DNA of 45,559 nucleotides from Gammaproteobacteria bacterium. Its GTDB lineage: Bacteria; Pseudomonadota; Gammaproteobacteria; Ga0077536. This document shows positions 1 to 45,559 of this stretch, in pieces; the stretch's first letter is position 1; each line of letters begins with the position of its first letter. The position numbers and the translations under genes were made by a program. The DNA lies in assembly GCA_030429865.1 (NCBI GenBank), contig JAUIFX010000008.1, positions 1 to 45,559 on the forward strand, read 5' to 3'. The notes beneath the pieces were generated by a model, which saw nothing but the letters and a program-made list of their open reading frames with translations, ran no database searches and was not told the origin of the DNA.

Positions 1-1398
<1,398 letters not shown>

Positions 1399-1528
1399 CC
1401 AGTCTAAGTGTCTGATTTCAGGTGAAAGTGGGCCTGGCCGACGCGGCGGGGAGCGCATCGTTCGAGCGTGCGAGAAGCTACCAGAACGCCCCCTGATTCT
1501 CAATGGCGCGAACGCCGCCGTGGGGCAC

Positions 1529-3295
1529 TCACACGCGCAGCGCGTAGCCCGCCTCGACGTCGTCGCGCAGCACGATGCCGAAGGTGCGGAAGGTCATCGG
1601 GGCCTGCTGACGGCGCACGTAGAGGGCATCGACACCTTCCCGGTTCATGATCTCGCGCGCCTCGTGCAGCGTCGCCTGCAGGTGGACCGGGCGCAGTTCG
1701 AGACGCTCGGCCGGCATCGCCACGAGATCGATTGCCGCCTCGCCCGCGTCACCGCCCTCGGCGCTGGTGCCGTCCGCCTCGAGGAAGCGGGCAAGCTCGG
1801 CGGCGCGCAGCAGCAACAGCCGGCCCTCGCCGCGTTCGACGATGAGCCACTGCGGGCCGCGCTGCAGCAGCGCGATCGCCTCGCCGCGCGGGAGATGGCG
1901 CGCGGCCCGTTCGAAGCTGCGATTCATCACCGCTGCCACGCCGACCCGGCGCAGGCCCTGCGAGAGCGCGTCATGGCGGTAATCGAGCCCGGCATCGCGC
2001 AGCATCAGCGTGAACACCGATTCCTGCCCGAAGCCGATACGCGCGGTCAGCGACGCGCTCACCACCGCGAGCATCGCCGGCATGATGATGTGCGGATTGC
2101 CGGTCATCTCGAGCAGCGCGAGCAGCGCCGCGAGCGGCGCCTGCAACACGGCGCCCATCATCGCCGCCATGCCGAGCATGGCGTACATCGCTCCGGCCGA
2201 GGAGATCCCGGGCAAGGGTTCGACGAGAGCGGCGAAACAGCCCCCGGCCAGGCTGCCGAGCACCACCGTCGGCCCGATCAGCCCACCCGGCATGCGCGCG
2301 GCGATGCACAGCGCGCTCGCACCGAACTTGGCGAGGAAGATGCCGCCCATCGTGAACAGGCCGAGCTGCCCGGCGAGCGTCGCGCTGACGGTGTCGTAGC
2401 CGAGGCCCAGCACCTGCGGTACGGCCGCCCCGACCAGGCCTACCGCGAGCCCGACCAGGGCGAAGCGCAGCGCCACCGGGACGCGGTCGCCGACGCGGCC
2501 GAGCCCGCGGATGCTGGCGACGAAAGCGGCCGCGGCGACGCCGACGAGGACGCCCATGAAGACGATCCAGACGAGTTCCCACAAGGAAGCGAGGCCGAGC
2601 AGCGGAACCAGGAACGCGGTGTCATCGCCGTAGACGGCGCGCGTGATGGCGGTCGCCGCGACCGCGGCGAGGATCACCGGAACGAAACCGGCAATCGTGT
2701 ACTCGGCCATGATGACTTCCATCGCAAACACGACGCCGGCGAGCGGCGTGTTGAACGATGCCGCGATCGCGGCTGCCGCGCCGCAGGCGACCAGCGTGCG
2801 CAGCGCGTTGTCGGGCAACAGCAGGCGCCGCCCCATGAGGCTCGCGACCGCGGCACCGAGATGGACGCTGGGTGCCTCACGGCCGACCGACTGGCCCGAG
2901 GCGAGCGCGAGGGCGCCGCCGAAGAACTGCACCAGCAGGTTGCGCCACGGCATGTAACCCTGGTGGTAGTGCAGGCGCTCCAGCACGTGCACGACGCCGA
3001 CCGTGCGGTAACGCTCGGCGAGCAGCGCGTAGCAGATACCCAGGACGAGGCCGCCAACGGTCGGCAAGGCCACGCGCAGCGAGGTCTCGACCCACTCGAA
3101 GGCTTCCGGCGGCAGGCCCGTCATGTAGAGCTGCTGTACCCCGCTGACGGTGTAGCGGAAGCCGACGATGATGCCACCGGCGGCGAGACCGCTGGCGAGG
3201 CCGAGGAGCGCGAGGATGCCGTCCGAACGCCCTGCAGCCAGGCCCAGGCGCCAGCTCTCGACGCGTTCGCGCAGGCGGGTCAGCAGGCTCGACAC
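1529..3295 (-). CDS. ClC-family chloride channel/antiporter with C-terminal CBS region
   Basis: Integral membrane protein of 588 residues, probably moving chloride or another anion, as a channel or in exchange for protons. It has many hydrophobic helices through about residue 440. The ClC filter motif GREAP (138-142) keeps the gating glutamate (Glu140), [14 protein letters not shown] (181-194) is a typical ClC stretch, and GGLIGP (337-342) stands for the GxFxP motif. The first filter motif, normally GSGIP, is not recognisable; the aligned stretch reads about VGVV (99-102), so the central serine seems absent. Residues ~443-588 look like a CBS pair, a cytosolic nucleotide-sensing module. The start is GTG at 3295 and has no obvious ribosome binding site, so the N-terminus is uncertain. 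It is a single gene between pyrG and the divergent fhs. Which anion it carries cannot be told from sequence. Confidence 0.9.
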
Positions 3296-3628
3296 GGGCG
3301 GGCAGTCATGCGTGGTCGGCGGCAGCGTCGCGCGGGCGTCGGTCGTCTGCCGCGAGGCGCGATGGAAGCGCCGTCACCGGACGCACGGGCTGCGGGCGGT
3401 CTCCTCGGTGGTCATGCAGCAGCCTGCTAGAATCTGCCGCCGGTACGGGGCGCCGGCATGGCGAAACGTTTCGGATGAGCTGCACGAGCCGCTGCGCGTC
3501 CCGCGCCAGGCGGCGCGCCCGCGGGCGGGCGCGTGCTCGTCCGCAACAATCCCGGCGCCGGTGCGCTGCGCCGCGCGCCGGTCGCCGCGGACCTCGACGG
3601 ATTTCAGGCTGCAACGAGAGGATACCCC
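3296..3628. other. 333-base intergenic region between ClC gene and fhs
   Basis: This divergent spacer holds no convincing gene; open frames in it are GC-driven. On the plus strand a -10-like TAGAAT lies at 3428-3433, but I see no good -35 box 16-18 bases upstream. If it is used, fhs would have an untranslated leader of about 190 bases, very GC-rich and able to fold. I looked for the conserved 3' core of the ZTP (pfl) riboswitch, which commonly precedes fhs, and did not find it. The ribosome binding site AGAGGA, just before the fhs ATG at 3629, is clear. Confidence 0.4.
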
Positions 3629-5302
3629 ATGTCCGACATCGAGATCGCGCAGGCGGCGCAGATGCAACCCATAGTCCCGCTGGTCGGCGAACGCCTCGCC
3701 ATCCCGCCGGAGCACCTCGTGCCCTACGGGCACTACAAGGCCAAGCTCTCGCTCGACTATATCCGTGAGCTCGAATCGCGCGCGGACGGCAAGCTCGTGC
3801 TGGTCACCGCGATCAGCCCGACCCCCGCCGGCGAAGGCAAAACGACCACCACCGTCGGCCTCGGCGACGCCATGAACCGGCTGGGCCTGAATACCATCAT
3901 GTGCCTGCGCGAGCCCTCGCTCGGCCCCTGCTTCGGCGTCAAGGGCGGCGCCGCCGGCGGCGGTTACGCGCAGGTCGTCCCGATGGAGGACATCAACCTG
4001 CACTTCACCGGTGACTTCCATGCCATCGGCGCCGCGCACAACCTGCTCGCGGCGATGCTGGACAACCACATCACCCACGGTAACGCGCTCGAAATCGATC
4101 CCCGGCTGATCACCTACAAGCGCGTCGTCGACATGAACGACCGCGCCCTGCGCCAGGTCGTGCTCGCGCTCGGCGGCACCGCCAACGGCTACCCGCGGGA
4201 AGGCGGCTTCGACATCACGGTGGCCTCCGAGGTCATGGCGATCTTCTGCCTCGCCACCTCGCTCGGCGATCTCAAGGCGCGCCTCGGACGCATCGTCGTC
4301 GGCTATACGCGCAGCGGGCGCAAACCGGTAACAGCGGCGGACCTCGGCGCACACGGTGCGATGGCCGCACTGCTCAAGGATGCCATCAGCCCGAACCTCG
4401 TGCAGACGCTGGAGAACAACATCGCCTTCGTACACGGCGGCCCGTTCGCCAATATCGCCCACGGCTGCAACTCGGTCACCGCCACCCGCACCGCGCTCAA
4501 GCTGGCCGACTACGTCATCACCGAGGCCGGCTTCGGCGCCGATCTCGGCGCGGAGAAGTTCATCGACATCAAGTGCCGCATGGCCGGCCTCGCGCCGCGC
4601 GCGGTCGTCCTGGTCGCGACCATTCGCGCACTCAAGTACCACGGCGGTGTCGCGGTGGCCGATCTCAACCAGGAGAACCTCGACGCCCTCGCCGCTGGCT
4701 GCGTCAACCTCGAGCGGCACATGAACAACATCGCCGAGCATTACGGCCTGCCGTGCGTGGTCAGCATCAACCATTTCACCCACGATACCGATGCCGAGGT
4801 CGCCCTGCTGAGCGAGAAGGTCGCGGCGCTCGGCGGCCGCGCGGTCGTCGCCCGCCACTGGGCCGAGGGTGGCAAGGGCGCGGAGGATCTCGCGCGCACA
4901 GTGGCCGAAGTGGTCGACGGCAACACCCGGGCGCATCGCACCGTGTATGCCGACGACCTGCCGCTGTGGGACAAGATCCGTGCCGTCGCGACGAAAATCT
5001 ACGGCGCCGCGGACATCAGCGCACCGTCCAAGGTGCGTCAGCAGATCGAAGAACTCGGCGCGGCCTACCCCGGCTTCCCGGTGTGCATCGCCAAGACGCA
5101 GATGTCGTTCTCGACCGACCCGGCGGCGCGCGGCGCGCCGAGCGGTCACACCGTCGAAATCAGCGAGGTGCGCGTAGCTGCCGGCGCCGGCTTCGTCGTC
5201 GCGCTGGCCGGCAACATGATGACCATGCCGGGCCTGCCCAAGGCGCCTGCCGCCGAGCGCATCGACGTCGACGAGCAGGGCCGCATCACGGGGCTGTTCT
5301 GA
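3629..5302 (+). CDS. fhs: Formate-tetrahydrofolate ligase
   Basis: Joins formate to tetrahydrofolate at the cost of ATP, giving 10-formyl-THF for purine and formyl-Met synthesis and feeding one-carbon units toward serine. The product is 557 residues, the usual family length. The P-loop [11 protein letters not shown] (about 65-75) and the downstream block [15 protein letters not shown] are characteristic. I chose ATG 3629, not the in-frame GTG at 3533, because AGAGGA lies at normal spacing before it and the extra 32 residues look unlike protein. It is the only plus-strand gene in the first 26 kb and converges on the SIMPL gene with a 25-base gap. The enzyme is not universal in gammaproteobacteria. 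Its nearness to a serine-glyoxylate aminotransferase and a hydroxyacid dehydrogenase suggests, as inference, a role in C1/C2 metabolism. Confidence 0.96.
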
Positions 5303-5327
5303 ACCGGACGCCGCGGCGCCGGGCGGT

Positions 5328-6026
5328 TCAGTCGACGCTCAACTCGATGGTGCCATTGACGTCGACGGTGATGGTCTGCTGGCCGGGCTCGATGCTCGGT
5401 TCGGCGACCTTGGCCTCCATCGCGAGCATGCGCCCGGCGTAGGCGACCGGCGGGCGCGGCTGGTAGCCCGAGCTGCCGACGTTGACGTTGACCAGGCCGT
5501 AGCTGGCGCGGCCGAAAGCCCGCGTCACGCGTCCGGCGCGCTCGCGAAAGCGAGCGATAGCGGTCTCGATCAGGCGTTCCTCGGTGGCCTCGCGCACGGC
5601 CGGCGAGACCTCGTGACCGAGCGATTCGATGGCCAGGCGTTCCTGCAGCGTAGCCAGCAACTGGGTGAGCGCCGCGCGGTCGCCGCTCTCGAGGCGCAGC
5701 GACTGCTGCACCCGCCAGGCGCGGATACGGCGATCCTCGTAGACCGGGTTGGTACGGTAATCGAGCGTCGTCGCCTTGACCGCATCGACCTGCCGGGCCT
5801 CACCGAGCGCCCAGCTCATGGCCTCGTTGACGCGGCTCGCGGCCTCGGACTGGCGCGAGGATTCGTGGTGCGCGTAGAGCCTGACCACCAGCAGGTCGCT
5901 GTCGACCTCTTCACTCGCGCTGACCGAGAGGCTGACCAGGTTCCGGCGCGGCCCGTCGTCATCGGCGGCGGCGTGCGCGGCGGTCAGCATGGCCAGGGTG
6001 GTCCATAGAATCATCGAAAGTCGCAT
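5328..6026 (-). CDS. Exported SIMPL-domain (DUF541) protein
   Basis: The protein has 232 residues with a clear signal peptide: basic MRLS, a hydrophobic run, then a likely cleavage after AHA near residue 18. The rest matches the SIMPL/DUF541 pattern: a beta strand after the signal (LVSLSVSASEEV), a middle part with long helices and NPVYEDRR, and a C-terminal strand EPGQQTITVDVNGTIELS. Members are periplasmic, and some (E. coli YggE) are linked to oxidative-stress tolerance, but no biochemical activity is established. I prefer ATG 6026, preceded by AGGA at good spacing, to the upstream TTG at 6041. It lies 40 bases downstream of the decarboxylase gene on the same strand and may share its transcript. 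The peroxiredoxin further upstream hints at redox stress, which is only inference. Confidence 0.75.
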   Translation of the reverse strand: MRLSMILWTTLAMLTAAHAAADDDGPRRNLVSLSVSASEEVDSDLLVVRLYAHHESSRQSEAASRVNEAMSWALGEARQVDAVKATTLDYRTNPVYEDRRIRAWRVQQSLRLESGDRAALTQLLATLQERLAIESLGHEVSPAVREATEERLIETAIARFRERAGRVTRAFGRASYGLVNVNVGSSGYQPRPPVAYAGRMLAMEAKVAEPSIEPGQQTITVDVNGTIELSVD

Positions 6027-6066
6027 CGTTCGGGTCCTCAATCGATTCGCAGCAGAACAGGCCGTT

Positions 6067-7512
6067 TCACGGCAACGACACGCCGGCAGCCCGGATGCGC
6101 TGCCAGGCGGCCTGCACGTGCTCGCGGCTCGTGTGCGTCTGGCCCACGCACAGGCGCAGGCAGAAGCGTCCGTCGACGACGGTATGACTCATGAACAGGT
6201 GACCACCGGCGTTCAGGTGCTCGAGCAGCGCGCGGTCGTCGGCGCCGGCGGCGCGCCGCGCGAAACAGACCAGGTTGAGCGAGCGTGGCACGACCAGCTC
6301 GAAGACATCGTCGGCCGCGATCCACGCTTCGAGTTCGGAGGCCAGGGCAACATGGTGGCGCACGAAATCCTGCAGCGTGCGGACACCGTAGCTGCGGATC
6401 ACGAACCACAGCTTGAGCGCGCGGAAGCGCCGCCCCAGCGGGATCTGCCAGTCACGGTAGTCGATCGCCTTGCCCGTCTCGCTGGCCGCGTTGCGCAGGT
6501 ACTCGGGCAGCACCGACAGCGCGGCCAGCAGCGGCTCGCGATCGGCGACGTAGAAGCAATCACAATCGAAATTCGTCAACAGCCACTTGTGCGGGTTGAA
6601 GCAGTACGAATCGGCGCGTTCGAGCCCGTCGTTGAGGTAGCGGAACTCCGGGCACAGCGCGGCCGAGCCGGCCATCGCCGCGTCGACGTGCAGCCAGGCG
6701 CCGTGCCTGGCGGCGACGCGGCCGATGGCATCGACCGGGTCGATCGCCAGGGTCGACGTGGTACCGACCGTGGCGCAGACGAAAAACGGCCGCAGGCCGC
6801 GCGCGGCGTCGGCGCGCATCGCATCGTCCAGCGCGCCGACGTCGATGGCGCGGCGCGCATCGGTCGCGACCTTGCGCAAGCGGGCGCGCCCGAAGCCGGC
6901 GATGCTCATCGCCTTCTCCAGCGAGGAGTGCGTCTCGCTCGAGCAGTACGCGACGAGGTCGCTGGGGTTACCCTGCTCTCGCGCGTGGTAACCGCTCGCC
7001 CGCTCGCGCGCGGCGAGCAGCGCGCACAGCGTCGCGCTCGATGCGGAGTCCTGGATAACGCCGCCGCCGCGTCCGCGAGACTTGAAACGCGCCGGCAGCG
7101 CGAGCATGTCGGCCAGCCAGTCGAGCACGTGCGTCTCGAGCTCGGTACAGGCCGGACTCGTCTGCCACAACATGCCCTGCACGCCGAGACCGGCGCACAT
7201 GAGGTCGCCCAGGATCGACGGCGGCGAGGTATTCGCCGGGAAGTAGCCGAAGAAATTCGGCGACTGCCAGTGCATCAGGCCCGGCACCAGCAGGCGCTCG
7301 ACGTCGGCGAGAATCGCCGCGAAGGATTCACCCGCCGCTGGCGGCGCGGGCGGCAGCGCGGCGCGGATCTCGCCCGGCGCGACCCGCGGCATGACGGGCA
7401 GGCCGGCGACCCGCTCGTGGTAATCGGCAAGCCAGTCGATGACCGCGTAACCGGCGCGGCGGAATTCGTCCGCCGAGAGATGCCGCGGGGGCTCGGGCTG
7501 CCGCTCGTCCAT
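6067..7512 (-). CDS. PLP-dependent group II decarboxylase, aromatic-amino-acid decarboxylase-like
   Basis: A cytosolic fold-type I pyridoxal-phosphate enzyme expected to decarboxylate an L-amino acid, releasing CO2 and an amine. It has 481 residues from ATG 7512 (483 from the in-frame GTG at 7518); neither start has a convincing ribosome binding site. Typical features of the animal/plant/bacterial aromatic decarboxylase group are visible: HWQSPNFFGYFPA (about 81-93), THSSLEKA with the ring-stacking His (about 194-201), HVDAAMAGSA (about 275-284) with the PLP-binding Asp, and NPHKWLL with the Schiff-base Lys near 309. The substrate is not predictable from this: tyrosine, tryptophan, DOPA or a non-aromatic amino acid are all possible. 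It is not glutamate decarboxylase-like in its N-terminal motifs. It is followed by the SIMPL gene and preceded by the peroxiredoxin, 52 bases away. Confidence 0.87.
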   Translation of the reverse strand: MDERQPEPPRHLSADEFRRAGYAVIDWLADYHERVAGLPVMPRVAPGEIRAALPPAPPAAGESFAAILADVERLLVPGLMHWQSPNFFGYFPANTSPPSILGDLMCAGLGVQGMLWQTSPACTELETHVLDWLADMLALPARFKSRGRGGGVIQDSASSATLCALLAARERASGYHAREQGNPSDLVAYCSSETHSSLEKAMSIAGFGRARLRKVATDARRAIDVGALDDAMRADAARGLRPFFVCATVGTTSTLAIDPVDAIGRVAARHGAWLHVDAAMAGSAALCPEFRYLNDGLERADSYCFNPHKWLLTNFDCDCFYVADREPLLAALSVLPEYLRNAASETGKAIDYRDWQIPLGRRFRALKLWFVIRSYGVRTLQDFVRHHVALASELEAWIAADDVFELVVPRSLNLVCFARRAAGADDRALLEHLNAGGHLFMSHTVVDGRFCLRLCVGQTHTSREHVQAAWQRIRAAGVSLP

Positions 7513-7564
7513 GCTCACGCGAAGCCGGCGCTGGCACGGCCGCGCCGTGCCAGCGTCGTCACCG

Positions 7565-8050
7565 TCACAGGTTCGCGAGCAGGTTCTCGGCCGCGCTCGC
7601 CTTGACCTCGGACGGCGCCGCTTCGCGGTGCAGCTGGGTCACCTTGCCGTCCTCGACGACGATCGCGAAACGCTCGCCGCGCGTGCCCATGCCAAAGCCC
7701 GACGCGTCGAGCGACAGGCCCAGCGCCTTGACGTAGTCGGCATTGCCATCGGCAAGCAGCGTGACCTTGCCGGCGGCGCCCTGGTCCTTGCTCCAGGCAT
7801 CCATCACGAACACGTCGTTGACGGACAGGCAGGCAATGGTATCGACGCCCTTGCCCTTCAGCGCATCGGCGTTCTGGATGTATCCCGGCAAGTGCTTGGC
7901 CGAGCACGCGGGCGTGAAGGCACCCGGCACGGAGAAGATCACGACCTTCTTGCCCTTGAACAGCTCGTCGGTGGTGATCTTGCCCGGACCGTCGGCCGTC
8001 ATCACGGCAAATGCGCCTTCCGGCATGTTGTCGCCAACTTTGATCGTCAC
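7565..8050 (-). CDS. Prx5-type peroxiredoxin
   Basis: A thiol peroxidase that reduces hydrogen peroxide and organic hydroperoxides in the cytosol. The product is 161 residues. The peroxidatic cysteine is in PGAFTPACS (about 43-51), and SVNDVFVMDAW and the Arg-containing GTRGERFAIVVEDGKV are hallmarks of the Prx5 group. The only other cysteine is in DTIACLSVND; there is no C-terminal resolving cysteine, so it probably works as a 1-Cys enzyme using glutathione/glutaredoxin or another thiol. I chose GTG 8050 because GGAGG stands at ideal distance before it and the length then equals family members. The longer frame to 8149 adds an Arg-rich tail without homology. It may be transcribed with the hydroxyacid dehydrogenase 95 bases upstream. 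Confidence 0.93.
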   Translation of the reverse strand: MTIKVGDNMPEGAFAVMTADGPGKITTDELFKGKKVVIFSVPGAFTPACSAKHLPGYIQNADALKGKGVDTIACLSVNDVFVMDAWSKDQGAAGKVTLLADGNADYVKALGLSLDASGFGMGTRGERFAIVVEDGKVTQLHREAAPSEVKASAAENLLANL

Positions 8051-8145
8051 GTTAACCTCCGCAGGATGTGATGGAACGAAGGCGGCCATTCTGCCACGAA
8101 GCGACGTCAAAGATCGCCTGCGTATGGTCGTGCTCGCGACAACCG

Positions 8146-9117
8146 TCAAACGACGCGATCGCGGACCACGCGGCCGGCGAAGAAGTCGTCGAGGTTGGCC
8201 ATCACGCGCCGTCCCATGGCAATGCGCGTTTCCTCGCTCGCACTGCCGAGGTGCGGCAATAACACCACGTTGTCCATGGTTTTGAGCGCATCGGGCACGG
8301 CCGGCTCGGCTGCGTAGACATCGAGGCCCGCGCCCGCGATCGTGCCGCTCGCGAGCGCTGCGATCAGCGCCTGCTGGTCGACGACGTCGCCGCGCGCGGT
8401 GTTTACGAGGTAACCGTCACGACCAACCAGGGCGAGCCGATCGGCATCGATGAGATGCCGCGTCGCGGCGCCGCCAGGACAATGCAGCGAAACGAAATCC
8501 GCCCGTTCCAATACCTCCTCGACGCTTGCGCAGGGCTCGACCTCGAGCGCGTGTACGACCTCCTGCGGCACCGCGCTGGGGTTGTAATACAGCACGCGCA
8601 TGTCGAAGCCGAAACGCGCCCGGCGGGCAACGGCACGCGCGATGCGGCCGAAGCCGATGAGACCCAGCGTCTTGCCGCTGACGCGCCGGCCGAGCAGCTG
8701 CGTCGGACACCAGCCGGTCCAAGCATCGGCGCGGACCAGGCGTTCGCCCTCGCCGGCACGGCGCGCCACCATCAGGATCAGCATCATCGCGAGATCGGCC
8801 GTGCAATCGGTGAGTACGTCGGGCGTATTGCTGACCGTCAGGCCGGCCGCCCGCGCGGCCTCGAGATCGATGTGATTGAAACCGACACCGAAGTTGCCGA
8901 GAAAGCGCGCACGCGGGCGGGCCGCCCCGATCACCGCCGCCGTGAGGGCATCGGTCACGGTCGGACAGACCGCGTCGGCCGTATCGAGGGCGGCCGTCAA
9001 CGCGCGCGCCGAGAGCGGCTCGTCGCTCGCGTTGGTGAGGAGTTCGTAGCGCTCGGCCAGGGCCGCTTCGACGGCTGCCGGCCAGCGCCGCGTAAGCTGC
9101 ACGCGCGGCCGCTTCAC
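8146..9117 (-). CDS. D-isomer-specific 2-hydroxyacid dehydrogenase, probable glyoxylate/hydroxypyruvate reductase
   Basis: NAD(P)H-dependent reductase of 323 residues, probably turning hydroxypyruvate into D-glycerate and/or glyoxylate into glycolate. The catalytic triad is visible: Arg242 in NTARGDVV, Glu271 in DVYAAEP and His289 in LLPHLGSAS. The cofactor loop reads GFGRIA (155-160), so the third glycine of the usual GxGxxG is alanine. The substrate loop GNFGVGFNHID is typical of the glyoxylate reductase branch. Translation starts at GTG 9117, which overlaps the stop of the aminotransferase gene (GTGA), showing coupled translation. Serine-glyoxylate aminotransferase makes hydroxypyruvate, the expected substrate here, so the pair reads as a two-step unit. 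Alternatives such as phosphoglycerate or formate dehydrogenase are less likely from length and motifs. Confidence 0.88.
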   Translation of the reverse strand: MKRPRVQLTRRWPAAVEAALAERYELLTNASDEPLSARALTAALDTADAVCPTVTDALTAAVIGAARPRARFLGNFGVGFNHIDLEAARAAGLTVSNTPDVLTDCTADLAMMLILMVARRAGEGERLVRADAWTGWCPTQLLGRRVSGKTLGLIGFGRIARAVARRARFGFDMRVLYYNPSAVPQEVVHALEVEPCASVEEVLERADFVSLHCPGGAATRHLIDADRLALVGRDGYLVNTARGDVVDQQALIAALASGTIAGAGLDVYAAEPAVPDALKTMDNVVLLPHLGSASEETRIAMGRRVMANLDDFFAGRVVRDRVV

Positions 9118-10286
9118 GCCGTGCAGGTCTCGCGCAGGAACTCCGACGCGGCGCCGACACCGCTGCCCGGCTCGACCCCGATACCGCTGTCACGCAGGGC
9201 CATTTCGGTACCGGCGAGCGCGCTCAGGATCATGAGTTCGTTGAGGTCGCCCAGGTGCCCGATGCGGAACACCTTGCCCGCGACTTCGCCGAGCCCTCCG
9301 CCGAGCGAGAGGTTGTAGCGCCGGTAGGCGTTGCCGACCACCGCGCCGGCATCGCTCCCTTCCGGCACGAGGATGGCGCTGACGGTGTTCGAATACCACT
9401 TGGGATCGCGCGCGCAGAGTTTCAGCCCCCAGGCCGCGACGGCCTTGCGCACGGCTTCGGCGTAGCGCGCGTGGCGTGCGAACACCTGTGGCAGTCCCTC
9501 TTCGAGCAGCATGTCGAGCGAGGCGCGCAGACCGTGCAGCAAGGTCACGGCCGGCGTGTAGGGAAACCAGCCGTCCGCGTTCATGCGCAGCATGTCGCCG
9601 AAGTCGAAATAGCTGCGCGGGCAGCGCGCGGTCTGCATCGCGTCCAGCGCCTTGCGGCTGGCGCCGACCAGGCCGAGCCCGGTCGGCAACATGAGCCCCT
9701 TCTGCGAACCGCTGACGGCGAGATCGACGCCCCACTCGTCCATGCGGAAGTCGATGCTGCCGATGGCGCTGACACCGTCCACGGCGATCAGCGCGGGGTG
9801 GCCGAGATCGTCCAGCACCCGCCGCACGCCGGCGAGATCGCTGGTCACGCCGGTCGCCGTTTCGTTGTGCGTGACCAGCACCATCTTGATCGCATGCGCG
9901 CTGTCGGCGGCCAGGATTTCGGCATAGCGGTCGAGCGGCACGCCCTCGCCCCACGGCGTCTCGACGAGTTCGACCTGCATGCCGAGGCGCCGGCAGAGCT
10001 CGGCCCACAGGTGGCTGAACTGGCCGAAGCGCGCCTGCAACACCTTGTCGCCGGGTGACAGCGTGTTGGTAATGGCCGCTTCCCAGCCGCCGGTGCCCGA
10101 CGCGGCGAAGATGAACACGTGGCCGTCGCGCGTCTGGAAGACTTTCTTCAGGTCTTCGAGCAGCGGCAGCACGAAAGCCGGGAAGTCGCCCGCGCGATGG
10201 TCTTCGAGCGGCACGTCCATGGCGCGACGGATGCGCTCCGGAATGTTGGTGGGTCCGGGGACGAACAGGAAATTCCTACCAGGCAC
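9114..10286 (-). CDS. sgaA: Serine-glyoxylate aminotransferase (class V)
   Basis: PLP enzyme of 390 residues that transfers the amino group of serine (or alanine) to glyoxylate, yielding glycine and hydroxypyruvate. Diagnostic features are PGPTNIPE near the N-terminus (10-17), AASGTGGWEAA (61-71), the PLP-binding Asp in AVDGVSAIGS (168-177) and the Schiff-base Lys196 in SGSQKGLMLP. These match bacterial serine-glyoxylate aminotransferases of the serine cycle and the closely related alanine-glyoxylate enzymes. The start is GTG 10286 with GGAGAG eight bases upstream. It overlaps the dehydrogenase gene by four bases. A promoter-like pair at 10398-10426 would serve both. Other serine-cycle genes (mtdA, malyl-CoA lyase, malate thiokinase) are not in the window, so a full methylotrophic cycle is not shown. 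Confidence 0.9.
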   Translation of the reverse strand: MPGRNFLFVPGPTNIPERIRRAMDVPLEDHRAGDFPAFVLPLLEDLKKVFQTRDGHVFIFAASGTGGWEAAITNTLSPGDKVLQARFGQFSHLWAELCRRLGMQVELVETPWGEGVPLDRYAEILAADSAHAIKMVLVTHNETATGVTSDLAGVRRVLDDLGHPALIAVDGVSAIGSIDFRMDEWGVDLAVSGSQKGLMLPTGLGLVGASRKALDAMQTARCPRSYFDFGDMLRMNADGWFPYTPAVTLLHGLRASLDMLLEEGLPQVFARHARYAEAVRKAVAAWGLKLCARDPKWYSNTVSAILVPEGSDAGAVVGNAYRRYNLSLGGGLGEVAGKVFRIGHLGDLNELMILSALAGTEMALRDSGIGVEPGSGVGAASEFLRETCTA

Positions 10287-10397
10287 GATAATGCTCTCCG
10301 GTTGCGGGCCGAGCCGGAAATCACGCTCTCTCTGCGTCAGGTGCTCTCGGTGGGCGCGGATGGGGGAAAGGACCGCCGCGACGTGCGACGGTCGCGT

Positions 10398-10426
10398 ACT
10401 CTACACGCCCGCCGGGCGCTCGCCAA
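10398..10426 (-). promoter_or_regulatory. Candidate sigma-70 promoter for the aminotransferase-dehydrogenase pair
   Basis: On the minus strand TTGGCG (10426-10421) and TAGAGT (10403-10398) are separated by exactly 17 bases. A perfect 5-bp inverted repeat, CGCCC-GCC-GGGCG (10406-10418), fills the spacer and could be an operator or a stem ending metZ transcripts. The leader to the GTG at 10286 would be about 105 bases. Judged by eye only. Confidence 0.4.
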
Positions 10427-10445
10427 ACGCGGCCGCGCGGCGCGA

Positions 10446-11630
10446 TCAGCCGGCGCCGTCCAGTGCCTGCTCGAGATCGGCGAGGAGATCCGCCACGTCT
10501 TCGAGCCCGATCGAGAGCCTGAGCAGGCCCTCGCCGACGCCCATCTCGTCACGCTCAGCCTGGCTGAGGCGGCCGTGCGTGGTCGTCGCCGGGTGCGTGA
10601 CGATGCTCTTGGTATCGCCGAGGTTGGCCGTGATCGAGAAATGGCGCAGGTTGTCCACGACGTGCCAGGCGCGGCGCCGATCGGCCAGCTCGAAACTGAC
10701 GATGCCGCCGAAGCCGCGCTGCTGGCGCGCCGCGAGCTCATGCTGCGGATGGGATTCCAGGCCGGGGTAGTACACGCGACGCACTTGCGGCTGCGTCTCG
10801 AGCCAGCGCGCCACCGTCAGCGCGCTGTGGCTGTGGCGCTCCATGCGCAGCGGTAACGTCTCCAGCCCCTTGAGAAAAACCCAGGCATTGAATGCGCTCA
10901 TGCTCGGGCCCGCGCTGCGCAGGAACGGAAAGACCTTGCCGTCGATGAGTTCGGCCGGACCGACGACGGCGCCACCGAGGCAGCGCCCCTGGCCGTCGAG
11001 GAACTTGGTCGCCGAGTGAATCACGAGGTCGGCGCCGAGTGCCAGCGGACGTTGCAGCGCCGGGGTACAGAAGCAGTTGTCGACGACCAGCCACGCCCCG
11101 CTCTCGCGCGCAAGTCCGGCGAGCATCGCGAGGTCGGCAATCTCGGTCAGCGGATTGGACGGCGTCTCGAGAAAGATCATCCTGGTCGCCGGGGTGATCG
11201 CGCCGCGCCAGGCATCGGCGTCGGTCATGTCGACCAGCGTACTGGTGATGCCGAAACGCGGCAGGATGTTACGGAACAGGGAAACCGACGTGCCGAAGAT
11301 GCTGCGCGAGGCAACCACGTGGTCGCCAGCCGAGAGCAGTGACATGACCAGGCTCAGAATCGCACTCATACCGGAAGCCGTCGCGATTGCGCGCTCGCCG
11401 CCCTCGAGCGCGGCGAGGCGCTGCTCGAAGCCGCGCACCGTGGGATTGGTGAAACGGCTGTAGACGTTGCCCGGTTCGTCGCCGGCGAAGCGCGCGGCGG
11501 CCTGCGCCGCGGACTCGAAACAGAAGCTCGACGTCAGGTACAACGCTTCGCTGTGTTCCATCTCCGCGCCGCGGTACTGCCCGCTACGGCAGGCAATCGT
11601 GGCAAGGCCGGCACTGTCGTGATCGTTCAT
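10446..11630 (-). CDS. metZ: O-succinylhomoserine sulfhydrylase
   Basis: Makes homocysteine directly from O-succinylhomoserine and sulfide, the direct-sulfhydrylation route to methionine, in the cytosol. The 394-residue protein belongs to the Cys/Met-metabolism PLP family: YSRFTNPT (57-64), SGMSAI (86-91), the PLP-binding Asp in VVDNCFCTP and the Schiff-base Lys209 in SATKFLDGQG. The motif FLDGQGRCLGG is typical of MetZ rather than of cystathionine gamma-synthase (MetB). ATG 11630 begins the conserved protein. It follows purF on the same strand, as in Pseudomonas, but has its own strong-looking promoter (11851-11880) and a leader of about 215 bases with apparent secondary structure. Regulation in response to sulfur or methionine status is therefore plausible but unproven. 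Confidence 0.93.
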   Translation of the reverse strand: MNDHDSAGLATIACRSGQYRGAEMEHSEALYLTSSFCFESAAQAAARFAGDEPGNVYSRFTNPTVRGFEQRLAALEGGERAIATASGMSAILSLVMSLLSAGDHVVASRSIFGTSVSLFRNILPRFGITSTLVDMTDADAWRGAITPATRMIFLETPSNPLTEIADLAMLAGLARESGAWLVVDNCFCTPALQRPLALGADLVIHSATKFLDGQGRCLGGAVVGPAELIDGKVFPFLRSAGPSMSAFNAWVFLKGLETLPLRMERHSHSALTVARWLETQPQVRRVYYPGLESHPQHELAARQQRGFGGIVSFELADRRRAWHVVDNLRHFSITANLGDTKSIVTHPATTTHGRLSQAERDEMGVGEGLLRLSIGLEDVADLLADLEQALDGAG

Positions 11631-11721
11631 GGCTGCTCTCCCGAAGGGCTTGCGAAGATATGGTGAGCGGCGAGGCGATCAGCGGGCGGGCACGGCGGGG
11701 AGCCAGCGGGTCGACGGCAGG

Positions 11722-11806
11722 CGGGGAAGCTGCCATGGCAACACGACCCGGGTCAGGTCTGCATCGCTTTAGCAGTTTCTCCGGCAACCTCGTCGTCGAG
11801 TCCCCG
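11722..11806 (-). promoter_or_regulatory. Structured element in the metZ 5' leader (unidentified)
   Basis: Within the predicted metZ leader RNA, a 6-bp outer helix (11801-11806 pairing with 11722-11727, CGGGGA/TCCCCG) encloses two further hairpins. One is a 4-bp stem with a four-base loop (11789-11800). The other is a 4-bp stem with a nine-base loop (11759-11775), followed by ACCTGACCCGGGT. The 8-base palindrome GCCATGGC (11732-11739) lies near the 3' side. The layout, a closed multi-branch structure between a promoter and a biosynthetic gene, resembles riboswitches in general, but I could not assign it to a known class (SAM-I, SAM-II, SAH, TPP, cobalamin, ZTP considered). In such GC-rich DNA some pairing is expected by chance. 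Confidence 0.3.
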
Positions 11807-11850
11807 GTGCGCCCGCAAGCTGATTTCAAATCGGCGCGAATGAGGCGCGC

Positions 11851-11880
11851 ACATTAAGCGCGTCGCGGCATCGCTGTCAA
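11851..11880 (-). promoter_or_regulatory. Candidate sigma-70 promoter of metZ
   Basis: A perfect -35 box TTGACA (11880-11875) is followed after 17 bases by TTAATG (11857-11852), or after 18 bases by TAATGT (11856-11851). It lies 19 bases beyond the purF stop. Transcription would begin near 11844, leaving about 215 bases before the metZ ATG. It is among the closest matches to the consensus in the window. Confidence 0.5.
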
Positions 11881-11899
11881 TGTCGAGCCGGGATCGGCC

Positions 11900-13429
11900 T
11901 CAGGCGTCGCCGGATGCGCTGTTGGCGGCGAAGAGATCGCGCAGCGAGTCCTCACCGTCCTCCCGTGCAGCCTTGGCCTCGTCGTTACGCAGCCGGCTGA
12001 CGCGATCGAGATAGCCGGCGCTGACGTCGCCGGTGACGTACTTGCCGGTGAAGCACGACTCTTCGAACTCCTCGATCGCCGGGTTACCGTGGCGAGCGGC
12101 GTCGGCGAGCGCATCGAGGTCCTGGAAGATCAGACCGTCCGCGCCGATCAGGCGCGCGATCTCGGCTTCGTCGCGGTTGTGCGCGATCAGTTCGTCGCTG
12201 GTCGGCATGTCGATACCGTAGACGTTCGGGTAGCGCACCGGCGGTGCCGCCGAGGCGAAGTAGACCTTCGCCGCGCCGGCTTCGCGCGCCATCTCGATGA
12301 TCTGGCCGGACGTCGTGCCGCGCACGATGGAGTCATCGACCAGCAGCACGTTCTTGCCCTCGAACTCGAGCTCGATGGCGTTGAGTTTCTGGCGCACGGA
12401 TTTTCGCCGCAGGGCCTGTCCCGGCATGATGAAGGTGCGCGGGATGTAGCGGTTCTTGATGAAGCCTTCGCGGTACTTCACGTCCAGCGTGTGCGCGAGC
12501 TCCAGCGCGGCGGTACGCGCGGTGTCCGGGATCGGGATGACGACGTCGATGTCGTGTTCGCGCCACTCGCGCGCGATCTTCTCGGCCAGCGCCTCGCCCA
12601 TGCGCATGCGCGCCTTGTGCACCGAGATGCCGTCGATGATGGAGTCCGGGCGAGCGAAGTAAACGTGCTCGAAGATGCACGGCGCGTGGCGCCGCACCGG
12701 CGCGCATTCGCGCGTGCTGAGTTCGCCGTGCTTGGAGATGAAGATGACTTCGCCGGGCTCGATGTCGCGCATCAGTTCGAAGCCGAGCGCATCGACCGCG
12801 ACCGACTCCGAGGCAACCATGTACTCGTCGCCGTCGGCGGTCTCGCGGCGCCCGAACACGATCGGGCGGATGCCGTACGGATCACGGAACGCGACGATGC
12901 CGACGCCCGTGATCATCGCCACCACCGCGTAGGCGCCCCGGCAGCGTTCGTGCACGCGCGCCACCGCGGCAAAGATGTCCTCGGCGTCGATACGCAGCTT
13001 GCCGAGCCGCTGCAATTCGTGGGCGAACACGTTCAGCAACACCTCGGAATCGGATTCGGTGTTGATGTGCCGGAGTTCGTCCTCGAACAGCTCCTGCTTG
13101 AGCCGCTCGGAATTGGTCAGGTTGCCGTTGTGCGCAAGCGTGATGCCGTAGGGGGAGTTGACGTAGAACGGCTGCGCCTCGGCGTTGGAGGAAACGCCGG
13201 CGGTGGGATAGCGTACGTGCCCGATACCCATGCGCCCACGCAGGTTGAGCATGTGGCGGGTGTGGAACACGTCGCGCACGAGCCCGTTCGACTTGCGCAG
13301 GTTGAGGCGCCCGTCGTCGTAGGTCGCGATACCAGCGGCATCCTGGCCGCGGTGCTGCAGAACGGTGAGCCCGTCGTAGAGCATCTGATTGACCGCCGAA
13401 CGGGCGACGATACCGATGATTCCGCACAC
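11900..13429 (-). CDS. purF: Amidophosphoribosyltransferase (glutamine PRPP amidotransferase)
   Basis: First committed step of purine synthesis: PRPP plus glutamine gives phosphoribosylamine, glutamate and pyrophosphate. The 509-residue length is typical. Translation begins with GTG at 13429, so the mature protein starts at Cys2 (CGIIGIV), the N-terminal nucleophile of the glutaminase domain, with no propeptide. The C-terminal phosphoribosyltransferase domain shows the PRPP loop [14 protein letters not shown] at roughly residues 358-372. AAGGA stands about a dozen bases before the start. It follows cvpA after a 16-base gap, the classic cvpA-purF pair also known in E. coli. I saw no clear PurR-type operator. 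The gene order downstream to metZ agrees with Pseudomonas. Confidence 0.97.
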
Positions 13430-13445
13430 GTCGAATGTACCGTCC

Positions 13446-13934
13446 TTAAAAACTGAAGTTGCGGGCGAGATCCGGCGGCAGCCAGTCGAGCACGCGGATC
13501 GCGACGGCCTCGAAGGGCGCGATCGTGCGCGCTTCGCGCCACCAGGGTTCGGCCGGCAGCGTCGTCAGGCCACCGAGCAGGACCACGATCGAGACCACCG
13601 CGGCGCCGCGCGCGAAACCGAAGACCGCGCCGAGCAGGCGATCGGTACCGCTCAGGCCCGTGCCTTCGACCAGCTTGCCGATGAGGTAATTGACCAGGCC
13701 TGCCGCCATGAGCGTCGCGAGCAACACGGCGACGAAGGCCAGCACCACGCGTGCCGTGGGGATCTGGAGGTACGGTTCGAGCAGACTGCTGGCGGGCGCG
13801 GCGAACGTCGCCGCGACCCAGAAAGCCGCTACCCAGGCGATCAGCGAGAGCACCTCCTTGACGAATCCGCGCAGGATGCTCACGACGACCGAAATCAGGA
13901 GGGTGGCGAGGATCGCGATATCCGCCCAGTTCAT
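13446..13934 (-). CDS. cvpA: CvpA family inner-membrane protein
   Basis: A small membrane protein of 162 residues with about four hydrophobic segments (around 5-25, 28-48, 60-85 and 100-125). The N-terminus [19 protein letters not shown] and the block [20 protein letters not shown] are typical for CvpA. In E. coli the protein is needed for colicin V export and is linked to envelope stress resistance; its molecular activity is unknown. It lies between dedD and purF, 16 bases from purF, and is probably cotranscribed. ATG 13934 starts the conserved region but lacks a strong ribosome binding site. Confidence 0.92.
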
Positions 13935-14012
13935 AGCGAGGCCGGTGCAGGGGTGGGAGGCGAGTTTAGCAAAGCTGCCGTCCCAGCACAGCCGCGCGCC
14001 GTCCGCGGCGGG

Positions 14013-14654
14013 TCAGGGATACCGCAGCAGCAGGCCTTCGAGACCGAAGTCGCGCGCCAGGCGCGCGCGCAGCTTTTCCGCCTCTTCGCGCGCGATGACG
14101 GGCCCCACGCGCACCTTCCAGATGCTCGTCCCGTTCTCGCTGCTGCGTTCGACGTAGCCCGGCAACCGTGCTTCCTCGAGCCGCGCGACGAGCCGGCTCG
14201 CGTTGTCCTGCTCGGCGAAGCTGCCGAGCTGCACGCTCCAGCCGGCGCCCGGCGCCGGGGCGTCCGGTTCCGCCGCGGCGCCGCCGGTGGCCGCGGCCGG
14301 CTCGCCAGCACGCGCCCCGGACCCCGACGGCTCGGTATGCGCGGTCTGCGCCACGGCGGCATCGTCGGAGCCTGCCGTTGCCGGCGTAGCATCCTCGTGC
14401 GCCGGCCCGGGCATCGGCTCCAGGGGTGGCGCAACGGGTTCCTCCATGGCGCGCTCGAGCGCCAGCATGTCGTCCTCGTCGATGGGCTCGACCCGCGATT
14501 CGTAGGGCTCCTGGGGTGGCGGCGGCAGCTCGGCCACCTCCGGGACGCGCGTCTCGAGCGCGTCGTTGTCGAGGAAGATCGGAATGAAGATGACGCCGAG
14601 CACGACCAGTACCGCGGCGCCGACGACGCGCTGCTTGAGCTGGCGGTCCATCAT
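14013..14654 (-). CDS. dedD: SPOR-domain protein, DedD-like
   Basis: Inner-membrane protein of 213 residues with a short cytosolic N-terminus (MMDRQLKQR), one transmembrane helix (about 10-28), a Pro/Glu/Ala-rich periplasmic linker (about 35-135) and a C-terminal SPOR domain beginning at GWSVQLGSFAEQDNA and ending at LLLRYP. SPOR domains bind denuded septal peptidoglycan, so the protein should gather at the division site, as DedD of E. coli does. Its ATG at 14654 overlaps the folC stop (ATGA), implying coupled translation; an in-frame second ATG follows at once. It lies 78 bases before cvpA. The linker is of low complexity and gives no further information. Confidence 0.9.
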   Translation of the reverse strand: MMDRQLKQRVVGAAVLVVLGVIFIPIFLDNDALETRVPEVAELPPPPQEPYESRVEPIDEDDMLALERAMEEPVAPPLEPMPGPAHEDATPATAGSDDAAVAQTAHTEPSGSGARAGEPAAATGGAAAEPDAPAPGAGWSVQLGSFAEQDNASRLVARLEEARLPGYVERSSENGTSIWKVRVGPVIAREEAEKLRARLARDFGLEGLLLRYP

Positions 14655-15979
14655 CGCCCCGCGTCACGCTCGGCCGCGAACAGGCGCAGCATGGCGCCCA
14701 CGGTGAGGAAGGACCCGAGCACGAGCACCCGGTCGCCGGGCGCCGCCGATGCGGCCACCTCGGCATGCGCGCGTGCGACGCTCTCGTGGCAGGCGGGCCG
14801 GGCACGCGGGTCGAGTTCGTGCAGGCTGCGCGCGAGGTCGGCCGCCGGCGCGCCGTTGCTGCCAGGCAGATCGGCGAAATGCCAGGCGTCGACCAACGGC
14901 AGCAGGGGACGCAGGAACTCGCGGTGCTTCTTCGTGCGCAGCATGCCGACGATGGCATGGGTGCGCCCCGGGGACGGCGTCCCGGCCAGCGTGGCGGTGA
15001 AGATCTCCGCCGCCTGCGGGTTGTGCGCGACGTCCATGACGTATTCGAAACGCCCCGCGACGCGATGAAACCGCCCCGCCAGCACGATGCCTTCGAGGGC
15101 CTCGCGGATCACGGCCTCGGCGACCGGCAGCGCCTCCTGCAACAAGGCGACGACCGCGAGCACGCCCGCCGCGTTGCGCAGCTGGTGCAGCCCGTCGAGC
15201 GCCGGGCACGGCAGGTCGGCGAGGAACTGCTCGCCCCACCACCAGCTCCAGGTCTTCTCGCCGACGTCGAAGTTGTAATCGACACCGAGCAGCGCAAGTT
15301 CGGCGCCGAGTGCGCGCGCGGTGTGGGAAATCGACGCCGGGGCCTGATGGTCGGAGCATACCGCGGGCCGCCCGGAACGCATGATGCCGGCCTTCTCGGC
15401 GCCGATCTGCTCGCGCGTCTCGCCCAGCCAGTCCTCGTGGTCGAGGCCGATGGCGGCGATCAGGGCGACATCGGCATCGACGATGTTGACCGCGTCGAGC
15501 CGCCCTCCAAGGCCGACTTCGAGAATAACGACGTCGAGTGGCGTTTCGCCGAACAGCAGCAGCGCGGCCAGCGTGGCGAACTCGAAGTAGGTCAGCGGTA
15601 CGTCGCCGCGGGCCGCCTCGACGCGCGCGAATGCCGCGCAGATCGGTGCGTCCGCGACCGGCTCGCCATCGATGCGGATGCGTTCGTTGTAGCGCACCAG
15701 GTGCGGCGAGGTATAGGCGCCGACGCGCCAGCCGGCACGCCGCCAGATGGCCTCGAGCAGGGCCACGCTCGACCCTTTGCCATTGGTCCCGGCGACCGTC
15801 ACCACGCGCGGCGCAGGCCGCGCCAGCCCGAGCCGCGCGGCCACCTCGCGGCAGCGTTCGAGCCCGAGGTCGATGTGCTCGCCGCGGCCGGCCTCGAGCC
15901 ACGCCAGCCAGTCGGACAGCGGCGTGCCGGCATCGGGTGGCGACGCCATGGCCTGCACGTCCTGCCCGCTGGCCGCCAT
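14651..15979 (-). CDS. folC: Bifunctional folylpolyglutamate synthase/dihydrofolate synthase
   Basis: Adds glutamate to dihydropteroate and extends the polyglutamate tail of folates, which retains them in the cell. The protein has 442 residues from ATG 15979. The Mur-ligase-type ATP loop VTVAGTNGKGSS spans about 60-71, YTSPHLVRYNERI and ILEVGLGGRLDAVN carry substrate and metal contacts, and DVAHNPQA marks the C-terminal domain. The open frame continues upstream to 16423 inside accD but that part has no homology, so I start at 15979, where the ATG overlaps the accD stop by one base (TGATG). A second ATG ten codons later is a possible alternative. It is downstream of accD and overlaps dedD, a conserved gammaproteobacterial arrangement. 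Confidence 0.95.
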   Translation of the reverse strand: MAASGQDVQAMASPPDAGTPLSDWLAWLEAGRGEHIDLGLERCREVAARLGLARPAPRVVTVAGTNGKGSSVALLEAIWRRAGWRVGAYTSPHLVRYNERIRIDGEPVADAPICAAFARVEAARGDVPLTYFEFATLAALLLFGETPLDVVILEVGLGGRLDAVNIVDADVALIAAIGLDHEDWLGETREQIGAEKAGIMRSGRPAVCSDHQAPASISHTARALGAELALLGVDYNFDVGEKTWSWWWGEQFLADLPCPALDGLHQLRNAAGVLAVVALLQEALPVAEAVIREALEGIVLAGRFHRVAGRFEYVMDVAHNPQAAEIFTATLAGTPSPGRTHAIVGMLRTKKHREFLRPLLPLVDAWHFADLPGSNGAPAADLARSLHELDPRARPACHESVARAHAEVAASAAPGDRVLVLGSFLTVGAMLRLFAAERDAGR

Positions 15980-16911
15980 CAGCCTGCGCTGCCGTCCTCG
16001 TCGCGCGCGGGGTCGTCTTCGGCGGCCGCCTCGACGGCACTCGTGGCGACCGGCTGGTGGACCAGGATCGACAGCAGCGAGCCGATCGTCGCCTTGAGCT
16101 GGCGCCGGTCGACGATCATGTCGATGGCGCCGTGTTCGAGCAGGAACTCGCTCCGCTGGAAACCCTCGGGCAGCACCTGGCGCACGGTCTGTTCGATCAC
16201 GCGCGGACCGGCGAAACCGATCAGCGCGCCGGGTTCGGCGATGATGATGTCGCCGAGCGTACCCAGGCTCGCCGACACGCCGCCGGTCGTCGGATCGGTC
16301 AGCACGACGATGTAGGGCAGGCGCTGCTCGCGCATTTCGGCAATGACCGCGCTGGTCTTGGCCATCTGCATCAACGACACCAGCGCCTCCTGCATGCGCG
16401 CGCCGCCGCTCGAGCAGAAACACACGAAAGGCATGCGGCCCTCGAGCGCGCGGCGCACGCCGCGCGCGAAGCGCTCGCCGACGACCGAGCCCATCGACCC
16501 CCCCATGAACGCGAACTCGAACGCGGCCGCGACCAGCGGGAGTCCATTGAGCGTGCCTTCCATGACGATCAGCGCATCATGTTCGCCGGTCGCCTTCTGC
16601 GCCGCGCTGATGCGATCGCGGTAGCGCTTGGAGTCCTTGAACTTGAGGAAATCGACCGGCGCGAGCTCCGCGCCGATCTCGCGCGTGGCGCCGGCGTCGA
16701 GGAAACGCGACAGGCGGACCCGCGCTCGGATGCGCATGTGGAAGCCGCACTTGATGCAGACCTCGTCGTTACGTTCGAGCTCCGCGCGGTAGAGCACGGC
16801 TTTGCACTCCGGGCAGCTGGTCCACAGGCCTTCCGGGATCGAGCGCTTGCTCGACCCCTCGGTGCGGATGCTCGCCGGGATGAGGCGTTTGAACCAGTTC
16901 AAGTCGGCCAC
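15979..16911 (-). CDS. accD: Acetyl-CoA carboxylase carboxyltransferase subunit beta
   Basis: Together with AccA it moves the carboxyl group from biotin-BCCP to acetyl-CoA, forming malonyl-CoA for fatty acid synthesis. The 310-residue protein starts at GTG 16911 ([10 protein letters not shown]); TTG 16902 immediately before the conserved NWFKRL is an alternative. A four-cysteine zinc ribbon is plain: CPEC (33-36) and CIKC (52-55). The crotonase-like core has [16 protein letters not shown] and [10 protein letters not shown], the latter near the acyl-CoA oxyanion site. The longer frame to 17190 runs into trpA and is not protein-like. Only four bases separate it from the trpA stop, and its own stop overlaps folC. 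The acidic tail after about residue 290 is variable in the family. Confidence 0.96.
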
Positions 16912-16915
16912 CGCT

Positions 16916-17731
16916 TCAGGCTGCGCGTGCGCGGGCGTCGATCGCGCTGCGCAGGCTGGTGACGAAGGATTCGACCGCACCGGCGAGCGCGTCCGCCGCC
17001 CCGCCGCGCTCGATGATTTCGACGATGGCACTGCCGACGATGACCGCGTCGGCGACGCCCGCCGCCTCCGCGGCCGCCTCCGGCGTGCGGATACCGAAAC
17101 CGATGCCGACCGGCATGCCGGCGAAGCGCCGCGTGAGCTCGATGCGCGCGCCGATCTCCTCGAGCACCGCGCTCTTGCTGCCGGTGACACCCTTGACCGA
17201 TACGAAGTAGACGAAACCCGAGGCCGCGGCGCAGACCTTGCGGATGCGCGCCTCCGGCGAGTTCGGTGCGACGAGGAAAATCTCGTCCAGTCCCGCCGCG
17301 CGCAGCCGCGGCGTGACGTCGGCCGATTCTTCCGGCGGCAGGTCGACGATCAGCACACCGTCGACGCCGGCCTCGGCGGCGCGCTCGGCAAAGCGTTCGG
17401 CCCCCATGTGCTCGACCGGGTTGAGGTAACCCATCAGCACGACGGGCGTGCTCGCGTCGTCACGCCGGAACGCGGCGACCGCGGCGAACACGTCGTCGAG
17501 GCTGGTGCCGTGCGCGAGTGCGCGCTCGCTGGCGCGCTGGATGACTTCGCCGTCCGCCATCGGGTCGGAGAACGGCACACCGAGCTCGATGACGTCCGCG
17601 CCGCCGCGCACCAGCGCGTGCATGAGCGCGGGCGTCTCGGCGACACCCGGATCGCCCGCGGTGATGAAGGTGATGAGACCCTTGCGCCCGGCGGCGGCGA
17701 GTTCTTCGAATCGGTCAGCAATGCGGCCCAT
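16916..17731 (-). CDS. trpA: Tryptophan synthase alpha chain
   Basis: Cleaves indole-3-glycerol phosphate to indole and glyceraldehyde-3-phosphate; indole is channelled to TrpB. The 271-residue TIM barrel has the catalytic acids at the canonical places: Glu49 in [13 protein letters not shown] and Asp60 in [16 protein letters not shown] and [11 protein letters not shown] are other family blocks, the second near the phosphate site. The start ATG 17731 is 27 bases after the trpB stop, and accD follows four bases beyond its stop. The trpF-trpB-trpA-accD order is common in Xanthomonas and betaproteobacteria. No trp attenuator or leader peptide is apparent. Confidence 0.97.
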
Positions 17732-17758
17732 GGCGGCTCCTCGATGCAGGGACGGCGA

Positions 17759-18997
17759 TCACAGCGTGATGCCGTCGATGGCGGCGACGGTCTGGATGTC
17801 CTTGTCGCCGCGTCCGGACAGGTTGACGACGATGAACTGGTCGCGGCGCATGTCGCGCGCGAGCTTCTCGGCGTAGGCCAGCGCGTGGCTCGATTCGAGC
17901 GCCGGAATGATGCCCTCGAGCCGCGTAATACGGCGGAACGCGTCGAGCGCCTCGCTGTCGGTCACCGATTCGTAGCTCGCGCGCCCGCTGTCCTTGAGCC
18001 AGGCGTGCTCGGGTCCGACACCCGGGTAGTCGAGACCGGCGGAGACCGAGTGCGTCTCCTCGATCTGCCCGCATTCGTCCTGCATCAGGTAGGTGCGGTT
18101 GCCGTGCAGAACACCCGGCGTACCGGCGCTCAGCGGCGCCGAGTGGCGACCGGTCTCGACCCCTTCCCCGGCGGCCTCGACGCCGATCAGCGCGACGTCG
18201 TGGTCGTTGATGAACGGGTAGAACATGCCGATCGCGTTCGAGCCGCCGCCGACGCAGGCAACCAGGGCGTCGGGCAGCCGTCCCTCGCGCTCGAGCGACT
18301 GCGCGCGCGTCTCGCGGCCGATGATCGACTGGAAATCGCGCACCATTGCCGGATAGGGGTGCGGCCCGGCGACGGTGCCGATGATGTAGAACGTGTCGTC
18401 GACATTCGCCACCCAGTCACGCAGGGCCTCGTTCAGCGCATCCTTGAGCGTGCGCGAACCCGAAGTCACGGGACGCACCTCGGCGCCGAGCAGCTTCATG
18501 CGGAAGACGTTGGGTGACTGGCGCTGGATGTCCTCGGCGCCCATGTAGACGCAGCAGCTCATGCCGAGCCGCGCGGCGACCGTGGCGCTGGCCACGCCGT
18601 GCTGGCCGGCGCCGGTCTCGGCGATCACGCGCGGCTTGCCCATGCGCTTGGCGAGCAGGGCCTGGCCAACGGTGTTGTTCACCTTGTGCGCCCCGGTGTG
18701 GTTGAGATCTTCGCGCTTGAGGTAGATCTTCGCGCCGCCGACCTGGTCCGACCAGCGCCGCGCCAGGTAGAGCGGCGACGGACGCCCCACGTAATGCCGC
18801 AGATCGTCGTCGAGCTCGGCCAGGAAGTCGTCGTCGTTCAGGTACTTGTGGTAGGCCGCCTCGAGTTCCTGCAGGGGCTCCATCAGGGTCTCGGCGACGA
18901 AACGCCCACCGTAGGGGCCGAAATGCCCGGCAGCGTCGGGAAACGCCGTCTCGTGGCCGATCCCGGCGCGATCGGCCGGTTCAGGTCTCGCGTTCAA
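17759..18997 (-). CDS. trpB: Tryptophan synthase beta chain
   Basis: PLP enzyme joining indole and serine to make tryptophan, in an alpha2-beta2 complex with TrpA. It has 412 residues, slightly longer than the usual ~400 owing to a ~20-residue N-terminal extension before [10 protein letters not shown]. The Schiff-base lysine is Lys105 in [18 protein letters not shown] and the phosphate-binding loop GGGSNAIG are conserved, and Glu in LIGVEAAG corresponds to the catalytic alignment region. The start at 18997 lies inside the trpF end: the two genes overlap by 17 bases, which argues for translational coupling and a true polycistronic message. It is the TrpB1 type that pairs with TrpA, as the adjacent trpA agrees. 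Confidence 0.97.
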
Positions 18998-19610
18998 CTT
19001 GTCTCACCTCGGTAACGAATCTGTGCATCTTCTCACGGTCCTTGCGCCCCTTGCTCGCTTCGATGCCGCCGCTGACATCGACGGCATAGGGGCGCACGCG
19101 GCGAATGGCATCGGCGACGTTGGCCGGCGTCAGCCCGCCGGCCAGGATCAGCGGCCGGGCCAGCCCGGCCGGCAACAACGTCCAGTCGAAAGTACGGCCA
19201 CTGCCGCCATAGACCTGCTCATCCCAGCTGTCCACGAGCAGCGCCGCGGCCCGCGCGTAGTCGCGCGCGCAGGCCGCCAGGTCCGTCCCGGCCCGCACAC
19301 GTACCGCCTTGATCCAGGCGCGTGGCGACGTGGCGCAGGCAGCCGGCGTCTCGTCGCCATGATATTGCACGAGGTCGATGCCCGTCATCGCCACGATTTC
19401 GCGCACCGCGTCCGGCTCGTGGTTTACGAACAAGCCGACCTTGCAGACCAGTGGCGGCAGTGCGGCGATGATCGCGCGCGCGCGCGCCGGCTCGACGTAG
19501 CGCGGACTCGGCGGGTGGAACACGAAGCCGAGTGCGTCGACGCCGAGGTCGATGGCCGCAAGCGCGTCCTCGACGTTCGTGATGCCACAATATTTAATGC
19601 GCACACGCAT
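18981..19610 (-). CDS. trpF: Phosphoribosylanthranilate isomerase
   Basis: Isomerises N-phosphoribosyl-anthranilate to carboxyphenylamino-deoxyribulose phosphate, the third step to tryptophan. The monofunctional barrel has 209 residues. The general base Cys8 is in KYCGITN, QYHGDE and [12 protein letters not shown] are conserved, and DVSGGIE forms the phosphate site. ATG 19610 is used; no strong ribosome binding site is visible. It overlaps trpB by 17 bases and begins a run trpF-trpB-trpA-accD-folC-dedD-cvpA-purF whose genes are adjacent or overlapping. A GATAAT box (19651-19646) 36 bases upstream is a plausible -10 element. Confidence 0.95.
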
Positions 19611-19645
19611 CCGTTTCGCTTGCCTGCCGTTGCCACGAGCGGCGG

Positions 19646-19651
19646 ATTATC
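19646..19651 (-). promoter_or_regulatory. Candidate -10 element upstream of trpF
   Basis: GATAAT on the minus strand in a 167-base spacer between truA and trpF. No good -35 hexamer is found at 17 bases (TAGGTC there), so the call rests on the -10 alone. Upstream in the same spacer, a 6-bp hairpin TGGCGC-ATCG-GCGCCA (19738-19753) lies 24 bases after the truA stop and could mark the end of the truA message, though it has no T-run. Confidence 0.3.
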
Positions 19652-19777
19652 CCATCCGTTGACGCCCAGACCTAGGGAGGGACTGCGCCGGCCCGCGCGC
19701 CTGGACGTCACCGCGCTGTTCGCCTTCAGCTCACGGCTGGCGCATCGGCGCCACCGCTCGCGCGCTCGCCGACCGCC

Positions 19778-20584
19778 TCAGTCGAAAGCGCGCCCGCTGT
19801 AGGCCGCCGGCAGCGGCACGATCCCCGCGGGCGGCGGCAGGTCGAATCCGGCGGGATAGCGCACGGCGCTGAGATAGAGGCCATCGGGTGGCGCGGTGAC
19901 GCCGCCGCGTTCGCGCTGACGATGGCCAAGGACTTCGGCAGCCCAACCGGGCGGGTGCTGCCCCATGCCGATCTGCAGCAGGACGCCGGCGAAATTGCGC
20001 ACCATGTGCTGCAGAAAGGCGTTGGCCTCGACGCTGAGCACGATCAGGCCGTCGTGGGCGCGCACGTCGCAACGATAGAGCGTGCGCACGGGGTGGCGCG
20101 CCTGGCAGCCCTTGGCCCGGAACGAGGAGAAGTCGTGCTCACCGAGCCAGGCGCGCGCCGCGCATGCCATGCGCTCGACATCGAGCGGCCGGCATTCCCA
20201 AGTCACCTTGCCGCGCCACAGGCCCGGGCGCGATTGCCGGTTGCAGATGAGGTAGTCGTAGGCGCGGCGCTCGGCGCTGAAGCGCGCATGGAAGTCGGGC
20301 GGCACCTCGCGTGCCCAGATCACGCTGACGTCACCGGGCAGGTTGCTGTTCGTGCCGAGGACCCAGGAGCGCGCGCGGCGCTCGACCTCGACGTCGAAAT
20401 GCACCACCTGGTAGAGCGCGTGCACGCCGGTGTCGGTACGGCCCGCGCAGACCACGCTGACCGGCCGGTCGGCGACGCGCGCGAGCGCCGCCTCGAGTTC
20501 CGCCTGCACGGTGCGCACGCCGTGCTGACGCTGCCAGCCACAGAACGCACTGCCGTCGTACTCGACACCGAGGGCCACTCGCAT
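19778..20584 (-). CDS. truA: tRNA pseudouridine(38-40) synthase
   Basis: Converts uridines 38, 39 and 40 of the tRNA anticodon arm to pseudouridine. The protein has 268 residues, the normal length. The catalytic aspartate is Asp51 in CAGRTDTGVHAL, and GWQRQ and NAFLQHMVRNF are typical TruA blocks. ATG 20584 begins the family-typical N-terminus (MRVALGVEYDGS). It stands between fimV (81 bases upstream) and trpF (167 bases downstream), the conserved fimV-truA-trpF order of Pseudomonas-like genomes. A hairpin without a T-run lies just beyond its stop. Confidence 0.96.
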   Translation of the reverse strand: MRVALGVEYDGSAFCGWQRQHGVRTVQAELEAALARVADRPVSVVCAGRTDTGVHALYQVVHFDVEVERRARSWVLGTNSNLPGDVSVIWAREVPPDFHARFSAERRAYDYLICNRQSRPGLWRGKVTWECRPLDVERMACAARAWLGEHDFSSFRAKGCQARHPVRTLYRCDVRAHDGLIVLSVEANAFLQHMVRNFAGVLLQIGMGQHPPGWAAEVLGHRQRERGGVTAPPDGLYLSAVRYPAGFDLPPPAGIVPLPAAYSGRAFD

Positions 20585-20665
20585 GGTCAGCGTGGTCCGT
20601 CAGTCAGGCCGCCGGGGCGGGCTGCCGCGCGCGACGCGCCCGCGCGCGGCGCGGCATCGCACGGC

Positions 20666-23600
20666 TCAGTCGGACATCTGGTCGAGCAGGCCCTGCGCTT
20701 CGGCCTTCTGCGCGTCGGAGCCATCGCTGACGACTTCGGCCAGGATCGACCGAGCACCCTCGTTGTCACCCAGCTCGATGTAGGCCTTCGCCAGGTTGAG
20801 CTTGGTGTCGGCTTCGTCGATGCTGCTCTGCCGTTCGACATCGGCACCCTTCGGCAGCACCACCGTGCTGTGCTCGTCGGGGTCGATCTCGAGGGCGTCG
20901 CCGCCGGCCAGCTCGACGGTGTCGGTGTGCCCGTCATCGCCCGAGCTGCCGCCCGTCTCGTCTTCACCCGGCAGCGGCAGGTCGAGTTCGAAATCGCCGA
21001 GATCGTCCTCGCCGGTGGCCAGGTTCAGGCCGCCCGCAGGGATTTCCATCGTTTCCTCGGCGGCAATCGAATCCATGTCGCTGGTGTTCTCGAGCGACAG
21101 GTCGAACTCGTCGTCGCCGCCGAGCGAGAGTTCGTCGAGTTCGTCACCCTGCAGCGAGAGCTCGCCGTCCGGCGCGTCGCCGCCCGGCGTGCTCATGGTG
21201 ATCTCGAGCCCGCCGTCGTCGCCTTCGTTCTCCGTCACGTCCAGGCGGGTCGTGACCTCGTCCATGCCGCGTGTCAGCTCGAGATCGAGTTCGCCCGCCT
21301 CGCCGAGGTCGTCGCTGATGTCGAGGGACGTGTCAGCCGTGCCGCCGGCGCCGAGTTCGGCGGTCGACTCGGTATCGAAAGCCGGGTCACCGGCACTTTC
21401 CTCCTCGTCGAAACCGCCGATGTCGAAGTCGAGCAGGTCGGTATCGTCCTCCCCGCCCGTGATGTCGAAGCTGGCCTCGTCGTCGCCCGTTTCGTCGTCC
21501 GAACCGGTCACCGGCGCGACCGTGTCGCTGATGTCGAAGTCGAGCGCCTCGGCACCGTCACCGGCCAGCGAGCCCCCCAGGTCGAGGAGGTTGTCGTCGT
21601 CGAAATCGCCGGCCTTGCCGGACGAGGTCACGTCGAGAAGATCGTTGGCGGGGTCGTGCGTATCCTCGAGCGAATCGAGATCGTGCACGCCGGCCGCGCC
21701 GTCCCCCTCGAGTTTGAGCGTCTCGCCGGAATCGCCGCCCCCGGTGATGTCGAGCACGTCCTCGTCTGCCGCGCTGTCAGGCGTGCCGCTGAGGTCGAAT
21801 GCCGCGTCCGCGGCTTCACCCTCGTCGCCGGCCGTCAGGTCGAGCACGTCATCGTCGGCGGCAGCGGTGAGATCGAGCACGTCGTCGTCATCGGCGGCCG
21901 CAGTGAGATCGAGCACGTCGGCGTCGTCGCCGGCGGTGAGGTCGAGGACCTCGTCGTCAGCCGCGGCAGTGATGTCGAACATGTCGTCAGCCGCGTCGGC
22001 GCTCGCCGCGCCTTCATCCTCACCGGTACCGGTCAGGTCGAAATCGAGCGCGTTGTCGTCGTCGTCGCCCGGCGCTTGCACGAGCGTGCTCTCGGCCGGC
22101 GACTCCGCCTCGCCTTCGGCGGTGATGTCGACGAAGGCCGGACCGGTGTCGGCGGCACTGGCCGCCGCCTCGTCGACGCCCTCGGCGAACAGCGCGCGTT
22201 CGGGTGACATCTCCGCCCACATCGCGAGCGCGCTCGACCACAGCGGGTCGTCCTCGCCGACGGCGTCGAGCAGGTCGCGCGCCGCGTTCTCGTAGGCCGC
22301 GCGGTCGTTGGACGAATAGTAGACTTCGAGCAGGCGCAGCTTGTATTCGTGGCGGTCCGGATGCTCTGCGATCACGCGCTTGACGAGTTCCTCGGCCTGG
22401 TCGAAGCGCTCGTAGGCGAGGTAGACGTTGACCTCCTCGAGGGGGTCTTCCTCCTGCTCGGCGGCCGGCGGCGGTGCGACGTCGGTCTGGGTGCGCAGGA
22501 ACTCTTCGGGCGTTTCGTCCGCTTCGCTCTCCACCGTGGCGTTGGGATCGAAACTCGTCGGCTCCTCGGTCACGTCGCTCGCGCCGACTTCGGTCGGCGC
22601 CTCGCTCGCGTCTTCCTCCTCGGCCGGCGGCATGGTGGCCGCGGCGGCGGCCGGCGCGGCGGCGGCCGGCGTTTCCGCCTTGCCGCCCCGGCGACGCATC
22701 ACGCTCGTCACCAGGCCGATGATGATGCCCAGCACCAGCAGTGCCCCCGCACCGAGGATGGTCAGGCTGCCACCCGGCACCAGCGCGGCAATGTGCTCCG
22801 GCACGAGGTTGGCCGGGAAGGCGCGTTCGGGCTGCTTCGGCGCGGCTTTCTTCGGCGCCGGCTCGGGCTTGGCCGGGGCCGGCTCGGCCGCCTTCTCGGC
22901 AGGCGCCGCTGCGGCTGCCGGTTCGGCGGGCGCGGTGTCGGCTTCCGGCGCGGCTTCTTCGACGACCGGCTCCTCGTCGAGCAGGTCGTCGCCGAAGGCG
23001 TCGTCGAGCGTCATGCCGGGGTCGACGTCCGGCACCTCGGGCACGGCCTCGTCGAGTTCGGCCAGCGCCTCGCGCGCGTCGTCGGCGAGCGCCTCGGCGC
23101 GCTCCTCGAGGCCCAGTTCGTCCTGCGCGACGCCGAGTTCGGCGAGGCGCGCCTGCAAGGCCGCGAGTTCTTCGTCCTTGATGTTCACCTGGCGCTGCAG
23201 CAGGTCGATGATGCCCTCGGCCTCGACCAGCTTGCTCTCGAGTTCGGCGGCCTGCTGCGCGCGCGCCTCGACTTCCTCACGCAACAGCTCGGCGCCGCCG
23301 CCTTCGCCCGCGCGCCCCGGCGTGCTGCCGCCCTCGGCGTCGCCCGGCGCGACGAGTTCCAGCCGCGCGCTGTCCTCATCCAGATCGTCGAGGTCGAACG
23401 CCGTCGACGGCGCGGCGGCGCCGACCGGCTGGGTCTCGGGCTCGGCCGCAACCTGGCCGCGGTAACGTTCCCAGAGCTGGTTGTGACGCTGCACCTCGGC
23501 ATACGCCGCGCGCGCGTCCATCGCGGTGAGTTCCTCCTGCGCCGGCAGCCTCAGAACCGCTCCCCGGCGCAGCAGGTTGACGTTGTCTTCGCCGAACGCG

Positions 23601-24268
23601 CCGGGATTGGCGCGCAGCAGCGCAAGCATCATCTGCTGCACGGTGATGCCGTCGTGCGGGCGCGCCGCGGAGGCAATCGACCACAGGGTATCGGTCGCGA
23701 CCACCGGGCCGATCTCGCGCCCCGCGGCATAGCCGCCGGTGGCCGCCGGCAGCGCGGCCGCGGGAGGCGCCGCCGGCGGGGTAGCCGGTATCGCCGCCGG
23801 TGCCGGCGCGGGCGCAGCGGCCGTGGCCGGTGCCGCCGGCGCGGGCGCGAACACCGCGCGGCGCCGATCGGGATCGTAGAGCGGCGGATCGAGCAGCACG
23901 GTGTATTCGCGCACGAGGCGACCGTTGGCCCAGTTGAGCTCGACCAGGAAGTTGAGGTAAGGCTCGCGAATCGGGTCCTTGGAGGTGACGCGGATGAAGT
24001 CCTCTCCGGGGACGCTGTCGTCGATGGCGAAGCGCAGTCCGAACAGGGCCGGGTTTCGCTCGATGCCGGCACGGGCGAACTGCTCGGCATCCGCCAGCGT
24101 GACGGTCAGGGTATCGAAGTCCTCCGGCGCGGCGCCGAGGATGTCGATGCGACCCGAGAAGGGCTCGTTCAGGGACGAATCGGACTCGAGCGAGCCGAGC
24201 CCGAGCGCAAAGGCCAAGCTGCTTGCAGTGCACGAGAGAAACAGGGCGACGGCTCGATTCCGTAGCAT
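20666..24268 (-). CDS. fimV: FimV/HubP-type polar landmark protein
   Basis: Large inner-membrane protein of 1200 residues that in relatives organises the cell pole, supporting type IV pili, flagella or chromosome-origin anchoring. Seen in order: a signal peptide (about 1-22); the FimV N-terminal domain (about 23-130) with GRIDILGAAPEDF; an Ala/Pro linker; a LysM domain binding peptidoglycan (about 190-245, TDTLWSIA to LRRGAVLRLP); a coiled coil (about 325-385); one transmembrane helix (about 500-525, LTILGAGALLVLGIIIGLV); a TPR-like segment around 610-690 (VYLAYERFDQAEELVKRVI); a very acidic region of DLT/DIT repeats (about 700-1130); and the conserved FimV C-terminal domain ending LLDQMSD. 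GAAGGA precedes ATG 24268. Its own promoter lies at the asd 3' end. Low-complexity DNA makes internal length variation between strains likely. Confidence 0.93.
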   Translation of the reverse strand: MLRNRAVALFLSCTASSLAFALGLGSLESDSSLNEPFSGRIDILGAAPEDFDTLTVTLADAEQFARAGIERNPALFGLRFAIDDSVPGEDFIRVTSKDPIREPYLNFLVELNWANGRLVREYTVLLDPPLYDPDRRRAVFAPAPAAPATAAAPAPAPAAIPATPPAAPPAAALPAATGGYAAGREIGPVVATDTLWSIASAARPHDGITVQQMMLALLRANPGAFGEDNVNLLRRGAVLRLPAQEELTAMDARAAYAEVQRHNQLWERYRGQVAAEPETQPVGAAAPSTAFDLDDLDEDSARLELVAPGDAEGGSTPGRAGEGGGAELLREEVEARAQQAAELESKLVEAEGIIDLLQRQVNIKDEELAALQARLAELGVAQDELGLEERAEALADDAREALAELDEAVPEVPDVDPGMTLDDAFGDDLLDEEPVVEEAAPEADTAPAEPAAAAAPAEKAAEPAPAKPEPAPKKAAPKQPERAFPANLVPEHIAALVPGGSLTILGAGALLVLGIIIGLVTSVMRRRGGKAETPAAAAPAAAAATMPPAEEEDASEAPTEVGASDVTEEPTSFDPNATVESEADETPEEFLRTQTDVAPPPAAEQEEDPLEEVNVYLAYERFDQAEELVKRVIAEHPDRHEYKLRLLEVYYSSNDRAAYENAARDLLDAVGEDDPLWSSALAMWAEMSPERALFAEGVDEAAASAADTGPAFVDITAEGEAESPAESTLVQAPGDDDDNALDFDLTGTGEDEGAASADAADDMFDITAAADDEVLDLTAGDDADVLDLTAAADDDDVLDLTAAADDDVLDLTAGDEGEAADAAFDLSGTPDSAADEDVLDITGGGDSGETLKLEGDGAAGVHDLDSLEDTHDPANDLLDVTSSGKAGDFDDDNLLDLGGSLAGDGAEALDFDISDTVAPVTGSDDETGDDEASFDITGGEDDTDLLDFDIGGFDEEESAGDPAFDTESTAELGAGGTADTSLDISDDLGEAGELDLELTRGMDEVTTRLDVTENEGDDGGLEITMSTPGGDAPDGELSLQGDELDELSLGGDDEFDLSLENTSDMDSIAAEETMEIPAGGLNLATGEDDLGDFELDLPLPGEDETGGSSGDDGHTDTVELAGGDALEIDPDEHSTVVLPKGADVERQSSIDEADTKLNLAKAYIELGDNEGARSILAEVVSDGSDAQKAEAQGLLDQMSD
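21834..21990. repeat. Tandem acidic repeats inside fimV
   Basis: About five near-identical units of 11-12 codons encode the pattern (L/F)D(L/I)TAxxDDxV, roughly residues 760-812 of the protein. At DNA level units share TCGAGCACGTC(A/G)TCG-like strings on the plus strand. More degenerate copies (FDLTGT, LDITGGG, FDISD, FDITGGE) spread over several hundred codons on both sides. Such arrays often change copy number by slippage or recombination. Confidence 0.75.
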
Positions 24269-24402
24269 GTCGTCATTCCTTCAAGTCGGTTTGCGCCAGA
24301 TGGAAATGTCGCTGGTCACTCGCACGCGACAGCAGCCGCTGGCTCCTTGCGGCCCTCCAGCAGCCCCGAACACCTTCGAATATTCTTTATCTTTGCCGAC
24401 TA

Positions 24403-24431
24403 ACTATAGCTTACAAATGACTTTTTACCAA
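24403..24431 (-). promoter_or_regulatory. Candidate sigma-70 promoter of fimV
   Basis: TTGGTA (24431-24426), inside the last codons of asd, is followed after exactly 17 bases by TATAGT (24408-24403), five of six matches to the -10 consensus. The area 24380-24430 is strikingly AT-rich for this genome. The leader to the fimV ATG would be about 128 bases. Confidence 0.5.
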
Positions 24432-25433
24432 CATTTCAGCGATTTGAACACTGTTGAGCGCAGCCCCCTTGCGAACGTTGTCCGAGACCACCCAAAGATC
24501 GATCCCGCGCGGGTGTGAAATGTCCTCGCGGATACGGCCGACGTAGACCGGGTCGTGGTTGGCTCCCTCGGTGACCGCGGTCGGGTAGCCGCCGTCGATG
24601 CGCTCGTCGAGCACGGTGATTCCGGGCGCACCGGCGAGCAGCTCGGTCACCCGCGCCGCACTGATCTTCTCCCGCGTCTCGATGTGGACGGCCTCGCTGT
24701 GGCCGTAGAACACCGGCACGCGCACGGCCGTCGGGTTCACCGCGATGCGCTCGTCACCCATGATCTTGCGCGTCTCCCACACCATCTTCATTTCTTCCTT
24801 GGTGTAACCGTTGTCCTGGAAGACGTCGATGTGGGGCAGGCAGTTGAAGGCAATCTGCTTGGGGTAGACCTGCGCCTCGGCCTCGCGGCCGCCGAGCAGC
24901 GCCGCCGATTGCTTGGCCAACTCCTCTATCGCCTCCTTGCCGGTACCGGAGACCGCCTGGTAGGTGCACACGTTGATGCGCTCGATGCCGACCGCGTCGT
25001 GGATGGGCTTCAACGCGACCACCATCTGGATGGTCGAGCAATTCGGGTTGGCGATGATGTTGCGCTTGCGGTAGCCGGCCAGCGCGTCCGGGTTCACTTC
25101 CGGCACGATCAGCGGGATGTCGTCGTCGTAGCGGAACTGCGAGGTGTTGTCGATGACCACGCAGCCGGCCGCGGCGGCACGCGGCGCATGCACCTTGGAC
25201 ACCGAGGCCCCGGGCGAGAACAGGCCGATATCGACACCCGCAAAGTCGAACTTGTCGAGATCCTGCACGACCAGCTGGCGCGAGCCGAAAGCCAGCCGGG
25301 AGCCGGCCGAGCGCGCACTGGCCACGGCGTGGATCTCGCCGATCGGGAAATCGCGCTCGGCGAGGATCGACAACATGGTCTCGCCGACCGCGCCGGTCGC
25401 ACCGACCACGGCGACGTTGAAGGTTCTGGACAT
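24411..25433 (-). CDS. asd: Aspartate-semialdehyde dehydrogenase
   Basis: Reduces aspartyl phosphate to aspartate semialdehyde with NADPH, the branch point to lysine/diaminopimelate, threonine and methionine. It has 340 residues. The NADP loop GATGAVG (11-17) and the active-site Cys132 in NPNCSTIQ are clear, and the sequence is of the Pseudomonas/Gram-positive-like class rather than the E. coli Asd1 class. ATG 25433 has GGAGG nine bases upstream. It lies 22 bases beyond leuB, likely cotranscribed with it, and 142 bases before fimV. Its product feeds dapB, dapD and dapC, also in this window, and through homoserine feeds metZ. Confidence 0.96.
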   Translation of the reverse strand: MSRTFNVAVVGATGAVGETMLSILAERDFPIGEIHAVASARSAGSRLAFGSRQLVVQDLDKFDFAGVDIGLFSPGASVSKVHAPRAAAAGCVVIDNTSQFRYDDDIPLIVPEVNPDALAGYRKRNIIANPNCSTIQMVVALKPIHDAVGIERINVCTYQAVSGTGKEAIEELAKQSAALLGGREAEAQVYPKQIAFNCLPHIDVFQDNGYTKEEMKMVWETRKIMGDERIAVNPTAVRVPVFYGHSEAVHIETREKISAARVTELLAGAPGITVLDERIDGGYPTAVTEGANHDPVYVGRIREDISHPRGIDLWVVSDNVRKGAALNSVQIAEMLVKSHL

Positions 25434-25455
25434 AAGGCTTTGCCTCCGGTTTTGC

Positions 25456-26538
25456 TCAGACCGCGTCGAGCGCGGCGATCACCGCGGCGGTCATTTCCTG
25501 GGTGCCGACGGTACGCTCGCTCGCACCGGCGATATCGGCCGTGCGCACGCCGGCGGCGAGCACCTGGCCGACCGCTGCTTCGACCCGGTCGGCCAGGGCA
25601 CCCTCGTCGAGGGTGTAGCGCAGCATCATGCTGGCCGACAGGATCGTTGCCAGCGGATTGGCCACGCCCTGCCCGGCGATGTCGGGCGCCGAGCCGTGCA
25701 CGGGCTCGAACAGGCCCTTGCTGGCGGCGTCGAGCGAGGCCGATGGCAGCATCCCGATGGAGCCGGTCAGCATGGCCGCGAGATCGGACAGAATGTCACC
25801 GAACATGTTCGTGGTGACGAGAACGTCGAATTGCTTGGGCGCGCGCACGAGCTGCATCGCCGCGTTGTCGACGTACATGTGCGACAGCGCCACATCGGGA
25901 TACTCCGCTGCGAGGCCGTCGACCAGTTCGCGCCACAACTCGCTGACCTCGAGCACGTTGGCCTTGTCGACCGAGCACAGGCGCCCGCTGCGCTTGCGCG
26001 CGATCTCGAAGCCGGAGCGCGCGATGCGCTCGATCTCGTCGTCGCGGTAGACCAGCGTGTTGAATCCGCGGCGGTGGCCGTCGGCATCCTGCTCGATACC
26101 GCGTGGCTGGCCGAAATAGATGCCGCCGGTCAGCTCGCGGATGATCATGACGTCGAGGCCCGCGACCACTTCGGGCCGCAGGCTGGAGGCATCCGCGAGC
26201 GCGGGATAGAGCACCGCGGGGCGCAGGTTGCAGTAGAAACCGAGCTCCGAGCGCAGGCGCAGGAGACCGCGTTCCGGACGGATGGCGCGCTCGACCTTGT
26301 CCCACTTCGGACCGCCGACGGCGCCGAGCAGGATCGCATCGGCGGCCCGCGCGGCGGCCAGGGTGGCCTCGGGCAGGGAGTCGCCATGGGCGTCGATCGC
26401 ACAGCCTCCCATGAGCGCATGCTCGAACTCGCAGGCGAGTCCGTGGCGCTCCTTCAGGGCCTGCAGGACCTGCTCGGCGGCGCCGACGATTTCCGGCCCG
26501 ATGCCGTCGCCGGCAAGCAACAGGATCTTGTGCGTCAT
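25456..26538 (-). CDS. leuB: 3-isopropylmalate dehydrogenase
   Basis: Oxidises and decarboxylates 3-isopropylmalate to 2-oxoisocaproate with NAD, the third step of leucine synthesis. The product is 360 residues from ATG 26538 ([16 protein letters not shown]). The frame extends to 26748 but that part is not conserved and runs across the dapC start, so it is excluded. Hallmarks are [14 protein letters not shown] and [14 protein letters not shown]. In Pseudomonas-like genomes leuC and leuD precede leuB; here the divergent dapC stands in that place, so LeuCD must be encoded elsewhere. A promoter-like pair is at 26572-26600. No leucine leader peptide or terminator-like attenuator was noticed in the 131-base spacer. 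Confidence 0.96.
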
Positions 26539-26571
26539 GGTGTGTCCCGCGTCAGTGAAAAAAGGGGCGCA

Positions 26572-26600
26572 AGGATACAGTAAAGCCCTGGGCCGTTGAA
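26572..26600 (-). promoter_or_regulatory. Candidate promoter of leuB-asd
   Basis: TTCAAC (26600-26595) and TATCCT (26577-26572) are 17 bases apart on the minus strand, about 34 bases before the leuB ATG. Matches to consensus are moderate. It overlaps the control region of the divergent dapC. Confidence 0.33.
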
Positions 26601-26630
26601 CCGGGCGGCCCGGCCGGGAGGCCTTTCGGC

Positions 26631-26636
26631 TATACT
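26631..26636 (+). promoter_or_regulatory. Candidate -10 element of dapC-dapD
   Basis: TATACT on the plus strand, five of six consensus bases, in a GC-rich setting 33 bases before the dapC ATG. The sequence 17 bases upstream (GCCCGG) is a poor -35, so an activator may be needed or the call may be wrong. Confidence 0.35.
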
Positions 26637-26669
26637 CCCGCCCTCGCCTCGCGCACCTCCGCACCCCGC

Positions 26670-27869
26670 ATGAATCCCGGACTCGCACAGCTTCAACCGT
26701 ACCCGTTCGAGCGCCTGGCAACGCTGCGAGAGCGGGTCGCCCCGGCACCCGATCGCACGCTGATCAACCTCTCCATCGGTGAGCCCCAGCACGCCACGCC
26801 GCGATGCATCCACGAAGCGCTGATCGCGCACCTCGACGGCACCGCGAAGTACCCCGCGACGCGCGGCCTGCCGGAACTGCGCGAGGCGATCTGTACGTGG
26901 GCGACGCGCCGCTTCGACCTGCCGCCGGCCGCGCTCGACCCGGCGCGTCACGTCCTGCCGGTCAACGGCACCCGCGAAGCCTTGTTTGCCATCGCGCAGG
27001 CGGCCTTCGCACGCGACCCGGCCAAGCCCCTGGTCGGCATGCCCAACCCCTTCTACCAGATCTACGAGGGAGCGGCCCTGCTCGCCGGCGCCACGCCCTG
27101 CTTCGTCCCCTGCCCGGCCGAACGCGGCTTCCGGCCCGACTGGGAGGCCGTGCCGGCGCGTACCTGGGAGCGTCTCGCCCTGCTCTACGTCTGCTCGCCG
27201 GGCAACCCGTCCGGCGCCGTGCTCGCGGCCGAGGACTACGCAACCCTCGTCGCGCTCGCCGATCGCCACGATTTCATCATCGTCGCCGACGAGTGCTACA
27301 GCGAACTCTATCTCGACGAGCAAGCGCCGCCGCTCGGCCTGCTGCAATGGTGCGCCGCGAGCGGGCGCGACGACTTCCGCCGCTGCCTCGTCATGCACAG
27401 CCTGTCGAAGCGCTCCAATGCGCCGGGCCTGCGTTCGGGTTTCGTCGCCGGCGACGCTGACCTCATCGACGATTTCTTCCGCTACCGCACCTACCAGGGC
27501 GGCGCCATGGCGTTGCCGGTGCAATACGCGAGCATCGCCGCGTGGTCGGACGAGTCGCACGTGATCGACAACCGCGCGCGCTACCGCGCCAAGTTCGCCG
27601 ACGTCGTCGCGACGCTGCAGCCCGTGCTCGCGCTCAGCGCGCCGCCGGCCGGCTTCTACCTCTGGCCCGAGCTGCCGCTCGACGACGTCAGCGCCTGCGA
27701 GCGCCTGCTCGGCGAAGCCGGCGTGCTGGTGCTGCCCGGGCAATTTCTTGCCCGCGCCGTCGACGGCGTCAACCCGGGACGCGGACGCATCCGGATCGCG
27801 CTGGTCGCCGGGCACGCCGAGTGCGTCGAGGCGGCCGAGCGGATGGCCCACTTCTTTCGCAACCTCTGA
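26670..27869 (+). CDS. dapC: Succinyldiaminopimelate transaminase
   Basis: PLP aminotransferase that converts N-succinyl-2-amino-6-ketopimelate to N-succinyl-L,L-diaminopimelate in the lysine/peptidoglycan precursor route. It has 399 residues of fold type I. Features are NLSIGEPQH (33-41), the PLP-binding Asp207 in [10 protein letters not shown], the Schiff-base Lys247 in [15 protein letters not shown] and a C-terminal RIRIALVAG. The motif set and direct linkage to dapD identify it as DapC rather than a general aspartate aminotransferase. In E. coli this step is done by ArgD. ATG 26670 begins the conserved N-terminus. The dapD ribosome binding site is formed just after its stop, so the two are cotranscribed. 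It diverges from leuB. Confidence 0.9.
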
Positions 27870-27883
27870 GGAGCACAATCACC

Positions 27884-28705
27884 ATGCAGGATCTTGCCGC
27901 CGTCATCGACCAGGCCTTCGCCACCCGCGACGAGTTCGACGCCCAGAGCGTCAAGCCCGAGATCCGCGATGCCGTGGAAACCTGTCTCGCGCACCTCGAC
28001 GACGGTTCGCTGCGCGTCGCCGAGCCCGCGGGTGATGGCTGGCAGGTGAACGAATGGGCCAAGAAAGCGGTGCTGCTGTCATTCAAGCTGGCCGGCAACG
28101 ACGTCATTGCCGGCGGCCACACCAACTATTTCGACAAGGTGCCGCTGAAGTTCGCCGGCACCTCGCGCGCCGACTTCGAGGCCGTGGGCGCGCGCGTCGT
28201 GCCGCCAGCGACCGTGCGCCGCGGCTGCTACATCGCGCCCAACGTGGTGCTGATGCCGAGCTACGTCAACATCGGCGCCTACGTCGATGCCGGCACCATG
28301 GTCGACACCTGGGCGACCGTCGGTTCGTGCGCCCAGATCGGCAAGAACGTGCACCTGTCGGGCGGCGTCGGCATCGGCGGCGTCCTCGAGCCGCTGCAGG
28401 CGGCACCGACGATCATCGAGGACGGCTGCTTCATCGGCGCGCGCTCGGAGATCGTCGAAGGCGTCATCGTCGGTGCGGGCTCGGTGATCTCGATGGGCGT
28501 CTACATCGGCCAGAGCACCAAGATCTACGACCGCGCGACCGGCGAAGTGAGCTACGGCCGCGTACCGCCGGGCTCGGTCGTTGTCTCGGGCAACCTGCCG
28601 GCCGCCGACGGCAGTCACAGCCTCTACTGCGCGGTGATCGTCAAGCGGGTCGACGAGAAGACACGCGCCAAGGTCGGCATCAACGAGCTCCTGCGCGACG
28701 TCTGA
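27884..28705 (+). CDS. dapD: Tetrahydrodipicolinate N-succinyltransferase
   Basis: Transfers succinyl from succinyl-CoA to tetrahydrodipicolinate, the step before DapC. The protein has 273 residues: an alpha-helical N-terminal domain to about residue 100, then a left-handed beta helix of hexapeptide repeats ([20 protein letters not shown] onward) with [17 protein letters not shown] and [17 protein letters not shown] 27884 follows GAGGAG, which abuts the dapC stop. The upstream frame to 27542 is not conserved. It converges on glmM, with a GC-rich stem at 28725-28739 between the two stops. Confidence 0.97.
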
Positions 28706-28724
28706 CGCGGCAGCCTGCGGCGCG

Positions 28725-28739
28725 GCGGCGCATCGCCGC
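28725..28739. terminator. Stem between convergent dapD and glmM
   Basis: A perfect 6-bp stem with a three-base loop, GCGGCG-CAT-CGCCGC, in the 50-base spacer between two convergent stops. It may act in both directions, but neither side has a T-run, so it is not a standard intrinsic terminator. Confidence 0.25.
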
Positions 28740-28755
28740 TCGCGCGGCGGCCGGT

Positions 28756-30129
28756 TCAGGCCGCGCAGTCGGGAGCGTCGCGCGCGGCGTTCTCGACCAC
28801 CCCGGCGAGGGCGTCGGCATGCCGTTCGACGCTGGCGTCGTCCTGCCCCTCGACCATCACGCGGATGACCGGTTCGGTGCCCGAGGGACGCAGCAGCACG
28901 CGGCCCGTGTCACCGAGCGTCGCCTCGACGTCGGCCACGGCCTGGCGCACGAGCGGCATCGACATGACGTCGACCTTGCGCTCCATGCGCACGTTGACGA
29001 GCTTCTGCGGGAATTTGCGCATACCGCGCTTCAGATCGGCCAGCGACTGCTCGCTCGCGCTCATCGCCTCGAGCACCTGCAGCGCGGCGATGATGCCGTC
29101 GCCGGTGGTCGTCAGGTCGAGACAGATGATGTGGCCGGACGATTCGCCGCCCAGCGTCCAGCCGCCTTCCTGCAGCCGCTCGAGAATGTAGCGATCGCCG
29201 ACCTTGACCCGCTCGAAGCCGAGGCCGAGCGTGCGCACCGCGTGCTCCAGCCCCAGGTTGCTCATCTGCGTGCCGACGACGCTGCCGCGCAGCGCGCCGC
29301 TCATGTAGCGCCGGCGCGCGATGATGAACACCAGTTCGTCGCCGTCGATGACCTCGCCCTTGTCGTCCACCATGATCAGGCGATCGCCGTCACCATCGAG
29401 CGCGATGCCGACGTCGGCGCCGTGCTCGCGCACCGCGGCCTGCAGGGCGCCTGGCTCGGTCGCGCCGCAGCCGTGATTGATGTTGAAGCCGTCCGGGTCG
29501 GCGCCCAGCGTGACGACCTCGGCGCCGAGTTCGGCGAAGACCGCCGGGGCGATGTGGTAGGTCGCACCGTGCGCGCAGTCGACGACCAGCTTCATGCCGG
29601 CGAGGCTCAGACTGGAACGCACCGTGCCCTTGCAGAACTCGATGTAGCGCCCGGCCGCATCCTCGACGCGGCGTGCCTTGCCGAGGCTGCGCGAGACAAC
29701 CGTCTCCAGCGGGCGTTCGAGTTCGGCCTCGATGGCATATTCCATTTCGTCGGGCAGCTTGGTACCGGCGTCGGAGAAGAACTTGATGCCGTTGTCATCG
29801 TAGGGGTTGTGCGAGGCGCTGATGACGATGCCGGCCTTGGCGTGGAACGTCCGGGTGAGGTAGGCGATACCGGGGGTCGGCATCGGCCCGAGCAGGTGGA
29901 TGTCGATGCCGGCGGCCGACAGCCCCGCTTCCAGGGCCGACTCGAACATGTAGCCGGACACGCGCGTGTCCTTGCCGATCAGCACCTTCTGGCGGCCCGG
30001 CCCGCGCGCGGCAAGCACGCGGCCCGCTGCCCAGCCGAGCTTCATGACGAAGTCCGGGGTGATCGGATGCTGTCCAACGGTACCGCGAACGCCGTCGGTA
30101 CCAAAATACTTGCGCTGGCGCTGACTCAT
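28756..30129 (-). CDS. glmM: Phosphoglucosamine mutase
   Basis: Interconverts glucosamine-6-phosphate and glucosamine-1-phosphate on the way to UDP-GlcNAc, for peptidoglycan and lipopolysaccharide. It has 457 residues; members are near 445. The phosphoserine loop ISASHNP has its catalytic Ser at about 106, the metal loop ALDGDGDR lies mid-protein, and the substrate motif GESSGH and the C-terminal phosphate loop [17 protein letters not shown] are present. ATG 30129 starts [16 protein letters not shown]. It follows ftsH after 95 bases; folP, which often lies between them, is absent. The C-terminal 20 residues, Asp/Ala-rich, exceed the usual end. Confidence 0.97.
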
Positions 30130-30224
30130 GGCTGCCCCCCACTGCTGCGCGAATCTGGATCCAGGAACTCGGGCCGCCGGGATCCCTGGCCCGGCGCCAC
30201 CCTGCCCGGCGCTGGATGTTGCGC

Positions 30225-32156
<1,932 letters not shown>

Positions 32157-32234
32157 AGGCTGCCTGCGAACCTGCTACTCGGCACCGGACCGCGCGAGGG
32201 CTTCGCACGAGCCGGGCTCTAGATCATGAAAAAA

Positions 32235-32870
32235 CTATATACCACATCCCGGCGCGAAACCCCGCGCCACCGCGTAGAATTCGCGTGATCCGGCACGCGA
32301 AGCCTCCGGTTTGCGCCGCGCGACGCTGTCGAAGTTACGTTTGAGCTCGCGCATCAGTTCATCGGTCCCGGGATATTCGAACAGCTTGAGCAGCAGTGCG
32401 CCGCCCGGCCGCAGGTGCTCGCGCGCGAAATCGAGGGCAATGAGCACGAGTTCCTCTGCGGCGGCCTCGTCCTTGATGCGGATACCGGAGATATTGGGGG
32501 CCATGTCGGACATTACAAGGTCGGCAGGCGCCCCTTCGAGCGCCGCGGCAGCCGCGGCGCGCACCTCCGCGGTGCGGAAATCGCCCTCGATGACGGTAGC
32601 GCCCGCCACCGGCTCCATCTTTAAGACATCGAGCGCGAGCACGGTTCCCCGCGTACCAACGATCTGTACCGCGACCTGGGTCCAGCCGCCGGGCGCCGCC
32701 CCCAGGTCGACCACCCGGGAGCCGCTGCGCATGAGCTTGTCGCGCTCGTTGATCTCGAGGAGCTTGTAGGCGGCGCGCGAGCGGTAGCCGTCCTCGCGGC
32801 TCTTCCTGACGAAGCTGTCGCGCGCCTGGCGCTGCAGCCAGCGGCTGCTCGATGACGAGCGGCGCGGCAC
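32235..32870 (-). CDS. rlmE: 23S rRNA (uridine-2'-O-)-methyltransferase
   Basis: Heat-shock methyltransferase (FtsJ/RrmJ) that modifies U2552 in the A loop of 23S rRNA. It has 211 residues. The SAM-binding motif RVVDLGAAPGGWTQVA, VIEGDF, the catalytic Asp in VMSDMAPNISG and the catalytic Lys in LLLKLFEYPG fit the family. It starts at ATG 32870, only two bases after the greA stop, so the genes are cotranscribed. In E. coli yhbY is near; no yhbY-like RNA-binding gene is seen here. The gene ends with TAG within an AT-rich stretch before ftsH. Confidence 0.95.
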   Translation of the reverse strand: MPRRSSSSSRWLQRQARDSFVRKSREDGYRSRAAYKLLEINERDKLMRSGSRVVDLGAAPGGWTQVAVQIVGTRGTVLALDVLKMEPVAGATVIEGDFRTAEVRAAAAAALEGAPADLVMSDMAPNISGIRIKDEAAAEELVLIALDFAREHLRPGGALLLKLFEYPGTDELMRELKRNFDSVARRKPEASRAGSREFYAVARGFAPGCGI

Positions 32871-32872
32871 GT

Positions 32873-33349
32873 CTACTCGTAGCGGACGGCGAGGATCTCG
32901 TACTCGATATCGCCGCCCGGGGCACGCACGAGCGCGGTGTCGCCTTCCACCTTGCCGATCAGGGCACGCGCCACCGGCGAATTGACCGACACCATGCCGG
33001 CCTTGATGTCCGCTTCGTCCTCGCCGACGATGCGGTAGGTGACCTCGGCATCGGTCTCGAGGTTGAGCAGTTCGACCGTGGCGCCGAAGATGACCTTGCC
33101 GCCGGCGTCAATCTTGGTCACGTCGATGATCTCGGCGTTCGACAGCTTGCTTTCGATTTCCGAGATACGCCCCTCGTTGAAGCTTTGCTGCTCGCGCGCG
33201 GCGTGGTACTCGGCGTTCTCCTTGAGGTCGCCGTGTGCACGCGCCTCGGCGATCGCGGCCGTGATGCGCGAACGGTCCTCGCCCTTGCGGCGCGCGAGCT
33301 CTTCGCGCAGGCGGCGCGCGCCTTCGGCAGTCATCGGCGTCTTGTTCAT
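32873..33349 (-). CDS. greA: Transcription elongation factor GreA
   Basis: Rescues arrested RNA polymerase by stimulating cleavage of backtracked transcripts. It has 158 residues: an N-terminal antiparallel coiled coil with the catalytic acidic tip (about residues 35-50, [11 protein letters not shown]), and a C-terminal FKBP-like domain ([20 protein letters not shown]). I start at ATG 33349, which overlaps the carB stop (ATGA); the longer frame to 33610 lies inside carB. Translational coupling with carB and a two-base gap to rlmE make carA-carB-greA-rlmE one likely operon, an order known in several gammaproteobacteria. Confidence 0.96.
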
Positions 33350-36300
33350 GACTCGTATACCTCGTGCAGATCCTGCAGCCGCCGGATCGCCTCCGGGCCC
33401 GAATCGCTCAGCGCCATGACCGCGGCGGTCGCGCCGGCTACCGTGGTAGTGTAGGCAACACGCCGGCCGAGCGCGCTGGCGCGCAGCGAGAACGAATCGG
33501 CGATCGAACGCTTGCCCGACGTGGTGTTGATAATCAAGTCGATGGCGTCGTTCTTGATCATGTCGACGATGTGGGGCTGTCCCTGCGCCACCTTGTTGAC
33601 CCGCTCGCATTCGATGCCGGCTTCACGCAAGGCCCGCGCCGTGCCGTCGGTAGCGACGATACGGAAGCCGTTCTCGACCAGTACGCGGGTCAGCTCGACG
33701 GTCGCCGCCTTGTCCTGGTCGCGTACGCTGATGAAGGCCGTGCCCGTCGTCGGCAGGGCCATGTTGGCGGCCTGCTGCGACTTGCCGAACGCTTCGCCGA
33801 ACGTCGCGCCGATACCCATGACCTCGCCGGTCGACTTCATCTCCGGGCCGAGCAGCGGGTCGACGCCCGGGAACTTGACGAACGGGAACACGGCCTCCTT
33901 GACGGCATAGAAAGTCGGCACCCGTTCGCCCGCGACGCCCTGGGTAGCGAGTGACTCGCCCATCATGCAGCGTGCCGCGACGTAGGGCAGCGACAGGCCG
34001 ATGGCCTTGGATACGAACGGCGCGGTACGCGACGCACGCGGGTTGACCTCGAGCACGTAGATGTCCTCGCCCTGGATGGCGAACTGCACGTTCATCAGGC
34101 CGACCACGTTCAGTCCGCGCGCCATGACGTCGACCTGGCGGCGGATCTCGTCCTGCAGGGCGGCGGTCAGGGTGTGCGGCGGCAGGGCGCAGGCCGAGTC
34201 GCCCGAGTGCACGCCGGCCTGTTCGATATGCTCCATGATGCCGCCGATGAGCACCTCGGCGCCGTCGCAGATCGCGTCGACATCGACCTCGATGGCGCTT
34301 TCCAGGAAACGGTCGAGCAGCACCGGCGATTCGTTGGAAACCGCCACGGCGGCCTGCATGTAGCTCTTCAGGTCGTCGTCGTTGTAGACGATCTCCATCG
34401 CCCGGCCGCCGAGCACGTAGGATGGCCGCACCACCAGCGGGTAGCCGATCTCGGCGGCGCGGGCGGTCGCCTCCTCGGCCCGGCGTACCGTGCGATTGGG
34501 CGGCTGCCGCAGGCCGACTTCCTGCAGGAAGCGCTGGAAGCGCTCGCGGTCCTCGGCGAGATCGATGCAATCGGGCGTGGTGCCGATGATCGGCACGCCG
34601 GCGCGCTCGAGGTCGCGCGCGAGCTTGAGTGGCGTCTGCCCGCCGAACTGCACGATGACCCCGCGCGGACGCTCGAGTTCGACGACCTCGAGCACGTCCT
34701 CGAGCGTCAGCGGCTCGAAGTAGAGTCGATCGGAGGTGTCGTAGTCGGTCGACACCGTCTCCGGGTTGCAGTTGATCATGATCGACTCGAAACCCGCGTC
34801 GCGCGCCGCCAGCGAGGCCTGCACGCAGCAGTAGTCGAACTCGATACCCTGGCCGATGCGGTTCGGCCCGCCGCCGAGCACCACGATCTTGTCACGCGTG
34901 GAGGGACGCGACTCGCACTCGTCCTCGTAGGTCGAGTACATGTAAGCGGTGGTGGCATCGAACTCCGCGGCGCAGGAGTCGACACGCTTGAATACCGGCC
35001 GCACGCCGAGTTCGTGGCGGCGCGCACGCACGCTGGCTTCGGGCACGCCGAGCAGCGCCGCGATGCGCGCATCGGCAAAACCCTTGCGCTTGAGCTGGCG
35101 CAGCCGCGCGGCGTCGAGCGCGTCGAGCCCGGCGGCCGCGATCTCGCCCTCGAGTGCGATGATCTCGGCGATCTGGACGAGGAACCAGCGATCGATGTGG
35201 GTCATCTCGAAGACGTCATCGACGCTCAAGCCCGCGCGGAACGCTTCGCCGACGTACCAGATACGCTGCGCTCCCGCCGCGACCAGTTCACGCTGCAGCG
35301 TCTCGGGGTCGGGCGCGGCGCCGTCGGCGCTGAGCGGGTCGAGGCCGCTGGCGCCGGTCTCGAGGCCGCGCAGGGCTTTCTGGAACGACTCCTGGAAGGT
35401 ACGGCCGATCGCCATCACCTCGCCGACCGACTTCATCTGGGTGGTCAGGCGATCCTGCGCCTGCGGGAACTTCTCGAACGCGAAGCGCGGGATCTTGGTG
35501 ACCACGTAATCGAGGGTCGGCTCGAACGAGGCGGGCGTCGCACCGCCGGTGATCTCGTTGTCGAGTTCGTCGAGCGTGTAGCCGACGGCGAGCTTGGCCG
35601 CGACCTTGGCAATCGGGAAGCCGGTCGCCTTGGAGGCGAGCGCGGAGGAACGCGACACGCGCGGGTTCATCTCGATGACGATGAGCCGCCCGTTCTCGGG
35701 GTTGATCGCGAACTGCACGTTCGAACCGCCGGTATCGACGCCGATCTCGCGCAGCACCGCGATCGAGGCGTCGCGCATGATCTGGTATTCCTTGTCGGTG
35801 AGCGTCTGCGCCGGCGCAACGGTGATCGAGTCGCCGGTATGGATACCCATCGGGTCGAGGTTCTCGATCGCGCAGATGATGATGCAGTTGTCGGCGCGAT
35901 CGCGCACGACCTCCATCTCGTATTCCTTCCAGCCGAGCACGGACTCCTCGAGCAACACCTCGCTGGTCGGTGACGCGTCGAGCCCGCGGCGCACGATCTC
36001 GTCGAATTCTTCCTTGTTGAACGCGATGCCGCCGCCCGATCCGCCGAGCGTGAACGAGGGACGGATGATGACGGGGAAGCCGAGCACCTTCTGTCCTTCA
36101 CGCGCTTCCTCGAGCGTGTGGGCGATCTCCGAACGGGCCGACTCGAGACCGATGGAGGTCATTGCCTCGCGGAATTTCTCGCGATCCTCGGCCTTGTCGA
36201 TGGCCTCGCGCGAGGCTCCGATCAGCTCGACGCCGTACTTCTCGAGCACGCCCTCGCGCGCAAGATCGAGCGCGCAGTTCAGCGCCGTCTGCCCGCCCAT

Positions 36301-36567
36301 CGTCGGCAGCAGCGCATCGGGCCGCTCGCGCTCGATGATCTGCGCCACCGTCTGCCAGCGAATCGGCTCGATGTAGGTGGCGTCGGCCATGCCCGGGTCG
36401 GTCATGATCGTGGCCGGGTTGGAATTGACCAGGATGACGCGGTAGCCCTCGTCGCGCAGCGCCTTGCACGCCTGCGAGCCGGAGTAGTCGAACTCGCACG
36501 CCTGGCCGATCACGATCGGACCGGCGCCGATGATGAGGATGGATTCGATGTCGGTGCGTTTGCCCAT
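33346..36567 (-). CDS. carB: Carbamoyl-phosphate synthase large subunit
   Basis: Makes carbamoyl phosphate from bicarbonate, ammonia and two ATP for arginine and pyrimidine synthesis. The 1073-residue protein is a tandem duplication of ATP-grasp halves: a carboxyphosphate half (1-400) with [14 protein letters not shown] and [13 protein letters not shown]; an oligomerisation domain (400-550); a carbamoyl phosphate half (550-935) with [11 protein letters not shown] and [13 protein letters not shown]; and a C-terminal allosteric MGS-like domain (935-1073) with [14 protein letters not shown] and [11 protein letters not shown]. The start ATG 36567 is two bases beyond the carA stop. All expected blocks are present, with no frameshift seen. 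Confidence 0.98.
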
Positions 36568-36569
36568 CT

Positions 36570-37715
36570 TCAGGTGCGCTGCCTTGCCATGAGGTCGATG
36601 AATTGGTCGAACAGGGGCTGCACGTCGCGCGGACCCGGGCTCGCTTCGGGATGGCCCTGGAAACCGAACGCCGGGTGCCCGGTGTGGCGGATGCCCTGCA
36701 GGCTGCCATCGAAGAGGGACACGTGCGTCGCGGCGAGAGTCGCCGGCAGGGTCGTCTCGTCGACGGCGAAGCCGTGGTTCTGGCTGGTGATCATCACGCG
36801 CCCGGTCGCGAGGTCCTTGACCGGGTGGTTGGCGCCGTGATGACCGAACTTCATCTTCACCGTGCTCGCGCCGCAGGCCAGTGCGAGCAGCTGGTGGCCG
36901 AGGCAGATGCCGAAGGTCGGCACGTCACGCGAGATGATGTCGCGGATCGCCGCGATGGCGTAGTCGCAGGGCTCGGGGTCGCCGGGCCCGTTGGACAGGA
37001 ACACGCCGTCCGGCGCGCGCGCGATCACTTCCGCCGCAGGGGTCGTCGCCGGCACCACCTCGATGGCGCAGCCGCGGTCGGCGAGCAGGCGCAGGATGTT
37101 GTGCTTGACGCCGAAGTCGTAGGCGACGACTCGGTAGCGCGCCTCGGCCCCGTCGCGATAGGCGTCGCTGTCGAGATCCCAGCTTCCCTGGCGCCAGGGA
37201 TAGGCCTCGGCGGTGGTCACGGTACGCGCGAGATCGGCCCCGGCCAGGCCGCCGAAGGCACGCGCGCGGGCCAGCGCTTCCTCGGCATCGACCCCCCCAC
37301 CAGCGGCGACGCAGCCCGCCTGCGCACCGCCCTCGCGCAGGATGCGGGTGAGCTTGCGGGTGTCGATCTCGGCGATGCCGACCACGCCCTGGTCGCGCAG
37401 GAAACCGCCCAGCGAGCCCCCCGCGCGCCAGTTGCTGACCACCATCGAGCTGTCGCGCACGACCAGGCCGGCAGCGAAACTGCTGCGGGCTTCGACATCG
37501 AGCGCGTTGGTCCCGGTGTTGCCGATGTGCGGGTAGGTGAGCGTGACGATCTGCTGCGCGTAGGAGGGATCGGTGACGATCTCCTGGTACCCGGTCATGG
37601 ACGTGTTGAAGACCACTTCCCCGACGCCGTATCCCTCGCAACCTATTGATTGGCCGTGAAAAATAGTGCCGTCGGCGAGAGCGAGAAGAGCTGCTTGATT
37701 CACTGTGTCACCCAT
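36570..37715 (-). CDS. carA: Carbamoyl-phosphate synthase small (glutaminase) subunit
   Basis: Hydrolyses glutamine and channels ammonia to CarB. It has 381 residues from ATG 37715. The N-terminal domain has [15 protein letters not shown]. The class-I amidotransferase domain has the nucleophile in [13 protein letters not shown] and the His-Glu pair in [13 protein letters not shown] 37703 is a possible alternative start, and the longer frame to 37790 is not conserved. No strong ribosome binding site precedes either start. A promoter-like pair (37766-37794) lies about 50 bases upstream, giving carAB transcription separate from the Gfo/Idh gene. I could not recognise ArgR or PyrH/PepA-type operators. 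Confidence 0.96.
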
Positions 37716-37765
37716 ACATGCAAAGCGGGAGACAGCCGTCGACTGCTCCCGCTCGATGGTCGCGG

Positions 37766-37794
37766 ATTGTACTTGACCGCCTCCTTGCATGGAA
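37766..37794 (-). promoter_or_regulatory. Candidate sigma-70 promoter of carA
   Basis: TTCCAT (37794-37789) and TACAAT (37771-37766, five of six) are 17 bases apart on the minus strand. A 6-bp stem CGCCGG/CCGGCG (37804-37821) just upstream may end the transcript of the Gfo/Idh gene. The TSS would be near 37759. Confidence 0.42.
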
Positions 37795-37827
37795 AGACCG
37801 CGGCGCCGGAAAACGCCGGCGGCATGC

Positions 37828-38844
37828 TCAGGAAGTGCCGTGGGCGCGTTGCTGCGTGGCGCGGTAGCGGTTGATACGGTGGCTGATCTCGATCGCGAGC
37901 GCGAGCGCCCGCTTGCCGTCCTCGCCGGTGACCGCCGGCGCCACCCCGTGGCGCACCGCGTCGACGAACGAGGCGATCTCGTCCATCAGTACGTCGGTGC
38001 CGGTGACCGTCTGGGTCTCGCTCTCGAACGTCACCTCGGCCTGGTCGAGCTGCTCGTGACCGTTCTCCAGCGTGCCGAAACGGAGTTCGTGGTTGGTGTA
38101 GTCGATGGCGATGACGCGCTCGGCTTCGACCACCTTCATCTGGCGCGTCGGCTCCTGCGAAACCCGGCTCGCGGCAAGCTCGGCGACGAGCCCGTTGGCG
38201 AACTCGATGCGCGCATGGGCGATGTCGATGTCGGAAGTGACCACCGCCGTGCCGGTCGAGTGAATCGCGCTGACTGGGCTGTCGGCGATGCTCAGGACGA
38301 TGTCGATGTCGTGGATCATGAGATCGAGCACGACGTCGACCTCCGTGCCGCGGGCCTTGTAGGCGGCGAAGCGCTGCGCCTCGATCAGGCGCGGCCGCTG
38401 GATGTGTTTGCGCAACGCCAGGACCACCGGGTTGAAGCGCTCGAGATGCCCCACCTGCAGTACCAGCGCGGCGCGCGTCGCGCACGCGATCAGCGCCTCG
38501 GCCTGGTCGACGCGCTCGGTGACGGGCTTCTCGACCAGCGTGTGCACGCCCGCGGCGAGGCAGTCGAACGCGATGTCGAAATGGTAGGCCGGCGGAACCA
38601 CGATCGAGACCAGATCGACCTGGTCGAGGATGTCGCGATAATCGGTGACGGCGCGCGTGCCGTACTTCGTCGCGATCTCGTCGGCGCGCGCGCTGTCGGT
38701 ATCGACCACCGCGACCAGTTCGACGCCGGCACAAGCGGCGTATTTCTGCGCGTGGAAGTTACCCAGGTAGCCGACGCCGATGACGGCGGCGCGGAGGTCT
38801 CGTGCAGGCCGCGCAGGGTGCGCGGTGGATGTGGTCCGGCGCAT
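37828..38844 (-). CDS. Gfo/Idh/MocA family NAD(P)-dependent oxidoreductase
   Basis: Predicted cytosolic sugar or cyclitol dehydrogenase of 338 residues. A Rossmann N-terminal half shows [15 protein letters not shown] (about 19-33), and the family lysine occurs in the EKPVT motif (about 109-113). The C-terminal alpha/beta domain has [18 protein letters not shown] (with the catalytic-type His) and a stretch of beta strands. HLERFNP and MIHDIDI resemble the branch containing UDP-GlcNAc 3-dehydrogenase GnnA of lipid A diamino-sugar synthesis, but no aminotransferase partner (GnnB) is next to it and I cannot name the substrate. The first 15 residues are not conserved, so a later start is possible. 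It stands between dapB and carA, where many relatives have nothing. A TATACT box lies 35 bases upstream. Confidence 0.82.
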
Positions 38845-38879
38845 GGTGACAGGCGGACGCCCCGGCTGGAATTCGCCGC

Positions 38880-38885
38880 AGTATA
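38880..38885 (-). promoter_or_regulatory. Candidate -10 element of the Gfo/Idh gene
   Basis: TATACT on the minus strand in the 74-base spacer after dapB. The region 17 bases upstream is GC-only and offers no -35. It is suggestive that the gene can be transcribed apart from dapB. Confidence 0.3.
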
Positions 38886-38918
38886 GCCGATCGCGCCTCG
38901 CGCGGCCGCGCCGCGGAC

Positions 38919-39722
38919 TCAGTCGCGCAGGCCGAGCACGTCCTGCATGTCGTACAGCCCCGGCGCCCGCGCAGCCGCCCAGGCCGCGGCGCGCAGGGCG
39001 CCGCGCGCGAACGCCGAACGGTCGGCGGCGCGGTGCGTGATTTCGATACGTTCGGCGGCGCCCGCGAACATCACCGTGTGCTCACCGACGATCTCGCCGG
39101 CGCGAATCGTCTCGAAGCCGATGGTCTGCGTGTCACGCGCGCCGGTGCGCCCCTCGCGGCCGTACACCGCACAGCTCGCGAGGTCGCGCCCGAGCGCCTC
39201 GGCCACGACCTCGCCGAGCCGCAGCGCCGTGCCCGAGGGGGCGTCGATCTTGTGGCGATGGTGGGCTTCGATGATCTCGACATCGAAATCGTCACCGAGC
39301 GCCCGCGCGGCGAGCTCGACGAGCCGGAAGCACAGGTTGACGCCGGGGCTCATGTTCGGCGCAAAGACCACGGCGATGTCGCGCGCAGCCTCTTCGAGAC
39401 GGGCGACATCCGCGCCGAGACCGGTGGTGCCGATGACGATGGGTTTGCGCGCCGCCCGGCAGGCGGCGACGTTGGCCAGCGTCGACTCGGGTACGGTGAA
39501 GTCGATGAGGACGTCGATGTCGCCGAGACGCGCCGCGACATCGGCCTCGATCGCGATGCCCGCCTCGCGATCGCCGACGAGCAGGCCGGCGTCGAGGCCG
39601 AGATGCTTGGACGCGGGATGCTCGAGCGCCGCGGCGACGACGAGCCCTTGCGTCTCCTGGCCGAGCGTGATCAGCGCACGCCCCATGCGGCCGGCGGCGC
39701 CGGCAATGCCGATTCTGGTCAT
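38919..39722 (-). CDS. dapB: 4-hydroxy-tetrahydrodipicolinate reductase
   Basis: Reduces hydroxy-tetrahydrodipicolinate to tetrahydrodipicolinate, the DapD substrate, with NAD(P)H. The protein has 267 residues from ATG 39722. The nucleotide loop [13 protein letters not shown] (about 5-17), [10 protein letters not shown] and the catalytic [15 protein letters not shown] (His and Lys) are present. The frame goes on to 39791 without homology. It begins 20 bases after dnaJ, so it can be read as the last gene of a dnaKJ-dapB transcript; dapB-carAB proximity is common in this group. With asd, dapC and dapD, four diaminopimelate genes are in the window but at three loci. Confidence 0.96.
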
Positions 39723-39742
39723 GTCTGCCCCGCTCCCCGCGC

Positions 39743-40876
39743 TCAGGAGAACTTCATCTCCTCGAAGAACTTCTTCACGCCGTCCAGCCACGAGTGCGCG
39801 CGCGGGCTGTGGCGCGTGCCACCACCGCTGAGCGATTCGCGGAAACTCTGCAGCAACTCCTTCTGCTCCTTGCTGAGGTTGACCGGCGTCTCGACCGCGA
39901 CGCGGCAGATGAGATCGCCGACGCCGCCGCCACGCACCGAACGCACGCCCTTGCCGCGCAGGCGGAACATCTTGCCGGTCTGCGTCTCGGGCGGGATCTT
40001 GAGCACCACGCGGCCTTCCAGCGTCGGCACTTCGAGTTCGCCGCCGAGGGCCGCGGTGGCGAAATCGATCGGCACTTCGCAGCGCAGGTCGGATTCCTCG
40101 CGGGTGAAGATGGGATGCGGCTTGACCACGACGTTGACGTAAAGATCGCCCGGCGGCCCGCCGTTCTGGCCGGGCTCGCCCTCGCCGCTCAGGCGGATGC
40201 GGTCGCCGTTGTCGACGCCGGCCGGCACCTTGACGGCGATGGTCTTGTTACCGCGCGTCTTGCCCGAGCCGCCGCAGGTCGCGCACGGGTCGCTGACCGT
40301 CTTGCCGCTGCCGCGGCAGCGCGGGCAGGTCTGCTGGACGGAGAAGAAGCCCTGCTGCATGCGCACCTGGCCGACGCCGCCGCAGGTGTTGCACGTGTCC
40401 GGCGCACGGCCGCTGCGCGATCCCTTGCCGTCGCAGGTCTCGCAATCGACGAGCGTCGGCACGCGAATCTTGATCTCGGTGCCGCTGACCGCTTCCTCGA
40501 GCGTCATTTCGAGGTCGTAGCGCAGGTCGGCGCCGCGATAGGCACGCGTGCCGCCGCGGCCGCCGGCGCCGAAGATGTCGCCGAAGACCGAGTCGAAGAT
40601 GTCGCCGAAGCCGCCCGCGCCGCCGCCGAAGCCGCCGCCACCGGCGGACGCGTCGACGCCGGCGTGACCGAACTGGTCGTAAGCGGAACGCTTCTGGCTG
40701 TCGCTCAGGATCTCGAAGGCTTCCTTGACCTCCTTGAACTTCTCCTCGGCCTCGGTATCCCCGGGATTGCGGTCCGGGTGGTACTTCATGGCCAGGCGCC
40801 GGTACGCCTTCTTCAGTTCGGTGTCGTCCGCGCCGCGGTCGACACCCAGCACTTCGTAGTAGTCGCGCTTGGCCAT
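39743..40876 (-). CDS. dnaJ: Chaperone protein DnaJ
   Basis: Hsp40 co-chaperone that brings unfolded substrates to DnaK and stimulates its ATPase. The 377-residue protein has a J domain (1-70) with the HPD motif in YHPDRNPGD, a Gly/Phe-rich linker (about 75-105), four zinc-binding CxxCxGxG repeats between about 140 and 210 ([32 protein letters not shown]), and the two beta-barrel substrate domains. It follows dnaK after 91 bases containing a long hairpin that could reduce dnaJ output. The start ATG 40876 is preceded by AGGACAGCGAGAACC, with AGGA farther than usual. Confidence 0.98.
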
Positions 40877-40912
40877 GCTGTCGCCTGGTTCTCGCTGTCC
40901 TTACAAAACCGA

Positions 40913-40943
40913 GGCCCGGGCAGGCTGAGCGCCTGGCCGGGCC
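40913..40943 (-). terminator. Strong hairpin between dnaK and dnaJ, possible partial terminator
   Basis: The two arms 40913-40925 and 40931-40943 pair over 13 positions with one mismatch around a five-base loop: outer GGCCCGG/CCGGGCC, inner CAGGC/GCCTG. On the minus strand it is followed by TCGGTTTTG, a short T-run. It lies 24 bases after the dnaK stop. This form fits a leaky intrinsic terminator or a stabilising stem lowering dnaJ relative to dnaK. Confidence 0.45.
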
Positions 40944-40967
40944 CGTGGAACGGGTTGATTCCCGCGG

Positions 40968-42899
<1,932 letters not shown>

Positions 42900-42964
42900 G
42901 ATGTGCCTCTGCTGAATGTCTTGTGGTCCGGAAGTCCGTACGGGGTCCGGCGCGGTTGCTGTTC

Positions 42965-42992
42965 AAGTGGGGCCGCTCACCCCGATGTCAAG
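42965..42992 (-). promoter_or_regulatory. Sigma-32-type heat-shock promoter of dnaK
   Basis: On the minus strand CTTGACA (42992-42986) and CCCCACTT (42972-42965) are 13 bases apart. Sigma-32 promoters read CTTGAAA, 13-17 bases, CCCCATnT, so this is one mismatch in each of the main boxes. It lies in the grpE-dnaK spacer. A 7-bp stem GGGCCCG/CGGGCCC (42993-43012) ends right at the -35 box and may close the grpE message. Confidence 0.6.
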
Positions 42993-43029
42993 GGCCCGGC
43001 GTCACGGGCCCCGCTGCGAGGCCGCGGCG

Positions 43030-43593
43030 TCAGGCGCCGTCCTCGGCGGCCTTGGCGACGACCACCAGCGCCGGCCGCAGCAGGCGGTCGTTGAGCAGGT
43101 AGCCTTTCTGCATCACGCGCAGCACCGTACCCGGCGCGACCTCGCCCGATTCCTCCATCGTCATCGCCTGGTGGAGCTCGGGGTCGAAACGCTCGCCCTG
43201 CGGGTCGACCGCCTTGACGGCCATCTTGTCGAGGAAGTCGCCGAACATCTTCGCGGTCAGCGTCATGCCCTCGCGCAGCGACTCGATGTCGCTCGCCGTC
43301 GCCGCCGCGGCGAGGCCGAGGTCGAGGCTGTCCTTGACCGGCAGCAGCTCGTTGACCAGCCGCTCCTGGCCGTACTTGTGCGCCGCTTCGACGTCGCGTT
43401 CGGCACGCTTACGGGTATTGTCGGCCTCGGCGCGCGCGCGCAGCGCCTCGTCGCGCAGCTGCTTGAGCTCGAGCGAGAGGCGCTCGATCTCGGCCTGCTC
43501 GGGCGAGGTGTCGTCGCTCTCGCCGGCGGCCGCCGCCGCGACATCCTCGTCCTGCGCTGCGATCTCCTCGGTTGCTTCTTTCTCTTCGTTCAC
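43030..43593 (-). CDS. grpE: Nucleotide exchange factor GrpE
   Basis: Releases ADP from DnaK, resetting its cycle; the dimer also acts as a thermosensor in E. coli. It has 187 residues with an acidic, disordered N-terminus (1-35), a long dimerising coiled coil (about 36-90, EIERLSLELKQLRDE onward) and a C-terminal beta domain containing RFDPELHQAMTMEES and VMQKGYLLNDRLLRPA. GTG 43593 is preceded by GAAGGG at good distance, and no in-frame ATG is near. It lies between hrcA and dnaK, as in Xanthomonas-type genomes. Confidence 0.96.
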   Translation of the reverse strand: MNEEKEATEEIAAQDEDVAAAAAGESDDTSPEQAEIERLSLELKQLRDEALRARAEADNTRKRAERDVEAAHKYGQERLVNELLPVKDSLDLGLAAAATASDIESLREGMTLTAKMFGDFLDKMAVKAVDPQGERFDPELHQAMTMEESGEVAPGTVLRVMQKGYLLNDRLLRPALVVVAKAAEDGA

Positions 43594-43648
43594 GGCATGC
43601 CCTTCATGAATGCGGATTGGATGCGTAATTCGCGGCCGCGCCGCGGCC

Positions 43649-43666
43649 GGCCGCGCGTGCGCGGCC
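43649..43666. repeat. Perfect 8-bp inverted repeat between hrcA and grpE
   Basis: GGCCGCGC-GT-GCGCGGCC in the 109-base hrcA-grpE spacer, followed toward grpE by more GC-palindromic DNA. It does not resemble CIRCE (TTAGCACTC-9-GAGTGCTAA) and has no T-run. It may be an mRNA stem separating hrcA and grpE expression. Confidence 0.4.
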
Positions 43667-43702
43667 CACGCTCGCGGGCGGCGGCTGGAGGAAAGTTGCG
43701 GA

Positions 43703-44755
43703 CTAGTTCCTGGAATTCAAGGCCGTGCTCAGCATCTTGGCCGTGAGGTCCACGATGGGAATGACGCGCTCGTATTCCATGCGCGTCGGGCCAATCACGC
43801 CGAGCACACCGAGCGTGCGGTCGTCGTCGGTGTAGGTGGAGGTGACGATGGAGCACTGGTCGAGCACTTCGCAGCCCGACTCCTCGCCGATGAAGATCTG
43901 GACCCCGTTTGCGTTAAGTGCCTGATCCAGAAGGTGAAGAATGTCGCGCTTCTGGTTGAAGGCCTCGAACAGGCTGCGCAGCTTCTCGAGATCCGACAAC
44001 TCGTTCTTGTCCATCAGGTTGGTTTCGCCGGCGAGGACGTAGTCCTTCGGCCGTTCGGTGTCGAGGAAGACCTGCTGCGAGACCTCGATGACCAGCGTCA
44101 TGAGCTGGTCCATCTCCTCACGGGTCTCCGCCATTTCGCGGATGAGGCGCGACTTGACCGCCTCGATGTCGCGTCCGGCAAATGCCGAGTTGAGATAATT
44201 GGCCGCCCGCAGGAGCTCATCCTGGCTGTAGACGCGGTTGGTCTTGATGATGCGATTCTCGACCTCGCGGTCGTTGGTGACGAGGATCGCGAGCACGCGG
44301 TTGTCGTTCAGCGACAGGAACTCGACCTGGCGCAGCGCGCGGCGCTCGCTGACCGGGATCATGACCAGCCCGGCCAGGCGCGTGACCTCCGAGAGCAGCC
44401 GCGAGGTATTGCCGAGCAGCGCCTGGATGTCCTCGTCGGTCGCCAGCGAACTCTGCATGCGGCGGATTTCCTCGACGCCGAGATTGCGGAAGGTAACGAT
44501 GGAATCGACGAACAGGCGGTAGCCGAGCGCGGTCGGCACGCGCCCGGCGGAGGTGTGCGGGGACTGGATCAGCCCCATGTCCTCGAGGTCCGCCATCACG
44601 TTGCGGATCGTCGCCGGACTGAGGTCGAGCTTGGCGTCGCGGGCGAGCGTGCGCGAGCCGACCGGCTGACCATCGGCGATGTAACGCTCCACGAGCACCT
44701 TGAACAGGTACTGGGCGCGTTCGCTGAGCTTCACATCATTATGGTTGCGGGACAT
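43703..44755 (-). CDS. hrcA: Heat-inducible transcription repressor HrcA
   Basis: Repressor of class I heat-shock genes that binds CIRCE operators and needs GroEL for activity. The product has 350 residues from ATG 44755. An N-terminal winged helix (about 5-75) contains SRTLARDAKLDLSPATIRNV and GLIQSPHTSAGRVPT, both highly typical; a GAF-like dimerisation domain follows, with FIGEESG and GVLGVIGPTRMEYERVIP near the C-terminus. The longer frame to 45487 overlaps nadK and is not protein. E. coli lacks HrcA, whereas Xanthomonas-like and some other gammaproteobacteria keep it. No CIRCE was found before hrcA, grpE, dnaK or dnaJ here, so its targets may lie elsewhere, classically groESL. Confidence 0.96.
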   Translation of the reverse strand: MSRNHNDVKLSERAQYLFKVLVERYIADGQPVGSRTLARDAKLDLSPATIRNVMADLEDMGLIQSPHTSAGRVPTALGYRLFVDSIVTFRNLGVEEIRRMQSSLATDEDIQALLGNTSRLLSEVTRLAGLVMIPVSERRALRQVEFLSLNDNRVLAILVTNDREVENRIIKTNRVYSQDELLRAANYLNSAFAGRDIEAVKSRLIREMAETREEMDQLMTLVIEVSQQVFLDTERPKDYVLAGETNLMDKNELSDLEKLRSLFEAFNQKRDILHLLDQALNANGVQIFIGEESGCEVLDQCSIVTSTYTDDDRTLGVLGVIGPTRMEYERVIPIVDLTAKMLSTALNSRN

Positions 44756-44789
44756 GGGCACGAAGGTATCACGTTGACCCGACTGAAAA

Positions 44790-44818
44790 AATCTATCATC
44801 GTCGGCGTGGACGTGCAA
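44790..44818 (-). promoter_or_regulatory. Candidate promoter of hrcA
   Basis: TTGCAC (44818-44813) and TAGATT (44795-44790) stand 17 bases apart on the minus strand, giving a leader of about 28 bases. Just upstream, an inverted repeat GCGAA-AGCG-TTCGC (44822-44835) could be an operator shared with the divergent nadK. The repeat is not CIRCE. Confidence 0.38.
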
Positions 44819-44980
44819 AATGCGAAAGCGTTCGCGCACGCGCCCGCCGCGCCGCGCCCCGGGGCCGCCGCGGGACGCCCGCTGCGCCACCTTTCGCGAG
44901 CTCGGGCGGCCGTGCGAACATTGCCAACCGCGCGGCCGCGCGCGCGCCGCCCCCTGCCCCCGGAGGTTCCAGTTCCAGCC

Positions 44981-45559
44981 ATGTTCAGGCACATCGGGAT
45001 CGTGTCCAAGCAACACGAGCCGGCCGTTCGCGACGCCCTCAGCAGCGTGCTCGCGGTGCTCAACGCCCGCGACTGCGATGTCCGCATCGACGCCGAGGCC
45101 AAGCTCGACGGCGTGGTCGGCGATTATCGCCGCGTACCCCGCGCAGAGCTGCCCGAGAGCTGCGACCTGGTCATCTCGATCGGCGGCGATGGCACCCTGC
45201 TGCAATGCGCGGGGCTGATCTACCCGCGCGACGTCGCGCTGCTCGGCATCAACCTCGGGCGTCTCGGTTTCCTCACCGACCTGCCGCCGGCCGAGATCGA
45301 GAGTGGACTGAACGCGGTGCTCGACGGCGAGTACCTGGCCGAGGAGCGCGCCGTACTCGGCTGCGACGTGATCCGCGAAGGCCGCGTGATCGCTTCCGAG
45401 GACGGGCTCAACGACGTCGTCGTGCAGAAGTGGAACACGGCGCGCCTGATCACGCTCAATACCTTCGTCGACGGCAAGTTCCTCCACTCGCAGCGCGCCG
45501 ACGGCATGATCGTCGCGACCCCGACCGGCTCGACCGCCTACGCGCTGTCGGGCGGCGGT
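44981..45559 (+). CDS. nadK: NAD kinase (3' end cut by window edge)
   Basis: Phosphorylates NAD to NADP with ATP or polyphosphate in the cytosol. The first 193 residues of a protein of about 290 are present. The start MFRHIGIVSKQHEP is typical, SIGGDGTLLQ is the conserved GGDG motif, LGINLGRLGFLTD follows, NDVVVQ precedes the substrate site, and ADGMIVATPTGSTAYALSGGG is reached at the edge. ATG 44981 lies 14 bases after GGAGG, a rather long spacing. It diverges from hrcA across 225 GC-rich bases, an arrangement found in several gammaproteobacteria, where recN often follows. Confidence 0.95.
   Translation, partial: MFRHIGIVSKQHEPAVRDALSSVLAVLNARDCDVRIDAEAKLDGVVGDYRRVPRAELPESCDLVISIGGDGTLLQCAGLIYPRDVALLGINLGRLGFLTDLPPAEIESGLNAVLDGEYLAEERAVLGCDVIREGRVIASEDGLNDVVVQKWNTARLITLNTFVDGKFLHSQRADGMIVATPTGSTAYALSGGG

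Follow-up and report, generated by a model that had tools for sequence, protein, structure and literature searches.

Strong comparative evidence for a hairpin-bearing SAM-II-type aptamer in the metZ leader of a gammaproteobacterium, a probable SAM-responsive off switch

What kind of element occupies the long leader of metZ in this gammaproteobacterium, and how might it act on the gene? The metZ gene (O-succinylhomoserine sulfhydrylase; NCBIfam NF006003, 659 bits against a cut-off of 522) lies at 10446-11630 on the minus strand of the window, by which we mean the whole 45,559-nt stretch of DNA analysed here. Leader features below are also on the minus strand and are given in RNA order. purF lies 5' of metZ on the same strand, with 269 nt between the purF stop and the metZ start. 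The gene 3' of metZ (9114-10286, minus strand) resembles L-aspartate--glyoxylate aminotransferase BhcA (614 bits against a cut-off of 650), and a hydroxyacid dehydrogenase-like gene at 8146-9117 adjoins it.

A first-pass annotation had described a long structured leader, possibly a riboswitch or other cis-regulatory RNA and perhaps an undescribed one, with no match to SAM-II. The 218-nt leader does fold better than all 200 dinucleotide shuffles (z -3.15), and the features named in that annotation exist on the minus strand where it placed them: a TTGACA hexamer (11880-11875), an outer 6-bp helix of CGGGGA (11806-11801) with UCCCCG (11727-11722), the hairpins CUCG-ACGA-CGAG (11800-11789) and CUGC-UAAAGCGAU-GCAG (11775-11759), and the 8-base palindrome GCCATGGC (11739-11732). 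However, most of these pieces belong to another structure. The minimum-energy fold differs from the one drawn around the outer helix, the first hairpin is really the tip of a longer hairpin within what we take to be a SAM-II-type aptamer, and the second contains the 3' pseudoknot strand of that aptamer, whose most conserved part (11837-11809) had gone unmentioned. The hexamer is a possible -35 element, followed by a weak -10, TTAATG, at 11857-11852; SAM-II leaders would have a near-consensus promoter just 5' of P1, and a strict sigma-70 scan found none here.

A comparison with Rfam, which had been suggested as a check, gave no family over its curated cut-off anywhere in the window. At a permissive threshold four weak matches appeared within 11500-12000. 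One of these was SAM_alpha (SAM-II, RF00521) at 11837-11809 on the same strand as metZ, which scored 14.1 bits against a gathering cut-off of 36, a database cut-off rather than a biological feature. The lowest E value (0.0039) belonged to RF02424, a Burkholderia 'sRNA' family, on the strand opposite the aptamer and also below cut-off, and the matches to isrG (E 5.7) and Pseudomon-Rho (E 5.5) were dismissed as chance level. At E up to 10, SAM-V (RF01826) had no match in 11500-12000 and SAM-II long loops (RF01726) had none in either of the two genomes of the window's genus, and membership of both was rejected on this ground. The latter family (Weinberg 2010) is SAM-II with enlarged loops, a likeness by name, and is listed for Bacteroidetes and marine sequences. 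Because the SAM_alpha score is so far below cut-off, the SAM-II assignment made here rests on homologs and not on Rfam alone.

That the metZ leader opens with a SAM-II-type aptamer (11838-11763) is almost certain from the comparative evidence, which is strong. The parts run in the order 5-bp P1, GAUUUGA, CAGCUUGC and 3' GCUAAAG. The P1 5' strand GCGCC (11837-11833) makes all five pairs with the 3' strand GGCGC (11813-11809); between them lie the third strand GAUUUGA (11832-11826) and the P2 5' strand UUGC (11818-11815). After P1 come an inserted hairpin (11807-11781), an A-rich linker AGAAACU (11780-11774) and the P2 3' strand GCUAAAG (11773-11767). The bases that contact SAM in PMC6061858, transferred to this RNA by position, are kept at UUU 11830-11828, UUGC 11818-11815 and GCUAAA 11773-11768.

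We compared the leader with 58 genomes, among them the one it comes from. The congener G001 matched at 91% over the whole query, with 11840-11809 and 11780-11753 identical and differences in the sequence further downstream. A core of about 30 nt, GCGCCGATTTGA-n-TCAGCTTGCGGGCGC, recurs with small changes in 17 genomes besides G001, always with a short linker and then GCTAAA on its 3' side. All 18 relatives' loci having the core (L008, L014 and L018 included) have a metZ-type gene next. Four more loci with a changed P1 were taken from the RF00521 search, and the 21 short-linker aptamers outside the window's genus formed alignment A1. All the SAM-contacting bases are invariant in A1, where ATTT, TTGC and GCTAAA do not vary. 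P1 covaries, a check likewise named at first pass: ten cells are altered on both sides, seven of them at the outermost pair, a pair that does not form in 6 of the 21 sequences; none of 500 shuffles reaches ten, and slid versions of the helix give at most two. We took the support for P1 from these A1 tests because a larger table of 163 aptamers had been pre-selected for at least four of five pairs. The strands of the pseudoknot helix P2 are complementary in the window and show no variation in A1, hence no covariation signal.

A covariance model built from A1 (R1) matched the P1 half of the aptamer (11837-11809; 38.1 bits, E 8e-9); the GCTAAAGCGA half was a separate match of 14 bits. The window's genome and G001 have one strong copy each. 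In a class-wide sample, R1 matched at E up to 0.01 in 188 of 369 genomes, a sample that includes the window's own and seven training genomes and whose weakest matches look like chance by eye. The core occurs before metZ, metX, metH, metN and metK in beta- and gamma-proteobacteria. Of 163 loci given to a gene tally, the core was recognised in 136, where the following gene, named from crude motifs and with some genomes repeated, was MetZ/MetB-like in 70, MetX in 21, MetN in 11, MetH in 11, MetK in 6, unassigned in 14 and absent in 3. At five loci with a SAM-II-type core before metK (L069, L070, L078, L082 and L086), an SAH riboswitch (RF01057) lies about 1.3 kb downstream on the same strand. A pattern match with four of five P1 pairs in a Phycisphaerae bin (L181:955-1012) precedes a frame that looks ThiF/MoeB-like by eye; the match may be chance. 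The early view of a structured, probably SAM-related leader was right; the statements that it did not match SAM-II and was possibly undescribed were wrong, as the SAM-II core is present and P1 covaries in relatives.

What hid the aptamer from recognition is the hairpin inserted between P1 and GCUAAAG. These two parts are 35 nt apart in the window against about 12 in the short-linker relatives, and the 35-nt linker holds a hairpin, CCGG..CUCG-ACGA-CGAG..CCGG, that starts 1 nt after P1, is followed by AGAAACU and is kept with changes in G001. The linker folds at -13.6 kcal/mol, matched by 1 of 100 shuffles in the window and by 0 of 100 in G001. R1 also matches weakly in seven further families of the class, and there different hairpins occupy this position.

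We scanned the collection for the core followed by a long linker, with no P1 requirement, and obtained at least 119 stretches. The linker-fold, anti-terminator and gene-tally counts used 80 of these (L126-L205), and the other 39 were added for P1 and linker fold. P1 has all five pairs in 77 of the 80 and in 39 of the 39. Among 75 unique linkers (window and G001 included; 6 of 82 loci skipped) the mean z is -2.68, and for 56 no more than 5 of 100 shuffles are as stable; in 71 of the 75 P1 and the start of the hairpin are at most 2 nt apart, and in 69 the hairpin has a tail of 5-14 nt. Per-position base counts in the same linkers give A at position -5 in 72 and C at position -2 in all 75. The 39 loci added later contribute 37 unique linkers, 31 of which pass this shuffle test. 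Single-sequence folds and shuffles were used here because the linkers do not align in register in alignment A2; a consensus P3 from this MAFFT alignment was rejected, as RNAalifold shows no P3 there.

A2 holds 35 hairpin-bearing leaders from 47 eligible loci (linker length 26-37, five removed by hand, the window's genus left out), and the covariance model built from it (R2) gave a single full-length match in the window (57.4 bits, E 6.5e-15), the next best being 10.2 bits. Rfam recovers core-bearing loci poorly: its SAM-II cut-off was passed by 2 of 18, 6 of 20 and 0 of 18 of them in three scanned sets, and RF00521 at E 0.5 was reached in 3 of 11 loci scanned, including 0 of the 7 with long linkers.

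The metZ leader resembles SAM-II (RF00521; Corbino 2005, PMC1273637) in its P1 hairpin, GAUUUG third strand, CUUGC, GCUAAA pseudoknot strand and methionine gene, and differs in its inserted hairpin, in having no intrinsic terminator and in its sub-threshold Rfam score. We call it a variant, 'SAM-II-type', because of the stable hairpin at 11807-11781, while SAM-II is described as lacking a P3 helix (PMC6061858). In the SAM-V crystal structure a P3 stem-loop follows P1 and is succeeded by stacked A residues and then the P2 strand (PMC6061858); the window likewise has a hairpin directly after P1, A residues and then the P2 strand, and so joins the sequence core of SAM-II to a hairpin where SAM-V has P3, although it has no RF01826 match. 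SAM-V acts on translation, with the ribosome site next to P2 (PMC6061858). Many riboswitches tolerate stem-loop insertions (PMC2258182), and the SAM-II figure of Corbino 2005 marks optional insertions. The presence of SAM-II in this lineage is not new, since Corbino 2005 noted the class outside alpha-proteobacteria and PMC2258182 states its occurrence in alpha-, beta- and gamma-proteobacteria.

Overall, the metZ leader very likely carries a SAM-II-type aptamer with an extra hairpin that would switch metZ off, perhaps by SAM-triggered Rho termination. The first 80 nt or so of the metZ mRNA would form the P1 hairpin, the pseudoknot P2 and the extra hairpin ahead of the 3' pseudoknot strand; plentiful S-adenosylmethionine would bind the pseudoknot and hold GCUAAAG, and metZ would be off. 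Judged from sequence, SAM-dependent repression of metZ is highly probable. A riboswitch of the same class controls the same gene in Sinorhizobium meliloti, where high SAM raises a terminated sRNA and lowers metZ mRNA and a Rho-independent terminator is predicted (PMC9373788); the window's metZ leader has none, no terminator-like site being found in 11600-11950.

Two readings would deny SAM this role, and both are very improbable. The RNA could be a SAM-II look-alike sensing another ligand such as SAH or homocysteine, which the extra hairpin and low Rfam score would suit, but the bases that contact SAM in related crystal structures (PMC6061858) are kept, and related cores stand before metK, metN, metH and metX, which suits SAM. 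Hardly more credible is a structured spacer or degenerate riboswitch remnant that is not a switch at all: the missing terminator and poor -10 speak for it, and against it stand the two blocks that are identical in the congener while the sequence further downstream differs.

The off step is harder to assign. A run of at least five T lies within 120 nt in 33 of 44 short-linker and 55 of 84 long-linker leaders; the window and G001 have none. In relatives GCUAAAGC is often complementary to a GCUUUAGC-like sequence in the 5' arm of a downstream terminator, and in those with a U tract intrinsic termination is the probable off step, as GCUAAAGC would otherwise pair with that arm. This anti-terminator pairing falls in the best 5 of 100 shuffles in 20 of 44 short-linker (mean z -1.71) and 15 of 84 long-linker leaders (mean z -0.69), and is no better than shuffles in most. 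Nine loci that the search pattern did not recognise, together with L182, which is cut by the record end, were dropped from the terminator comparison, and its long set contains the short-linker L147 and L204 and some genomes twice.

In the window's genus, where no terminator is present, the bound aptamer would instead leave a C-rich, G-poor stretch open for Rho. This possible Rho-loading site, 11725-11646, has a C-over-G excess of +0.30 over 80 nt, higher than in any 80-nt stretch sampled from the two strands of the window, the leader start having been picked for the highest value and the background sampled every 5 nt. The window ranks first of 128 leaders in this excess, and the 40 leaders with no T run have a larger excess than the 88 with one (p 1.4e-5, uncorrected for kinship and repeated genomes). 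In the unbound RNA the aptamer strand would pair with the C-rich stretch and so occupy it; inspection by eye and the minimum-energy fold both show an alternative helix between UGGCAGCUUC (11735-11726) and GAAACUGCUA (11779-11770). When the P2 3' strand was paired against the 120 nt that follow, the duplex scored -13.0 in the window (4 of 100 shuffles as good) and -13.5 in G001 (7 of 100). In predicted folds, forcing the aptamer raises C openness from 0.43 to 0.60 in the window and from 0.34 to 0.61 in G001. Leaving pseudoknot energy out of account, the forced fold is less favourable than the free one by 29 kcal/mol in the window and 14 in G001.

We favour Rho termination, with the decision taken while the RNA is being transcribed, and on this evidence from composition put its probability at about even. 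The main rival keeps the same aptamer and places control in translation, with bound and free folds differing in how open they leave the metZ ribosome site about 125 nt downstream. The leader has no intrinsic terminator, the predicted fold of its 3' region changes when the aptamer is forced, and the S. meliloti metA SAM-II controls translation at a distance (PMC9373788), all of which suit this rival. Most SAM-II riboswitches, however, are described as transcriptional (PMC6061858), and translational control leaves unexplained the most extreme C-rich stretch of the window, lying between the aptamer and the start codon; we consider it distinctly less than an even chance.

The hairpin-bearing form also bears on two published elements. 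Leyn 2014 (PMC4239095) places SAM_alpha only in two alpha orders and presents as novel, and not as SAM-II, a beta-proteobacterial metXZ element; this leader, found before metX and metZ, contains a pseudoknot and a terminator. R2 recognises the hairpin-bearing SAM-II core in two metX leaders of Paraburkholderia (31.6 and 30.1 bits), and because of this the metXZ element very probably belongs to the hairpin-bearing SAM-II form.

The second is RF02424 (Bp2_287 'sRNA'). Among 18 loci scanned it exceeds its cut-off in all six of the Burkholderia group (L127, L135, L157, L159, L172 and L174), and each of these matches spans the aptamer on the other strand; RF00521 exceeds its cut-off in 0 of the 18. 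The weaker RF02424 match in the window has the same orientation. We rejected its reading as a true antisense sRNA on the plus strand, since the family consensus appears to be the reverse complement of the aptamer and lies opposite it in those six loci. The main text of the source paper does not mention the candidate by number. RF02424 may need re-stranding or merging. Neither this link nor that between metXZ and SAM-II was found stated in the part of the open-licence literature searched.

These results point to a regulator of an ordinary type for metZ, one whose hairpin-bearing form escapes Rfam at this locus, together with a plausible candidate Rho platform. The broader reading, which we hold tentatively and rate a little short of even, is of a widespread beta- and gamma-proteobacterial SAM-II/SAM-V branch whose SAM-II core and SAM-V-like P3 would link both classes, which would include metXZ and have RF02424 as its opposite strand, and in which a Rho-loading site would be opened here in place of an intrinsic terminator. 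The metZ leader, once unassigned, can now be placed with a known type of switch, from which it departs in ways that can be tested. Of the two published elements, the 'novel' metXZ leader is probably SAM-II, and the Rfam 'sRNA' family RF02424 seems to represent the wrong strand. The position of the hairpin offers a structural bridge from SAM-II to SAM-V, and the low rates at which core-bearing loci pass the Rfam cut-off suggest that SAM-II control of methionine genes is under-annotated in beta- and gamma-proteobacteria.
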